From the NCBI GenBank assembly GCA_947259995.1, contig CAMYOK010000006.1:124001-188000 (forward strand): 64,000 nt of DNA, written 5' to 3'. The translations under genes were made by a program, and so were the position numbers. This document shows positions 1 through 64,000 of the stretch, piece after piece. The notes under the pieces were generated by a model. That model worked only from the letters and a program-made list of their open reading frames with translations. It made no database searches and was not told the origin of the DNA. The DNA is from an uncultured Pseudomonadales bacterium. GTDB taxonomy: Bacteria > Pseudomonadota > Gammaproteobacteria > Pseudomonadales > Pseudohongiellaceae. Each line of letters opens with the position of its first letter. Positions within the stretch are counted from its first letter, which is position 1.

Positions 1-150
1 CGACGCTCCTGAATTCTTCTGCCGCCCCCACGCGTCTCGCAATGTGCCAACGTCAGGCCAGAAGTTTTTGGGGTGGGTGCTTATTCTTAACAAGCGTCTG
101 CTAATCCTCAAACATTTAAATCATCATCGCCCAACGCAAACACTTATCGA

Positions 151-271
151 GACTCACGTAGTCCTTAGGCCTAGGCGGGAGCGTCGGGCGCCAGGGATGG
201 CGGCCGTCGAGCCTTTACAAGGACGTAAGCATTTTGGCGTCTCCCGAATAGGCCTAAGGGCTGCGTGAGTC
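151..271. repeat. Intergenic element with long inverted-repeat ends
   Basis: Two 31-nt arms (151-181 and 241-271) are inverted copies of each other with four mismatches, two of which would be G.U pairs in RNA. Each arm contains the palindromic core TTAGGCCTA/TAGGCCTAA and a CGGGAG/CTCCCG end. The 59-nt centre holds a second hairpin, CGCCA (189-193) paired with TGGCG (198-202) over a GGGA loop, then a GGACGTAAGC segment. The element lies between the left edge and the end of gltA and encodes no convincing protein. The motif CGCCAGGGATGGCG followed by an ACAAGGACG-like block resembles, from memory, dispersed intergenic repeats of marine gammaproteobacteria, but I cannot search the genome. Only one copy is seen in this window. 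Confidence 0.6.
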
Positions 272-282
272 GTCAAAAGTGC

Positions 283-306
283 GATAAGCAGATAAACAGA
301 TAAACA
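283..306. repeat. Short tandem repeat, 8-bp unit x3
   Basis: Three consecutive 8-mers, GATAAGCA then GATAAACA twice, lie between the palindromic element and the gltA 3' end. A polypurine run follows at about 309-334. No function can be assigned. Confidence 0.6.
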
Positions 307-336
307 GATGGAGAATAGAGGAGGGGGGAAGAAACC

Positions 337-364
337 CACCGAGCAGCATGATTACTACCCGGTG
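337..364 (-). terminator. Probable gltA terminator
   Basis: Imperfect hairpin (CACCGAGCAG at 337-346 against CTACCCGGTG at 355-364, two mismatches) 14 nt past the gltA stop. Read on the minus strand it is followed by a GGTTTCTT tract, a weak U-run. Moderate support only. Confidence 0.4.
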
Positions 365-377
365 AGTGAATTACATC

Positions 378-1658
378 TTACTTCTTCGGATAGTCACGCT
401 GCGTACTGCCTGTGTACAACTGACGTGGACGACCGATCTTGTATGGCTGGCTAATCATTTCGTTCCAATGTGAGATCCAACCTGGCGTTCGCCCAAGCGA
501 GAAGATCACGGTGAACATTGACGAAGGAATACCAATCGCCTGCAAGATGATGCCTGAATAGAAATCAACGTTCGGGTAAAGTTTACGCTGGATGAAATAA
601 TCATCTTCAAGTGCGATTTTCTCTAGACGACGCGCGATGCGGAACAACGGATCGTTCTCAACACCTAAGTCTTCCAATACCTCGTCACAGATCTTGCGCA
701 TCACTTTCGCACGTGGGTCGAAATTCTTGTAAACACGGTGACCAAAGCCCATTAGACGGAAAGGATCATTCTTGTCTTTCGCCTTATTAATGAACTCCTC
801 GATGCGAGACTCGTCTTCGATCTCGTACAGCATGTTCAATACCGCTTCGTTGGCGCCGCCATGTGCTGGGCCCCAAAGTGCCGCGATTCCAGAAGAGATG
901 CAGGCATAAGGGTTGGTGCCAGTAGAGCCTGCCAAACGCACAGTAGAAGTAGAGGCGTTTTGCTCGTGGTCGGCGTGCAATAAGAAGATTACGTCCATCG
1001 CCTTGGCAAGAATTGGGCTCACTTTCGCCTCTTCGCATGGTGTGTTGAACATCATGTGAAGGAAATTTTCTGAGTAGCTAAAGTCGTTGCGGGGGTACAT
1101 GAAGGGCTGGCCGATGGAGTGCTTGTAACACATGGCTGCGAGCGTTGGGATCTTAGCAATCAAGCGGTGAGCGGCTAATTTGCGATGCTCTGCGTTGGTG
1201 ATGTCCAAGGCGTCGTGATAGAAGGCGGATAATGCTCCCACCACACCGACCATGATCGCCATCGGGTGCGCGTCACGTGGGAAACCTTTAAAGAATTCAT
1301 AGACTTGCTCGTGAACCATCGTGTGGTATCGAATGCTGTTCGTGAACTCTTCTTTCTCAGTTGCGTCGGGCAACTCACCGTTGAGAAGCAAAAAGCATGT
1401 TTCTAGGAAATCTGAATGCTCGGCTAGTTGGTCGATTGGATAGCCGCGATGCAGGAGCACGCCTTTGCCACCATCAATATAGGTAATTGCCGACTCGCAG
1501 GCGGCTGTCGACATGAAACCAGGGTCATAAGTAAAATACCCTTTTGCAGTAAGCCCCCCAACGTCAACAACATCCGGCCCTAAAGTTCCGCTTAATACCG
1601 GTAAGTCTATCGGCTCGGCGCTGCCATCAAGGGTCAGCTTGGCTACTTTATTACTCAT
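378..1658 (-). CDS. gltA: Citrate synthase (type II)
   Basis: Condenses acetyl-CoA and oxaloacetate to citrate, the entry step of the TCA cycle, in the cytoplasm. The 426-residue length matches the hexameric, NADH-sensitive type II enzymes of gammaproteobacteria (about 427). The active-site segments are visible: [11 protein letters not shown] and [14 protein letters not shown] with the two catalytic histidines, and NVDFYSG with the catalytic aspartate. The ATG at 1658 is preceded by AGGAG (complement of 1665-1669) at a 6-nt spacing. It is divergent from sdhC across a 361-nt control region, the classic gltA/sdh arrangement, which suggests coordinated control of the cycle. Confidence 0.98.
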
Positions 1659-1875
1659 GCATTACTCCTGTGTAAATCTAGGCTCGTGATTTTTGCCCGC
1701 TAAGATAAGATTAAATTATCGCGACTACAAGCAGTGCTAGCGCAAAATAGCTGTTTAGGGCACTTTAAGCCACTGCTTGCTGGTGAATTAAAGGGGTATT
1801 CTACCGCTGTTGAAGCGATATAGCTCCCCAGTAGACAACCTGTTGTCAACATTCGCGAAATTGAGTGCTGTTTTA

Positions 1876-1904
1876 TTGTATTCCCTAGGGTAGGGGACTA
1901 TACT
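1876..1904 (+). promoter_or_regulatory. Candidate sdhC promoter
   Basis: The -10 box TATACT (1899-1904, five of six) lies 17 nt after TTGTAT (1876-1881, weak -35, three of six). Transcription would start near 1911, giving a leader of about 110 nt before the sdhC GTG. Inference from sequence match only. Confidence 0.4.
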
Positions 1905-1950
1905 TCTGCCCCTAGTTACGCGTGCAAACACTGCACATTTAAACAAGCAG

Positions 1951-1971
1951 GCCAACTTTATCAAAGTTGGG
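1951..1971 (+). promoter_or_regulatory. Hairpin in the sdhC leader
   Basis: CCAACTTT (1952-1959) pairs perfectly with AAAGTTGG (1963-1970) over a 3-nt loop. It lies 49 nt before the sdhC start and would sit in the 5' leader if transcription starts near 1911. No U-run follows, so it is not an obvious terminator. It could be an mRNA-stability or regulatory structure. Confidence 0.45.
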
Positions 1972-2019
1972 CTATTTCATTAATCGTGCCCTCCCGGGCC
2001 TCAAGAAACTAATAATTCT

Positions 2020-2394
2020 GTGAAAGATAATAGACCTAAGAATCTTGATTTTTCGACCTTTCATCTGCCATTGCCAGCAATTACTTCGATCCTGCACAGG
2101 ATTTCCGGAGTATTTATCTTTGCCGGTGCTGCAGTCTTACTGTGGCTACTGAGTGAATCACTGGTTTCAGAGCAAGGTTTTAATAACGTCGCCATGTGGA
2201 TGGACAATCTTATCGTGAAGTTGCTCGTTTGGGCAGTTGTCTCGGGTTTGCTCTATCACTTTATTGCCGGCATCAAACACTTAATTATGGATTTAGGTAT
2301 TGGCGAAACGCTAGAAGGCGCGCAATTGGGCGCTAAGCTAGTGGTCGTGCTGTCTGTAATTTCAATTGTGCTAACGGGAGTGTGGCTGTGGTAA
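2020..2394 (+). CDS. sdhC: Succinate dehydrogenase cytochrome b556 subunit
   Basis: Membrane anchor subunit of respiratory complex II that helps bind haem b and ubiquinone. The 124 residues show the SdhC signature NRPKNLDFSTF...PLPAITSILHRISG (the conserved SILHRISG with the quinone-site serine and arginine). Three hydrophobic helices follow at about 30-48, 65-85 and 104-124, and the haem-ligand region YHFIAGIKHLIMD is present. The start is GTG, chosen because family members begin a few residues before RPxNLD; no strong Shine-Dalgarno precedes it. First gene of sdhCDAB-sucAB-lpdA-sucCD; its end overlaps sdhD. Confidence 0.95.
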   Translation: MKDNRPKNLDFSTFHLPLPAITSILHRISGVFIFAGAAVLLWLLSESLVSEQGFNNVAMWMDNLIVKLLVWAVVSGLLYHFIAGIKHLIMDLGIGETLEGAQLGAKLVVVLSVISIVLTGVWLW

Positions 2395-2756
2395 CGAACG
2401 TAACCAGCTTTGGTCGCAGCGGGCTCTATGATTGGGTCGTGCAGCGCTTAACAGCGGTAGTATTAGGTGTTTATTTCGTGGGCCTGTTTGGCTACCTCAT
2501 TATGAACCCCGACTTGAACTATCAACAATGGCACGCCTTGTTCTCAACAACCTGGATGCGTATTGCAAGCTTGATGGCACTGCTATCGCTTTGTGCGCAT
2601 GCTTGGGTGGGCTTATGGACAGTCTCCACTGACTACCTCACTACCTACCTAATAGGCCCGAAAGCCACCGTGCTTCGCCTATTGTGGCAAGCGGGCAGCG
2701 TTGTTTTGATGTTTATATACCTCGTTTGGGGTATTCAGATTCTATGGGGTATGTAA
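2382..2756 (+). CDS. sdhD: Succinate dehydrogenase hydrophobic anchor subunit
   Basis: Second membrane anchor of complex II. The 124 residues begin GRSGLYDWVVQRLTAVVLG, matching the SdhD N-terminus. There are three membrane helices, and HAWVGLWTVSTDYL carries the conserved haem-ligand histidine and quinone-site aspartate-tyrosine pair. It starts with GTG inside the last 13 nt of sdhC (a second in-frame GTG lies two codons on), so translation is probably coupled to sdhC. The stop at 2754-2756 is directly followed by the sdhA ATG. Confidence 0.95.
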   Translation: MAVVTNVTSFGRSGLYDWVVQRLTAVVLGVYFVGLFGYLIMNPDLNYQQWHALFSTTWMRIASLMALLSLCAHAWVGLWTVSTDYLTTYLIGPKATVLRLLWQAGSVVLMFIYLVWGIQILWGM

Positions 2757-4529
2757 ATGTCTGGAATTCGGACTCTCTCGTTTGATGCAGTAATTGTCGG
2801 TGGTGGTGGCGCAGGTATGCGCGCGGCGCTACAGCTTTCACAATCTGGCTATAAAACGGCTGTTATCAGTAAAGTATTTCCAACTCGCTCGCACACAGTA
2901 TCTGCTCAGGGTGGTATTACCTGTGCGATCGCAAGCGATGACCCTAACGATGATTGGCGCTGGCACATGTATGACACTGTCAAAGGGTCAGACTACATCG
3001 GTGACCAAGACGCTATCGAATATATGTGTAGCGAAGGCCCGCAAACGGTATTTGAACTAGAGCACATGGGCTTGCCGTTCTCACGTACTGAAAGTGGCCG
3101 CATCTATCAGCGACCATTTGGTGGGCAATCTAAAGATTTCGGCAAGGGCGGCCAAGCGGCTCGTACTTGCGCCGCGGCAGACCGTACTGGTCACGCGTTG
3201 CTGCACACCCTTTATCAAGGCAATGTGAAAAACAAGACGGTTTTCTTTAACGAATGGTATGCCACTGACATCGTGCGTAATCAAGACGGTGTAGTCGTGG
3301 GCTGTATCGCTATTTGTATCGAAACAGGCGAAACGGTTTATATCCAATCAAAAGCCACAGTATTCGCCACTGGCGGTGCTGGTCGTATCTTTGCCTCAAC
3401 AACCAACGCCTTGATCTGTACTGGCGACGGCGTGGGCATGGCCTTGCGTGCTGGTTACCCTGTACAAGATATCGAGATGTGGCAGTTCCACCCTACAGGC
3501 ATTTACGGTGCCGGTACGCTAGTGACCGAAGGCTGTCGTGGTGAAGGTGGTTACCTAGTCAATAAGGACGGCGAACGTTTCATGGAACGTTACGCGCCAA
3601 ACGCTAAAGATCTTGCAGGTCGTGATGTTGTGGCTCGCTCAATGGTCATGGAAATCTTAGAAGGCCGCGGTGTTGGCCCGAATGGCGATCACGTTTTGTT
3701 GAAGCTCGATCACCTCGGTGAGAAAGTGTTGAACGCGAAGCTGCCAGGCATTCTTGAGCTTTCACGCACATTTGCACACGTAGACCCAGTGAAGGAGCCA
3801 ATCCCAGTAGTGCCGACTTGTCACTATATGATGGGCGGCATTCCTACAAACGTAAACGGTCAAGCGATCACTCAAGACGCCAACGGCAACGATAAGATTA
3901 TCGAAGGCCTTTTCGCAGTCGGCGAAGTCGCTTGTGTTTCTGTTCATGGCGCTAACCGTTTGGGTGGTAATTCACTACTCGACTTGGTGGTGTTCGGCCG
4001 TGCAGCGGGTAAGCACATCGAAGGCATGTTGAAGCAAGGCGTTGAACAACGCGCCGCATCAAAAGAGGACATCGATCAAGCCCTAACGCGCTTGAATCGT
4101 TTGAACTCTACTACTTCCGGTGAGAGCGTTGCTGTTCTGCGAACTGAACTTCAAACCATCATGCAAAACTACTTCGGCGTATTCCGTCGTGGTGATTATA
4201 TGCGTCAAGGTATCGAGAAATTGAAAGAGCTTCGTGGTCGTATTGCGAACATCAATCTCGAAGATAAGAGCAATGCGTTTAACACTGCGCGTATTGAAGC
4301 CCTTGAGCTTGAGAACCTATTTGAAGTAGCCGAAGCAACAGCGATTGCTGCTGAAACACGTACAGAAAGCCGCGGTGCTCATGCTCGTGATGACTTCCAG
4401 GAACGTGATGATGAGAACTGGCTGTGTCACTCGTTGTACTTCCCTGCATCGAAGAGTGTTGCAAAACGTGCGGTAAACTTTACGCCCAAAACTGTTCCTA
4501 CATTCGAGCCAAAAGTACGAACTTATTAA
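2757..4529 (+). CDS. sdhA: Succinate dehydrogenase flavoprotein subunit
   Basis: Oxidises succinate to fumarate and passes electrons to SdhB, on the cytoplasmic face of the inner membrane. The 590 residues match the usual length (about 588). The N-terminal FAD-binding motif is [10 protein letters not shown] (15-24). His46 in the [10 protein letters not shown] motif is the expected covalent FAD attachment site. The succinate-binding stretch [21 protein letters not shown] and the catalytic-arginine segment RDVVARSM are present, as is the C-terminal RGAHARDDF motif. The ATG abuts the sdhD stop. Confidence 0.98.
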
Positions 4530-4579
4530 TTCATTTTCAAACGTAAAACGAATTTTCGTTTAGGAAAAGGTAGATTAAC

Positions 4580-5284
4580 GTGTTAGTGAGCTTATATCGC
4601 TATAACCCCGAGACTGATGAAAAGCCCAGCATGCGGGATTACGAGTTGGAGCTGCCAGAAGGCAAAGACCTAATGGTACTGGACGTTCTAGAATTGCTAA
4701 AACGTCAAGATCCTTCTATTGCTTACCGTCGTTCATGCAGAGAAGGGGTCTGTGGCTCCGATGGCATGAATATGAATGGCACGAATGGTTTGGCGTGTAT
4801 TACGCCAGTCTCTTCGGCTGCAAAAAACGGTAAATTAGTTCTACGTCCATTGCCGGGTTTGCCAGTGATTCGCGACCTTGTAGTGGACATGAGTGTTTTC
4901 TACCAACAGTTCGAGAAGATCGAGCCGTTTTTGATCAACAACACTCCAGCGCCTGCGATTGAACGATTGCAATCTCCTGAAGAGCGCGAAAAGCTCGATG
5001 GATTGTATGAATGTATTCTTTGCGCCTGTTGCAGTACTAACTGTCCTTCTTTCTGGTGGAATCCAGAGAAATTCGTAGGGCCAGCGGGTTTGCTACAAGC
5101 CTATCGATTCTTGGCAGATAGTCGTGATACCGCGACTGATGCAAGACTCGCTGATTTAGAAGATCCTTTCTCAGTGTTTCGTTGCAGAGGCATTATGAAC
5201 TGCGTTGCGGTGTGTCCGAAAGGCTTAAACCCAACGCGTGCAATTGGACATATTCGTTCAATGCTACTGCAGCGCGCTAGCTGA
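4580..5284 (+). CDS. sdhB: Succinate dehydrogenase iron-sulfur subunit
   Basis: Carries electrons from SdhA flavin to quinone through three Fe-S clusters. Cluster ligands are visible in order. The 2Fe-2S site is SCREGVCGSDGMNMNG...AC, with the aspartate-for-cysteine variant known from E. coli. The 4Fe-4S site is CILCACCSTNCP and the 3Fe-4S site is CRGIMNCVAVCPKGLNP. Length is 234 residues (family about 238). The start is GTG with a nearby GGAAAAGG. It lies 50 nt after sdhA and completes sdhCDAB. Confidence 0.97.
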   Translation: MLVSLYRYNPETDEKPSMRDYELELPEGKDLMVLDVLELLKRQDPSIAYRRSCREGVCGSDGMNMNGTNGLACITPVSSAAKNGKLVLRPLPGLPVIRDLVVDMSVFYQQFEKIEPFLINNTPAPAIERLQSPEEREKLDGLYECILCACCSTNCPSFWWNPEKFVGPAGLLQAYRFLADSRDTATDARLADLEDPFSVFRCRGIMNCVAVCPKGLNPTRAIGHIRSMLLQRAS

Positions 5285-5322
5285 TAAATACAACTTATAC
5301 GAGGACAAGCCCAAGGGACTTG

Positions 5323-5343
5323 AGCGCTCACAACTAGAGCGCT
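5323..5343. other. Hairpin between sdhB and sucA
   Basis: AGCGCTC (5323-5329) pairs with GAGCGCT (5337-5343) over a 7-nt loop within the 89-nt sdhB-sucA gap. No U-run follows, so read-through from sdh into suc is expected. It may be an mRNA processing or stability site. Confidence 0.4.
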
Positions 5344-5373
5344 GTACTCCTCAATAATCTGGGATTAAAACAA

Positions 5374-8214
5374 ATGCATGACAGCATTATGGAATTAATG
5401 TGGAAATCGGGCCATCTTTCAGGTGGTAATGCCTCCTACGTCGAGCAACTGTATGACCAATTTCTTAAGGAGCCGGACTCGGTCCCGCAAGAGTGGCGCA
5501 CATATTTTGAAAACCTCCCTAGAATATCCGATTCTCCGCAATCGGATATTTCGCATTTAGAGGTACAGCAATATTTCAAGAAATTAGGTAAAACCAGCCG
5601 CTTCAAACCCCTCCTTACTAGTGACGCCGTCGTCAACTCTGAGCACTCCAACAAGCAAGTGCAGGTGTTGCATCTGATCAGTTCTTATCGCGTTCGCGGT
5701 CACCAAAAAGCCAATCTCGATCCATTGAACCTTATGCGCCGTGAGCAAGTGCCTGATCTTCAGTTGGACTTCCATGGTCTTTCACCTGTTGATCACTCAA
5801 CGGTGTACCAGACTGGCTCTTTGTTTATCAAGAAAGATAAAGCACCGCTGCGCGAGATTATCGACATTCTTGAGCAGATCTATTGCGGATCGATCGGTTA
5901 TGAATTTATGCACATCGTCGATTTGGCCGAGAAGCAATGGATCGAGAAGCGCATCGAAAGCAATCATGGCAAGCCTGACTTCCCTAATGAAGTTAAGCGT
6001 CACTTGCTCGAACGTCTGAGTGCAGCCGAAGGTCTAGAGAAGCACCTAGATTCGAAATATCCGGGCACTAAGCGTTTTGGTTTGGAAGGTGGCGAAAGCC
6101 TTGTTCCTCTCGTTGATGAATTAATTCAACGCTCTGGCAGTTATGGTGCTAAAGAAATTGTTATCGGTATGGCTCACCGCGGCCGTTTGAATCTACTGGT
6201 TAATACTTTAGGTAAAAACCCAACAGATTTGTTTAGTGAGTTTGAAGGCAAAGCGACCTATAAGAGCTCAGGTGACGTAAAGTATCACCAAGGGTTCTCT
6301 TCCAACATCATGACGCCAGGGGGCGAAGTGCATTTGGCGATGGCATTTAACCCATCGCATTTGGAGATTGTCTCTCCAGTGGTAGAGGGCTCTGTGCGAG
6401 CGCGCCAAGATCGTCGCCATGATGATACGGGCAATAAGGTTGTTCCTATCATCATTCATGGTGATGCAGCCTTTGCCGGTCAAGGCGTGGTCATGGAAAC
6501 TTTCCAGATGTCACAGACCCGTGCTTATAAGACTGGTGGAACAGTACACATCATTATCAATAATCAGGTGGGTTTTACCACTAGCCGCCAAGAAGATGCG
6601 CGCTCTACTGAATATTGTACCGATGTGGCCAGAATGGTGCAGGCGCCAATCTTCCATGTGAATGGGGATGATCCAGAAGCGGTATTGTTTGTCACCCAGT
6701 TGGCGTTAGACTTCCGTTATGAATTTAAGAAAGACGTTGTCATCGATCTGATTTGCTATCGTCGTCGCGGTCATAACGAAACTGATGAGCCATCAAGCAC
6801 TCAGCCACTGATGTACACACAGATTCGTCAACAAAAAACCACTCGTACGCTTTACTCTGAAAAGCTTATCGCTGAACAGATTGTGAGTGAGGAAGAGTCA
6901 GACTTTTTGAACTCTTCGTACAGAAAGGCTCTGGACACTGGCGCCCACGTTGTGAAGTCTTTGGTAAAAGAGCCTTCGATAGAGTTGTTTGTCGATTGGA
7001 GCCCGTATCTCGGACACGAGTGGACGCCACATTACAACACCACTATCAAACTCACTACCTTGCAGGCATTGGGCAAGAAAGTTGTTGCGATCCCTGAAAA
7101 GATTGGTTTGCACAAGCAAGTTAAAAAAATCATCGATGATCGTACGGCCATGGTTGAAGGCGAGAAGCCTGTCGATTGGGGTTTTGCTGAAACGCTTGCC
7201 TATGCAAGTATTTTAACTAGCGGAAACAAAGTGCGCATTACGGGGCAGGATGTGGGGCGTGGCACGTTCTCACACCGTCATGCGGTGTTACTCGATCAGG
7301 AAACCGGGGAAGAATATGTTCCTCTGCAGTCTTTGACTCCCGATCAGCGCAGCTTTGAGATATATGACTCCTTGTTGTCGGAAGCGGCGGTATTGGCCTT
7401 TGAGTACGGCTATGCCACAACGACGCCAAATGCATTGATTATCTGGGAAGCTCAGTTCGGTGACTTTGCGAATTCGGCACAAGTAGTAATCGATCAATTT
7501 ATTACTAGTGGCGAAAACAAATGGCAGCGCCTATGCGGCCTGACAATGTTGTTGCCGCACGGTTATGAAGGGCAGGGGCCAGAGCATTCATCTGCCCGAC
7601 TGGAGCGCTTCTTGCAAATGTGTGCAGAGCACAATATTCAAGTGTGTTTGCCCACCACTTCGGCGCAAGTGTTCCACATGTTGCGCCGACAAGTGCTTTG
7701 CCCATTGCGCAAGCCACTAGTGGTGATGTCACCGAAGAGTTTGCTACGTCATAAAGAAAGCACGTCAACGATGGAAGAGTTGGCCGAAGGCACTTTCCAA
7801 GTAGTGATTGGCGAGACGGATGAATTGGACGTAAGCGCAGTAGAGCGCGTCATTCTTTGTAGTGGCAAGGTGTATTACGATCTTCGCCAAGAACGCCGTG
7901 CACGCGAAATTAATAACATCGCCATTATTCGACTGGAGCAGCTGTATCCGTTCCCATCCGAAGCGCTGCATGAGGCGATGAAACCGTTTGAGAATATGAA
8001 AGAAGTAATGTGGTGTCAGGAAGAACCCATGAATCAAGGCGCTTGGTACTCAAGTCAACACCATATGCGACGTGTTGCTGAAGAACTCAAGCCTGGAATC
8101 GTATTGTCCTATGCGGGCCGGGATGCATCAGCATCTCCAGCGGCAGGCTACCCTGCACTGCATTTGGAACAACTACGCTCTTTCTTGGATCAAGCACTGA
8201 CCCTTAACAAATAG
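5374..8214 (+). CDS. sucA: 2-oxoglutarate dehydrogenase E1 component
   Basis: Thiamine-diphosphate-dependent decarboxylase that starts conversion of 2-oxoglutarate to succinyl-CoA. The 946 residues fit the family (about 933-945). The N-terminal segment [20 protein letters not shown] is the E2-binding helix region. The AHRGRLN substrate-site motif and the ThDP/Mg segment [14 protein letters not shown]...NNQVGFTT follow, and the C-terminal transketolase-like half has [15 protein letters not shown] and EAQFGDFAN. It lies 89 nt after sdhB; its own Shine-Dalgarno is weak. Confidence 0.98.
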
Positions 8215-8245
8215 ACGAACTACATCAAACGCGAAGGAAATGAAA

Positions 8246-9466
8246 ATGACAGTCGAAATTAAAGCACCGACCTTACCTGAATCAGTACCGGACGGCACGA
8301 TTGCAACTTGGCACAAAAAAGCAGGTGAAGCGGTTAAACGTGATGAGCTGCTTGTTGATATCGAAACTGACAAAGTAGTCATCGAAGTTGTTTCTCCTGC
8401 CGATGGCGTATTGCAAGAAATCATCAAAAATACTGGCGATACCATTGTCAGTAACGAACTAATTGCGAAAGTAGAAGCCGGTGCCGCTAGTGCAGCGCCA
8501 GCAAGCAAAGAAGAAGAGAAAAAAGACGCAGCGCCAGCACAGAAAACAGAAGAAACCGCAAGCGCACCAGCCTCTGGTGAAGAACCATTGTTGAGCCCTG
8601 CCGCGAAGAAAATCGCGGAAGAGAACAACTTGGATGTCAACAAGATTAAAGGCACTGGCAAAGATGGCCGAGTGACTAAAGAAGATGTTATGGAGGCAGT
8701 CGCTAATAAGAGCGCGGCACCGGCAAGTACGGATCCTTCTGCTAACATCGACACGTCCTCTGGCCGTGTAGAAGAGCGCGTGCCAATGAGCAGATTGCGT
8801 GCGAAAGTCGCAGAGCGATTGTTAGAAGCAAGTCAATCGACTGCGATGCTCACTACTTTTAACGAAGTTGATATGGCTCCGATTATGGAGCTGCGTAATA
8901 AGTATAAAGAGCTATTCGAAAAATCACACGACGGTACCCGTCTTGGATTTATGTCGTTCTTCGTACGCGCAAGTATCGAAGCTTTGAAACGCTTCCCGGC
9001 TGTGAATGCGTCTATCGATGGCAGCGATATCGTCTATCACGGTTATCAAGATATCGGTGTGGCAGTATCGTCTCCACGTGGGCTAGTGGTGCCTGTATTA
9101 CGCAATGCCGATCACATGGGCTTAGCGCAGATCGAATCGCAGATTCGTGACTATGGCAAAAAGGCACAAGCTGGCAAACTCTCTATTGATGAAATGACTG
9201 GTGGTACGTTCACGATCTCCAACGGAGGCGTTTTCGGCTCATTGCTTTCAACACCAATATTGAACCCGCCACAAACGGCAATTCTAGGCATGCACAAGAT
9301 TCAAGAACGTCCGATGGCCGTCAACGGCGAGGTTAAAATTCTCCCGATGATGTATCTCGCGCTTTCTTACGATCACCGCATGATTGACGGTAAAGAAGCC
9401 GTGCAATTCCTAGTAACAATTAAGGAACTTCTCGAAGATCCTGCACGAATTCTTTTAGAAATTTAA
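8246..9466 (+). CDS. sucB: 2-oxoglutarate dehydrogenase E2 (dihydrolipoyl succinyltransferase)
   Basis: Core acyltransferase of the 2-oxoglutarate dehydrogenase complex, transferring succinyl from lipoate to CoA. An N-terminal lipoyl domain carries the [11 protein letters not shown] motif (lysine at residue 43). An Ala/Pro/Glu linker follows, then the E1/E3-binding domain [15 protein letters not shown]...GRVTKEDV and the catalytic domain ending with [10 protein letters not shown] (HxxxDG active site). An in-frame ATG at 8240 exists, but AAGGA at 8234-8238 is correctly spaced (7 nt) only for the ATG at 8246, giving 406 residues. It lies 31 nt after sucA. Confidence 0.97.
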
Positions 9467-9493
9467 TTCAACCGCTGACAAAGTTGCGAGTAA

Positions 9494-10942
<1,449 letters not shown>

Positions 10943-10994
10943 GCGAGCGCCTTCAAATCAATTTTGTAATTAATAAGATGCACGAGGATGCAGT

Positions 10995-12164
10995 ATGAAT
11001 TTACACGAATATCAGGCCAAGCAACTTTTTGCCGAATACGGTCTTCCCGTATCGACAGGTTTCGCTGTTGATACGCCAGAAGAAGCCGCTGCCGCTGCCG
11101 ATAAAATCGGTGGTGACAAGTGGGTTGTTAAGGCGCAAGTTCACGCTGGTGGTCGCGGTAAGGCCGGTGGTGTAAAACTAGTAAGCTCGAAAGAGGAAAT
11201 CAAAGCGTTTGCGCAGCATTGGCTAGGCAAGAACCTAGTGACTTATCAAACAGACGCAAATGGCCAGCCTGTCAGCAAGATTCTTGTTGAGACTTGCACA
11301 GACATCGCACAAGAATTGTACCTAGGTGCAGTTGTTGACCGTGCTTCTCGTCGTGTTGTCTTTATGGCGTCTACTGAAGGCGGTGTTGAGATTGAGAAAG
11401 TGGCAGAAGAGACTCCAGATAAAATTCTTCGCGCGATTATCGACCCATTAGTTGGTGCGCAGCCTTATCAGGCGCGTGAGCTTGCCTTTAAATTGGGTTT
11501 GAACGACGTACAAGTTAAACAGTTCACTAAACTGTTCCTAGGGCTCGCTAAACTATTTGTCGATTTCGACCTAGCGCTATTGGAAATCAATCCATTGGTC
11601 ATCACCGAAGAAGGCAACCTGCATTGCTTGGACGGCAAGATCAACATCGATGGCAATGCCTTGTATCGCCAGCCTAAATTGCGCGAAATGCATGACCCAA
11701 GCCAAGACGACGAACGCGAAGCGCGTGCGGCGAAGTGGGAACTAAACTACGTAGCGCTTGATGGCAACATCGGCTGCATGGTCAATGGTGCTGGTTTGGC
11801 AATGGGTACGATGGACATTGTTCAGCTACACGGTGGCAGCCCAGCCAACTTCCTAGATGTTGGGGGTGGCGCGACTAAAGAGCGTGTAACAGAAGCATTC
11901 AAGATCATTTTGTCTGACGAGAACGTGAAAGCGGTTCTAATCAACATCTTCGGTGGCATCGTTCGTTGTGACATGATCGCTGAAGGGATTATCGGAGCCG
12001 TTGCAGAAGTGGGCGTTACAGTCCCTGTCGTGGTTCGATTAGAAGGCAATAACGCTGAACTAGGACGTAAAGTGTTAGGGGATAGCGGTTTAAATATTAT
12101 CGCTGCAAGCAGTCTGACTGACGCTGCAGAAAAAGTCGTAGCGGCTGCTGGAGGTGCTAAGTGA
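10995..12164 (+). CDS. sucC: Succinyl-CoA synthetase beta subunit
   Basis: ATP-grasp subunit that binds nucleotide and, with SucD, makes succinate plus NTP from succinyl-CoA. It has 389 residues (E. coli 388). It begins with [19 protein letters not shown], has [18 protein letters not shown] in the nucleotide-binding fold and LEINPLVI, and ends with the CoA-ligase segment [18 protein letters not shown]-type ribosome site precedes the ATG. It overlaps sucD by 4 nt (GTGA), indicating translational coupling. Confidence 0.98.
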
Positions 12165-13033
12165 GTATTCTTTTAAACAAAGACACCCGCGTAATTTGTC
12201 AGGGTTTTACTGGGTCGCAGGGAACATTCCATTCCGAGCAAGCGATCGAATATGGTACAAAAATGGTTGGCGGTGTAACGCCAGGTAAGGGCGGTCAAGT
12301 CCACCTAGGCTTGCCTGTGTTTAACACAGTGGCCGAAGCTGTTGCTGAGACTGGTGCGGAAGCATCGGTAATCTATGTGCCAGCACCATTTTGTAAAGAC
12401 TCTATTCTTGAAGCGGCGAATGCTGGTATCAAGCTAATCGTCTGCATCACTGAAGGGATCCCAACTCTGGATATGTTGGAAGTGAAAGTGAAGTGCGACG
12501 AGCTTGGCGTGCGTTTGATTGGTCCTAACTGTCCAGGTGTGATCACTCCAGGCGAATCTAAGATCGGCATTATGCCAGGCAATATCCATAAACCAGGTCG
12601 AGTCGGGATCGTATCTCGTTCAGGCACACTGACTTATGAAGCCGTTAAACAAACTACAGATCACGGTTTCGGCCAGTCCTCTTGTGTTGGTATTGGTGGC
12701 GACCCAATCCCAGGTTCTAACTTCATTGATATTCTCGCCTTGTTTGAGCAAGACCCGCAGACTGAAGCGATCGTTATGATCGGTGAGATCGGCGGGACTG
12801 CAGAAGAAGAAGCGGCTGCCTATATAAAGGCAAATGTCACTAAGCCTGTTGTCTCTTATATTGCGGGTGTCACGGCTCCTGCTGGTAAGCGCATGGGCCA
12901 TGCTGGTGCAATTATCTCTGGTGGCAAGGGTACTGCAGAAGAGAAATTTGCGGCATTAGAAGACGCTGGTGTTAAGACAGTGAAGAGTCTTGCGGACATC
13001 GGCAATGCGCTAAAAGAAATTACAGGTTGGTAG
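12161..13033 (+). CDS. sucD: Succinyl-CoA synthetase alpha subunit
   Basis: CoA-binding, phosphohistidine-carrying subunit. The 290 residues match the family. CoA-binding Rossmann segment [17 protein letters not shown] is near the N-terminus. The phosphorylated histidine is His247 in [18 protein letters not shown]. The start is GTG overlapping the sucC stop. It is the last gene of the TCA operon; only a short GGGAA/TTCCC hairpin follows, without a clear U-run. Confidence 0.98.
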
Positions 13034-13425
13034 GGAACTTTTCCCGTAATTTGTGCTCTGGTTTTTAAGAAACATTTGTAGGAAAAATTGTACGGCAAGT
13101 GGTTCTAAAAATCAGATAGGTTGTGATAGGCTTAACCCATAATTTGGCACGGATAGCCGGATTTACCGTTATAAAGGATGATTTTATCGGCAGTAGTTAC
13201 CGTTAAACTCAAAAGCACGTAATTTGGGTAGAAAGGTAACTATTGGCGGTTGGTTCTAAAAAAGGAAAGTCTGCCGAATCTGCTTAAGGAAAAGCATGTG
13301 GGGAGCTAAGGCAGAAAAAAACAGGATTTGTTTCACTTTAACACAAGTTGTCGGGTGAGCTTTTTGGTGAAGTGTTCTTACCAATTTGACCACTTTGATA
13401 GTTCAATAAAATAATAGGATGGCAC
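13034..13425. other. Gene-free stretch between sucD and the TonB operon
   Basis: 392 nt without a convincing gene. The 11-mer GGTTCTAAAAA occurs twice (13101-13111 and 13252-13262), and TTACCGTTA occurs twice near 13163 and 13199. An AATTTG-containing motif recurs near 13048, 13140 and 13220. Near the right end, TTGACC (13386-13391) and AATAAT (13410-13415) are 18 nt apart and could be a sigma70 promoter. However, that would start transcription at about 13422 and lose the AGGAT ribosome site at 13416-13420, so the true promoter may lie further upstream. Confidence 0.45.
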
Positions 13426-14217
13426 ATGAATAACCGTCGATTATATTACAAGGTTCTAGCTCCTTTCGCTTCGTTGATTGTAGCTGGTGCGACACAAGCA
13501 GCTGAGGTTGATACAAGCATCATAGATCAAGCCTTGAATATCATAGATCAGCAAAACCAGGCCGCAGTAGCTTCTCAAGAAACAATCACCAGATTGTCAA
13601 ACTCGACTTCCACGCTTTTCGAAGAGTTCAAAATCGAGAACGATAATTTGGAGGCCATGCTGGTGCTGAACGCCGGTTTGCGCAAACAGATTTCTATCCA
13701 GGAAGAACAGATTGCTACTATTCAACAGTCGATCACTGATGTAGCAATCGTGACTCAAGAAATGCCATTCTTGATGAACAAAATGCTGAGCAGTGTTGAA
13801 CAGTTCATAGAGTTAGATATTCCTTTCCAGATGGAAGAGCGTCGTCGTCGCATGCAGTTTGCTCGTGACGCGATCGATAGCCCAGACGTTTCTATCGCTG
13901 AGAAATTTCGTCAAATCCTCGTGATTTACCAAAACGAGAACAACTACGGTCGTACTCACTCAACTTACCCAACTACTCTTGAGCTAGGTGGTGTTGAGCG
14001 TGACGTCGACATTTTGCGCGTTGGTCGTATTGCGATGTTGTACCAAACTAAAGATCGTACGATGACTGGTGCATGGGATAACGAAGCACGCGCATGGGTA
14101 GAGTTAGACCCTGCCGAGTACCGTACAGCAGTTCAGCGCGCCATTAGCGTCTCAAGCGGTCTAGTATCGCCAGCTATCATGGATCTACCAATTGCAGCAC
14201 CGGAGTCAGCACAGTGA
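13426..14217 (+). CDS. DUF3450 family periplasmic protein of a TonB system
   Basis: 263 residues beginning with a signal peptide (about 1-25, ending TQAAE). A long coiled-coil-like region follows (about 30-130), rich in Gln, Glu and Asn, then the DUF3450 core with EERRRRMQFARDAIDSPDVS and GRTHSTYPTTLELGG...VDILRVGRIAMLYQT. The family is typically the first gene of exbB-exbB-exbD-tonB-TPR operons, and its role is thought to be periplasmic support of the TonB motor. The mechanism is not established, to my knowledge. AGGAT precedes the ATG. It overlaps the next gene by 4 nt. Confidence 0.88.
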   Translation: MNNRRLYYKVLAPFASLIVAGATQAAEVDTSIIDQALNIIDQQNQAAVASQETITRLSNSTSTLFEEFKIENDNLEAMLVLNAGLRKQISIQEEQIATIQQSITDVAIVTQEMPFLMNKMLSSVEQFIELDIPFQMEERRRRMQFARDAIDSPDVSIAEKFRQILVIYQNENNYGRTHSTYPTTLELGGVERDVDILRVGRIAMLYQTKDRTMTGAWDNEARAWVELDPAEYRTAVQRAISVSSGLVSPAIMDLPIAAPESAQ

Positions 14218-15599
14218 AAAAAATAATCAAATTTGCAGGAATTTCAGCAACTAGCCTGTTTTTGGCCATTTCTTCACAGGCGTTTGCCCAAGCTCCAGCT
14301 AGTTCTTTGGCTGAGCTACTAGACAGCGTAGAGCAAGACCGTGTTGCACAATCGCAAGAGCACCGTGAACGCGAACAGCGTTTCCAGCAGCAGGCGAACC
14401 AGCAACAACAAATTCTCGACGAAACTAAAACACGCATTGAAGAAGAGAACGCGTTGAACACTCAGCTCACTGAGACTTTCGATGCTAATCAGCTCACAAT
14501 CGCAGAGCGTCGTGAGGCATTACGTGTTGCACGTGCTGACCTTAACGAACTACTCGGTACTATCCAGGGTGTTGCTGGTGACTTCCGTAGTATCTTCGAA
14601 AACTCATTGATCAGCGCTCAGTACGATGGTCGTGAAGAGTTCCTTGACGACTTCATCGCTCGTGTTGCTTCTGACACAGAACAAGTTCGTATCGACGAGA
14701 TCGAGCGTTTCTGGTTCTTCATGCAGCAAGAACTCATCGAGTCTGGCAAAGTCGTTCAGTACACAGACATGGTTAGCTTGCCATCAGGCGAGCAAGAATC
14801 ACGCACTGTGACTCGTATCGGTTCTTTCAATGCTATCTCTAATGGCGACTACCTAAGCTACACAGGTGCAATCGGTCACTTGCAAGTGCTTCCACGTCAG
14901 CCTTCAGGCGACGTTGTTAGCCGTGCATCTGCACTCGAATCTGCGACTAGCGGCATGCACAAAGTGGGTATCGACCCAACAGGTGCACTCGGTGGCAGCA
15001 TGATGGCTAACTTGATCAACTTCCCAACAGCGGCTGAACAAGTTCGCGATAACTCGGGTACGATCGGTTATCTCATCATCGCAGTAGGCTTGGTTGCGGT
15101 TCTTATCGGTTTGATCAGAACATTGATCCTCACTGTAGTTGCAGCGAAGGTAAATGCACAGGTTAAAGCGGATAAAGCTAACAAGAACAACCCATTGGGT
15201 CGTGTATTGCTAGTCGCTGAGTCTAACCCTAATGTGGATACAGAGACATTGGAGCTCAAGCTTGGTGAGGCCATCCTACAAGAGACGCCTGCACTAGAGC
15301 GCTTCCTCACTTTGATCAAGATCATCTCTACAATCGCCCCGCTAATGGGTCTATTGGGTACGGTGACTGGTATGATCAACGTGTTCCAGCAGATCACGGT
15401 TTACGGTGCTGGTGACCCAACAATCATGGCCGGCGGTATCTCGATGGCTCTTATGACTACAGTACTTGGTATCGTCGCGGCAATCCCTGCGATCCTGATG
15501 CACAGCTGGGTTAAAGGTAAGTCAGATCGCATCATCCATATTATGGAAGAGCAGGCTACTGGCATCATCGCTAGAAAAGCTGAAGCAGCAAACAAATAA
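14214..15599 (+). CDS. TtpC-like MotA/TolQ/ExbB proton channel protein
   Basis: 461-residue ExbB family protein with an unusual N-terminal extension. A signal peptide (about 1-25, ending SQAFAQ) is followed by a roughly 230-residue periplasmic coiled-coil region (Gln/Glu-rich, QQANQQQQILDETK). A first membrane helix lies near 285-310, and the ExbB channel core has PLMGLLGTVTGMINVFQQ and GGISMALMTTVLGIVAAIPAILMH. This architecture is that of TtpC from Vibrio TonB2 systems, where it works alongside ExbB/ExbD/TonB. It starts with GTG overlapping the DUF3450 stop. Confidence 0.9.
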   Translation: MKKIIKFAGISATSLFLAISSQAFAQAPASSLAELLDSVEQDRVAQSQEHREREQRFQQQANQQQQILDETKTRIEEENALNTQLTETFDANQLTIAERREALRVARADLNELLGTIQGVAGDFRSIFENSLISAQYDGREEFLDDFIARVASDTEQVRIDEIERFWFFMQQELIESGKVVQYTDMVSLPSGEQESRTVTRIGSFNAISNGDYLSYTGAIGHLQVLPRQPSGDVVSRASALESATSGMHKVGIDPTGALGGSMMANLINFPTAAEQVRDNSGTIGYLIIAVGLVAVLIGLIRTLILTVVAAKVNAQVKADKANKNNPLGRVLLVAESNPNVDTETLELKLGEAILQETPALERFLTLIKIISTIAPLMGLLGTVTGMINVFQQITVYGAGDPTIMAGGISMALMTTVLGIVAAIPAILMHSWVKGKSDRIIHIMEEQATGIIARKAEAANK

Positions 15600-15623
15600 G
15601 CAACTAGGACGAGGAAACGCATT

Positions 15624-16154
15624 ATGTATTTCGCTCTGATGGATGCTTCCGATGCCATTTTTGGTTTCATGGAGAAAGGAGGCGATGTTCTTTGGATCAT
15701 CGCTACCTTGCTCCTCGTGAAATTCTCAATGGTGTTTGAAAGAGTTTGGTATCTGTATTCAACTCATAGCAAGCGTGTTAAAAACACGCTTGCGGTGTGG
15801 AATGCTAGAACTGATAAGAATTCATGGAAAGCACGACAAATCCGTATGGCAATGATCTCTGAGATCTCGCTGGATTTGCGCGGCTCAATGCCATTAATTG
15901 AATCTCTCGTAGTTATTTGTCCATTACTTGGTCTTTTGGGAACGGTAACGGGCATGATCGAGGTCTTCTTTGTTATGGCACTAACAGGCGGTGGCGATGC
16001 GAAGTCAATGGCGGGTGGGGTTTCTAAAGCCACTATCCCAACCATGGCGGGCATGGTCGGTGCACTGTCAGGAATTTTTGCGACAAACTGGCTCAAGCAC
16101 AAAATGGATCGTGAGTTAGAACTTTTAGAAGATAATTTGGCGCTAAATAACTAA
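15624..16154 (+). CDS. exbB: ExbB-type proton channel subunit
   Basis: 176-residue short MotA/TolQ/ExbB family protein of the inner membrane. It converts the proton gradient into movement of TonB. The first helix is at about 17-37 (DVLWIIATLLLVKFSMVF). The ExbB core has PLLGLLGTVTGMIEVFFVMALTGGGDAKSMAGGVSKATIPTMAG split over two helices. GAGGAAA precedes the ATG. It lies 24 nt after the TtpC-like gene, so the operon carries two channel paralogues of different length, as in Vibrio TonB2 clusters. Confidence 0.92.
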   Translation: MYFALMDASDAIFGFMEKGGDVLWIIATLLLVKFSMVFERVWYLYSTHSKRVKNTLAVWNARTDKNSWKARQIRMAMISEISLDLRGSMPLIESLVVICPLLGLLGTVTGMIEVFFVMALTGGGDAKSMAGGVSKATIPTMAGMVGALSGIFATNWLKHKMDRELELLEDNLALNN

Positions 16155-16171
16155 GCTAAGAAGGCACAACA

Positions 16172-16579
16172 ATGAAAAGCGGTTTAATGAAGAAAAGAGA
16201 TGACGAGGGCCCAGGGGAGATTGACCTTACCCCTATGCTAGACGTTGTTTTCATCTTGCTTATCTTCTTCATCGTGACCTCAGTGTTCGTCACCGAGGCA
16301 GGTATAGAAGTCACTAAGCCTGAAGCTTCGACTGCAGAGCCCAAGTCTAAAGATCTCATCCTTATCGCAGTCACTGCGGATGGTGAGATCTGGATCGACG
16401 GCGAGGCGGTTGACCCTAGGTTTATTCGTGCTAGGTTTGAATTACGCCTTGCCGAATCACCAAATTCGTCCGTAGTAATACAGGGCGACCAAGCAGCACA
16501 GAACGAACACGTAATGGCTATATTACGTGCCGCTCGCGATGCTGAAATTGCAAGCGTATCGATATCAACGGAGGCGTAA
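16172..16579 (+). CDS. exbD: ExbD/TolR family biopolymer transport protein
   Basis: 135 residues: a short cytoplasmic N-terminus, one membrane helix (about 23-45) and a periplasmic domain. The motif EIDLTPMLDVVFILLIFFIV contains the protonatable aspartate essential for ExbD function. The partner is the ExbB encoded 17 nt upstream. tonB follows with a 1-nt gap, so the motor genes are tightly coupled. Confidence 0.95.
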   Translation: MKSGLMKKRDDEGPGEIDLTPMLDVVFILLIFFIVTSVFVTEAGIEVTKPEASTAEPKSKDLILIAVTADGEIWIDGEAVDPRFIRARFELRLAESPNSSVVIQGDQAAQNEHVMAILRAARDAEIASVSISTEA

Positions 16580-16580
16580 T

Positions 16581-17195
16581 ATGATCGCTATAAGATGGTT
16601 AGTATCAATGGCACTCGCCTTGACTATCACACTTGTATTGTTCTATTTGATGCAAATGTTGATCGCAACTGGTTCAGCATTAGAGCAACGTGTGAATGTT
16701 GTTAAAATTGTTGATGCGACAATGCCTGAAATCGAAATGGAAGTGGTACGTGAGGTAGAGAAGCCCGAGCCTATCGAGCAACTCGACACTCCGCCACCTG
16801 ATGTTCCAGATCGTCAGCTCAATATGGATAACGGCCCAAGCTTGCAGATTGAGCGTGCGGCAGTGAATATTGATGCAGGTCTTGATATCGGTGGTGCGAG
16901 CATTTCAATCACTGACGGTGAAATGTTGCCACTAGTGAACGTGACTCCTCAGTATCCAACACGTGCTGCTTCACGCGGTATTCAAGGATGGTGTCAGGTT
17001 TCATTCACGGTCACAGAGACTGGCGGCGTTCGTGACGTTGTCGTGGTAGATGCTGAGCCACGCAATATCTTCGACTCATCGTCAATCCGTGCTGCAGAGA
17101 AATTCAAGTTCCAACCTAAAGTAGTCGATGGGGAAGGGGTAGCGGTACCTAACGTTCAGTACGTTTTCCGTTATCAACTGGAAGGTGAGCAGTAA
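16581..17195 (+). CDS. tonB: TonB family energy transducer
   Basis: 204 residues from the ATG at 16581, which is preceded by GGAGG and lies directly after exbD. A longer frame reading back into exbD is unlikely. There is an N-terminal membrane anchor (about 8-28), a short proline/glutamate-rich spacer (EKPEPIEQLDTPPPDVPD) and a C-terminal TonB domain with TPQYPTRAASRGIQGWCQVSF and FKFQPKVVDGEGV...QYVFRYQL. The short spacer fits TonB2-type rather than classical TonB1 proteins. It overlaps the TPR gene by 1 nt. Confidence 0.93.
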   Translation: MIAIRWLVSMALALTITLVLFYLMQMLIATGSALEQRVNVVKIVDATMPEIEMEVVREVEKPEPIEQLDTPPPDVPDRQLNMDNGPSLQIERAAVNIDAGLDIGGASISITDGEMLPLVNVTPQYPTRAASRGIQGWCQVSFTVTETGGVRDVVVVDAEPRNIFDSSSIRAAEKFKFQPKVVDGEGVAVPNVQYVFRYQLEGEQ

Positions 17196-18556
17196 TGATT
17201 AGCCTATTCAAAACCAAGCGACTTACTCGCGATATCGTATCAGCACTCGCCATGGCGGGAGTGCTGGTAGCGGGTACAGCCTATTCAGGTGCCTCTTTTG
17301 CAGCTGAAGAAGACGACGGTCCTCGTCAGCCTCCTGCAACGCGCTCCTCTGATGTATTAACAGAGCGCGTGTTCAAGGCAATCTCTGAAATCCAGGAACT
17401 TATGAGTCCTGAAGACGAGAACGACGAGCCTGATTATGAGCGTGCAAAGGAAGAGCTAGATACGTTGAATGAGCGTTATGACCGCTTGAATGATTTCGAG
17501 AAGTCTACGCTACTCAACTTCTACACAAACTACTACCTAAGCACTGACCAGATCGATATGGCATTGCAAACCTTCGAACGTATTTTGGAAATCGAAGAGC
17601 TGCGTGTTGAATCACGTCTGCGTGCCCTAATGGCACTTGGTCAGTTGTACATGGGCGAAGAGCGCTACACAGATGCCATCGATTCATTTACTCGTTGGAG
17701 AGAACTCTCTGATGAAGAAAATGAAAACGTGTATCTGGGTCTCGCTAATTCCCATTACAACCTTGCTCAGTACAACGAAGCAATTCCATTTTTGATTGAT
17801 CATATGGAATTAGCGGAAGCAAATGGTAAAACACTAGCCAAAAACATTTACGGCCTGTTGAACCTGATGTACATCGAGCTTGAAGACTACGTCAACGCTG
17901 AGCGTATCACTAAGCAAATGGCAACCTTGTTTGACGAGCCAAGTGATTGGCGCAACTTGTCAGCGATCTATGGTTACCTAGATAACGACAAGAAGCGTAT
18001 TGAAACTCTCTCTGTCACATTCGCCAAAGGTTATATGGAGAATGAGTCAGAGTTCCTAAATCTTGCACAGTCCTTAGCTGGTGCCGATGCCCCTTACCAG
18101 GGTGCTAAAGTGCTAGAGGCGGGCTTGCAGCAAGGGATCGTCGAAGAAGACGAAGAGAACATGATGCGTCTTGTGCAAATGTATATGCTAGCGAATGAGT
18201 ATGAAATGGCTCTAGAGCCTGCCATTAAAGCCGCTGAAATGGCTGAAAACGGTGACTCATACGACCAGCTAGGTTACATCTACTACATGTTGCATGACTA
18301 TCGAAATGCAGCAAACTCAATCGCAAGTGCACTTGAGCGTGGTGGTTTGGATAATCCAGGCGATGCGCAATTGTTCTTGGCGCGAGCCTTAGTAGAGCTA
18401 GACGAGTTCGATGAAGCAGCTGCAGCTGCTCGACGTGCACAGGACCTTGGTGAGAATTCCGCTCGCTCGTTCCTGAACTACATCGAGAACAGCAAGGCTC
18501 GATTCGAAAACCTCAAGCAACGTAAGGAAGACGCGATCGATTTCTATCGTTCGTAA
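17195..18556 (+). CDS. Tetratricopeptide-repeat periplasmic protein of the TonB operon
   Basis: 453 residues with a signal peptide (about 1-36, ending ASFAAEE), then helical TPR-like repeats to the end (for example LGLANSHYNLAQYNEAIPFLID and DQLGYIYYMLHDYRNAANSIASAL). The acidic composition suggests a soluble periplasmic protein. TPR proteins occupy the same last position in Vibrio TonB2-type operons, where the TPR partner is thought to help the complex. It overlaps tonB (TAATG), and a strong terminator follows. Confidence 0.85.
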   Translation: MISLFKTKRLTRDIVSALAMAGVLVAGTAYSGASFAAEEDDGPRQPPATRSSDVLTERVFKAISEIQELMSPEDENDEPDYERAKEELDTLNERYDRLNDFEKSTLLNFYTNYYLSTDQIDMALQTFERILEIEELRVESRLRALMALGQLYMGEERYTDAIDSFTRWRELSDEENENVYLGLANSHYNLAQYNEAIPFLIDHMELAEANGKTLAKNIYGLLNLMYIELEDYVNAERITKQMATLFDEPSDWRNLSAIYGYLDNDKKRIETLSVTFAKGYMENESEFLNLAQSLAGADAPYQGAKVLEAGLQQGIVEEDEENMMRLVQMYMLANEYEMALEPAIKAAEMAENGDSYDQLGYIYYMLHDYRNAANSIASALERGGLDNPGDAQLFLARALVELDEFDEAAAAARRAQDLGENSARSFLNYIENSKARFENLKQRKEDAIDFYRS

Positions 18557-18593
18557 ATTCTACGCTTGAAATTTGGGGTTCCGACCCCATCTA

Positions 18594-18628
18594 AAGCCCG
18601 GTTACTTATAAAGTAGCCGGGCTTTTTT
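18594..18628 (+). terminator. Rho-independent terminator of the TonB operon
   Basis: Stem 18594-18605 pairs with 18613-18624 (12 bp, one mismatch, core AAGCCCGG/CCGGGCTT) followed by a run of T. It lies 38 nt after the TPR gene. A small GGGGT/ACCCC hairpin (18575-18588) precedes it. Confidence 0.9.
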
Positions 18629-18656
18629 ATTACCAAGAATTCTAGGGACTTTGCTG

Positions 18657-20567
18657 ATGACTGCAGAAAACAAAAGAGAAACAAGAGGCTTCGAAACCGA
18701 GGCCAAACAACTTCTACACTTAATGATTCACTCGCTGTATAGCAACAAAGAAGTGTTTCTACGTGAACTCATCTCTAATGCCTCTGATGCGGCTGATAAA
18801 TTGCGTTTTGAAGCGCTTTCAAAACCAGAAATCTATGAAGACGACTCCGAGCTCAAAGTGCAGGTCGATTTCGACACAGAGGCGGGCACGGTGACTATCT
18901 CCGATAATGGTATCGGCATGAGCCGCGAAGATGTCATCAGTAACCTCGGCACGATTGCCAAGTCTGGTACTGCGCAGTTTTTAGAAAACCTCTCCGGTGA
19001 CCAGAAGAAAGACTCGCAGCTAATCGGTCAGTTTGGTGTGGGCTTCTATTCGGCATTTATCGTGGCATCAGAAGTAGAAGTACTGACGCGTCGTGCTGGC
19101 GCTCCTGCAACGGAAGGTGTGCGCTGGGTGTCTAGCGGCGAAGCCGACTATTCGATTGAGTCAGTAGAAAAACAATCCCGTGGCACTTCGATCACCTTGA
19201 AGCTGCGTACTGATGAAAAAGACTTTGCCGAATTCTACCGTTTGAGCAACATCGTCAAGAAGTACGCCGACCATATCGCTATTCCTGTATTGATGCAGAA
19301 ACAGTCTTTTGAAGAAGACAAAGACGCCGATAAAGAAAAAGCCGTCGAATACGAAGCGGTCAACGCAGCCAAAGCATTGTGGACACGACCACGAAATGAA
19401 CTCAATGATGAGGAATACGTTGAGTTCTATAAACACGTATCCCATGATTTTCAAGAGCCACTGAGCTGGAGCCACAACAAGGTCGAAGGCAAGCTAGAAT
19501 ATACAAGCCTGCTATTTCTACCTGCAAAAGCCCCTTACGACATGTGGAATCGCGACGGCGCCCGTGGTTTAAAACTGTACGTGCAGCGCGTGTTCATCAT
19601 GGATGAAGCGGAGCAATTCTTGCCGCTGTATTTGCGCTTCATTAAAGGGGTTGTGGATTCAAACGATATCTCTTTGAACGTCTCGCGTGAGATTCTCCAA
19701 AAAGACCCAGTCGTTGATTCTATGCGCAGTGCCCTGACTAAGAAAGCACTCGACATGCTATCGAAAATGAAGAAAAACGAGCCTGAGAAATATGCAAAAT
19801 TCTGGGCTGAGTTTGGACAAGTCTTGAAGGAAGGCCCTGGCGAAGATTTTGCCAACAAAGAGAAAGTCGCAGACCTCTTGCTCTTCGCAAGTACGCAGAA
19901 TTCTACTGCGGCGCAAGACCAAGGCCTCAGCGACTATGTGTCTCGCATGAAGCCAGAGCAAGATAAGATTTATTACGTTGTGGCAGATACACCGAACGCA
20001 GCCCGTAACAGCCCGCATTTGGAAATCTTCAAGAAGAAGGGGATCGAAGTTTTGCTTATGTCCGACCGCATCGATGAGTGGTTAATGGGGCACCTTACTG
20101 AGTTCGATGGAAAGAAATTCCAAGATGTTGCACGCGGCTCATTGGATCTTGGCAAATTGGAAGACGAAGCTGAGAAAGAAGAGCAGGGCAAAACAGAGAA
20201 AAAATTTGAAGCTCTGACTACTCGTATTAAAGAGCAGCTAACGGCATCGGTGAAGGACGTGCGCGTCACGCATCGTTTGACTGATTCACCTGCGTGTATC
20301 GTAGTCGACGATGACGACATGGGCGAGCAGATGCGCAAAATTATGGAAGCGGCGGGGCAAGCCGTCCCAGAGACTAAGCCTATTTTTGAGCTCAACCCAG
20401 AGCATCCATTGATTGTAAAGCTCGATCAAGAACAAGACGAAGAGCGCTTTGGCGATTTAGTGTCTTTGATCTTCGATCAGGCGAGTCTTGCAGAAGGGCG
20501 TCAACTTGAAGATCCAGGTCAGTTTACACGTCGCTTAAACAAGCTTTTGTTGGAGTTGTGCGATTAA
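18657..20567 (+). CDS. htpG: Molecular chaperone HtpG (Hsp90)
   Basis: Cytoplasmic ATP-dependent chaperone. 636 residues (E. coli 624). The N-terminal GHKL ATPase motifs are seen in order: [35 protein letters not shown] and [11 protein letters not shown]. The middle-domain arginine region SREILQKDP and the C-terminal dimerisation domain follow. The ATG at 18657 is preferred over TTG at 18651 because AGGGA (18644-18648) is spaced 8 nt from it. Flanked by terminators on both sides, it is a single-gene unit. Confidence 0.97.
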
Positions 20568-20600
20568 ACCTACGCACAGCTAATACCTTAGCCATTAAAG

Positions 20601-20636
20601 AGCCCGTTAGACAGCAATGTTTAACGGGCTTTTTTA
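20601..20636 (+). terminator. Terminator between htpG and argS
   Basis: AGCCCGTTA (20601-20609) pairs with TAACGGGCT (20622-20630) and is followed by six T. It ends htpG transcription and may also serve the convergent argS, whose stop is at 20638, though the minus-strand U-run is weaker. Confidence 0.88.
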
Positions 20637-20637
20637 A

Positions 20638-22374
20638 TTACATCTTCTCTAAGGTGTTGAGCCCTAAAAGAGAGAGGCCTTTTTCGAGCGTTTTGGCCGT
20701 AAGATTCACAATTTTCAAGCGCGAGGCGCGCACTTCTGGTTCTGCCTTGAGCACTGGGCAGGCTTCATAGAAGCGCATGAACAACCCTGCTAGCTCATAC
20801 AAATAGGCGCATAAATAATTAGGCAAACCATCTTGGGCGACGACAAGAATTGTCTCTTGAAATTGTAAGTTCTTCAGTATTAATTTGCGCTCTTCTTCGG
20901 CGGTGATACGCAGGTTTACCTCGCCAGCAAGCTCTGCCGCTTCGTCCTTGCGTAAGATGCTTTTGATTCGTGCAAAGGCGTACAACATATACGGAGCGGT
21001 ATTGCCTTCAAACGATAACATCGTGCTCCAGTCGAACACATAGTCACTAGTTCTGTTTTTCGATAAATCAGAATATTTAACCGCGCTAATGCCAACGACC
21101 GATGCAATCTGAGCGCGAGTCTCTTCATCCAGAGATGGATTCTTTTCGCTGACGATTGCATGTGCGCGGCGCACTGACTCTTCGAGAAGGTCGACTAGCT
21201 TAACATTATCACCACTTCTCGTTTTGAAAGGCTTGCCGTCTTCGCCCATCATCATGCCATAGGCAATATGTTCCAAAGAGCATGACTCTGCTGCCATACC
21301 TGCTTTGCGGGCAATCGCGAACACTTGCTGGAAATGCAGGCTTTGACGCGCATCGACTACATAGAGAACGCGATCGGCTTTGAGTGTGCTGGCGCGGTAC
21401 TCAATAGCAGCAAGATCTGTTGTCGCATAGAGATAACCGCCATCGGATTTCTGTACGATAGTTGGCAGCGGCGCCCCTTCTTTGCCAGTAAACTCATCCA
21501 TGAAAACGCATTTGGCGCCTTCGGAGATGCTGAGCAAGCCTTTGTCGTCGAGTGACTCGATGATATGCGCGAGCTGCGGGTTGTAATAACTCTCTGGCTT
21601 TAAATCTGCACGGCTAAGCGTGACGCCTAGCAATTCATAAACGCTTTCGCAGTGGCCGAGTGAGGTATCGATAAACATGCGCCAGGCTTGCAAGCAGTCT
21701 TCATCACCCCCTTGTAACTTAACCACGTAATTGCGGGCCGTCTCAGCAAAGCCGGGCTCATTGTCAAAGCGTTGTTTGGCCTCCCGGTAAAAGGTTTCCA
21801 AATCGGATAATTGCAATGAGAGTTTGTCGTTCTCGGTTTGCAATGACTCCATATGCGCGATCAACATCCCAAACTGGGTGCCCCAGTCACCCACATGATT
21901 CTGACGAATCACTTCGTGGCCGCTCGCCTCTAATACCCGTACAAGACAGTCGCCGATAATCGTGCCGCGTAAATGCCCAACGTGCATTTCTTTCGCTAGG
22001 TTTGGGCTTGAATAATCCACGACAATGCGCTGCGCTGTGGCGACTGGTTCGATCAGTGGCTGTTCGTTCTGCGCGTAGTGTTCGCCCCAGCGAGTTAAAT
22101 AATCATCGACTAGAAACAAATTGATGAAGCCAGGGCCTGCGATTTCGGCGCGCTCGATAAGCTCGTTCTCAGCAATAGCAGCAAGGACCTTTGCCGCTAA
22201 CTCGCGAGGATTAGTCTTGGCCCGCTTGGCAACTGCCATCACTCCGTTAGCTTGGTAATCACCAAACTCGGGGCGGGTGGCATAAATGACATTGCCGTTA
22301 CTTCCGCTTAAGCCAGTGGCTTCATCGATCGCAGCGCTCAAGAGCTCTTCGAGCGCGTGTTTAATATTGAACAT
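20638..22374 (-). CDS. argS: Arginyl-tRNA synthetase
   Basis: Charges tRNA-Arg with arginine (class I synthetase). 578 residues from the ATG at 22374 (E. coli 577). Features: the N-terminal Add1 tRNA D-loop binding domain, the HIGH-equivalent HVGHLRGT following SSPNLAKEM, the KMSKS-equivalent segment GKPFKTRSGDNVKL and the C-terminal helical anticodon-binding domain ending SLLGLNTLEKM. An in-frame start further upstream at 22437 is rejected because the extra 21 residues lack family similarity and would reach into the rluC control region. Confidence 0.97.
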   Translation of the reverse strand: MFNIKHALEELLSAAIDEATGLSGSNGNVIYATRPEFGDYQANGVMAVAKRAKTNPRELAAKVLAAIAENELIERAEIAGPGFINLFLVDDYLTRWGEHYAQNEQPLIEPVATAQRIVVDYSSPNLAKEMHVGHLRGTIIGDCLVRVLEASGHEVIRQNHVGDWGTQFGMLIAHMESLQTENDKLSLQLSDLETFYREAKQRFDNEPGFAETARNYVVKLQGGDEDCLQAWRMFIDTSLGHCESVYELLGVTLSRADLKPESYYNPQLAHIIESLDDKGLLSISEGAKCVFMDEFTGKEGAPLPTIVQKSDGGYLYATTDLAAIEYRASTLKADRVLYVVDARQSLHFQQVFAIARKAGMAAESCSLEHIAYGMMMGEDGKPFKTRSGDNVKLVDLLEESVRRAHAIVSEKNPSLDEETRAQIASVVGISAVKYSDLSKNRTSDYVFDWSTMLSFEGNTAPYMLYAFARIKSILRKDEAAELAGEVNLRITAEEERKLILKNLQFQETILVVAQDGLPNYLCAYLYELAGLFMRFYEACPVLKAEPEVRASRLKIVNLTAKTLEKGLSLLGLNTLEKM

Positions 22375-22451
22375 GGTCCTAACCCTAAATACAAAATGGC
22401 AGCAATTGTACACTATTGGAGGAGCATATTTAGGCATTGCCCGTGCAGTAT

Positions 22452-22460
22452 TGCTACAAT
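22452..22460 (+). promoter_or_regulatory. Candidate extended -10 of rluC
   Basis: TGCTACAAT: an extended -10 (TGN plus TACAAT, five of six) located 32 nt before the rluC GTG start in the argS-rluC divergent gap. No good -35 is visible at normal spacing. Low confidence. Confidence 0.35.
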
Positions 22461-22491
22461 AGCGCGCTCAAATAGCGAGAGTATCTCCATC

Positions 22492-23472
22492 GTGGCAAGT
22501 CAGCAATCCTCCGACAGCAGTAATACCATAAGCGCCAAGGTGCAGCTTTTGGAGATAGGGCCGCATTCGGAGTTGCAGCGACTCGATAACTTCCTATTAA
22601 GCAAACTGAAAGGCGTCCCTAAATCGAAGATCTATCGTGTGATTCGTAAGGGTGAAGTGCGTATTAATAAAAAACGCGCGAAACCGGAAACCAAATTACA
22701 TGCCGGCGATATCGTGCGTGTGCCACCGATAAGAGTGGCAGAGCCGAGCGTTATCATCCCTCCTAGTGCCAGCTTAGTGCAATTGCTCGACAGTGCCGTA
22801 TTGTATGAGGACGACAATGTCCTAGCGATTAACAAGCCGCAAGGGCTCGCTGTGCATCGAGGCTCAGGCACACAGATCGGTTTGATCGAGGCCTTGCGGT
22901 TTATGCGGGCTGCGCCAGCGGACCCAGAATTTTTTCTAGAGCTTACCCATCGCATAGACAAAGAAACAACAGGCTGCGTAGTTATCGCCAAAAACCCTTT
23001 ATATTTAAAGCACATGCAGCGTGAATTTAAAGAAAGACTTGTACATAAAACCTATCAGTTAATCGCCCATGGCGCGTGGCCAAAAGACGTCATTGAGGTC
23101 AATGCTCCCTTGCTCAAACACGATGTGCAGGGAGCTGAGAAGATTGTTACGGTAGACCCAGAAGGAAAGAGTGCGGTTACGCATTTCAGCTTGATAGAGG
23201 CCTTGCAAGATTCGAGCTTCGTTGAGGCCAGGCCAGTGACCGGTAGAACTCACCAGATTCGTGTGCATTGTCAGTATGCTGGCCACCCCATAGTGGGGGA
23301 TCGAAAATACACGAGTAAGGCTAACAATGCGTTGGCGCAGCATAAACAGTTATGCCTACACGCTGCCAAAATCGAATTTACCGCCATCGATGGTCAGACA
23401 ATCCGAATCGAAGCGCCAATAGCGGGCGCAATGCAGGAACTGCTTGAAAGGCAAAGGGCAAAAACGAGGTAA
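22492..23472 (+). CDS. rluC: 23S rRNA pseudouridine synthase (RluC family)
   Basis: Isomerises specific uridines in 23S rRNA. 326 residues from the GTG at 22492 (E. coli RluC 319); longer in-frame starts reach back across the divergent argS start and add unrelated sequence. An N-terminal S4 RNA-binding domain (about 25-80: RLDNFLLSKLKGVPKSKIYR...GEVRINKKRAKPETKL) precedes the synthase domain. The catalytic aspartate lies in LTHRIDKETTGCVVIAK, with RTHQIRVHCQYAGHPIVGD further on. RluC versus RluD is assigned from length and S4 pattern. Confidence 0.9.
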   Translation: MASQQSSDSSNTISAKVQLLEIGPHSELQRLDNFLLSKLKGVPKSKIYRVIRKGEVRINKKRAKPETKLHAGDIVRVPPIRVAEPSVIIPPSASLVQLLDSAVLYEDDNVLAINKPQGLAVHRGSGTQIGLIEALRFMRAAPADPEFFLELTHRIDKETTGCVVIAKNPLYLKHMQREFKERLVHKTYQLIAHGAWPKDVIEVNAPLLKHDVQGAEKIVTVDPEGKSAVTHFSLIEALQDSSFVEARPVTGRTHQIRVHCQYAGHPIVGDRKYTSKANNALAQHKQLCLHAAKIEFTAIDGQTIRIEAPIAGAMQELLERQRAKTR

Positions 23473-23517
23473 AAATAGTAAAATGTCGAAATATCATGCC
23501 TTTGAGGACAGATTTTT

Positions 23518-23546
23518 TTGACAGATGGGCTCTAGACGCCTATTAT
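23518..23546 (+). promoter_or_regulatory. Near-consensus sigma70 promoter of yceD-rpmF-plsX
   Basis: TTGACA (23518-23523, perfect -35), exactly 17 nt, then TATTAT (23541-23546, five of six). Standard spacing puts transcription start at about 23552-23554, only 2-4 nt before the yceD ATG at 23556. It drives an operon for ribosomal protein L32 and fatty-acid/phospholipid synthesis. Confidence 0.8.
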
Positions 23547-23555
23547 TGCGCGCCT

Positions 23556-24086
23556 ATGGCAGACACCCTTATTCCAGACTATGTTGACGCAAGGAAAATC
23601 TTTGCCCAACAGACACTTATAGAAGGTGTACTCCCAATCTCGCGTTTACCGAGATTCTGCGAGGCCATTTTGGATACTGAGGGCAACGTGCAAGTCTCCT
23701 TGCAGTTTCGCCTCGATGACAGTTTTAGAAGATTGATCCAAGGCTCATTGCAAGCCCAAGTACATGTGACTTGCCAGCGTTGTCTAGAGCCGATGACGAT
23801 TACGCTAGAGGATCAGTTTGAACTGGCAGTAGTGCATACAGAAGAACAGGTGCAAAAACTGCCAAAAACGCTAGACCCATGGGTTTGTGAAGACGTTAAG
23901 CTAGTCCTCGCAGAAGTGATTGAAGAACAATTAATCCTCTGCATGCCTATCGTCAGCTACCATGAAGAACACTGTATTGCTTCGCTAGAGTTTGCAGCGA
24001 AGCAGGCAAATAAGCCCAATGCTAAGCAGGGCGAGCAAGGGAGCGATAATCCTTTTGCGATTTTGCAGAAACTGAAAGACAAGTAA
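23556..24086 (+). CDS. yceD: YceD family (DUF177) protein, 23S rRNA accumulation protein
   Basis: 176 residues. YceD/DUF177 proteins are encoded next to rpmF and are implicated in 23S rRNA or ribosome assembly. The conserved core is VHVTCQRCLEPMTITLEDQFELAVV, with LVLAEVIEEQLILCMPIV and a C-terminal NPFAILQKLKDK. The ATG at 23556 is chosen because MADTLIPDYVDARKI aligns with the start of Pseudomonas homologues. The upstream in-frame ATG (23496) lies before the promoter. No Shine-Dalgarno is present. Confidence 0.92.
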   Translation: MADTLIPDYVDARKIFAQQTLIEGVLPISRLPRFCEAILDTEGNVQVSLQFRLDDSFRRLIQGSLQAQVHVTCQRCLEPMTITLEDQFELAVVHTEEQVQKLPKTLDPWVCEDVKLVLAEVIEEQLILCMPIVSYHEEHCIASLEFAAKQANKPNAKQGEQGSDNPFAILQKLKDK

Positions 24087-24145
24087 TTAAAGATTTCATT
24101 TATAGGCGCTTTGACTAGCGCGGTAACACACTAGGAGCTACAAGC

Positions 24146-24325
24146 ATGGCTGTTCAACAGGTAAAAGTATCACGCTCACGTCGCAACATGCGTCGCGCAC
24201 ACGATTCATTGACAGGTCCTACTTTGTCTACTGATCAAACGACTGGCGAAGTTCACCGTCGTCACCACGTGACTGCCGATGGTTTCTACAAAGGCAAGAA
24301 AGTGTTGGATCTTGGCGACAAGTAA
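24146..24325 (+). CDS. rpmF: 50S ribosomal protein L32
   Basis: 59 residues, too short for many ORF lists. It begins [20 protein letters not shown], the L32 signature, followed by [18 protein letters not shown]. This version lacks the four-cysteine zinc motif, as in most gammaproteobacteria. GGAG (24134-24137) precedes the ATG. It is located 59 nt after yceD and 8 nt before plsX, the conserved yceD-rpmF-plsX order. Confidence 0.97.
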
Positions 24326-24333
24326 AACTGTCT

Positions 24334-25362
24334 GTGCCTAAGTGCATTGCAATTGATGTCATGGGAGGGGATTTTGGCCCTTCCGTGACAGTTCCTGCGG
24401 CACTTCGGGCACTGCATGCTCACGACGACCTATCTTTGATCTTGGTGGGTGATGAGCCGCAAATCAACGCTTTGTTATCCGGTGCCAGTGCAACGCTTCT
24501 ACAGCGACTGGAAATCCTTCATACCAGCGTGCGTGTCGAAGACGACTGTAAACCTGAGTCCGTTTTACGCAAGTCGAAAGAATCCTCCATGTTTCTCAGC
24601 GTGAACCTTGTCAAAGAGTCTCGCGCCGATGCCTGCGTGAGTGCTGGCAACACGGGAGCACTCTTACTCGCAGGACGCCATCTGCTCAAAACTATTCCCG
24701 GTGTTTCAAAGCCTGCCATCATCGCCAATATCCCCTTGTACGAAGATCAACGCCACACCTACATTTTAGACGTAGGTGCGAACGTCACGAGTGAGGCTAA
24801 GCAATTACACGAGTTCGCCATTATGGGTTCGATACTCGCCCAGGCAGTTGACGCGATTGCTCAGCCGCGAGTGGCCTTGCTTAACGTGGGGCACGAAGAA
24901 CATAAGGGAACGGCACAAATTCGTGACGCCGCTAGACTAATAGAGCAGACCAGTTCGATCAATTATGTTGGCTATATCGAAGGCAATGAGATCTTCAGTA
25001 ACAAGGCGGATGTTGTGGTCTGCGATGGTTTCGCGGGTAATGTCACGATTAAGACTAGCGCCGGCGTAGTGAAAGTCCTAGAGCGTTTATTAAAAGCGCA
25101 GGCGTCCAAGGGGCCGTTCTCAAGATTAATGACGATTGCCGCAGCGCCAATGTTGCGCCGACTGCGCAAGCAAATCGACCCTGTGCAGTTTAACGGTGCC
25201 AGCGTCTTAGGCTTGCAGGGAATCATCGTGAAAAGCCACGGACACGCGCAAGTACAGGCGTTTTATTACGCTATCGAGCAAGCTTTTAAAGAAGTCACTG
25301 ATTGCGTACCGCAACTGATCAGTGCGCGTATGAACGAACTTACTATGAATCAAGGAAATTGA
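24334..25362 (+). CDS. plsX: Phosphate acyltransferase PlsX
   Basis: Makes acyl-phosphate from acyl-ACP for phosphatidic acid synthesis; a peripheral membrane enzyme. 342 residues. It starts PKCIAIDVMGGDFGP, the family's N-terminal signature, and contains SAGNTGALLLAGRHLL and VCDGFAGNVTIKTSAG. The start is GTG 8 nt after rpmF. fabD follows 2 nt after its stop; there is no fabH between them, unlike in E. coli. Confidence 0.96.
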   Translation: MPKCIAIDVMGGDFGPSVTVPAALRALHAHDDLSLILVGDEPQINALLSGASATLLQRLEILHTSVRVEDDCKPESVLRKSKESSMFLSVNLVKESRADACVSAGNTGALLLAGRHLLKTIPGVSKPAIIANIPLYEDQRHTYILDVGANVTSEAKQLHEFAIMGSILAQAVDAIAQPRVALLNVGHEEHKGTAQIRDAARLIEQTSSINYVGYIEGNEIFSNKADVVVCDGFAGNVTIKTSAGVVKVLERLLKAQASKGPFSRLMTIAAAPMLRRLRKQIDPVQFNGASVLGLQGIIVKSHGHAQVQAFYYAIEQAFKEVTDCVPQLISARMNELTMNQGN

Positions 25363-25364
25363 TA

Positions 25365-26303
25365 ATGAAGAAATTTGGCTTTGTATTTCCTGGGCAAGGG
25401 TCTCAACGCAAAGGGATGTTAAGTGATTTAGCAGCACAATACCCACTGGTTCAGGAGTGCTTTGCAGAGGCTTCGCAAGCACTCGGCATGGATCTCTGGG
25501 ATGTTTGTCAAAACGACCCACAAGGTTTGTTGGACCAAACCCATATCACTCAACCTACATTATTGACTGCCTCGGTAGCAGTTTGGCGGGTGTGGATGGA
25601 GCAGGGCGGGGCATTGCCAGAGTTACTCGCCGGGCACAGCCTTGGCGAATATTCAGCCTTAGTATGTGCCGATGTGCTTAGCCTAGGCGATGCCGTGAAG
25701 TTAGTGCATAAGCGCGGTTTATATATGCAAGAAGCGGTGCCCAGCGGCACTGGCGCCATGGCCGCCATTCTAGGGCTCGATGATGAAAAAATCATCGCTA
25801 TCTGTGCAGAGCAAGCACAAGGCGAAGTAGTGGCTCCAGCGAACTATAACTCTACTGGGCAAACAGTGATTGCAGGGTCCACTGCCGCAGTAGAGCGCGC
25901 CATGGCTGCGTGCAAAGAAGCCGGCGCTAAACGTGCATTGCTGCTCAATGTCAGTGTCCCTTCGCATTGTGCGTTGATGAAACCAGCGGCCGATCGCCTA
26001 GCGGCTGATCTAGACGCCGTTGAGTTCAAGACACCGAAGATTCCGGTAGTACAAAATATTCATGGCCGCGTGGCAAAGAGCTCAGACGATATTAAGCAAA
26101 ACCTACTCAAGCAGCTCTATATGCCAGTCCAGTGGGTTGAGAGTATCGGTTGCATGTGGGATTTCGGGCTAAGCCAAGTGGTAGAATGCGGGCCTGGAAA
26201 AGTACTCGGTGGCCTGATAAAACGCATTGAGGCTGATATGGGCACCTTCTCAACGGAAGCGCCCGATCAATTTGCCCAAGCCCTGGCAGAAATCACTCAT
26301 TAG
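25365..26303 (+). CDS. fabD: Malonyl-CoA:ACP transacylase
   Basis: Loads malonyl groups onto ACP for fatty-acid elongation. 312 residues (E. coli 309) from the ATG at 25365, which has AAGGAA 8 nt upstream. Motifs: FVFPGQGSQRKGM, the nucleophile serine in LAGHSLGEYSAL, and SVPSHCALMKPAA with the catalytic histidine. The gap to plsX is 2 nt, so the two are probably translationally coupled. Confidence 0.97.
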   Translation: MKKFGFVFPGQGSQRKGMLSDLAAQYPLVQECFAEASQALGMDLWDVCQNDPQGLLDQTHITQPTLLTASVAVWRVWMEQGGALPELLAGHSLGEYSALVCADVLSLGDAVKLVHKRGLYMQEAVPSGTGAMAAILGLDDEKIIAICAEQAQGEVVAPANYNSTGQTVIAGSTAAVERAMAACKEAGAKRALLLNVSVPSHCALMKPAADRLAADLDAVEFKTPKIPVVQNIHGRVAKSSDDIKQNLLKQLYMPVQWVESIGCMWDFGLSQVVECGPGKVLGGLIKRIEADMGTFSTEAPDQFAQALAEITH

Positions 26304-26329
26304 AATTTGATCTACAATTGGATAAGACT

Positions 26330-27076
26330 ATGACTGAAACACCAAAGAGAATCGCATTAGTGACTGGTGCTAGCCGCGGAATCGGCAAGTCGATTGCACT
26401 CACATTGGGAAAACAAGGCATGACGGTGATTGGCACCGCCACTTCGGATAACGGCGCTGCAGCGATTAGTGCTTATCTTGAAGATGCGGGTATCGAAGGC
26501 ACTGGCATGTGCTTAAATGTTGCGTCAAGCGAGTCGGTCGCTGAGGTTTTTGGCGCGATTGAAACAAAATATGGCGTCCCTTTAGTGTTGGTCAACAATG
26601 CCGGGATTACGCGCGATAATTTGTTGATGCGTATGAAAACCGATGAGTGGGATGATGTCATCGACACCAACCTTAACTCGCTATTTCGCGTCTGCAAGCT
26701 AGTTGTAAAAGGCATGACCAAAGCCCGTTGGGGGCGCATCATTAACATTAGTTCTGTGGTGGCCTCTAGTGGCAATGCGGGTCAAACTAATTACGCGGCA
26801 TCCAAGGCGGGCATCGAGGGCTTCTCGCGCTCATTAGCACGTGAGATCGGTTCCCGCGGGATTACAGTTAACTGTGTCGCGCCAGGATTTATCGATACCG
26901 ATATGACGCGAGCGCTCAATGAAAAGCAGATGGAGACTTTCCTTGCACAAATTCCTCTAGGCCGATTTGGGCAAGTAGAAGAAATTAGTGCGGCGGTTGG
27001 TTTTCTAGCATCCGAATCTGCTGCCTATATAACAGGCGAAACACTGCATATTAATGGCGGAATGCACATGCCTTAA
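26330..27076 (+). CDS. fabG: 3-oxoacyl-ACP reductase
   Basis: NADPH-dependent reduction of 3-ketoacyl-ACP. 248 residues from the ATG at 26330 (E. coli 244); a TTG four codons earlier is less likely. SDR fold: cofactor motif TGASRGIG, LVNNAGITRDNLL with the catalytic asparagine region, the serine of INISSVVASSGN, and YAASKAG containing the Tyr-x3-Lys pair. The C-terminal GETLHINGGMHM is typical of FabG. Confidence 0.97.
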   Translation: MTETPKRIALVTGASRGIGKSIALTLGKQGMTVIGTATSDNGAAAISAYLEDAGIEGTGMCLNVASSESVAEVFGAIETKYGVPLVLVNNAGITRDNLLMRMKTDEWDDVIDTNLNSLFRVCKLVVKGMTKARWGRIINISSVVASSGNAGQTNYAASKAGIEGFSRSLAREIGSRGITVNCVAPGFIDTDMTRALNEKQMETFLAQIPLGRFGQVEEISAAVGFLASESAAYITGETLHINGGMHMP

Positions 27077-27203
27077 CCCTTTAATTTTTCGGCTTAACTT
27101 ATTGAAAAAATTATCAATTAAAGTAAAACGCTGAATTATTTTAGACTTAAAGATTACAACCCGTGGAAAATAGATGTAAACTTGCGTTTTGGATTATCTC
27201 GGT

Positions 27204-27228
27204 TGATTAATAATTAACCAATTAATCA
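27204..27228. promoter_or_regulatory. AT-rich inverted repeat upstream of acpP
   Basis: TGATTAAT (27204-27211) and ATTAATCA (27221-27228) are perfect inverted copies separated by 9 nt, 45 nt before the acpP ATG, in the 196-nt fabG-acpP gap. A further short palindrome, TTAATAATTAA, overlaps. It could be an operator or simply an AT-rich promoter region; no known motif is claimed. Confidence 0.35.
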
Positions 27229-27272
27229 GAAGGCAGTATCAAAAAATTAGTATTTAGGAGCTAATAATAGTT

Positions 27273-27506
27273 ATGAGTAGCATTGAAGATCGCGTTAAGA
27301 AAATTGTCTGCGAACAGCTTGGCGTAAAAGAAGAAGAGGTAAAACCAACTTCTTCATTTGTAGAAGATTTAGGCGCTGATTCTTTGGATACTGTGGAATT
27401 GGTTATGGCTCTGGAAGAAGAGTTCGAGACCGAAATTCCTGATGAAGAAGCCGAGAAAATCACAACAGTACAACTCGCCTGTGATTACATTAATTCGCAT
27501 TTGTAA
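27273..27506 (+). CDS. acpP: Acyl carrier protein
   Basis: 77-residue acidic carrier that holds growing acyl chains. Ser37 in the [11 protein letters not shown] motif receives 4'-phosphopantetheine. The sequence is close to E. coli AcpP, including [20 protein letters not shown] and the helix [21 protein letters not shown] precedes the ATG. The 196-nt leader and the downstream hairpin suggest that acpP has its own promoter and is produced in excess over its neighbours. Confidence 0.98.
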
Positions 27507-27527
27507 GAAATTTTAGGCTATTTATTT

Positions 27528-27564
27528 AAGCTACTCTGGATGTAATCTGGAGTAGCTTTTATTT
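27528..27564 (+). terminator. Terminator/attenuator between acpP and fabF
   Basis: AAGCTACTC (27528-27536) pairs perfectly with GAGTAGCTT (27550-27558) and TTATTTTG follows. Its position inside the fab operon, 22 nt past acpP, suggests partial termination that keeps ACP mRNA above fabF mRNA. Confidence 0.7.
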
Positions 27565-27620
27565 TGCCTGTAAAACTAAGTTTCTATTTAAATGTTTCAT
27601 AAGGATTGGAGAGCGACGCA

Positions 27621-28859
27621 GTGAACGGTAGAAGAGTGGTAATCACTGGCCTAGGTCTTGTAACCCCTCTCGGGAATAGCGTTGACGCAACTTGGCAAGC
27701 TATCAAAGAGGGACGCAGCGGTATCAATATGCTCACGCAATTTGATACGTCTGATTTTTCGACTCGCTTCGGCGGCTCGGTAAAAGATTTCGACTGCACT
27801 CCTTATCTGAGCGCCAAAGAAGCGCGTCGTATGGATGTCTTCATTCAATACGGTTTAGCCGCTGGCGTTCAAGCTGTCACAGACTCTGGCTTGCTAGATT
27901 CACCGTTAGACTACGAACGGGTTGGCGTCGCCATCGGTTCGGGCATTGGCGGCATCAATTCCATTGAAGATACCTCTAACCTTGTGCGCACCTCTGGTCC
28001 TCGCAAAGTTTCTCCATTCTTTGTCCCTGGCTCCATCATCAATATGCTTGGTGGTACGCTATCGATTCGCTATAACTTCCAAGGGCCCAATATTGCCATT
28101 ACGACGGCCTGTACTACTGGCACGCACAACATCGGCGTTGCCGCCAATATGATCACGGCAGGGCAAGCGGATGTCATGCTTGCCGGCGGTGCTGAAATGG
28201 CGACTTCTCCGGTTGGGCTTGGCGGTTTCTGTGCAGCTCGGGCCCTATCCACGCGCAATGATGATCCGCAACGCGCTAGTCGCCCTTGGGATAAAGACCG
28301 AGATGGTTTTGTCCTCAGCGATGGTGCCGGCATTATGGTGCTTGAAGAGTACGAGCATGCTAAAAAGCGTGGTGCTAAGATCTATGCGGAGTTGGCAGGT
28401 TTTGGTATGAGCGGTGACGCCTACCACATGACCTCACCGTCAGAAGGCGGTAAAGGCGCGGCTCTATGTATGCGCAATGCCTTGCAAAGCGCTGGCATTG
28501 ATCCAAGCCAAGTCAATTATATTAATGCGCATGGCACCTCCACCCAGGCAGGTGACGTCGCTGAAACCCATGCAATCAAAAGCGTCTTTAATAACCACGC
28601 GCCAAACCTTGCAGTGAGTTCTTCAAAATCGATGATTGGTCATTTGCTCGGCGCCTCAGGGGCCGTTGAAGCGATCATCTGTGCATTGTCGATACGCGAT
28701 CAAGTCGTGACACCGACAATCAATTTGGATAACCCTGATGAGGGCTGCGATCTAGACTACGTGCCGCATCAAAGTCGAGACACCAAAGTCGAAGTTGCGG
28801 TCAGCAACTCATTCGGATTCGGTGGCACTAACGGCAGCTTGGTCTTTAGGCGCCTGTAA
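27621..28859 (+). CDS. fabF: 3-oxoacyl-ACP synthase II
   Basis: Condensing enzyme that extends acyl-ACP with malonyl-ACP. 412 residues from the GTG at 27621 (GGAG at 27608-27611, 9-nt spacing), against 413 in E. coli; a TTG five codons earlier is disfavoured. Catalytic triad: cysteine in [11 protein letters not shown], histidines in [11 protein letters not shown] and [17 protein letters not shown]. The C-terminal NSFGFGGTN is typical. Confidence 0.97.
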
Positions 28860-28884
28860 TCGAACTGTAGGTCTGGAGGGCGTT

Positions 28885-29703
28885 ATGCTCGTCAATGGGC
28901 AGCTTCAAGATCATCTTCCCATTCTCGATCGCGCCGTCCAATACGGGGATGGCGTCTTCGAAACCATCTTGATTCGCGATGCTCAACCGATGTTCTTTGC
29001 CGCCCATCTCGCTCGCCTAAGCCATGCCTGTAAACGCCTGCAAATCCCGCTAGACGCGCAACTTCTACAACAAGAATTCGACACTTTTGTGGACGGCTCA
29101 AGGGCTAATGGCATCGTGAAGATTATCATTAGCCGTGGTGCAGGAGGCCGTGGATATGGCGTAGAACCAGGCATGTTGCCCACGCGCATCCTGCAATTTC
29201 ACCCACTTCCCCAAGGCTACGAGCGTCATAGCCAAGAGGGCGTGCGTGTCTTTAAGTGCGCCCATCCAGTCTCCAGAAATTCAGCCCTGGCAGGGCTCAA
29301 ACATCTAAATCGCCTCGACCAAGTCATGGCCAGCATAGAGCTGCCTGCTACTGCGCAAGAAGGCTTGATGTGCGAGGAGTCTGGCCTGCTCATCGAAGGG
29401 GTTAAATCGAATGTATTCCTCTACCGAGACGGCCACTGGCGTACTCCCTCGCTAGTCTATAGTGGTGTTGCAGGCGTAATGCGTGCGCAAATTATCGACT
29501 TTTGTCGGGCTCAGGATCCCGATAGCGTGGTGATTGAGGATATAGACTTCGGCGCAATCGCCAGCGCTGAGGAAGTGTTCGTATGCAATAGTGTTTTAGG
29601 GATCTGGCCAGTGACTGAGGTGCAGTGGGATAATTCCGTGCTAGGGTTCGCCATCGGCAAGCATACCCGCCACCTGCAGCACAAACTTTGGAATATAGTC
29701 TAA
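28885..29703 (+). CDS. pabC: 4-amino-4-deoxychorismate lyase
   Basis: PLP enzyme that makes 4-aminobenzoate for folate. 272 residues from the ATG at 28885 (GGAGGG 4 nt upstream), matching E. coli PabC (269). An in-frame start inside fabF is rejected. Fold-type IV signatures: RAVQYGDGVFETI near the N-terminus, the PLP lysine in LAGLKHLNRLDQVMAS, and ESGLLIEGVKSNVF. The fabF-pabC-mltG order is conserved in gammaproteobacteria. Confidence 0.94.
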   Translation: MLVNGQLQDHLPILDRAVQYGDGVFETILIRDAQPMFFAAHLARLSHACKRLQIPLDAQLLQQEFDTFVDGSRANGIVKIIISRGAGGRGYGVEPGMLPTRILQFHPLPQGYERHSQEGVRVFKCAHPVSRNSALAGLKHLNRLDQVMASIELPATAQEGLMCEESGLLIEGVKSNVFLYRDGHWRTPSLVYSGVAGVMRAQIIDFCRAQDPDSVVIEDIDFGAIASAEEVFVCNSVLGIWPVTEVQWDNSVLGFAIGKHTRHLQHKLWNIV

Positions 29704-30717
29704 ATGCCTCGCAAGCTCATAATTCGATCTATCTTGGCGCTCGTCGCCCTGGTTGGAGTCGTGCTGCTAAGCGCCAATATTCTCCTCGAGCGCTATCTCG
29801 ATGCGCCAATCCCCTTGCAGCAAACGCAGATTATTGAAATTCGCCCGGGCAGTAGCCTTAGGCAAGTGGCAAATTTACTTGAGGCCCAAGTAGGTTTATC
29901 AAACCCTGCGCTATTCTCCTACTGGGCGCAGCGCGAAGGCTTCGACCGCGCGATACGCACAGGCGAGTTCGCTATCAGCCCTGGAATGAGCCCACGAGGC
30001 GCACTACAGCATTTAGTGTCCGGCCAAGCCGTACAGTACCCCGTGACGCTAATTGAGGGCACGACCGTGCAAGATGCCTTAGCTACCCTGTGGGCTAGCC
30101 CTAAATTGACTATTACTCTGCAAGGGCTCTCTGATGAGGAGATTCTTGCGGCAATCGGGACGCCTTTTGCCCATTTAGAAGGAAGCCTTTACCCGGACAC
30201 TTATTTTTATACTGCTGGCATGACAGACCGTGACCTGCTGCGCCGAGCCAGCACAAGGTTACAACAAGTATTGACCGAACAATGGGAGGCCCGCGCGGTG
30301 GGGTTACCGTATGACACTCCCTATGAAGCGCTAACCCTTGCCTCTATCATAGAGAAGGAATCGGGGCTTTTCAGTGAGCATGGCGAAATAGCAGGGGTTT
30401 TTGTCCGTCGCTTGCATTCGGGCATGCGGTTGCAATCGGACCCGACGGTCATCTATGGCATGGGCGATGCTTACGACGGCAATATTCGCCGGGTAGACCT
30501 AGAAACGACCACTGACTACAACACCTATCGGATCAATGGTCTGCCTCCAACTCCGATTGCCATGGCAGGTCGCAACGCAATTCATGCTAGTTTAAACCCA
30601 AGCGATGGCGACACATTCTATTTTGTCGCTACAGGGGACGGTGGGCATCATTTTTCCGCTACTCTTAGCGAACACAACGCGGCGGTAAGACGCTATCAAC
30701 TTCGACAGACCCAATAG
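29704..30717 (+). CDS. mltG: Endolytic peptidoglycan transglycosylase MltG
   Basis: Inner-membrane lytic transglycosylase (YceG family) that cleaves nascent glycan strands. 337 residues: one N-terminal membrane helix (about 7-28), a LysM-like region ([17 protein letters not shown]) and a catalytic YceG domain with [10 protein letters not shown], the catalytic glutamate in [11 protein letters not shown] and [10 protein letters not shown]. The ATG directly follows the pabC stop. Confidence 0.96.
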
Positions 30718-30746
30718 CGAAGAAGCAACAGGTGGACTACAGATCA

Positions 30747-31364
30747 ATGAAGGGACGATTCATCACAATAGAAGGCGGAGAGGGTGTCGGAAAGAGCACC
30801 AACATCCAATGCATTACAGATCGGCTGCAACGCGCGGGCATTGAGTTCGTTCTAACCCGTGAACCTGGTGGTACCCCCTTCGCTGAGCAAATCCGCTCGC
30901 TATTATTAGAGAATCACGACGAAGCCGTCTGTGAGATGAGCGAACTGTTACTCATTTTCGCTGCACGCGCCCAGCATATCGCCCAAGTGATTGTTCCAGC
31001 CCTAGCAGCCGGAAAGTGGGTAGTCAGTGACCGATTTACCGATGCGACCTATGCCTATCAAGGGGGAGGGCGGGGATTGAGCGTTGACTCTATAGAACAA
31101 CTCGAAACTTTGGTTCAAGGCACTCTACGCCCTGACGTGACGTTTTTGCTCGACTTAGCGCCAGAAGTGGGGCTCGAAAGAGCAAGTCAACGAGCCGAGT
31201 TAGACCGCTTCGAGCAAGAGCAGGTCGAGTTTTTCAATAAAGTGCGCGCTACCTACTTGCAACGCGCTCAAGCCGAACCCGAGCGCTGCGTCGTCATTGA
31301 TGCGGGAGTCTCAATAGAGGCTGTGCAAGCCGATATTCTTAGCCATTTGGAGCGCATTCTGTGA
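30747..31364 (+). CDS. tmk: Thymidylate kinase
   Basis: Phosphorylates dTMP to dTDP. 205 residues from the ATG at 30747; AGGTGG at 30730-30735 favours this over a GTG at 30732. P-loop [10 protein letters not shown], the DR-box [29 protein letters not shown] and the lid segment [12 protein letters not shown] are all present. It overlaps holB by 4 nt. Confidence 0.97.
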
Positions 31365-32389
31365 GTTTAGCTACCCAGGCATTGCCGTGGCACCAAGAGT
31401 CCTGGCGCAGGACTGTCGAGCAGATCGACAGTGGTAAGTCTCCTCATGCCTATATGATCAGCGCTCAGGCCGCGAGTGGGAAACGCTATTTTGCGAATAT
31501 GCTTGCGCAACGTCTTCTATGTCACACCCCATTAGCGGAAAGTGCTTGCGGCAGTTGCCCGGCCTGCTTGCTCAGTGCCGCTGGTAGCAATCCCGATTTA
31601 ATCGTGGTTAAACCGCAGGATAAATCGAAGGTGATTCGCATCGATCAGATCCGTGAGCTGAAACATTTTCTCGAAACTAGCTCGCACTCCTTTGGGAAGC
31701 GCGTCATTATCTTGGATACTGCCGAAACTCTGAATATCAGTTCGGCCAATGCGTTGCTCAAAGGGCTCGAAGAACCGCCGCAAGACGCTGTTTTTCTTAT
31801 TCTAAGCGATCGACCGAAAGCGGTAATGGCAACTATTTCGAGCCGGTGCCGGCCGTTGAAGCTGCTTAGCCCGAATGCAGCACAAGCGCTTGAGTGGTTA
31901 AGTGCACAAGCCCCAAGTGCAGCGAGCGAGGACATCGAGTTTGCGCTAGACTATGCGCAAGGTCGCGTGTTCAGCGCATTAACTATGTTGGCGGACGAAA
32001 CCAAAAGCCTGCATGAGGATATCAGTGAGGATCTACTGCAAATTATCGGCCAACAGGCCTTGGCAACTAGGGTCGCCACTCGTTACCAGAAAAACCACTG
32101 TGCCGAGGTGCTCAATATTTTAAGCTATTGGCTTAGTGCTTTAAGCAAGTTCGAGGTAACGGGGCAGCGCCAGTATGTGAAAGGGCGCGCACTGCAAGCA
32201 GCGGCGCAACAAATGCCCGGTGACTCTTCAAGCAATAGGCAATTCGCTAAAAGTTTGATGAGCCTTTATACCCAAGTGGTACAAGCACAAACGCAGGTTG
32301 CCGGGGTGTCCAACCCCAATTTACAATTGCTATTAGAAGATTTGCTGATGCAATTACAACAACTTTTTCGAACGACCAAAGGTCAGTAA
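31361..32389 (+). CDS. holB: DNA polymerase III delta' subunit
   Basis: Clamp-loader subunit of the replicative polymerase. 342 residues (E. coli 334). It begins [11 protein letters not shown], has a degenerate P-loop ([15 protein letters not shown]), a four-cysteine zinc module between [16 protein letters not shown] and DLIVVKP, and the SRC motif in [12 protein letters not shown]. The start is GTG overlapping the tmk stop, the usual tmk-holB pairing. Confidence 0.95.
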
Positions 32390-32392
32390 TCA

Positions 32393-32755
32393 ATGATGGC
32401 GGCAGAGGCTGAAAACAAACCTGCAAAACATGGGATTTTGTCTTTATCGATTAAAGACAAAGCGGTGCTATACGCTGCCTACATGCCTTTTTTAAAAAAC
32501 GGCGGGCTGTTTATTCCTACCGCACGCCACTATGAAATTGGCAACGAAGTATTTATGTTGTTAAAGCTTCTCGATGAGGGTGAACGAATTCCTGTTGCTG
32601 GCACGGTCGTATGGATTACGCCAGCGTTCTCGCAAGATAATCAGGCCACTGGCGTCGGAATCCAATTCAAAGATGTACAAGGACAAGTGCGTCGTAAGAT
32701 CGAAACCCTACTTGCCGGCAGCCTTAATAGCGATAAACCAACCAATACAATGTGA
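32393..32755 (+). CDS. pilZ: PilZ-domain protein (type IV pilus assembly type)
   Basis: 120 residues closely resembling the Pseudomonas pilus protein PilZ: NGGLFIPT, VFMLLKLLDE, IPVAGTVVWITP and a C-terminal KIETLLAG. The arginine and (D/N)xSxxG residues that bind c-di-GMP in other PilZ domains are absent, as is typical for this subfamily. Such proteins act in type IV pilus biogenesis through protein contacts. AAAGGT precedes the ATG; the gene is 3 nt after holB. Confidence 0.93.
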   Translation: MMAAEAENKPAKHGILSLSIKDKAVLYAAYMPFLKNGGLFIPTARHYEIGNEVFMLLKLLDEGERIPVAGTVVWITPAFSQDNQATGVGIQFKDVQGQVRRKIETLLAGSLNSDKPTNTM

Positions 32756-32762
32756 GGTCAAA

Positions 32763-33284
32763 ATGTCTTTTTCAGTTACTGGGTTTGCTTTTTTACGCCT
32801 AAGTTTTTTCTTGAGCCTGATGGGCGTTTTGACTGCCTGCCAACAAGAAAACATGAGCGTTGCCTCAGCGTCCGAGGCGCAGGACGCAACCGTATTACAA
32901 GTATTGAAAGATCCGTCTTGTGGGTGCTGCACTGGCTGGGTAGATCATGTCAGCGATCGCGGGTTCGCGGCACAAATTAGCCATCCAGCTGATCTAAACG
33001 GTGAAAAGCTCAAACTTGGAATCAAACCCGAATACCAGTCTTGCCATACCGCAGTGTCTGAACAAGGCTATGTGTTCGAAGGGCATATCCCCGCCAATAT
33101 CATTCAGCGTTTCATGGCAGAAATGCCCACTGACGCGATTGGTCTTGCTGTCCCTGGCATGCCTATGGGCAGCCCAGGCATGGAGATAGGCGATCAATTC
33201 CATCCCTATGATGTGCTAGTGCTTAAAACCGATGGCAGCTCATCGGTGTATGCACACGTTGCAACAAAAGCCGAGCAATACTAA
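32763..33284 (+). CDS. DUF411 family lipoprotein
   Basis: 173 residues from the ATG at 32763, with GAGGT overlapping the pilZ stop. It has a lipoprotein signal peptide with lipobox LTAC (Cys near residue 27), then the DUF411 domain with DPSCGCCTGWVDHV, CHTAV, EGHIPANIIQRFM and VPGMPMGSPGMEIG. The Cys/Met/His content suggests copper or other metal binding in the periplasm. Family members are often next to copper genes, but none are seen here. It overlaps the convergent gene by 4 nt. Confidence 0.88.
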   Translation: MSFSVTGFAFLRLSFFLSLMGVLTACQQENMSVASASEAQDATVLQVLKDPSCGCCTGWVDHVSDRGFAAQISHPADLNGEKLKLGIKPEYQSCHTAVSEQGYVFEGHIPANIIQRFMAEMPTDAIGLAVPGMPMGSPGMEIGDQFHPYDVLVLKTDGSSSVYAHVATKAEQY

Positions 33285-34420
33285 GAAAAAGTCTCAGCGA
33301 GTTTAGCATCGACATACTGCGCGATTGCTAAACTTGCTGTTAGCCCTGGGGATTCGATCCCGAATAACTGAATAAGCCCCGGGATTTGATGCTCAGCCTC
33401 GCATTGAATTAAAAAATCCTTCGCTGCTTGCTCTGCACGATGCAGTTTTGGTCGTATACCAGAATAATCTGGCAACAAATCCTCAGTTTTAAGCCACGGC
33501 ATATAACGCCTAACCGCTTCTGCAAAATCGTCAGCTCGCTCTGGGTTCACTGTGTAATCTTTACTATCGATCGCTTCTACGTCTGGGCCGAAGCGCACAC
33601 CACCGGCTAGGTCTAATGTGGCATGAACCCCTAAGCCAAGGTTTGAAGAATCGGGCACTGGATACACAAGGTGTTTTAGATTAATGCGCTTAGACAACTT
33701 GAAATAACTGCCCTTATACAAATGCACCTTGGGAATGGCGTCACGCGAGAGAGTTTCAATCTTTTTGGCTAATTGATGTGCTTGCAAACCCGCCGCATTG
33801 ATAAAGGCTGTGCAGGTAAAACGAAAAGCTTGTTTGTTATTTTTATCCCCCGAGTCGCATAGCACTTCGAAGCCTTTGGCATGACGCTGCACCGCCAAGA
33901 CTTGCGTTAAACCCGCAAATTGCACACCGTTTTTCTCGGCTTGAAATAAAAGGCTTTGCATATAAGCGTGACTGTCGATGATTCCGGTGCTTGGCGAAAG
34001 CAGGGCAAACGCTGCTGACACGCTCGGCTCCAAAGTTTGCACCTGCCGTGCATCTAATTCGCGTAAACCTACAACACCGTTATCTTTTGCCCGTTGCGCA
34101 ATGCTCTCTAAGGCTTCGCGCTCTTCTCGCTGGCCAACGATTAATTTAGCGGTGCGCTTATGGCCGATATCAAAGCGTTTGCAGTAATCGTAAAGCAGGG
34201 CATTGCCTTGCAGACACAATTGCGCTTTCAACGAGCCTGGCGGGTAGTAAATGCCTGCGTGAATCACCTCGCTATTTCGGCTACTAGTCTCTTGACCAAC
34301 GCTAGCATTTTGATCGAGCAAAACAACAGAGAGCTTCGCGCAATGTGTTCTAGAAATTTGTTCGGCGATTGCGAGCCCAATGACGCCAGCCCCTGTAATG
34401 CATAGCTCAAAATGATCCAT
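33281..34420 (-). CDS. lhgO: L-2-hydroxyglutarate oxidase/dehydrogenase
   Basis: 379-residue FAD enzyme of the DAO fold. The N-terminal FAD motif is CITGAGVIGLAIAEQIS. The segment SSRNSEVIHAGIYYPPGSLKAQLC is the hallmark of L-2-hydroxyglutarate dehydrogenases, and the C-terminus carries DYSGIRPKL and IQLFGIESPGLTASLAI. It would return L-2-hydroxyglutarate to 2-oxoglutarate and feed electrons to quinone. Its start directly abuts the stop of the AlkB-like gene, so the pair is almost certainly co-transcribed. The substrate is inferred from family. Confidence 0.87.
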   Translation of the reverse strand: MDHFELCITGAGVIGLAIAEQISRTHCAKLSVVLLDQNASVGQETSSRNSEVIHAGIYYPPGSLKAQLCLQGNALLYDYCKRFDIGHKRTAKLIVGQREEREALESIAQRAKDNGVVGLRELDARQVQTLEPSVSAAFALLSPSTGIIDSHAYMQSLLFQAEKNGVQFAGLTQVLAVQRHAKGFEVLCDSGDKNNKQAFRFTCTAFINAAGLQAHQLAKKIETLSRDAIPKVHLYKGSYFKLSKRINLKHLVYPVPDSSNLGLGVHATLDLAGGVRFGPDVEAIDSKDYTVNPERADDFAEAVRRYMPWLKTEDLLPDYSGIRPKLHRAEQAAKDFLIQCEAEHQIPGLIQLFGIESPGLTASLAIAQYVDAKLAETFS

Positions 34421-35050
34421 TTAATCGCCAACCCTGATCTGTCGAAAAGTCAGGTTTACCCGTGGACACTCCACTTGCCTGTCTTTAGCTACGCGGTGGC
34501 TCCAATGCGATTGTGTAGTCCCGCTCATCACGAGCAAACTGCCATGCTGCAAGGGAATTTTTTGTGCGGCAAGGTGTTTATTGAAGCGGTGTTTTAAGGT
34601 AAATATTCGCGTTGCACCTAGGCTAAGTGATGCGATAACTGGCTCTGCCCCTAGCTCCGGTTCGTCATCACTGTGCCAGTCAACGCTATCATTACCATCG
34701 CGATAATAATTGGCCAAAACTGAATTGAAACGATGCCGACAAACCTCTTCGACTTGCTTTTTGATCGCAAGCAAAGCATCCGGCCAAGGTAAAGGCGTCA
34801 ACTGAATCCCTGAATAGCTATAGTCCAATCCTTCATCACCGTACCAATTCTGCAGCCTAGGGATGGCCAAATTTTTTCCTGCAATGCGAATAGTATCTTG
34901 TCGCCAGACAAACTCGTTTAGACAGACAGAAAGAAAGGCATCGGCCTGGTGTTGGCTGAGTGCGTTGGGGAAATAATGCAGCTGTGCATCTGCAAGTTTA
35001 ACGATTATCACCTCTTCTTTTTGAGCAAAAAGATCGAGTGATTTACGCAT
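34421..35050 (-). CDS. AlkB-like 2-oxoglutarate/Fe(II) dioxygenase
   Basis: 209 residues of the ALKBH2-like subfamily of AlkB, which repairs alkylated bases in DNA or RNA by oxidative demethylation. Iron ligands are His126 and Asp128 in VDWHSDDE and His185 in SHWSHRV. The 2-oxoglutarate arginines are in PRVNLTFRQI (Arg197, Arg203). PRLQNWYGD and YSYSGI match the substrate-side loop of the subfamily. Zero intergenic distance to lhgO and 37 nt from the RHH gene. The exact substrate is unknown. Confidence 0.9.
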   Translation of the reverse strand: MRKSLDLFAQKEEVIIVKLADAQLHYFPNALSQHQADAFLSVCLNEFVWRQDTIRIAGKNLAIPRLQNWYGDEGLDYSYSGIQLTPLPWPDALLAIKKQVEEVCRHRFNSVLANYYRDGNDSVDWHSDDEPELGAEPVIASLSLGATRIFTLKHRFNKHLAAQKIPLQHGSLLVMSGTTQSHWSHRVAKDRQVECPRVNLTFRQIRVGD

Positions 35051-35087
35051 GTTGAAAAGCCAATTGAAGAGATCGTAAAAGGAAAAA

Positions 35088-35468
35088 TTACTCGAGCAGA
35101 TCGAGTAGGGCTTCTAACTTCTGTGCAGGCAGTGCGCTAATCTTTTGCATTAGCAAAGAATCCAGTTTCACATGCTCGTCAGCACCTGGGCGAGATTCAC
35201 CTTTAACTTGTTCAATATACCGCCCAAGCATTAGATTGATTTCAGAGTTCATGCTGCGATTATGGTGCCGGGAGACACGTTTTAAATTTTCCAGCAGCTC
35301 TGCGGGCAAACGCACAACGAACTTGCTAATTTCCGGCCTGGATACAGATTCAACAGCAGACGCGGTATTGATTTCAGAAACAGCAGCAGGGGGATTAACC
35401 GAGTCTTGATCTGCGTTTGCTTCAGAATGGGCTTGCCTTGAGTCGAGTTCACAAGAATCGGGAGACAT
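35088..35468 (-). CDS. Arc-type ribbon-helix-helix DNA-binding protein
   Basis: 126 residues. A low-complexity Ser/Ala/Glu-rich N-terminus (about 1-45) precedes an Arc/MetJ-like domain: ISKFVVRLPAELLENL (the DNA-contacting strand and helix) and NRSMNSEINLMLGRYIEQ (second helix). A short C-terminal helix follows. Probably a dimeric transcription regulator. It is the first gene of the minus-strand set ahead of the AlkB-like and L-2-hydroxyglutarate genes, so it may control them. No partner toxin gene is seen. Confidence 0.8.
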   Translation of the reverse strand: MSPDSCELDSRQAHSEANADQDSVNPPAAVSEINTASAVESVSRPEISKFVVRLPAELLENLKRVSRHHNRSMNSEINLMLGRYIEQVKGESRPGADEHVKLDSLLMQKISALPAQKLEALLDLLE

Positions 35469-35571
35469 GTTAATAAAGCCTGTATTCGTGCAAAATTATT
35501 TGTGATCATAGCTGTAACAAGCACCTTACTCAACTCTCAATAGAATGAGTACTAAAATAGGAAACATTAAT

Positions 35572-36921
35572 GTGACAAATTTTGACTACGACCTGTTTAT
35601 CATTGGCGGCGGATCAGGTGGAGTAAGGGCTGGACGAATTGCAGCATCGCTAGGCGCTAAAGTGGCAATGGCCGAAGAGCGTTATATGGGCGGCACCTGC
35701 GTCAATGTTGGCTGTATCCCGAAAAAGCTTTTTAGCTATGCGGCGCACTATGCCAAAGATTTCGTCGATGCTCGAGGTTATGGCTGGGAATTTCCCCAAG
35801 CTCCAGAGTTTAAGTGGCCAACGTTAATAGAGAACAAAGATACAGAGATTAGTCGCTTAAACTCCATATACCAGTCTTTAATGGAAAATGCCGGCGTGCA
35901 CGTCATTCATGAGCATGCGCGCTTACTCAATGAGCACACAGTAGAGCTACAAACCCATACTGTCACGGCGAAAGAGATTCTAATTGCCACTGGTGGCTGG
36001 CCGTTTGTCCCCCAATTCCCAGGCAGCGAGCATGCAATTACCTCTAATGAAGTGTTTTCACTGCCGAAACTGCCTAAATCAGCGCTAGTAGTTGGTGGCG
36101 GCTATATTGCGGTTGAACTGGCCGGTATTTTCGCAGCCCTAGGTGTCAAAACCTCAGTCTCTTATAGAGGCAGCACTATTTTACGTGGCTTTGACATCGA
36201 GCTTGCCGAAGCTTTCTGCCAAGAGTTCGACAAATACGCCACCCAATTGCTTGAAACCAATGTGACGAAAATAGTGAAATCCGGCGATACGCTTACGGTT
36301 AGTTTCGACCGCGGGCCTGATATTGAGGTCGAAGCCGTGCTCTTTGCCACAGGTAGACACCCAAATACAGCCAATTTGGGCCTAGAAAACCTAGGGGTGA
36401 ATCTTGCCAAAAATGGCGCAATCATCGTCAATGATGAATTCGACACTAATGTCAGCAATATTCACGCTGTTGGCGATGTTATCGACCGTGTGGCATTGAC
36501 GCCGGTAGCATTAGCTGAAGGCCAGATCCTAGCGCATCGTTTGTTTGGCAAAGGTGGCAAAGAGATGTCATATGACAATATTCCAACCGCCGTGTTTTGC
36601 CAACCTGAGATCGCCACTGTGGGGCTCACTGAAGCAATCGCACGCGAAAAGTACAAAGATATCGCTGTCTATCGTAGCCGGTTCACGCCATTGCGGCATA
36701 CGCTCAGCGGCCGCGGTGAAAAGAACTTCTTGAAACTCATCGTTGATTTGGAAACAGACAAAGTCATCGGTGCACATATGATGGGCGAATACGCTGCAGA
36801 AATCATGCAAGGAATTGGTATTGCGATTAAGTCCGGTGCCACGAAAGCTGATTTTGATGCCACCATTGGGATTCACCCAAGCGTTGCTGAAGAGTTTGTG
36901 ACGATGAGAACACCGTCATAA
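35572..36921 (+). CDS. gor: Glutathione reductase
   Basis: Reduces glutathione disulfide with NADPH. 449 residues from the GTG at 35572, supported by AGGAAA (35559-35564) at 7-nt spacing and by family length (about 450). An in-frame ATG at 35545 would add nine residues but lacks a ribosome site. FAD motif FIIGGGSGGVRAGR, redox disulfide GGTCVNVGCIPKK, NADPH-domain VVGGGYIAVELAG, GDVIDRVALTPVALAEG and C-terminal IGIHPSVAEEFV (catalytic His-Glu) are visible. Confidence 0.94.
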   Translation: MTNFDYDLFIIGGGSGGVRAGRIAASLGAKVAMAEERYMGGTCVNVGCIPKKLFSYAAHYAKDFVDARGYGWEFPQAPEFKWPTLIENKDTEISRLNSIYQSLMENAGVHVIHEHARLLNEHTVELQTHTVTAKEILIATGGWPFVPQFPGSEHAITSNEVFSLPKLPKSALVVGGGYIAVELAGIFAALGVKTSVSYRGSTILRGFDIELAEAFCQEFDKYATQLLETNVTKIVKSGDTLTVSFDRGPDIEVEAVLFATGRHPNTANLGLENLGVNLAKNGAIIVNDEFDTNVSNIHAVGDVIDRVALTPVALAEGQILAHRLFGKGGKEMSYDNIPTAVFCQPEIATVGLTEAIAREKYKDIAVYRSRFTPLRHTLSGRGEKNFLKLIVDLETDKVIGAHMMGEYAAEIMQGIGIAIKSGATKADFDATIGIHPSVAEEFVTMRTPS

Positions 36922-37002
36922 GTGACAGAATCGACGTAGCGACGCGTTAAGATTGGACTGAAAGTCATTGATATCCTTATTGAAGTACTAAATACGGCCT
37001 AT

Positions 37003-37042
37003 CTCACTAATTCCGGTAATAAAGATTACCGGAATTAGTGAG
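37003..37042. repeat. 18-bp perfect hairpin
   Basis: Arms 37003-37020 and 37025-37042 are perfectly complementary over 18 bp with a 4-nt AAAG loop (core CCGGTAAT/ATTACCGG). Located 82 nt after gor and 125 nt before the next start. No U-run on either strand, so a simple intrinsic terminator is doubtful. It may terminate gor bidirectionally with help, stabilise mRNA ends or be a repeat-family member. Confidence 0.7.
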
Positions 37043-37166
37043 TGTAAGACGAAGTGGCTGCAACGCGCCATCCCTATCCCGTCAAAAGGCTTGCATCACC
37101 CTTGAGTGCTGTCACACTACTGTAGTAATTTAGCAATATTTCCAAATCTACTTTAGGGCACGCCAC

Positions 37167-39149
37167 TTGTTTAACTCCATGCAACGCTCATTATTAGCGT
37201 TACTCAGTATTCCTATCGCGCTAGCGCACTACTACAGTGTTAACACCAGCCTCACTGGGATTGTTTTTGCCTTCGCGTCCGTCACGCTATTAGTGGTTGC
37301 GGCGACGCAATTAATCGCTCGAATTGAAAAGCCTTACCTAAGGACGACGATAGGCTTGGCGATTGTGTATCTTTTAACCGTCTATTTCTCAGCACAGTTT
37401 ATTAGCTACTATCTTCAGGGCAGTTATTTTAATCAACAATTCTTCTTCCACTTGAGTTTAACGTCGATCGTTGAATCACAAGCGGCCTATTATCCTTTGA
37501 TAGCACTGACGATCGCATGGACCTTGGCGGTATTGGCTTGCTTCTATTTTTATCGCCACACACTCACTAGCGCTAAGATCTCTAAGGCGTCGCTTTTCGC
37601 ACTCGTTTTGATTGCGTTAGCTTTGGACCCAGGGCTGCGCTCAGCAACGATCAGTAATATTAGCTCGGCAGTCACATCGAGGTCGCAAGCCCTTGCGTCA
37701 ATCGAATGGGACACTCTCGCCCTTAATCCGGAAGCATTGGCGGTAACACAGCCTGACGCCGTTGCTGGTAAAAACCTAGTGATGATCTTCATGGAAGGTT
37801 TCGAAAGTATCTACACCGACCAGACCTTATTCCCGGGCTTAACACCAACGCTGCACGAGTTGAATACACAGGGTTGGCGTCTGAGCAATCTTCAGCAAGT
37901 GCCAGGTTCTGAATGGACGATGGGCGGGATAGTGTCGAGCCTTTGTGGCACTCCCCTTTTATACGAGTCTGGCCTTAGCGGCAATGAAGTGATGTTTTCG
38001 CAGTTACTCGACAAAGCCACATGCTTGCCTGATGTTTTAGCAAGTGCAGGTTATGCGCAAGTCTTTATGGGCGGGGCATCGCTAGCCTTCGCTGGCAAGG
38101 GCGACTTCCTGCGCACGCACGGCTATGACTTGGCGCTTGGGCGTAGACATTTGCGCGAAGAACTCGACGACCAAGAATACTTAGGTGGCTGGGGCTTGTA
38201 CGATGACTCGCTTTTTTCACTCGCACTCGATCAATACCATGAACTAGCAGCAAGCGGGCAGCCCTTTAATCTGACCCTGCTGACGGTCGATACCCATCAC
38301 CCAATCGGTGAGCCCTCCTCTTCATGCAGCCCTTATTCCGAAATCGATAACTCGATCCTCCATGCTGTGCATTGCACCGACTTTTTGGTGGGCAAATTTA
38401 TCGAACAGATCAAACAACACCCCAGTTTTGAAGATACTTTGGTCGTGCTGGTCTCAGACCATCTTGCCATGCGTAATAATGCGTTTCCGCTATTCCCGCG
38501 TGGCTACGAAAGGAAACTCTATTTCAATGTGCTCAACACCGGTGCGACAAGGGAGTTAAGAAGGTTCTCTACACCGATGGATTTGCCACCTACTTTGTTG
38601 AGTCTTTTAGACATTGAACACAACGCGAGCTTTCTTGCGGGGATCAATTTGTTAGAGACGACTGCAGAGGAGGCTCAGAGGGATGTGCGCAATGAATCGC
38701 GCTTGAACGCCATTCGCTACCTCAATAGCAATCATCTCTCTTCTGTGAAGCAGAATACGGTTTATTCGCTCAGTCAAGATTCAGCTTATGCTCTAGAGTT
38801 TTCGCCCGGGGTTAGCGACGTTGAATTCTCTGAGCGTGGGCTCACATTCGAGGCCATAACGAATGATCCCTATTTCATGTTGCCGGCGATGCAAGCAATA
38901 GATTACGACAAGTCCCTGCTCTATATAACAGTCGAAAACGATCAAGCTTTAGAGTTTAAGATTTATTACAAACACAACGCAGAAGAGGATTACTCTGAAC
39001 AAAACGTAAGCACGCGCGTAGTCAATGCTGGCAAGAACCAATTAATCTTCAATCTTAGCGGTATAGCCAATAACAGCCGTATTCGTATCGATCCAGGGCA
39101 TGTTACTGGTCGGTATTCCATCCGCGAAATAGAGATCAAGTCCGAATAA
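37167..39149 (+). CDS. MdoB/LTA-synthase-like membrane phosphotransferase
   Basis: 660 residues of the sulfatase superfamily. N-terminal membrane helices (about 7-23, 29-50, 60-83, 107-128, 141-157) precede a periplasmic catalytic domain with a metal-ligand glutamate in LVMIFMEGFES (Glu210). The nucleophile region GSEWTMGGIVSSLCGTPL (Thr251) resembles that of phosphoglycerol transferase MdoB. DTHHP and VSDHLAM supply further metal ligands. About 150 extra residues form a C-terminal domain. Likely modifies a periplasmic glycan with phosphoglycerol or a similar group. The TTG start is chosen because AGGG (37155-37158) is 8 nt away; an ATG lies four codons on. Confidence 0.82.
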   Translation: MFNSMQRSLLALLSIPIALAHYYSVNTSLTGIVFAFASVTLLVVAATQLIARIEKPYLRTTIGLAIVYLLTVYFSAQFISYYLQGSYFNQQFFFHLSLTSIVESQAAYYPLIALTIAWTLAVLACFYFYRHTLTSAKISKASLFALVLIALALDPGLRSATISNISSAVTSRSQALASIEWDTLALNPEALAVTQPDAVAGKNLVMIFMEGFESIYTDQTLFPGLTPTLHELNTQGWRLSNLQQVPGSEWTMGGIVSSLCGTPLLYESGLSGNEVMFSQLLDKATCLPDVLASAGYAQVFMGGASLAFAGKGDFLRTHGYDLALGRRHLREELDDQEYLGGWGLYDDSLFSLALDQYHELAASGQPFNLTLLTVDTHHPIGEPSSSCSPYSEIDNSILHAVHCTDFLVGKFIEQIKQHPSFEDTLVVLVSDHLAMRNNAFPLFPRGYERKLYFNVLNTGATRELRRFSTPMDLPPTLLSLLDIEHNASFLAGINLLETTAEEAQRDVRNESRLNAIRYLNSNHLSSVKQNTVYSLSQDSAYALEFSPGVSDVEFSERGLTFEAITNDPYFMLPAMQAIDYDKSLLYITVENDQALEFKIYYKHNAEEDYSEQNVSTRVVNAGKNQLIFNLSGIANNSRIRIDPGHVTGRYSIREIEIKSE

Positions 39150-39301
39150 TCTGGTCTCCCAACCCTGGCACAACTCCCCTCAGCGCACACAAACGCTGCT
39201 CGTGTGCATATTGTTCACAAGGCATGCCACTTACAACAAGCTCAGTAGTAGTCAAGATAGGGTAACAAGGTTATGATCCCGTCATTATAGTGTTAATTTC
39301 C

Positions 39302-39329
39302 GCCATTATGGCAGGTATCGCCTAATGGC
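39302..39329 (+). other. Hairpin just upstream of the dioxygenase start
   Basis: GCCATTA (39302-39308) pairs with TAATGGC (39323-39329) directly before the AGAGGAGG ribosome site (39331-39338). It may affect translation of the following gene. Low confidence as a functional element. Confidence 0.3.
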
Positions 39330-39343
39330 TAGAGGAGGCATGG

Positions 39344-40183
39344 ATGCCGCAGTTTAGTTCCGGACACAACAACACAGCGTTGACGGCCTCTTTGCTAGAA
39401 AGTTGGAATGAGGATGGCTTTCTTATTCTCAGAAATTTTTTTGAGCCCACTGTGGTTGCTCAAATTAACCGCCTAGTTGATCACCTGTGGAGCAGCCGCA
39501 CAGCAGATAGCAATAAATTAATTATAGACACATACCTGAATTCGCCTCAGTGCAAAAGAGTACCGTTTAGAAGCGTAACCAAAGAAGTCAGGGAGTCACC
39601 CTACAAACTAAATGACTTGTATTTAGAGTATGACGAAGTGCGTCATATTGTGTTGCACGCAGAGCTCACCCGTATCATTAGTCTACTCTTACAAGGCACC
39701 CCACTAGTGATTAACACGCTAAATTTTGAATTTGGGTCGCAGCAAGATGACCATGTAGACACCTTCTATATGCCTCCTAAGAAAAGCAACTGCATGCTTG
39801 CGACTTGGATAGCTCTTGAGCCTATAACTGCTGATTCAGGTCCAATTCGCTATTATCCAAAAAGCCATAAAATTCCCCCTTATTTGTTTTCAAACGGGAA
39901 AACGAACGCAATAGCATCGGAGTTGCCAAGTTTTAATAACTATATGCAACGCGAATTAGAAGAGCGCAATATTGAAGCGAAAACGTTTACCGCTGAATCG
40001 GGAGATATTTTCATCTGGCACGCCCAGCTTTTGCATGGCGGGACACCCATCATGACTCCGAGCAAAACCCGCAAATCATTGGTAACGCACTATTTTCGTA
40101 AAGCAGAATATCGACATTTATTTTGGCGACTAAAGAAAGTTCACCGCAATGCTTACTATTATAAAAGGCCGCATCAATCATGA
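39344..40183 (+). CDS. Phytanoyl-CoA dioxygenase (PhyH) family protein
   Basis: 279-residue Fe(II)/2-oxoglutarate dioxygenase. The double-stranded beta-helix ligands are His137 and Asp139 in QDDHVDTFYMPP and His231 in QLLHGGTPI; Arg243 (KTRKS) would bind 2-oxoglutarate. The N-terminal NEDGFLILRNFFEP is typical of the PhyH family. Substrate is unknown; many bacterial members hydroxylate small metabolites. A GGAGG site precedes the start (ATGs at both 39340 and 39344; the latter is in frame). The gene is more AT-rich than its neighbours and has more Asn/Lys/Ile codons, suggesting acquisition by transfer. Confidence 0.85.
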   Translation: MPQFSSGHNNTALTASLLESWNEDGFLILRNFFEPTVVAQINRLVDHLWSSRTADSNKLIIDTYLNSPQCKRVPFRSVTKEVRESPYKLNDLYLEYDEVRHIVLHAELTRIISLLLQGTPLVINTLNFEFGSQQDDHVDTFYMPPKKSNCMLATWIALEPITADSGPIRYYPKSHKIPPYLFSNGKTNAIASELPSFNNYMQRELEERNIEAKTFTAESGDIFIWHAQLLHGGTPIMTPSKTRKSLVTHYFRKAEYRHLFWRLKKVHRNAYYYKRPHQS

Positions 40184-40227
40184 ACGAAAGTCACTTGGTG
40201 CAGATTACCAGCGCTAAGGGGGCAGTT

Positions 40228-41127
40228 TTAATCATAAGTCGCTGACACTTCCAGCGTCTGCCCACCGATCCCTTTATAGACCGTTTTAGTGAACATCCCC
40301 GAACGAACGAGGATTGGTGGCATATAAGAGCCAGAGCTAATCAAATCCCCTGGGCGCAGCTGTTCAGATTTACGGCGTAATTCGTCAAGCACTACAAGCA
40401 CGCCTTGAAGCGGATTGCCGCCAAGATAGTCGCCGGGTTCATCGGCGAGCACCTGCCCTTCTCCATCAATAAATTGCACCTGCATAGTCTCTAATGACCG
40501 CAGAAATTCCGGTGTATCTGCTACTGCAATGCTCTCGCCAATAACTCCCCAGCGTGGCAATAAGTTCGATGCCTGCATAAGGTAAGGGTTAGGTGGATTG
40601 TTGTTAAACAGCGGCGCTGGCACTTCGATAAAGGCATAGACCCGGTCGATGTTCGACAACACTTCTTCTAGAGTCGTCGCTGCATTAATTGCGCTATCAC
40701 TGACGCGAAATAAAATATCGGGCTCGGTAATTAGGACACTAGCCGAGTCCAGAGAGATATGGGCATCGTTTGGCAAAAAGTTACTCACATACATGGCGCC
40801 TACCATGGGACGATCGACCCCTTCTAACGCGGCATTGACTGGGTCTAGCCCTACAACTTTATAGGCAGCGCGTGGCAGAAACTCGTCAAAATCGGCAATG
40901 ACTTGATCGCGCAAGTCACGGGCAATATCCATCGATGTGATTTTCGCGGCATAACAAGCTGACATCTCGTTACTCAACATGCTGCGAGCTTGCCAGGCTG
41001 TAACAATTTTCTCACTCCACTGGTCTAGTGAGCATTCGGATTGCGTCTGCGCTTGCGCAGTAGAAATTGACACGCTAAGTAATGCGAAGCTAAGTATTGA
41101 GGTGGCAAATTGGATCGGGTTGATCAT
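40228..41127 (-). CDS. Exported 2-keto-4-pentenoate hydratase-like protein
   Basis: 299 residues. A clear signal peptide (about 1-26, ending STAQAQT) precedes a domain resembling MhpD-type hydratases of the fumarylacetoacetate hydrolase superfamily: EPDILFRVSD...TTLEEVLSNIDRVYAFIEVP, DYLGGNPLQGVLVVLDEL and LRPGDLISSGSYMPPI. Classical family members are cytoplasmic enzymes of aromatic degradation, so secretion is unusual. Whether the metal site is intact cannot be decided by eye. Standalone on the minus strand, convergent with the dioxygenase gene. Confidence 0.75.
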   Translation of the reverse strand: MINPIQFATSILSFALLSVSISTAQAQTQSECSLDQWSEKIVTAWQARSMLSNEMSACYAAKITSMDIARDLRDQVIADFDEFLPRAAYKVVGLDPVNAALEGVDRPMVGAMYVSNFLPNDAHISLDSASVLITEPDILFRVSDSAINAATTLEEVLSNIDRVYAFIEVPAPLFNNNPPNPYLMQASNLLPRWGVIGESIAVADTPEFLRSLETMQVQFIDGEGQVLADEPGDYLGGNPLQGVLVVLDELRRKSEQLRPGDLISSGSYMPPILVRSGMFTKTVYKGIGGQTLEVSATYD

Positions 41128-41401
41128 AGGGATAAGACTCTTGGAAAGTGAGTTTACTAGGCTTTGGAAACAGCTTACCGTTGAACATCAAAGCATATTA
41201 AGTGATCGAACGAAATATTTCTGATTAAAATCCAAGCACGACTAATCCTTTTGGACTATTACTTTGTAAGTATCTGTTATTAATAATAAATAAATATTTA
41301 CGAAATATATGGACAAACGTATAAATAAGCCCGACACTGCGCGCCGCTATCGCTACACCCACAATGTTGCTAGACGAGACTTTGGTCTCACGGAGAATTG
41401 A

Positions 41402-42514
41402 ATGAAGACTGTAAGAAACACCGTACCTCAACAATTATGCTTGCTAGCATGTTTGCTTAGCCCAGTGGCTGCTATTGCTGCAGAACCAGGGATCTATGGT
41501 GGTCTAAACCTAGGTCTAACGTCCTCGCGCATCGACAAGACTCATGTCACTGATGCCTTGATTAAGCCTGGCTTTACTTACGTTAACCGTCGCGCCGATA
41601 CACGCGACACAGGTTTCAAGGTTTATGGCGGTTACCAGTTCAACACTAACTTTGCATTAGAAGTTGGCTACTATGACCTTGGCAGCTACAACAACGATGT
41701 TGGCGTTTTGCCGTCAGGCACGTTGTTAAGCGACACAGCCGTCAAAGGCTTCAATTTGGACGCCGTGTTTACTTTGCCAGTCACAGAGTCTTTCGACGTA
41801 TTTGCTCGTGCAGGCTTAAATAACGCACGCGTTGAGAGTGATTATTTCGGTTCGGGTTATGCCGCAGATGGCACCTACCCTTCAGGACATCGACGCGATA
41901 CGCACGAGAAATTCGGCGTGGGTGTTGCCTATGAGTTTAATGACAAAGTTAGTGTTCGCGTTGAAGCGGAACGCTATAACTTCCTAGACGCCACAAAGCG
42001 TGACGGTAACATCAATATGTTATCTGTTGGCCTTGTTTACCGTCTTGGCCAGAAGAAGCCTGCTCCTGCACCAGTAGTAGCTGCGCCAGCCCCTGCTCCA
42101 GTAGCCCCGGCTCCGGCTCCAGCTCCTGAGCCTACAGTGACAACTTTGTCAGCCGACTCATTCTTTGAGTTTGATAAAGCTGAGTTGTTGCCAGCGGGTA
42201 AGCGCGAGCTAGACCTGTTGCTTACTAACCTGCGCGGTGCAGAGTTTGAAACGATCAATGTGGTTGGTTATACAGACCGCCTAGGTCGCGCTAACTACAA
42301 CTTAGATTTGTCACGTCGTCGTGCTGAATCGGTGAAGGCTTACCTTGTAGAAACTGGTCGTATCCCTGCGAGCAAAATCAGCACAGCTGGCCGTAATGGT
42401 TCAAACCCTGTCACTACAATGACTCAGTGCCCGGGCACAGTTGCAACCGCTGAGCTTAAAGCTTGTTTGCAGCCTGACCGCCGCGTTGAAGTAGAAGTTA
42501 CAGCAACACGCTAA
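41402..42514 (+). CDS. OmpA family outer-membrane protein
   Basis: 370 residues: signal peptide (about 1-28, ending AIAAEP), an eight-stranded OmpA-type beta-barrel with alternating aromatic strands (GIYGGLNLGLTSSRID, FKVYGGYQFNTNFALEVGYYDLG, NMLSVGLVYRLG), an Ala/Pro linker (about 219-243), and a C-terminal peptidoglycan-binding OmpA domain with FEFDKAELLPAGKRELDLL, VVGYTDRLGRANYNLDLSRRRAESVK and PDRRVEVEV. It links outer membrane to cell wall. GGAG precedes the ATG; the leader is AT-rich and a strong terminator follows. Confidence 0.94.
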   Translation: MKTVRNTVPQQLCLLACLLSPVAAIAAEPGIYGGLNLGLTSSRIDKTHVTDALIKPGFTYVNRRADTRDTGFKVYGGYQFNTNFALEVGYYDLGSYNNDVGVLPSGTLLSDTAVKGFNLDAVFTLPVTESFDVFARAGLNNARVESDYFGSGYAADGTYPSGHRRDTHEKFGVGVAYEFNDKVSVRVEAERYNFLDATKRDGNINMLSVGLVYRLGQKKPAPAPVVAAPAPAPVAPAPAPAPEPTVTTLSADSFFEFDKAELLPAGKRELDLLLTNLRGAEFETINVVGYTDRLGRANYNLDLSRRRAESVKAYLVETGRIPASKISTAGRNGSNPVTTMTQCPGTVATAELKACLQPDRRVEVEVTATR

Positions 42515-42539
42515 TGACCAATTAGCTAAGTGTTAAAAT

Positions 42540-42568
42540 AAAAGGGGCTTTTAGCCCCTTTTATTTTT
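42540..42568 (+). terminator. Terminator of the OmpA-family gene
   Basis: Stem 42540-42549 (AAAAGGGGCT) pairs with 42553-42562 (AGCCCCTTTT) over a 3-nt loop, followed by ATTTTT. 26 nt after the stop. The symmetric A/T flanks would also terminate the convergent minus-strand gene. Confidence 0.92.
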
Positions 42569-42603
42569 CCCGCCTAGAAAGGCATGCAAAGTTTAGCCAC
42601 TTA

Positions 42604-43218
42604 CTATTGGCCTGAGGATGGCGGGGTCCAATCACACTCTTCGCATTCATTAGAAATATCGTGAGCGGCCAGGACATCAAAAATAAAGTCTCTCCAAACT
42701 TCGTTAGGCTGCCAGACAGTGTTCATATCCTCTTTCGCCTCAGCGAGGGACACGCCCTGATATACCACTCGATAAAGTAGGCTGAATGCCGTTGCTCGTG
42801 CATTTACCTGACAATGTAGAATGGTTTTACTTTCGGGCTCGCGCTGCATTGCGTCCGCAAAGGCATTGAAATCACGCACAGTGGGATTGTTGAAATCGAC
42901 TGGGATATGCAAATAGTCCATGCCGAGATCTTTCACAATTTGATCTTCGTCAGGTATTGCCGTTCGACCATTGCTAAAAGCAATGTAGATCACCCGATCA
43001 TAGCCCTCTTCTTTGAGTAATGGGAATTGCTCACGGCTTGGCTGACCGGCACTTGAAAACAGCGGGGTGTATTGCCGGTAATTCAGGATTGCGTCTAGGC
43101 CCTCACTCTCTCCTTGTGCATGTCCAACCGATGTGCCGAATACAGACAGCATAGCTGCCGCGCTGGTAAGCAACAGTGCCCGTAGCTTATTTTTGCTTAG
43201 ACTTCGATAAACGCTCAT
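42604..43218 (-). CDS. Exported tyrosine-phosphatase-like protein (DUF442/BLH type)
   Basis: 204 residues from the ATG at 43218, which has GGAGGAAG 7 nt upstream. An in-frame start 18 codons earlier lacks such a site. Signal peptide about 1-35 (ending VGHAQG). The core has QPSREQFPLLKEEGYDRVIYI and the P-loop ILHCQVNARATAF, with Cys136 and Arg141 spaced C-x4-R, as in DUF442-like phosphatases rather than the usual C-x5-R. It may be a periplasmic phosphatase of unknown substrate. Divergent from the recombinase gene. Confidence 0.8.
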   Translation of the reverse strand: MSVYRSLSKNKLRALLLTSAAAMLSVFGTSVGHAQGESEGLDAILNYRQYTPLFSSAGQPSREQFPLLKEEGYDRVIYIAFSNGRTAIPDEDQIVKDLGMDYLHIPVDFNNPTVRDFNAFADAMQREPESKTILHCQVNARATAFSLLYRVVYQGVSLAEAKEDMNTVWQPNEVWRDFIFDVLAAHDISNECEECDWTPPSSGQ

Positions 43219-43334
43219 ATCAGTACTTCCTCCAGTTTTACGCCAGACTCCTTCTAGCGCAATATAGTGCAAAAGAATACCCTAGAAAAATATGCCCGCC
43301 AACTTTACAAATGCGGCTTTAGGCCCCATAAAGC

Positions 43335-44546
43335 ATGTATATGAGCAAACCTAAACAACCTAGCGCCCTTTTCGATACGCTCGAAGAGATGCCTAATCCA
43401 TTCAAGCACCCCGCCCGCTCATTAGATGGGCTTGTCAGCGATTGCCCCAAAGAGGCACTGGCAGATTATCAATTCGCTTGCGAATTTCTCTACAGTTATC
43501 GGGGGAGCCCAGATACGTTCTCGACTTATCGCCGCGAGATCGAGCATTTCCTGCAGTGGAGTTGGTTAATCGCTAAAAAACCACTCATGGATATTAAGCG
43601 TGAAGACATAGAAAGCTATGTGGCGTTTGCCAAACAGCCGCCTAAACACTGGATTGGTGACAAAAATGTCGCTCGTTTTCTCTCACAGGCAGGGCTGCGC
43701 ATACCCAACCCGCAATGGCGCCCCTATGTCTGCGCTAACGGCGAGTACCTAGCGTCACAATCGGGATTACAGTCTTTATTCAGCGTCTTGAGCAGCTTTT
43801 TCAATTTTCTAATACAAGAAAGCTATTTGACGGCTAATCCGGTCTCACAGATCCGTCAGAAGAGTAAATTCATACGCAAGCAGCAGTCGAAGAAGCAGGT
43901 TCGGCGTTTATCCGCTCAGCAATGGCATTACGTTCTAGCCGGTGCTGAAGAGTTGGCGGCGACAGATCCTGCCACCCATGAACGTACACTCTTTATAATG
44001 AATGCTCTTTTTGCAATGTATCTACGCATATCTGAGCTGGTAGAAACACCGCGTTGGGCACCGCAAATGGGCCACTTCCAACGGGACTCTGACGGTAACT
44101 GGTGGTTCCTGACCGTTGGCAAAGGCAATAAAGAGAGAGAAATCTCCGTTAGTGACAATATGCTCGATGCATTGCGACGTTATCGCGACTCACGCGGGAT
44201 GACCGCATTGCCCTTGCCTGGAGAAGCGACGCCTCTCATACACAAGACACGAGGCAAAGGTGGCATTACCAGTACTCGCCAAATACGGGCAATTGTGCAA
44301 AAAACATTCGATTTTGCGGAAGAAAAACTGCGCGCAGTCGGTTTGATTGAAGAGGCCGATAGGCTTGCGGCAGCAACAGTGCACTGGCTACGCCATACGG
44401 GCATATCAGAAGACGTGAAAAGTAGGCCCCGAGAACATGTCCGTGATGACGCTGGACACGGCTCTAGTGCCATTACAGACCGCTATATCGACATAGAACG
44501 CGCAGAAAGACACGCGAGCGCGAAAGAAAAGCCGATAAAAAGCTGA
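43335..44546 (+). CDS. Tyrosine recombinase/integrase
   Basis: 403 residues, larger than XerC/XerD (about 300). N-terminal core-binding SAM-like domain (about 45-170: SPDTFSTYRREIEHFLQW, FFNFLIQESYLTANP), then the catalytic domain with all expected residues: Arg231 (YLRISEL), Lys263/Lys266 (GKGNKERE), His350 and Arg353 (HWLRHTGIS), His375 (DDAGHGSS) and Tyr384 (TDRYIDIE). The active site appears intact. No phage genes, cassette array, flanking tRNA or direct repeats are seen around it. Its substrate site is unknown. Confidence 0.9.
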   Translation: MYMSKPKQPSALFDTLEEMPNPFKHPARSLDGLVSDCPKEALADYQFACEFLYSYRGSPDTFSTYRREIEHFLQWSWLIAKKPLMDIKREDIESYVAFAKQPPKHWIGDKNVARFLSQAGLRIPNPQWRPYVCANGEYLASQSGLQSLFSVLSSFFNFLIQESYLTANPVSQIRQKSKFIRKQQSKKQVRRLSAQQWHYVLAGAEELAATDPATHERTLFIMNALFAMYLRISELVETPRWAPQMGHFQRDSDGNWWFLTVGKGNKEREISVSDNMLDALRRYRDSRGMTALPLPGEATPLIHKTRGKGGITSTRQIRAIVQKTFDFAEEKLRAVGLIEEADRLAAATVHWLRHTGISEDVKSRPREHVRDDAGHGSSAITDRYIDIERAERHASAKEKPIKS

Positions 44547-44723
44547 TTTTTCGCTATAAACCCCTAAATCTTGGGTTTGCGCGTGTTTGAGATTCCGTTA
44601 GACTGATTTTTAGGCTAATGGATTGCAAACTGGGACACTTAGGGGCTAGCAATTGATTAGCTCCATGGTTTATAAGTAGTCATTGATTCAACGTAAAACC
44701 AAGACTAAACGGTGTGATGCAAT

Positions 44724-46955
44724 ATGAGAAAAGCTGAATTTTCGCTAACGCGACAGAAAGGCCGCAAAGGCTTCAGAGCTGTGCAAACCCTATCACCCAT
44801 TATCGCCCTACTGATTTCGCTAGGAGCCGGTACGCTGCAGGCACAGGAAGAGGAAATCCTCAATCCTGTCTTGGATGTCGATGCCTTATATACCGAGTTA
44901 AGCTCCGAGCCTATCTATGGCCGCACAGCCGCTGAACTGCTGCAAGAGCTAGAAGATAAGCATTACTCACGTGTGTTATTCGATGACCAGTACTCTAGCC
45001 AACTGTTTGAAACCTATATTGAGGCGTTAGATGGTTCTAAGTTGTACTTTCTCCAATCGGATATCGACGCGCTAGAAGAATATCGCAACTCCTTAGATGA
45101 CACGCTTAAAAGTGGCAGCATCGACCCAGCCTTCGAGATCTACAATCTCTATCACCGCCGTCTACTAGAACGCTTGGTGTTTGCGATCAATCAGGTTGAA
45201 GAATCCCTGGCTTCATTCGACTACACACTCGATGAGTCGATTGAGATCGACCGCGAAGACGCGCCCTACGCAACTACCAGCGCAGAACTCGACGAGTTAT
45301 GGCGGCAACGAGTAAAAAATAGTGCGTTGAGCCTTAAACTGGCCAATCTTGATGTGGAAACAATCGAAGAGCGCCTAAGCAAACGCTATCGCAATCAATT
45401 GAATCAGGTGCTCAAAACTAACAATCGCGATGTGTTTCAATCATATCTTGCGACGGTTGCTAGCACTATCGACCCGCATACCAGCTACTTTTCACCTCGG
45501 GACTCCGAGAACTTTAATATGAGCTTACGCCTATCCCTACAGGGCATCGGAGCTCAATTAACGACCGATGAAGAATACACGAAAGTGGTTGAACTGATTA
45601 AAGGCGGCCCTGCCGAACGCGGCAAGGAGCTCAAAGCGGGTGACCGCATCATCTCAATCGCCCAAGGTGTCGATGGCGAAACTAAAGACGTGATCGGTCT
45701 TCGCCTCGACGACGTGGTCGATCAAATTCGCGGGGAGAAAGGCACTGTTGTCCGTCTCACCGTAATCCCCGCTGACGCGACAGGTGAATCCCAGGCACAT
45801 GAAGTCACCATTACTCGCGATACGGTGAAGTTAGAAGACCAGTCTGCGAAGAAAGAAGTGATCGAAGTGAGCTACAACGGCAGTGAGTACAAAGTCGGTG
45901 TCATCCAGCTTCCGACCTTCTATTTCGATTTCGAAGCCGCCGCTGCTGGTCAACCTGACTTTAAGAGCTCAACCCGTGATGTAAAAGTATTGCTCGAAGA
46001 GCTCAAAGCGGAAGGCGTTGAGGCCATCGTGATGGACCTGCGTGACAATGGCGGTGGTTCGCTTACTGAGGCAAATGACCTCGTTGGTTTGTTTATCGAC
46101 ACAGGCAACACGGTTCAGATTCGCTATTCAGGCTTACGCAACGGCTTTGTGCGCGCCTACGGCGATGGCAATCCAGAAGTCACCTATTCCGGGCCACTAG
46201 GCGTCTTGGTGAATCGTGCCAGCGCCTCTGCCTCTGAGATCTTTGCCGGCGCCATTCAAGACTATCAACGCGGCATCATCATGGGCGGGCAAACATTCGG
46301 TAAAGGCACCGTGCAAGAGATCATCCCGATGAACTACGGGCAAGTGAAACTCACGCGCTCTAAGTTCTACCGTATCTCTGGTGCGAGCACACAGCACCGA
46401 GGCGTGATGCCGGACATCCTCTTCCCCGATCGCTACACGGCAATTGAGGAGATGGGTGAAAGCAACTTAGATGGCGCGCTACCTTGGGATACTGTACGCC
46501 CTGTTGAGTACAATACTTACTTCCCAATCAAAGACATACTGACTGATCTTCAAGTTAAACATGATGAGCGTGTGTCTAGCGATCCAGACTTCATCTACTT
46601 AGCAGAGCAGATTGAACGCTCTCGCGAACTCCGTGAACGCACTACCCTCTCCCTCAATGAAGAGATCGTGCGTCAGGAACGCGATGACAATCGTCGAGCA
46701 GAGTTCAATGCCAATAATATGCGACTCATGCTTAAAGGTTTGCCAGTCGAAGAGTGGGAGGAACCTTCAGAGGAGGATCTCGACCCTGAAAGCGTTGCGA
46801 TCGTAGAAACCGAAGAAGAGGAAGAAGAAGAATTGCAAGAAGAGGATCCATTGCTTGTTGAGAGCAGCTATATCCTAATCGACATGGCGAGACTATTGGG
46901 TAATCCAATGACAGCCAATGCCGACAAGGGCAATTTGAAGGCCGCATCTCGATAA
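44724..46955 (+). CDS. prc: Tail-specific carboxy-terminal protease (Prc)
   Basis: Periplasmic S41 serine protease that trims or degrades envelope proteins with exposed C-termini, including peptidoglycan hydrolases in related bacteria. 743 residues: signal peptide (about 1-40), N-terminal helical domain, PDZ domain (about 240-330: LSLQGIGAQLTTDEEYTKVVELIKGGPAERGKELKAGDRIISI contains its core), then the protease with DLRDNGGGSLTEA, the nucleophile serine in NRASASASEIFAGA and the general-base lysine in GQTFGKGTVQEI. A C-terminal helical extension ends in a strongly acidic segment (about 685-720). Length is near E. coli Prc (682) plus this tail. Confidence 0.95.
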   Translation: MRKAEFSLTRQKGRKGFRAVQTLSPIIALLISLGAGTLQAQEEEILNPVLDVDALYTELSSEPIYGRTAAELLQELEDKHYSRVLFDDQYSSQLFETYIEALDGSKLYFLQSDIDALEEYRNSLDDTLKSGSIDPAFEIYNLYHRRLLERLVFAINQVEESLASFDYTLDESIEIDREDAPYATTSAELDELWRQRVKNSALSLKLANLDVETIEERLSKRYRNQLNQVLKTNNRDVFQSYLATVASTIDPHTSYFSPRDSENFNMSLRLSLQGIGAQLTTDEEYTKVVELIKGGPAERGKELKAGDRIISIAQGVDGETKDVIGLRLDDVVDQIRGEKGTVVRLTVIPADATGESQAHEVTITRDTVKLEDQSAKKEVIEVSYNGSEYKVGVIQLPTFYFDFEAAAAGQPDFKSSTRDVKVLLEELKAEGVEAIVMDLRDNGGGSLTEANDLVGLFIDTGNTVQIRYSGLRNGFVRAYGDGNPEVTYSGPLGVLVNRASASASEIFAGAIQDYQRGIIMGGQTFGKGTVQEIIPMNYGQVKLTRSKFYRISGASTQHRGVMPDILFPDRYTAIEEMGESNLDGALPWDTVRPVEYNTYFPIKDILTDLQVKHDERVSSDPDFIYLAEQIERSRELRERTTLSLNEEIVRQERDDNRRAEFNANNMRLMLKGLPVEEWEEPSEEDLDPESVAIVETEEEEEEELQEEDPLLVESSYILIDMARLLGNPMTANADKGNLKAASR

Positions 46956-46965
46956 CACCCAGGAA

Positions 46966-46993
46966 TAAAAAAAGCCCTCTGTAGCGAGGGCTT
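46966..46993 (-). terminator. Terminator for the minus-strand CBM9/DUF5916 gene
   Basis: AAGCCCTC (46972-46979) pairs with GAGGGCTT (46986-46993). The A-run at 46966-46971 becomes a U-run on the minus strand, so it chiefly ends transcripts entering from 47157. Confidence 0.75.
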
Positions 46994-47015
46994 AAAAGGC
47001 ACAATGGGTCATAAC

Positions 47016-47051
47016 AAAACGCTCAATAGAGGTTTCTCTATTGAGCGTTTT
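47016..47051. terminator. Bidirectional terminator between prc and the convergent gene
   Basis: Perfect 16-bp stem (47016-47031 with 47036-47051) over a GTTT loop; AAAA at one end and TTTT at the other give a U-run in both directions. Together with the hairpin at 46966-46993 it separates two convergent genes. Confidence 0.88.
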
Positions 47052-47156
47052 CATTTGAACATGCAAAAGTTGTAAGGCAGTAGAAACAAGTAGGCAAAGT
47101 GCCGATCAATACTGGCCAGACTATGGCAGCTCAAGCAGCAAGGACTTTGCCTTGAA

Positions 47157-49583
47157 TCAGTTCCCTAAACGGTAGCGTAATTTAACGACTAATTGGCTGC
47201 CCAGTGGGTTATCCCAGGAATTCTCAAACATCTCATCAAAGCCCAATAAGGCAGTGCGACGGTTATCCCCTTTCGTATACACCACAAAGAGGTCAGACAG
47301 TGGTGCAATCTGCCAACGGTAGCGCAGCTGAAAGTTGAGTTGCGACAAACCAAAGCTGTCTGTTGGCCCTGCAGGTTTAGCAACCTTTAGTAAATCTCGG
47401 TTCTTAGTCAACGCATTAGCCGGTAGATTGTAGAATTCATCCTCTACCGCTTCGATTCCTACCCATTGCAGCGCCATGCTGAGCTGCTGACGCGAGGTCA
47501 AGTAGTACTCCAAACTCGCATCAAAGCGCCATTGATCAGCTTGGAAGGTCGTGAAGTTTTGGTTTTCTTGATGCAGTAACCAACCATCACGATCGTCGTA
47601 GTTAATCTCTGTCGTTAGGGCAATATTGTCGCGGGGCCGCCAAGTGACACCGGCTTCCGCGCCGATACTGTTGCCGCCAACAAATTCACCCGAGGTATTC
47701 ACACCAAAACTATAGCTCACAGGCCGGGCGGTGTTGGTTTGATAACTAAAACTGGAGTTGGTGCGCTCAGACGTGGCAAAAGTACCGTTACCAAAGCTAT
47801 TCTGATCGTCATAGCGCTTCGGGAAGTGTTGCAGCGCGACATTGACCCGATCTAGGTTATTCAGAGTAATAGCGGCGCTAAGCACAGGGATCGCATTGTT
47901 GGTGCGATCGCCTTTGCCGTTCTCTTCATAGCGCAGGAATGGCGTAAAGCGAAAGTTACGCACGATTTCGAGGTCTGATTTCACCCATTCAAAGCGATAC
48001 CAAAGCTCGCGTGAATCGTTGCGCTCCTGAAACCCGAAGTCATTCACGTAGAATTTATCGTCAAGGTAGGTCATTTGAAAATTGTGTTTAATGCCTTGCC
48101 GAGGTGTGTACACCACGTCCGCAAATGCACCGTTGCCATCCCCTAAAATATCGGTCTCAGAGCGAATCAGTTGCCCATCTACATTCCATTTGCCGCCACT
48201 TGTGAGGTAATGGAAATCGACCGCATGCACTTGTGCGTCAGAGTCGGGGTGCTGCACCACCGAACCGATATAGCCCAAACCACGATAGGCGGCACCGACA
48301 CTGTCTTCATAGATCATACGAAACGCGGCAAAGTCCCTTCCGTCCTGAAAGTAGCGATCTCCACCGGCAAGAAACTCACTCTCATCCTCGATCGCGGTGA
48401 TAACACCGTAGCGCACGGCGCCCACCTGCCCTGTGGCCTTAACGGCCCCAAGTAAGTCTGCTGGGCGAATACGCTCGCGAGTCGGCAGGCTCACGCCTGT
48501 AGGAAGCTCTGGAGGCCTTGGGCGCGCACCGATTCGACGAGTGTTCACAATCGAGAGTCGTTTGCCATTACTGCCCGTCGAACGCGGTGTGGTATTAAAG
48601 ACCTCTTGCCCTTCTTGAAAGAACAGCCGTTTTTCAGGGAAAAAGACCTCATTCGCTGTCAGGTTAACCACCACGTTATCCGATTCGGTAGAGCCAAAAT
48701 CAGGATTGGCAGCGGCAGTGAGTTGGAAGTTGCTCGAAGGACGCCAGAACACATCGAAACCGGCTTTGTAGTCCACATCGCTGTCGATCTCATCGAAGGT
48801 AGATGAGGCATAAGGGAAGACACTCCACTGCTGGCGCACATCGACGCCTTCCAGCTCGAGTTTCGGTAAGCTGCTCATGAAGATAGAGCTCGACTCGGGA
48901 ATCGCTGGCCACGCCCAAGTCTGGTTCAAGTAGGCAATCTTACGTTCGGTATAAACCCCTATCTGACGAACGCCATCTTCACGCGGCATCGCCATCTGGC
49001 CCCAAGGCACATAAAACTCGGCACTCCAACCCGTGTCAGTTTGCTGTGTTGCGCCATACCAGGCACCATCCCATTGTGTTGTGTAGTTGCGCTCTGGTAG
49101 CACGGTGCCGTCTGCTTGGTTGTCACCAAGAGCCAGCGTCATCCAATAAGCAAAAAGCCCCTCACCAGAGGTATCGAGCGTAATCGAAACTGAATCGCGA
49201 TCGATATCAATATTGTCGCGCGTGCTAATGCGCTGAACAATACTGTCTGTGGGTTGTTCTAGATCGAAGGAGATGTAAATGCCGCGATCTGTATAGAAGA
49301 TACGCACATCAGTATCGTAAGGGACATTCTCTAGCGTATCAGGGTCGATGACGCGCATCTGATTGATCGGCGCCACTTGCCCCCAGGCACTCTCGTTGAC
49401 AAAACCATCGATCTCGATCGCCGCACTATTGTGCTCTAAACGTTGCAGTGGCAAAGCGACGCCATTATTAAAAGTCAGTTCAACATTAGAACTAGAAGGG
49501 TCTTGAGCAAACGACGGGGCGCAAACGAGGGCACTAGCGACTAGTGCAGGAAAAACAACACGGAAATTCAATCGGGTCACCAT
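47157..49583 (-). CDS. CBM9-like / DUF5916 outer-membrane protein
   Basis: 808 residues. Signal peptide about 1-27 (ending PSFAQDP). The N-terminal 200 residues form a carbohydrate-binding-module-9-like domain (IEIDGFVNESAWGQVAPINQM, VRIFYTDRGIYISFDLEQP, FYVPWGQMAMP). The rest is a DUF5916-type region with alternating beta strands typical of an outer-membrane barrel (NPDFGSTESDNVVVNLTANEVFFPEKRLFFQEG), ending with the aromatic-rich LVVKLRYRLGN. Role unknown; such proteins are common in marine heterotrophs. No strong ribosome site is seen; the ATG is followed by the signal peptide. Confidence 0.85.
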   Translation of the reverse strand: MVTRLNFRVVFPALVASALVCAPSFAQDPSSSNVELTFNNGVALPLQRLEHNSAAIEIDGFVNESAWGQVAPINQMRVIDPDTLENVPYDTDVRIFYTDRGIYISFDLEQPTDSIVQRISTRDNIDIDRDSVSITLDTSGEGLFAYWMTLALGDNQADGTVLPERNYTTQWDGAWYGATQQTDTGWSAEFYVPWGQMAMPREDGVRQIGVYTERKIAYLNQTWAWPAIPESSSIFMSSLPKLELEGVDVRQQWSVFPYASSTFDEIDSDVDYKAGFDVFWRPSSNFQLTAAANPDFGSTESDNVVVNLTANEVFFPEKRLFFQEGQEVFNTTPRSTGSNGKRLSIVNTRRIGARPRPPELPTGVSLPTRERIRPADLLGAVKATGQVGAVRYGVITAIEDESEFLAGGDRYFQDGRDFAAFRMIYEDSVGAAYRGLGYIGSVVQHPDSDAQVHAVDFHYLTSGGKWNVDGQLIRSETDILGDGNGAFADVVYTPRQGIKHNFQMTYLDDKFYVNDFGFQERNDSRELWYRFEWVKSDLEIVRNFRFTPFLRYEENGKGDRTNNAIPVLSAAITLNNLDRVNVALQHFPKRYDDQNSFGNGTFATSERTNSSFSYQTNTARPVSYSFGVNTSGEFVGGNSIGAEAGVTWRPRDNIALTTEINYDDRDGWLLHQENQNFTTFQADQWRFDASLEYYLTSRQQLSMALQWVGIEAVEDEFYNLPANALTKNRDLLKVAKPAGPTDSFGLSQLNFQLRYRWQIAPLSDLFVVYTKGDNRRTALLGFDEMFENSWDNPLGSQLVVKLRYRLGN

Positions 49584-49682
49584 TATTTATTGTGATTTTA
49601 AGGCTATAACTGCCTGAAATGTACGCAAAAAAGACGCGTAGAATAAACGCTGCACCGAAATGAGTCCAGACTTAAGCCATCC

Positions 49683-49720
49683 TATTGATTGAACGACGCC
49701 TTATGGCCGCTCAATCAATA
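49683..49720. other. Hairpin downstream of the VOC gene
   Basis: TATTGATTGA (49683-49692) pairs perfectly with TCAATCAATA (49711-49720), with an internal GCC-TTAT-GGC stem. It lies just past the VOC gene stop (minus strand) and 100 nt upstream of the DUF5916 gene. No U-run; possibly a transcript-end structure or an operator. Confidence 0.45.
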
Positions 49721-49752
49721 CGGTGCCTCATGCTAGAGAATGTTGATTTGCT

Positions 49753-50808
49753 TCACAGTGGCGCGCACTGTTCACCTAAATAACCTCCACCACCACAGTA
49801 GTCCAAATGCTGGAGTTGAATATGAATGCCATCTGGGTCAGAAAAATAAACCTCCGGCGTGCCCCCTTCAGCACCGCCTCTATTGGGCATACGCAAACTC
49901 ACCCAGTGCACTAAGGGCGGCGTATTAGCAGGATCGGTGCGTGGAGTGATGCCAATGCTTTCGAGTTTAGCTTGGATGCCTTCTACGCTGAAATCTTGCA
50001 CACTCAGGCTTACATGGTCGATTCGCGCTGGGCGCGTCGGACGCCCTTCTGCGGCGCCCCCCACATACATTAGAAATTGCTTGCCGTCCCCTACCCCTAC
50101 GGTTGGCATAGTTGGGCCTTGGTAGGACTGATATTCAAGCCCGAATAAATTCAGGTAGAACTGATTGGTATTAGGGGCATGGCTCATGAAGTTGGTGAAG
50201 TGGTTGATATCATCCAAAGCCATAAGGCCACCACTTGCAGGGCTGACACTGTCACATTGGCCGTTAGGATTGCCACAATAAGCAGGTGCACAGAGTTGTA
50301 GATTAAGGCCCTCGGAGTCGGCAAAGGCAATGACTTGGTCGTTGACCTGCCAAAACTGCATGGCACGCTCTAGCGGATTGTTTTGTGTTGCTGCCGCAGG
50401 GTTCTCACGAAACCCGTTGGCGCGTAACTGCGCAGAAATATCAGCGGCGTTGAAGTTACGCACGCTCAAACCAATATGGGTTATGCCAGGTTGCTCACCA
50501 GCTTGTGTGGGGCGTAGCGACAAGAATCGTGGGCCGTCACCTATTTGTAAACAAACCGTATCACCGACTCGTGCCTGTACAGGCATGCCGAATACTTGTT
50601 GATAGAAAGCCACCGATCGCGCCACATCGCTAACGCGTAAGCCAAATGTATGGAGCTTTTGTACGTCGATAGCAGTGTTAGCACTTTGCGCAAACACCGC
50701 AGACGAGAATGGAGTGAGGCTCGCAAATTGCAGCAGTTTGCGACGCATTGGGCTTACGGCCCGTCGCGCACTGGCCTTCTTAGACGTGTAATCTTCTCGA
50801 GTTTTCAT
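49753..50808 (-). CDS. Exported two-domain VOC (glyoxalase/dioxygenase-fold) protein
   Basis: 351 residues from the ATG at 50808 (GGAG 9 nt upstream); an in-frame extension to 50886 lacks support. The N-terminus has a Tat-like leader (twin arginine in PMRRKLLQFASL, then hydrophobic, ending SSAVFAQS). Two vicinal-oxygen-chelate modules follow: LHTFGLRVSDVARSVAFYQQVFGM with ITHIGLSVRNF, and INHFTNFMSHAPNTNQFYLNLFGL with IDHVSLSVQDF. In both modules the usual glutamate metal ligand after the DPDG-like turn is glutamine (NLQLC, IHIQL). Function unknown. Divergent from the amidohydrolase gene. Confidence 0.82.
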   Translation of the reverse strand: MKTREDYTSKKASARRAVSPMRRKLLQFASLTPFSSAVFAQSANTAIDVQKLHTFGLRVSDVARSVAFYQQVFGMPVQARVGDTVCLQIGDGPRFLSLRPTQAGEQPGITHIGLSVRNFNAADISAQLRANGFRENPAAATQNNPLERAMQFWQVNDQVIAFADSEGLNLQLCAPAYCGNPNGQCDSVSPASGGLMALDDINHFTNFMSHAPNTNQFYLNLFGLEYQSYQGPTMPTVGVGDGKQFLMYVGGAAEGRPTRPARIDHVSLSVQDFSVEGIQAKLESIGITPRTDPANTPPLVHWVSLRMPNRGGAEGGTPEVYFSDPDGIHIQLQHLDYCGGGGYLGEQCAPL

Positions 50809-50947
50809 TATTATCTCCGCTACTTTTAAAACAAAAATGGCCCTGAAGCATTGGAGTTGGACTATAACGTGCGCAAGCGATTTCACAAAATGAATCCTTG
50901 TTAACAGTCGCCACCCCCTCTGCTACCTACCTCGGAAACGTCACCTT

Positions 50948-52621
50948 ATGTTTACCTACCCTCTAAAACACCTCAGTTTGTTCCTTGGCACTTTTGCTCT
51001 GGTGAGCGCTGTGTCGCTTGCCAATGCGCAAACGACACTGATCAGCGATGTCCAAGGCTATACGATCACTGAAGACCATCAAATGCTAGCATTTAGTGCA
51101 CTGCAGTTTACTGATGGCAAAGTCGATCGAGTCTATCGTGCCGGTGAAGCTTTACCTGAAGGTTCAGACATTATTCGTATCGATGGCAACGGCCAAACAT
51201 TGCTACCAGGCTTAATCGACGCTCATGGGCATGTGCTGAGCTATGGTTTAAGTCTATTGCGAGTGGACCTTACCGGCACCCAGTCAGAAGAAGAAGCCGT
51301 TGCTCGCATTCGCGAATTCAGAGAACAGAATGGCAATCTAGAGTGGATTCAAGGCCGTGGCTGGAATCAGGTTCTTTGGGCCAGCAATGAGTTCCCTAGT
51401 GCCGCGACTCTCGATGAGTATTTCGCAGATACGCCGGTTTGGCTTAGTCGTGTGGATGGCCACGCAGGCTGGGCAAACAGTGCCGCTATGAACCTTGCGG
51501 GTGTCAATGCCGCGACGCAAGACCCTGACGGCGGGCAGATCATTCGCGACGCCGAAGGCCGACCCACTGGCACTTTTGTGGACAATGCGATGGATCTAAT
51601 TACCGCGAACATCCCGCCGTTGAGCATAGAAGAACAAGCCTTCGCTCTGCGCCGTTCCATGCAATCATTAGCCGCACAAGGTTTGACCAGTGTGCACGAT
51701 GCCGGTATCTCAGCGAGCACCTTGCAAGCCTATCAAATGTTATTAGACGAGGGCCCCTTGCCTATTCGTGTCAATGCGATGTTGGGTGCGGGAGATCCGC
51801 AATTGCCCGCGCTGCTTGCAGCCGGACATATTGCTAGCGAAGATGGCACCTTTACCGTCAACAGCATCAAAATTTCTGCCGATGGTGCCTTAGGAAGTCG
51901 TGGCGCGGCATTGATTGAAGACTATAGCGATCTGCCAGGCCATCGCGGTTTATTATTGCTCGAGCCAGCGCGTCTGCACGAGATCATGAAAATGGCGATG
52001 GAAGCAAACTTCCAAGTCAATATCCACGCCATTGGAGACAATGCGAATAAGATCGTATTGGATAATTTCTCGGTTCTGATTCCACAGACCGATACGCGAG
52101 ATCTGCGCCATCGCATCGAACATGCCCAAATATTGCGTTACGAAGATATCTTGCGTTTTTCCCAGCTAGGGGTGATTCCCTCCATGCAGGCGACTCACGC
52201 CACCAGTGACAAAAACATGGCGCAAGACCGGATCGGTGAGATTCGCATTCAAGGCGCCTATGCCTGGCGAAAACTGCTTGATGCTGGAGCTATTATCGCC
52301 AACGGTTCGGATTTTCCAGTGGAATCCCCGAATCCATTCTTCGGCTTACACGCAGCGATCACTCGCCAAGACCATGACAATATTCCAGAGGGTGGTTGGT
52401 TTCCTGAAGAGAAGATGACGGCGACAGAGGCCTTCGCCAGTTTCACGGTCGATGCCGCGTATGCAGGCCATCAAGAGAATGAACTTGGAACTTTGACACC
52501 GGGCAAAGCGGCTGACTTCATTCTTGTGGAGCAAGATATTTTTGCCGAAGCGCCGGCAGAGATTTGGCGTGCAACGGTGACTGAGACTTGGGTCAACGGG
52601 ACGCAAGTCAACGCCAACTAA
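50948..52621 (+). CDS. Exported amidohydrolase (YtcJ-like, amidohydrolase 3 family)
   Basis: 557 residues with a signal peptide (about 1-28, ending SLANAQT). Metal-site motifs: DAHGHVLSYG near the N-terminus, KISADGALGSRGAAL, NIHAIGDNAN, HRIEHAQILR and GSDFPVESPNPFFGLHAAITR. The C-terminal GTLTPGKAADFILVEQDIF is typical of the family. Probably hydrolyses an amide or similar bond outside the cytoplasm; the substrate cannot be told. Possibly linked to the divergent VOC gene through the shared 139-nt control region. Confidence 0.88.
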   Translation: MFTYPLKHLSLFLGTFALVSAVSLANAQTTLISDVQGYTITEDHQMLAFSALQFTDGKVDRVYRAGEALPEGSDIIRIDGNGQTLLPGLIDAHGHVLSYGLSLLRVDLTGTQSEEEAVARIREFREQNGNLEWIQGRGWNQVLWASNEFPSAATLDEYFADTPVWLSRVDGHAGWANSAAMNLAGVNAATQDPDGGQIIRDAEGRPTGTFVDNAMDLITANIPPLSIEEQAFALRRSMQSLAAQGLTSVHDAGISASTLQAYQMLLDEGPLPIRVNAMLGAGDPQLPALLAAGHIASEDGTFTVNSIKISADGALGSRGAALIEDYSDLPGHRGLLLLEPARLHEIMKMAMEANFQVNIHAIGDNANKIVLDNFSVLIPQTDTRDLRHRIEHAQILRYEDILRFSQLGVIPSMQATHATSDKNMAQDRIGEIRIQGAYAWRKLLDAGAIIANGSDFPVESPNPFFGLHAAITRQDHDNIPEGGWFPEEKMTATEAFASFTVDAAYAGHQENELGTLTPGKAADFILVEQDIFAEAPAEIWRATVTETWVNGTQVNAN

Positions 52622-52628
52622 ACCACTA

Positions 52629-52658
52629 CATAGCCAGAGGAATCAACCTCTGGCTATG
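52629..52658. terminator. Hairpin between convergent amidohydrolase and AGCS genes
   Basis: CATAGCCAGAGG (52629-52640) pairs perfectly with CCTCTGGCTATG (52647-52658) over 6 nt. It sits in the 44-nt gap between two stop codons. U-runs are poor on both strands, so it is called a terminator mainly from position. Confidence 0.6.
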
Positions 52659-52665
52659 CCCGAAC

Positions 52666-54315
52666 TTATTCTTTCGAATAGCCATTGAGCAGTTGCCGCA
52701 TCTCTTTGCGTAGCAAGACGATGCCGAACAAGTTTGGCAGAGTCATCACCACTACGGAGACAGCGGCAAAGTTCCAAACGATTGTGGTGTCGGTGAATGA
52801 GGCCACGAAAAACGCAATGCAATACACGATTCGATAAGGCATCACTAATTTAGGGCCAAACAAATAGGTGATTGCCCTATCGCCATAGTAAGACCATGCG
52901 ATGGCCGTAGAGAATGCAAATAAGACGAGTGCTATCGAAACGATGTACTGCCCCGCCGAGCCAAACAGGCCTTGATTAAACGCGATCGATGTCAGTGCGG
53001 CGGAATGCACCAAAGACTTACCAGTGAGCTCGACGTCTTGGGTATTGAGCACACCGTTTTGTACTTCAAGCACCCCTGTGAATGGCTCGCCCCCAAGACT
53101 GTATCGAACGTCTTCGGCAATTGAGCGAGCATGCATAACCGTGAAGTCCTGCATATTTTGCGCCTGACCGGCATCGATGCTAAGCGTTCCGGTGTAGGCA
53201 TTAATCGCCTCGTTGTCATTCAATGCAAGGTATTGGTAGAGACGTTCACGCCCGGCATCATCTTGGTCACTCACTACGCCTTGCAAGTACATCAGGTCAG
53301 CGCCTTGAAAACGGTTCTCGTACTTTTCAGTCCACGCACCAGAGGAAAGAATCACTAAACCGGTAATAGTACAGATCACAATAGTATCGATGAACGGTTC
53401 TAGTAAAGACACCATCCCTTCAGAGACAGGGTCTTCACAGCGTGCCGAAGCATGCGCGATAGGCGCAGACCCCTGCCCCGCTTCGTTAGAGAATAAGCCC
53501 CTATTCACACCTCGGTTAAAGGCGTACGCAAAGGTCGCTCCAAGGAATCCGCCAACGGCGGCGGACCCGGTAAAGGCATCGCTGAACACAGAAATAAACG
53601 AAGGAATGACATTGCCAATATTAGGAATAATAACGGCGGCCGCCCCTATTAAATACACAACTGCCATGCTGGGAACTAATGTCGAGGAGACCATGGAGAT
53701 TCGATGAATACCGCCGACGATAACCAAGCCTAGCAATATACTCAGTACAGCCCCTGTGGCGATTGGTGCAACGCCGAAGCTGGTCTCAACACTAACCGCA
53801 ATATTATTGATCTGCGGAAGATTGCCCGTTCCGAATGAGCTAATGACGGTGGCCACGGCAAAAAAGATGGCCAACCAGCGCATATTGAGCCGGTTCTCCA
53901 TGTAGTACATAGGGCCACCAGCAACGGTGCCATCTTTTGTGACCTGTCGATATTTGTGCGAAAGCGTGACCTCCACGAGCTTGGTTGCCATCCCAAAAAA
54001 CGCGGTCATCCACATCCAAAACAATGCGGCAGGGCCCCCAAGGAAGATCGCCAACCCCACGCCGCCGATATTACCTGTGCCGACAGTGCCTGACAGTGCT
54101 GTGCTCAAAGCCTGAAAATGCGAGGTTTCCCCCAATTCATTTTTTTCGGATTTCTTACCCTTAAGGACTTTCCACGCATGGCTAAAAAAGCGTAATTGCG
54201 GAAACCCTAAATAGGCAGTAAAGAAGAAACCCACCCCAAGCAATACAAAAGGAAACCAAGGCGAGGAGCCTAATAAACCATCAATCGTCAGTAGAAAAGC
54301 ATTAAAACTGTCCAC
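52666..54315 (-). CDS. AGCS family sodium:alanine/glycine symporter
   Basis: 549 residues, longer than typical AGCS members (about 450-480). The family core is clear: [52 protein letters not shown] and [19 protein letters not shown], with about ten membrane helices. An extra hydrophilic segment at about residues 328-436 interrupts the usual short loop before the [10 protein letters not shown] segment. The start is GTG with GGAG 8 nt upstream. It is 27 nt after gcvP on the same strand, so it probably belongs to the gcv operon and imports glycine or alanine. Confidence 0.9.
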
Positions 54316-54342
54316 GTCTAACTCCTAATATTTTTTTTAGCA

Positions 54343-57285
54343 TTATGCATAATCTTCCAAAGGTGGACACGAACATATCAGATTGCGGTCCCCATAGACA
54401 TTATCGACTCGATTTACCGTGGGCCAATATTTCGCCTCTTGTAGCCACGGAGCAGGGAAAACAGCGACCTGCTTTGAATAGGGCCTTTGCCATTGCTCAT
54501 CTACCAAGTCGGCCAGCGTATGCGGGGCGTTCTTGAGTGGACTCGCGATTGCATCTAGTCCCCCCGAACTCACCTGCTCGATCTCCTCGTGGATGGACAG
54601 CATAGCGTTAATAAAGCGATCAATCTCCTCTTTCGACTCACTCTCTGTAGGCTCGATCATCAAAGTACCGGCCACAGGAAACGACATTGTTGGCGCATGA
54701 TAACCATAATCCATCAGGCGTTTCGCGAGATCTTCTTCAGAAATGCCCGTTGCCGCTTTAATATTACGAATATCGATAATGCACTCGTGCGCCACCATGC
54801 CATTCCTACCTCGGTACAATACTTGGTACGCGCAAGAGAGTTTCTTCGCTATATAGTTCGCGTTCAAAATCGCCACTTGTGTTGCTTCTAGCAGACCCTG
54901 CGGCCCCATCATCGCTATATACATCCACGAGATAGGCAGAATACTAGCACTTCCCCAAGGGGCAGCAGAGACCGCCGAATTACCTTCCAGCTCAGGTGAC
55001 ATCTTCACTATTGCGTGCCCCGGCAAGTAAGGGGCTAGATGCGCTTTAACACCGATTGGGCCCATTCCAGGGCCACCCCCACCATGAGGAATACAAAAGG
55101 TCTTATGCAAATTGACGTGGGAAACATCGGCACCAATATCGCCAGGTCGGGCAACCCCCACCATGGCATTGAGATTCGCGCCATCCAAGTACACCTGGCC
55201 GCCGCACTCATGCACAATTTCACACACGCGCCGTACCCCTTCTTCAAACACGCCATGTGTCGAAGGATAGGTAATCATTAACGCCGCCAAGTTATCTTTG
55301 TGTAACTGCGCCTTAGCCTCGAGATCGGTTTGATCGATATTACCGTTCTCGTCACAGGCAACTACCACTACCTTCATGCCGATCATCAAAGCGCTGGCTG
55401 GGTTAGTCCCGTGCGCAGATGAAGGAATCAAGCAAATATTGCGATGCCCCTGCCCAATGCCCTCTAGATAATTACGAATAGCTAACAGGCCAGCGTACTC
55501 GCCTTGGGCACCAGAGTTTGGCTGCATGCTCACCGCGTCGTATCCGGTGATTTCAATCAGCATCTTTTCTAGGTCTTCTATCAAGGTTTTATACCCTAAG
55601 TTCTGCTCGGCAGGAGCAAAGGGATGCGGGTCGCTGATCTGTGACCACGTTAGGGGAACCATCTCGGCGCTCGCGTTCAATTTCATGGTGCAAGAACCAA
55701 GCGGAATCATCGACTGACACAAGGAAATATCTTTGTTCTCGAGCCGCTTTAGTAAGCGCAGCATTTCAGTTTCGCTATGATAGCGATTGAAGTGCGGGTG
55801 CGTGAGAAAATCCGATTGTCGCTCTAGGCTCTGCGCAAATCCCATGCCTCCCTCTGCCATCGATAGGGCATCTAAGTTGTCGATATCTAGCGTTTCACCT
55901 TGCTCACCAAGCAATACTTTACTTAACAATGCAAGGTCAGCCACGCTGGTCGACTCATCCAAGCTAACGCCTATTTGAAGAGTATCGATGTGCAAGCGAA
56001 AATTGACAGCATATTCTTTGCTGCGCTGTAGCACTGCATCGAAATCGTCAGCATCAAATTGCATCGTAAAGGTATCGAAAAAGGAGTCATTGAGAATATT
56101 CAAGCCATTGTACATGCAGTGCTTTACAAGTATCTGAGTCATTCTATGCACCCGTCTTGCAATGCTCCGCAAACCTTTTGGTCCATGATACATGGCATAA
56201 AGTGCAGAAATATTGGCAAGGAGTACTTGCGCCGTACAGATATTACTATTGGCTTTATCGCGGCGAATATGTTGTTCGCGGGTTTGCATTGCCATGCGCA
56301 ATGAACGTTTGCCACGGGCATCTTTAGTCACGCCAATAATGCGGCCTGGCACAGCACGTTTGTACTCATCTTTGGTTGCAAAATACGCCGCATGTGGCCC
56401 ACCAAACCCAATTGGCACGCCAAAGCGTTGACAGCTGCCCACCACAACATCGGCGCCCATCTCACCTGGTGTTTTAAGTACCGTTAAGGCCAGCAAATCT
56501 GCAGCGAAGATGGCAATCGCCTTTTGTTCATGCAGTGTCTCGATGATATTAGAGAAATCTCTGACATCCCCAGTGCTATCGGGGTATTGAAAGATTGCGC
56601 CAAACACGTCGAGATCAGCTAGTTGTTCGATTGCGCCAATGTGCAGTTCATAATCGAAACAACGCGCCCGTGTTTTCAAGACATCGATGGTTTGCGGAAA
56701 ACAATTCTCATCGACAAAAAAAAGCTTGGACTGTTTGTTCTTCGAAACGCGTTTGGCTAGAGCCATGGCCTCTGCTGCCGCTGTGGCTTCGTCAAGCAGA
56801 GAAGCGTTGGCCAACTCCATAGAGGTCAGGTCGAGCACCATTTGTTGAAAATTAAGCAGGCACTCAAGTCGGCCTTGTGAGATTTCTGCTTGGTACGGTG
56901 TATAAGCGGTATACCAGCCCGGGTTTTCGAGTACATTGCGAAGAATCACATTGGGGGTATGAGTTTGATAATAACCAAGGCCGATAAAGGATCTTACGTT
57001 TTTGTTCTGATCCATGATGCCGCGTAGTTTTTCTAGCGCCCGCACTTCAGTTAATGCAGGCGCTAAGGCTAGCGGCGCATCGTGCAAGATCGACGCGGGG
57101 ACTGTCGCTGCAATCAATTTTTGCAGAGTTTTCTTTCCAAGAAAGTCCAACATTTCGTCAATGTCGCAAGGGTTAGGACCAATGTGTCTTCGCGAGAATA
57201 GTTCACTGCGCTGCAGCGCCGTTAAGGACTCAGCCGAAAAAGTGACAGCACTATTGTTTGAGCCAGGAGTGTGTATTGAGTTCAT
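54343..57285 (-). CDS. gcvP: Glycine dehydrogenase (decarboxylating), P protein
   Basis: PLP enzyme that decarboxylates glycine and passes aminomethyl to GcvH. The 980-residue single-chain form is a homolog of E. coli GcvP (957). It begins with [20 protein letters not shown]; the PLP lysine lies in [20 protein letters not shown], and the glycine-rich loop and [13 protein letters not shown] are present. GAAGGTG precedes the ATG. It follows gcvH by 40 nt. Confidence 0.98.
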
Positions 57286-57325
57286 TAATCACCTTCATGA
57301 AAGATTTTTCTTGGCGCGATGAACG

Positions 57326-57706
57326 CTATTTGTAGAGGTCTTGATACTGGCCAAAATCAAGAAGTTCCTCCAATTGGGCTGCATCACTAATGCTCATTTT
57401 GAACAACCAACCTCCTTCGTATGGTGACTCATTGAGAATTTCCGGTGTGTCTCCTAGGTCTGGATTGACTTCCAATACTTCTCCAGTTAGCGGGCTATAG
57501 ATATCTGAAGCGGCCTTTACCGACTCGACGATTGCAACCGACTCATTTGCTTTTACCTCACTTCCAAGCTCCGGTAATTCCGCATAAACAATGTCTCCTA
57601 GCGCCGACTGAGCGAAATCACTAATCCCTATCGTGGCCGTGTTGTCGTCATTGACACAAACCCATTCGTGACTACGTGTAAATCTATATTGATCAACTTC
57701 CGACAT
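57326..57706 (-). CDS. gcvH: Glycine cleavage system H protein
   Basis: 126-residue lipoyl carrier. The lipoylated lysine is Lys64 in VAIVESVKAASDIYSPLTGEV. N-terminal RFTRSHEWV and C-terminal ESPYEGGWLFKM are family signatures. It needs E3, probably the lpdA in the TCA operon. GAGGG lies 7 nt before the ATG. Confidence 0.98.
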   Translation of the reverse strand: MSEVDQYRFTRSHEWVCVNDDNTATIGISDFAQSALGDIVYAELPELGSEVKANESVAIVESVKAASDIYSPLTGEVLEVNPDLGDTPEILNESPYEGGWLFKMSISDAAQLEELLDFGQYQDLYK

Positions 57707-57739
57707 GAAAAAACCCTCAATTATGCGACACTTTATTGA

Positions 57740-58831
57740 TTAAGATTTGAATACTCTTTTTCCGAAGCGAACAAACCCTGGCTTGCCTAGGACAACAGGC
57801 AGAAATTTTCCACGCATCTCAACCTGGCATTGCGTACTGCCTTGCGGAATACGCGCTAGTGCGACTGACTGACTCAATGTTGGTGAGAAACTGCCACTGG
57901 TAATCACTCCTTCCCCTTTATCGGTAATGACTTTTAGTCCTGCTCGCAGAACACCACGTTCTTCAAGCACTAGCCCAACCATGACTGGAAGATCACCAGC
58001 CAACTGCCTCTGCTTTAATGCAGTTAACGCATCGCGTCCGACAAAATCACGAGACTCTGGCTCCCATGCAACGGCAAATTCCATATTGGCAGAAAGTGGG
58101 CTTATGGTTTCATCCATATCCTGCCCATAGAGGTTCATACCTGCTTCTAATCGCAATGTGTCTCGTGCACCTAAACCTACAGGTTTAATACCTGCCGCCA
58201 GCAATTTTTCCCAAAACTCTGCTGCGTCGGTTTCAGGAAAAATCAGCTCTACCCCTTTCTCGCCGGTATAGCCTGTTCTAGCAATAAACCAGTCACCACA
58301 GAGGACACCCTTAAAATTAGGTAGTGCGCTGACGCTTGCAGCATCCTCTGCGCTTAAGATTGCACACACCTTATCGATAGAGTTTGGCCCGTGTATTGCC
58401 AAAATGCTCATCTCTGGACGTTCAAGAACTACTAAGGAATAGGGTTTAGCGAAATCTCGGATCCAATTCAGATCTTTCTCACGAGTGGCACAATTGACAA
58501 CTAAGCGATAACCGTCCGCCATCTTATAGACAATAAGGTCATCGATGACGCCAGCCTCTTGGTTTAGCATTCCGGAATACAGCGCCCTGCCCTCATCGAC
58601 AAGTTTCTCCACATCGTTGCATAGCAATTTTTGTAGAAAGCTTTTACTGTCTTCGCCTCTAATATCCACAACTGTCATATGGGAGACGTCAAACACGCCA
58701 CAGTCTTCACGTACCACACGATGCTCGGCTAATTGCGATCCGTAGTGGATTGGCATGTCCCATCCTGAGAAATCCACCATCTTGGCATTAGCGGCGATAT
58801 GCTGTTCGTACAATGCAGTGCGTTTATTCAT
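57740..58831 (-). CDS. gcvT: Aminomethyltransferase (T protein)
   Basis: Releases ammonia and gives methylene-tetrahydrofolate from the aminomethyl-GcvH intermediate. 363 residues (E. coli 364). It starts KRTALYEQHIAANAKMVDFSGWDMPIHYGS; the catalytic-aspartate motif is in VFDVSHMTV, and RTGYTGEKGVELIFP and GLGARDTLRLEAGMNLYGQDMDE are typical. First gene of gcvT-gcvH-gcvP-AGCS; the ribosome site is weak. Confidence 0.97.
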   Translation of the reverse strand: MNKRTALYEQHIAANAKMVDFSGWDMPIHYGSQLAEHRVVREDCGVFDVSHMTVVDIRGEDSKSFLQKLLCNDVEKLVDEGRALYSGMLNQEAGVIDDLIVYKMADGYRLVVNCATREKDLNWIRDFAKPYSLVVLERPEMSILAIHGPNSIDKVCAILSAEDAASVSALPNFKGVLCGDWFIARTGYTGEKGVELIFPETDAAEFWEKLLAAGIKPVGLGARDTLRLEAGMNLYGQDMDETISPLSANMEFAVAWEPESRDFVGRDALTALKQRQLAGDLPVMVGLVLEERGVLRAGLKVITDKGEGVITSGSFSPTLSQSVALARIPQGSTQCQVEMRGKFLPVVLGKPGFVRFGKRVFKS

Positions 58832-58870
58832 AGCAAGTTAAGATTCCTATAAAATTTCAACATCCTAAAC

Positions 58871-58902
58871 GTAGTTCCCCAACCTAAGGGCTGGGGAACT
58901 AC
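58871..58902. terminator. Hairpin between the metalloprotease gene and gcvT
   Basis: GTAGTTCCCCA (58871-58881) pairs perfectly with TGGGGAACTAC (58892-58902). It lies between the metalloprotease stop and gcvT, both on the minus strand, in a 96-nt gap. No U-run follows on the minus strand, so it may be a weak terminator or a gcv leader structure. Confidence 0.5.
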
Positions 58903-58927
58903 CTACAATAATCTCTGTGAGCTGACC

Positions 58928-61432
58928 TTATAAAGGAGGCCCTGGTGGCAATGGGAAGCGTGATCTTGGACGCGCGCCCCAACCGCCTGCAGCAGACTCA
59001 AGGCCAAAGGCCTCTGGCGCATCAAGGTAGCGTGAAATGTCGCGTGCCGCTTGTCTGTAATGTGCTGCAGCTAGAGGGTCAGTTGGCATGTCCATCGCTT
59101 CTAGCATCGACGCCAAGAGGTAAAGTTGGTCCAGAGTATAGGCCCGCACTTCCGGGCTGACGTCAGCATCGGCGCCGAGCATCATCAAGGAATGCAACAC
59201 AACCCATTGCGTTACACGACGCAGGCTCGCCTCTTGAGGGTCTCTGTCTTGCCCAGCCAACCATGTGTTTTCTAATAACGTCGACACCAAATCTGGCAGA
59301 GTGAAGGTATTGGGATCGCGATCCGCCAGCGCTACCATTCGAGTCGTTTTCTCTGCGGTGAGCAATGGCTCAATGACCATCGCAGCAAGGGTTCTTGCGG
59401 CGCCAATTTGATCAAATGCATAATTTGAAGACATATCTTCTAGATTAGTGCCTGGCGTTACCGTGAGTTGCTTGAGTAATTGTTCCGATATCTTCAGGCT
59501 CTCGGGCTGAATCGCCTCCATCAAAAGTGCAAGCACATCCTCTTGTAGGCTAGCGGGTACCATTTCGGTGGCGGGCATGTCTTCGCCTTTTACAACGTAA
59601 TTGTGATACATGCCTCCGATATAACGCTGGCCCGCTTCAATGGCATAACGATGGTGCAGATAGTTCATCCACATTCTAATGTCCCGAAGCTCCCCTATAG
59701 GTTCGCCCATCTCTAGATTATTCACTCCATATTGGGCCATCATGATCTTACGAGCGGCCATTGTTTCTTCAAGATATTCCGTCGGCGTAGCTCTGTCGTC
59801 GTACCATGCCCATCGAGGATCAGAGGATGGCACATACAAAATGTCGGCTTCGCGCATTTCTTTAATAAGAGCATCAAGTTCATCGGCTTCTTGTTCAGAC
59901 GCAAACTCTGAATAGGCAAATCGGGCCATGAATTTGTCATACAAACCCACTCCGTATTCGAAAGATTCGCTAAGATCGAGTTGACCGTCGACGACTTTCA
60001 CTCGTGGTGTAGGGTACTCCATGACAGAAGCACGATCGTTGATGCTTGACGCCCAGTTGTGGCCGAATCCGAGCACATGCCCAAGTTCGTGCGCGGTCAA
60101 TAATGCTTGTCGCAGCAGCACCATGTCCGCTTGCGCTTGCGACATATTGCCGAGAAAATCAGGAGGAGATAAAGATTCCTGCATCGCACTGGATTCGAAT
60201 GACTCCGGTAGCGGTGTATACGCTTCAAAATAGTTAGCAATGGTTCTGATTCGATGCGAGTCCATGCGCGTTTTTGAACCTAAGATTTCACCTGTGCGAG
60301 GGTCACGGAAAGTCCCGCCGCTAGAGAAACCACGCTCGTCCCTATCGATCCAAAGTATCCAAGCATAACGAATATCCATAGGATCCATGTCTGGAGTGGG
60401 GTCTCGTACCTGCACGGCGTTAGAGAAACCCGCCGCCTCGAATGCTTCATTCCACCATAAAGTGCCCTCGTTCATGGCACTGCGTACGGGTTCTGGGATT
60501 GCAGGGTCCATATAGAACACAATAGGTTTTATGGGGTCGCTAAGTTCTGCGCTTGGATCTTTTTTCTCTAAGCGCCAACGCGTGACCCATTCTGTTTCAG
60601 TACTATTGTTGACACTTTCCGCATAATTGCGAAAGTCAATTGAACTCACGCCAATACGAGGATCGGCAAGTCTTGGTGTATAACCTTCTGGGGCTTTCAA
60701 GAAAGAATGGTGAATACGCACACTCAATGTGTTATTGCTTGCTAAAACACTATTACTGGCTATCCCAGGGTTATCAACATTGAACGTCGAAATCGTCTCG
60801 ATCTCTGTGTTCTCTGGAAACGCTTTCATGCGCAGTGGATAGAAAGTACTGCGTGAACCATCGAAACGAAAACTGCCTTGGTTAGCACGACGTAGGCGCG
60901 TTTCCAAACCACCCGCATCACGCAAAAATAATGAGTTGGCCTCTACCAGAACCGCGCCGTTTTCTTCGGCAACTATTGGGAGGCTTGCTAGTACAGACAC
61001 TGGGAAGGATAGATCAACGTTTGCGGCCGCAGCGGAATCACCACCCAAACTTCGATAATCTAAATTCTGTTGTACCACTAATACTTGATCGGCGATGCGC
61101 TGAAAATGTATCACAACACTGCCGAGTATTCCGCGGTCTAAACCAAGTTCAACTGACCCTGCACCTGTGGCAGCGGAGACATAATAGAGCACGTCTTCAT
61201 TGAACATCGATACTTCTAGAAGAACGTCCCCTTCGCTCTCACTCCAATAAAAAGGAATAAAACCTGAGTGTTTTTCGTAACCACGACTGGCCTCTGCCAA
61301 GCTGTTTTGGGCGTAGCTCACCGTAGGAGAAACAAAAGCGGGAATTAATAGAGTGAGTAGTAAGAGAAAACGACGAGGGAAATTATGCGAAACAACTTTG
61401 TAACTTCGAATGATCAACTGCGTTATCAACAT
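58928..61432 (-). CDS. Exported zinc metalloprotease, DUF5117/DUF4953 type
   Basis: 834 residues from the ATG at 61432; GGAG lies 8 nt before it, while an in-frame GTG at 61441 overlaps that site. Signal peptide about 1-42 (hydrophobic stretch, ending VSYAQNS). An N-terminal DUF5117/5118-like domain (KHSGFIPFYWSESEGDVLLEV...NEDVLYYVSA) precedes the peptidase with HELGHVLGFGH at 448-458, the HExxHxxGxxH zinc motif of metzincins, followed by SVMEYPTPRV containing the Met-turn methionine. Likely a secreted or periplasmic protease or peptidase. Confidence 0.9.
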   Translation of the reverse strand: MLITQLIIRSYKVVSHNFPRRFLLLLTLLIPAFVSPTVSYAQNSLAEASRGYEKHSGFIPFYWSESEGDVLLEVSMFNEDVLYYVSAATGAGSVELGLDRGILGSVVIHFQRIADQVLVVQQNLDYRSLGGDSAAAANVDLSFPVSVLASLPIVAEENGAVLVEANSLFLRDAGGLETRLRRANQGSFRFDGSRSTFYPLRMKAFPENTEIETISTFNVDNPGIASNSVLASNNTLSVRIHHSFLKAPEGYTPRLADPRIGVSSIDFRNYAESVNNSTETEWVTRWRLEKKDPSAELSDPIKPIVFYMDPAIPEPVRSAMNEGTLWWNEAFEAAGFSNAVQVRDPTPDMDPMDIRYAWILWIDRDERGFSSGGTFRDPRTGEILGSKTRMDSHRIRTIANYFEAYTPLPESFESSAMQESLSPPDFLGNMSQAQADMVLLRQALLTAHELGHVLGFGHNWASSINDRASVMEYPTPRVKVVDGQLDLSESFEYGVGLYDKFMARFAYSEFASEQEADELDALIKEMREADILYVPSSDPRWAWYDDRATPTEYLEETMAARKIMMAQYGVNNLEMGEPIGELRDIRMWMNYLHHRYAIEAGQRYIGGMYHNYVVKGEDMPATEMVPASLQEDVLALLMEAIQPESLKISEQLLKQLTVTPGTNLEDMSSNYAFDQIGAARTLAAMVIEPLLTAEKTTRMVALADRDPNTFTLPDLVSTLLENTWLAGQDRDPQEASLRRVTQWVVLHSLMMLGADADVSPEVRAYTLDQLYLLASMLEAMDMPTDPLAAAHYRQAARDISRYLDAPEAFGLESAAGGWGARPRSRFPLPPGPPL

Positions 61433-61455
61433 ACTACACACTCCATTGCTGAAAT

Positions 61456-61481
61456 AAAAAAGGGTGCGCTAAGCGCACCCT
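61456..61481 (-). terminator. Terminator of the TonB receptor gene
   Basis: AGGGTGCGC (61461-61469) and GCGCACCCT (61473-61481) form a 9-bp stem over a 3-nt loop, followed on the minus strand by a U-run (complement of 61452-61460). It separates the receptor from the metalloprotease, 8 nt past the receptor stop. Confidence 0.93.
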
Positions 61482-61488
61482 ATTGAGA

Positions 61489-64000
61489 TTAGAAATCTAC
61501 ACGAACACCTAAGCGGTATGTTCTACCCATCACATCGTAAAGACTGCGGTTAGTAGGCAAGTAGCCTGGGCGATTCTCTGAACCTTGGTTAGCTGGATAA
61601 CCAATTAGTACTGGGTCCGTGTTCATAAGGTTTCTCACAGACAAGAACAATTCAGCATCTGTTTCCCCTACCGTGAATGAGTTAGACACATAAGCGTCGT
61701 AATACAATTCACCAGGGACACTATTGTCATTGATTGTGAAATTAGGCGAAACACTAACAGGACAATCTGTCTGACACTCGATATAAGCGTTACTGATCAC
61801 ACCATCGCTAACGCCACGACCTGTCAAATTGAAGCTCCAAGTGTCGTAGGTATAACCAGCCGTTAATCGGTATGCCCAATCAGGAGTGTTGCCAGCATTT
61901 GACCCTGCGGCGTCAATCGCAGTAACACCATTATCTGTTACATACTCGCTGTAGTTTGTCGCTAGAGCACGTAAGCTGACATCACCGCCACCAAGGGGGA
62001 ATCGATAAGATGCTTCATAATCAACACCCTTCACTGTGCGGCTGTTGAGGTTCTCATAAAGCAAGTTGATACGGCTCAATGTGCCGTTCTCGAAGATGAT
62101 GTTGTCACAGTAGCGCTGAATGCCATCGAAATAACAGAAGTCAGCAACACTCTGTGCACCAACAAAACTTATCAGACCCTCTACTTGAATATCAAAGTAA
62201 TCAACTGCGGCCGAGAAACCATCTAAGAAGCTAGACTGATAGACCAAACCTAAGCCTAGCGTGTCGGCCTCTTCTGGTCCTACCGCAGTGCTACCTTGTA
62301 GGTTCTGCACAAAGGCCATCGAAGTACCATTGATACTTACAGCATTTGTACGTGCGGTGCCTTTATCAAACAGTTCGCTCAAATTGGGAGCACGGATGTC
62401 GCGCGACTGTGTCGCACGGAAAGTAATATCATCAATTGGCGTATAAGTGAGACCAGTTTTCCAAGTAGTCACGCCACCTGATTCACTATAGTCCGTGTAA
62501 CGGACTGCACCGTTAAACTCTAAGCCTTCAAAAATTGGGAAGACGGTTTCAACATAAGCCTCAGCCACGTCAACTTCACCCGTAGTGACTTTGTAGTTAC
62601 CGTATTTCCAACCGCTGTCGTAGATAGGATCCACTTTGCCGTCGATAGTATCTTTACGCCATTCAGCACCAAAGGCCAAAGAGATTGGGCCTGCCCAACC
62701 TACAATATCACTCGTACTAAAGTTGAACGCGGCCACATCTTGGGTGAACTCTTGTTCACGACGTGGACGGCCCATCACATAATCCAAACCCGCTTCGCTA
62801 GCTACACCAACACCAAAGCGATTCAGAGGCACACAGCCATTGCTTGGGTCACTAAGCGTTGAACGACATACAATGTCGCCACTTGCTGGGTCCACTACTG
62901 CATCCGTAGCAAGAGTAAGTTTTGCGAAGTTATAAGTTGGAAACTGGTGCTCGTCAGTTTCTGTGATGCCTCTCTGATAATAAACATCCCAATCCCAACC
63001 TAAGTTCATCGCTTCAAAGCTGCCATTGGCACCGACAACATAGCGAGTGGTATTGCGCTTGTTGTTACTGCCAGATGCAGGCATGTCTTCGTTACTTGTC
63101 CCTAGCAAGAATGAATCTTCACCGGCAGCGGCTAGGGCTTGTGAAATAGAAGATGGTAGATAGGCGTTATCGGCATAGATGACGCGATTACGGTCAGTAG
63201 GATTAATATAATAGCTTTCCCCTTCGTAACCTGCCGTATTGGCTTGGAAGAATACTTCTGTCTCTGGAGTCACCATATAACTGACACGACCAAACAGACT
63301 ATCCCTTGTGTTATCAGCCGCCAATGAATTAGTGCCACGAATCCCAGACGTTGCGTAATCCCAATCTCCACCAAGCATCCAGTTACCTGCTGCTACCCCG
63401 TAATCAAGCTGACTTACAGCGCCATTGGTGCCAAAGTATGTTCCCTTAAGTGAACCTGAAGTAATTAGGCCGCCTGGCGTATAAACTGAGATACCAACGT
63501 TTTCTGAAACAATGAAATTAGGTTGACCAGCATCACCTCGATACGGGTTCAACATGCCTTGATAGCCTTTAAGGTTCCAATCTCGGGAGGTGTAATGCAC
63601 ACCTTCCGAGGTATAGAAATCGCCACTGAGCAAGACATGGCCATCGCCATCGGCAAAGGGGAAACCTGCTGTAATTTCGACTTTCTCACTCGGGTTATCA
63701 CCATAAGTCGATTCTCCGTACTGCACACTAGACTTAACACCCGTGTAGTCACGATCAAGAATAAAGTTGATTACACCACCAACAGCATCCGATCCATATG
63801 CAGCGGAAGCACCGCCGGAAACCACTTCAACACGAGAAATCAGTGATTGCGGAAAAGTATTGGTATCGACCTGGCCACTAGAACCAGAGGTTACAGAACG
63901 CTGTCCATCGAACAATACAAGAGTTCGACCGGCTCCTAAGTTACGCAAATTCAGTGCAGCAATACCTGCTGAACCACTACTCAAACCACCAGAGGAAGAA
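61489..64000 (-). CDS. TonB-dependent receptor (partial, N-terminus outside the window)
   Basis: The reading frame stays open to the window edge, so the start lies beyond 64000. At least 836 residues are visible. The N-terminal part is the plug domain: SSGSAGIAALNLRNLGAGRTLVLFDGQRS followed by RVEVVSGGASAAYGSDAVGGVINFIL. The rest is a 22-strand barrel pattern with FRATQSRDIRAPNLSELFD, and the protein ends with an aromatic residue in GRTYRLGVRVDF. It would import a large substrate using TonB energy, plausibly from the motor encoded at 13.4-18.6 kb. Neighbouring a secreted metalloprotease suggests peptide uptake, but the substrate is unknown. Confidence 0.94.
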   Translation of the reverse strand, partial: SSSGGLSSGSAGIAALNLRNLGAGRTLVLFDGQRSVTSGSSGQVDTNTFPQSLISRVEVVSGGASAAYGSDAVGGVINFILDRDYTGVKSSVQYGESTYGDNPSEKVEITAGFPFADGDGHVLLSGDFYTSEGVHYTSRDWNLKGYQGMLNPYRGDAGQPNFIVSENVGISVYTPGGLITSGSLKGTYFGTNGAVSQLDYGVAAGNWMLGGDWDYATSGIRGTNSLAADNTRDSLFGRVSYMVTPETEVFFQANTAGYEGESYYINPTDRNRVIYADNAYLPSSISQALAAAGEDSFLLGTSNEDMPASGSNNKRNTTRYVVGANGSFEAMNLGWDWDVYYQRGITETDEHQFPTYNFAKLTLATDAVVDPASGDIVCRSTLSDPSNGCVPLNRFGVGVASEAGLDYVMGRPRREQEFTQDVAAFNFSTSDIVGWAGPISLAFGAEWRKDTIDGKVDPIYDSGWKYGNYKVTTGEVDVAEAYVETVFPIFEGLEFNGAVRYTDYSESGGVTTWKTGLTYTPIDDITFRATQSRDIRAPNLSELFDKGTARTNAVSINGTSMAFVQNLQGSTAVGPEEADTLGLGLVYQSSFLDGFSAAVDYFDIQVEGLISFVGAQSVADFCYFDGIQRYCDNIIFENGTLSRINLLYENLNSRTVKGVDYEASYRFPLGGGDVSLRALATNYSEYVTDNGVTAIDAAGSNAGNTPDWAYRLTAGYTYDTWSFNLTGRGVSDGVISNAYIECQTDCPVSVSPNFTINDNSVPGELYYDAYVSNSFTVGETDAELFLSVRNLMNTDPVLIGYPANQGSENRPGYLPTNRSLYDVMGRTYRLGVRVDF

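Follow-up and report, generated by a model that had tools for sequence, protein, structure and literature searches.

The locus described here raises the question of where the mRNA of a gene begins when its promoter leaves almost no room for a leader. The gene is yceD, and its start codon lies only nine nucleotides downstream of a putative -10 hexamer. The locus is found in a stretch of 64,000 nucleotides from an uncultured Pseudomonadales bacterium (assembly GCA_947259995.1, contig CAMYOK010000006.1), and this whole stretch is referred to as the window. A sequence-only reading of the window had concluded that the yceD mRNA would be leaderless, and this main inference is probably right. The explanation that we favor with high confidence is a sigma-70 promoter of rRNA type with a built-in yceD start codon, which would yield a leaderless, weakly translated YceD and a strongly translated ribosomal protein L32 from one mRNA.

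Genes at the locus

The rluC-like gene, yceD, rpmF, and plsX are all on the plus strand of the window. The gene yceD (23556 to 24086) encodes a DUF177 protein, the 23S rRNA accumulation protein, of 176 amino acids when it is read from the ATG at 23556. The protein matches PF02620 with an E value of 1.1e-17 and 64.6 bits, above the gathering score of 33.2. Its match to the PRK11193 equivalog (E value 1.7e-27, 96.5 bits) falls below the curated cut-off of 192, and it is therefore assigned to PF02620 only. Downstream is rpmF (24146 to 24325), which encodes ribosomal protein L32 and scores over the cut-off of TIGR01031. A Shine-Dalgarno sequence, AGGAG, can be read before it at 24133 to 24137. The next gene, plsX (24334 to 25362), encodes a phosphate acyltransferase and scores over the cut-off of TIGR00182. 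The open reading frames 3' of plsX are taken as fabD and then fabG from their translations. From their adjacency, it appears that the mRNA could extend beyond rpmF to plsX and further in the window. PMC3896788 describes a longer mRNA from upstream promoters that takes in yceD, rpmF, and plsX. In E. coli, fabH sits between plsX and fabD, whereas no fabH-sized open reading frame is present between plsX and the fabD-like frame in the window (24334 to 26303).

Upstream of yceD is an open reading frame for an rluC-like pseudouridine synthase (22357 to 23472). It scores over the cut-off of TIGR00005 and below that of PRK11025. A weaker promoter-like site, TAGGCA-18-TACAAT followed by the G+C-rich AGCGCGCTC, is found at 22431 to 22469, upstream of the rluC-like gene. 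The end of the rluC-like frame is 83 nucleotides from the yceD ATG, and no terminator-like site was found on the plus strand between the two. No known RNA element was found at 22000 to 25000 at E values up to 1.

Start codon of yceD

Position 4 of the NCBIfam profile PRK11193 corresponds to residue 24 of the long open reading frame, which places position 1 of the profile at the methionine encoded at 23556. This agrees with the start codon that the sequence-only reading had selected by homology. That reading had also held that no other start codon fits, and in this it overlooked an ATG at 23496 to 23498 that is in frame with yceD and opens a frame of 196 amino acids. Translation of an N-extended protein from this ATG in the present species, with the promoter-like sequence being coding, was considered and is very unlikely indeed. 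The frame is open with an equivalent ATG in 4 of the 12 loci from the genus (the window, L002, L007, and L010). In seven others (L003, L004, L005, L006, L008, L009, and L012) a stop is present at codon -17, three codons after the upstream ATG. The remaining locus, L011, has no in-frame start before a stop at codon -25. Among farther relatives, L017, L018, L022, L024, and L025 have TAA or TAG within the -10 hexamer itself, five codons before the ATG.

The same was found in the class-wide sample that is described below. An in-frame TAA or TAG lies inside the -10 hexamer in 25 of the 60 class loci with a spacing of nine nucleotides, and 45 of the 78 conforming loci have an in-frame stop somewhere between the -35 hexamer and the start. 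Counted against this, some in-frame ATG, GTG, or TTG lies upstream in an open frame in 26 of the 78. The family profile begins at 23556, and there is no Shine-Dalgarno sequence before 23496 either. The ATG at 23496 is thus rejected, and 23556 is taken as the conserved start of yceD.

Promoter and discriminator

The promoter proposed by the earlier reading, TTGACA-17-TATTAT, was borne out at 23518 to 23546. The -35 hexamer, TTGACA, is at 23518 to 23523, and the same or a close hexamer is present in relatives. The -10 hexamer, TATTAT, is at 23541 to 23546, after a spacer of 17 nucleotides. Nine nucleotides, TGCGCGCCT (23547 to 23555), separate it from the ATG at 23556 to 23558. This discriminator is G+C-rich and ends in pyrimidines. 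It contains no Shine-Dalgarno sequence, and none precedes the yceD ATG in the window, as the earlier reading had stated. A G+C-rich discriminator is one mark of a stringently controlled (rRNA-type) promoter, and it is present here as TGCGCGCC.

Of the seven promoter-like sites between 21000 and 27000, only that of yceD matches the consensus at 11 of 12 positions. Seven sites are not above chance, as shuffled sequence gave 6.2 (standard deviation 2.1), so that local promoter statistics alone are insufficient for the claim. This count is what would be expected if the promoter-like match had merely fallen beside a start codon by chance, and that explanation is weighed with the class-wide counts below.

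A second conserved block, approximately GTCGAAAWATCATGCCKTTGTGA, lies 5' of the -35 hexamer at 23480 to 23503. It is recognizable by eye in 11 of 11 distinct loci from the genus and was not seen in the other relatives' loci compared. It is not enriched as a recurring site in the genome, where seven matches with up to three mismatches were found against five in the control. The block is perhaps a factor site or an UP element.

Predicted transcription start

Transcription of yceD is predicted to start between 23552 and 23556 on the plus strand, from the positions of purines and the precedent of rrnB P1. Two purines are available, G23552, which is 6 nucleotides after the -10 hexamer, and A23556, which is 10 nucleotides after it. 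A start 10 nucleotides after the -10 hexamer is longer than usual. In the 78 conforming class loci, the fraction of purines after the -10 hexamer is 0.81 at position 6 and 0.18, 0.06, and 0.10 at positions 7, 8, and 9; the value of 0.81 at position 10 follows from choosing loci with an ATG there, which is not so for the other positions. The base before the start codon is T in 68 of the 78.

The sequence-only reading had placed the start 2 to 4 nucleotides before the ATG, which would be C23554, C23553, or G23552. Of these, G23552 is kept. A leader of 2 or 3 nucleotides appears less likely than one of 4 or 0, because the nearest purines are G23552 and the first base of the start codon. The yceD mRNA should therefore start at A23556, with a bare 5'-AUG, or at G23552, with a leader of four nucleotides. 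Leaderless mRNAs are defined in PMC3293720 as those with the AUG 0 to 6 nucleotides from the 5' end, and a start at either predicted position would qualify. As read here, the geometry would permit only very short leaders from the near promoter.

A start far from the -10 hexamer has been described for stringent promoters of the rrnB P1 type. According to PMC7822876, the G+C-rich discriminator of rrnB P1 goes with a start 9 nucleotides downstream of the -10 hexamer through scrunching; an alternative start at -3 is used when the complex is unscrunched, and the promoter is sensitive to DksA/ppGpp. The yceD promoter resembles it in its G+C-rich discriminator and in the unusual distance of the predicted start purine from the -10 hexamer. 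It differs in that it serves protein-coding genes and in that the purine at which transcription is likely to start doubles as the first base of the ATG, 10 nucleotides from the -10 hexamer. An UP element or factor site, moreover, is only conjectural at the yceD promoter.

Conservation in close relatives and named genomes

Whether relatives keep the distance from promoter to ATG had been suggested as a check, and they do. For the close relatives, 57 genomes were searched and 53 had a match. The best 30 of the 53 loci were read, including the window and some near-copies (L007 and L010). All 30 have a TTGAC -35 element, a spacer of 17 nucleotides, and an ATG; in 28 of these best 30 the ATG is in frame and exactly nine nucleotides after the -10 hexamer. 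The two others are L019, where the ATG is 10 nucleotides from the -10 hexamer and out of frame, and L029, on the minus strand, where the ATG at nine nucleotides opens a frame of five codons (MTTNP, stop). The yceD frame of L029 has its own ATG a few bases past this stop, and this could possibly be a frameshifted start that is rescued by reinitiation.

The loci from named genomes illustrate the layout more than they test it, as their scan favored the layout that was expected. It was found in 74 of 80 loci (the best 80 of more than 500), of which at least five (L034, L035, L036, L041, and L044) overlap with the close relatives. Seven of the 74 were scored as having a TTG at 11 nucleotides and can be read with an ATG at 8 nucleotides. 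Six loci missed the layout. L053 and L108 contain N, and L094 has by eye a spacer of 18, a distance of 9, and an ATG. L099 and L075 have TATAAT 9 and 10 nucleotides before an in-frame ATG, without TTGAC, and in L069 the -10 hexamer is 16 nucleotides from the ATG. The layout is present in Pseudomonas, Marinobacter, Alcanivorax, Halomonas, and Marinomonas.

Conservation across the class

The class was sampled through 140 genomes, each from its own family as far as families are listed. A YceD match was found in 109 of them, and the 31 without one were left aside. With the genome of the window also set aside, 108 loci were tested. At each locus, the 170 nucleotides upstream were scanned, and the best promoter-like site among them was chosen regardless of the start codon. 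Shuffles of the upstream stretch kept dinucleotides by segment swaps over 20 rounds, with approximate mixing.

The first in-frame start codon is 8 to 10 nucleotides after the -10 hexamer in 78 of the 108 loci and exactly 9 nucleotides after it in 60, compared with 5.5 and 1.8 in the shuffles. When only ATG is counted, it lies 7 to 10 nucleotides after the -10 hexamer in 81 loci and exactly 9 after it in 61 (2.66 and 0.74 in 50 rounds of shuffling). A promoter score of at least 11 was reached in 37 of the 108 loci, compared with 0.1 in the shuffles. The geometry is thus far beyond chance across relatives. A chance match beside the start codon is already contradicted by this conservation and retains next to no probability. 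Among the 27 misses are loci with no good promoter, with a distance of 11 to 12 nucleotides, and with a longer spacing. They also include L143, which was counted as a miss (its sequence was taken one base short) and reads as 9 nucleotides.

A -10 hexamer about 10 base pairs upstream of the start that is kept in orthologs is a sign of a leaderless gene, and it was found in these 81 of 108 loci. The start codon is ATG in 77 of the 78 conforming loci and in the window, as is expected of a leaderless mRNA. None of the 78 has a Shine-Dalgarno core at -16 to -5, in part because the -10 hexamer and the G/C discriminator fill that space. The composition of the discriminator is conserved in the 39 class loci that have the exact spacing of 17 and 9 nucleotides and were aligned on the ATG; in this profile, the hexamers and the ATG are conserved partly because the loci were selected by them. 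Most of the families sampled from the class, that of E. coli among them, retain the spacing. A leaderless yceD mRNA, with 0 to 4 nucleotides before the AUG, is strongly supported by this conserved distance, and it looks like a class-wide feature and not a peculiarity of this genome.

Escherichia coli and leadered mRNAs

In E. coli MG1655, yceD is preceded by TTGACT, a spacer of 17 nucleotides, TAATAT, and GCGCGCCCT, with the ATG at the annotated start. The yceD-rpmF pair of E. coli is orthologous to that of the window and has the same geometry of 17, 9, and ATG with a GCGCGCC-type discriminator. Its hexamers are further from the consensus than those of the window, and its upstream neighbors are sraB and a divergent yceF instead of rluC. 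PMC4378010 includes yceD-rpmF of E. coli among operons of unequally translated genes, and a single sentence there describes yceD as being without a 5' noncoding leader and as translated less efficiently. Reduced 23S rRNA is reported in PMC5049393. The sequence-only reading had regarded leaderless initiation here as unusual in gammaproteobacteria. For yceD, it appears instead to be the common state, given the 81 class loci, the same geometry in E. coli, and the existing description of E. coli yceD as lacking a leader.

The main alternative is that yceD is translated chiefly from longer, leadered mRNAs, produced by read-through from rluC or from an upstream promoter, with the near promoter being minor or serving only rpmF and the later genes. 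The short distance from rluC and the lack of a terminator-like site between the two would make read-through possible. For E. coli, a preprint (PMC13060810) lists two promoters, yceDp1 and yceDp2, so that leadered yceD mRNAs may coexist there. However, no Shine-Dalgarno core precedes the start in any of the 78 conforming loci, the sequence 5' of the -35 hexamer is not conserved between families, and the fixed spacing from promoter to ATG would have no reason to persist if the promoter served only rpmF. Mainly leadered translation of yceD is therefore considered decidedly unlikely.

Leaderless mRNAs of enterobacteria, such as lambda cI, tetR of Tn1721, and those of 33 Salmonella genes detected by dRNA-seq, have an AUG at most 6 nucleotides from the 5' end and no Shine-Dalgarno sequence (PMC3293720). 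The same is predicted for yceD. Of the 33 Salmonella genes, 17 are described in PMC3293720 as regulators, membrane proteins, or pathogenicity genes. In contrast, yceD is a ribosome-assembly gene that adjoins rpmF, and its spacing is conserved across the class. The main texts of PMC2760140, PMC3415461, PMC7132871, PMC5864184, and PMC3293720 do not mention yceD or rpmF, and those of PMC4176332, PMC7563307, and PMC8577284 do not mention rpmF or L32; the search covered main texts, and gene tables are in the supplements. No description of a class-wide leaderless yceD or of its conservation was found in the literature searched, chiefly the main texts of openly available papers.

Proposed mechanism and its significance

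The preferred explanation is that yceD has a sigma-70 promoter of rRNA type, with near-consensus hexamers, a G+C-rich discriminator, and the yceD start codon at the transcription start. RNA polymerase would start either on the first base of the ATG or four bases before it, on G23552, and the AUG would be at the 5' end of the mRNA or within a few bases of it. YceD would then be made by leaderless initiation, which is expected to be weak, as has been reported for E. coli only. L32 would be made strongly from its own Shine-Dalgarno sequence on the same mRNA. The operon as a whole had been called leaderless by the earlier reading; this would hold for yceD and does not apply to rpmF, which has its own AGGAG. 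The genes would be switched as one unit, while YceD, a ribosome-assembly factor, would be kept scarce relative to the ribosomal protein L32. The promoter would be of the growth-controlled type, and control by growth rate (ppGpp) is suggested by its likeness to rRNA promoters.

A more speculative extension has a small chance of being correct. The fixed nine-base discriminator could have been selected so that the polymerase chooses between G at position 6, with a leader of four bases, and A at position 10, with a bare 5'-AUG. The choice of start and the state of the ribosomes could then set the output of YceD, because leaderless initiation is sensitive to the distance of the AUG from the 5' end and can proceed on whole 70S ribosomes. 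A 23S rRNA factor would in this way be under feedback control by growth signals and by ribosome assembly. The arrangement would date from the ancestor of the class and would have followed the loss of a leader that is still present in an outgroup family.

Of 239 gammaproteobacterial genomes, only 15 were predicted to have leaderless genes, and the lack of such genes in the others was interpreted as a loss (Zheng 2011, PMC3160421). Against this background, yceD is a candidate leaderless gene whose layout is retained in 81 of the 108 loci drawn from families of the class and in E. coli, beside the genes for L32 and lipid synthesis. The surprise thus shifts from a feature that seemed unusual here to one that is kept across the class. 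With yceD, leaderless initiation and the reasons for its retention by selection could be studied in a native gene, and the conservation of the discriminator suggests a link with control by growth rate.

Other classes and the rest of the genome

The loci of other classes were the best 30 of 112 YceD matches, all from other classes of the phylum. As the Pfam match begins within the protein, there is more doubt about their start codons. A convincing leaderless yceD was not seen in these 30. An in-frame start lies 7 to 10 nucleotides after the best promoter-like site in two of them, L234, where the site scores only 6, and L250, where a TTG is at that distance but an ATG with GGAGG is 21 nucleotides further on. 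In family f171 of another class (L237, L246, and L250), yceD has a similar promoter, TTGACC-16-(C/G)ATAAT followed by GCGCGC or GCGACC. Unlike in the window, the distance from the -10 hexamer to the ATG is 54, 32, and 31 nucleotides by eye, and the ATG is preceded by GGAGG. A promoter of this kind with a GGAGG leader suggests that the yceD promoter may predate the leaderless state. The f171 loci are possibly a record of the loss or gain of a leader.

Within the 3.46 Mb genome itself, the pattern TTGAC-N18-TANNAT-N5-10-ATG has two matches, and a control with the pattern backward has one. The match other than yceD lies downstream of tRNA-Pro. It was considered as a second leaderless gene of the yceD kind and rejected, as its ATG starts no listed open reading frame of at least 50 amino acids. 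A looser pattern of promoter and ATG gave 14 matches in the genome, compared with five in the control.
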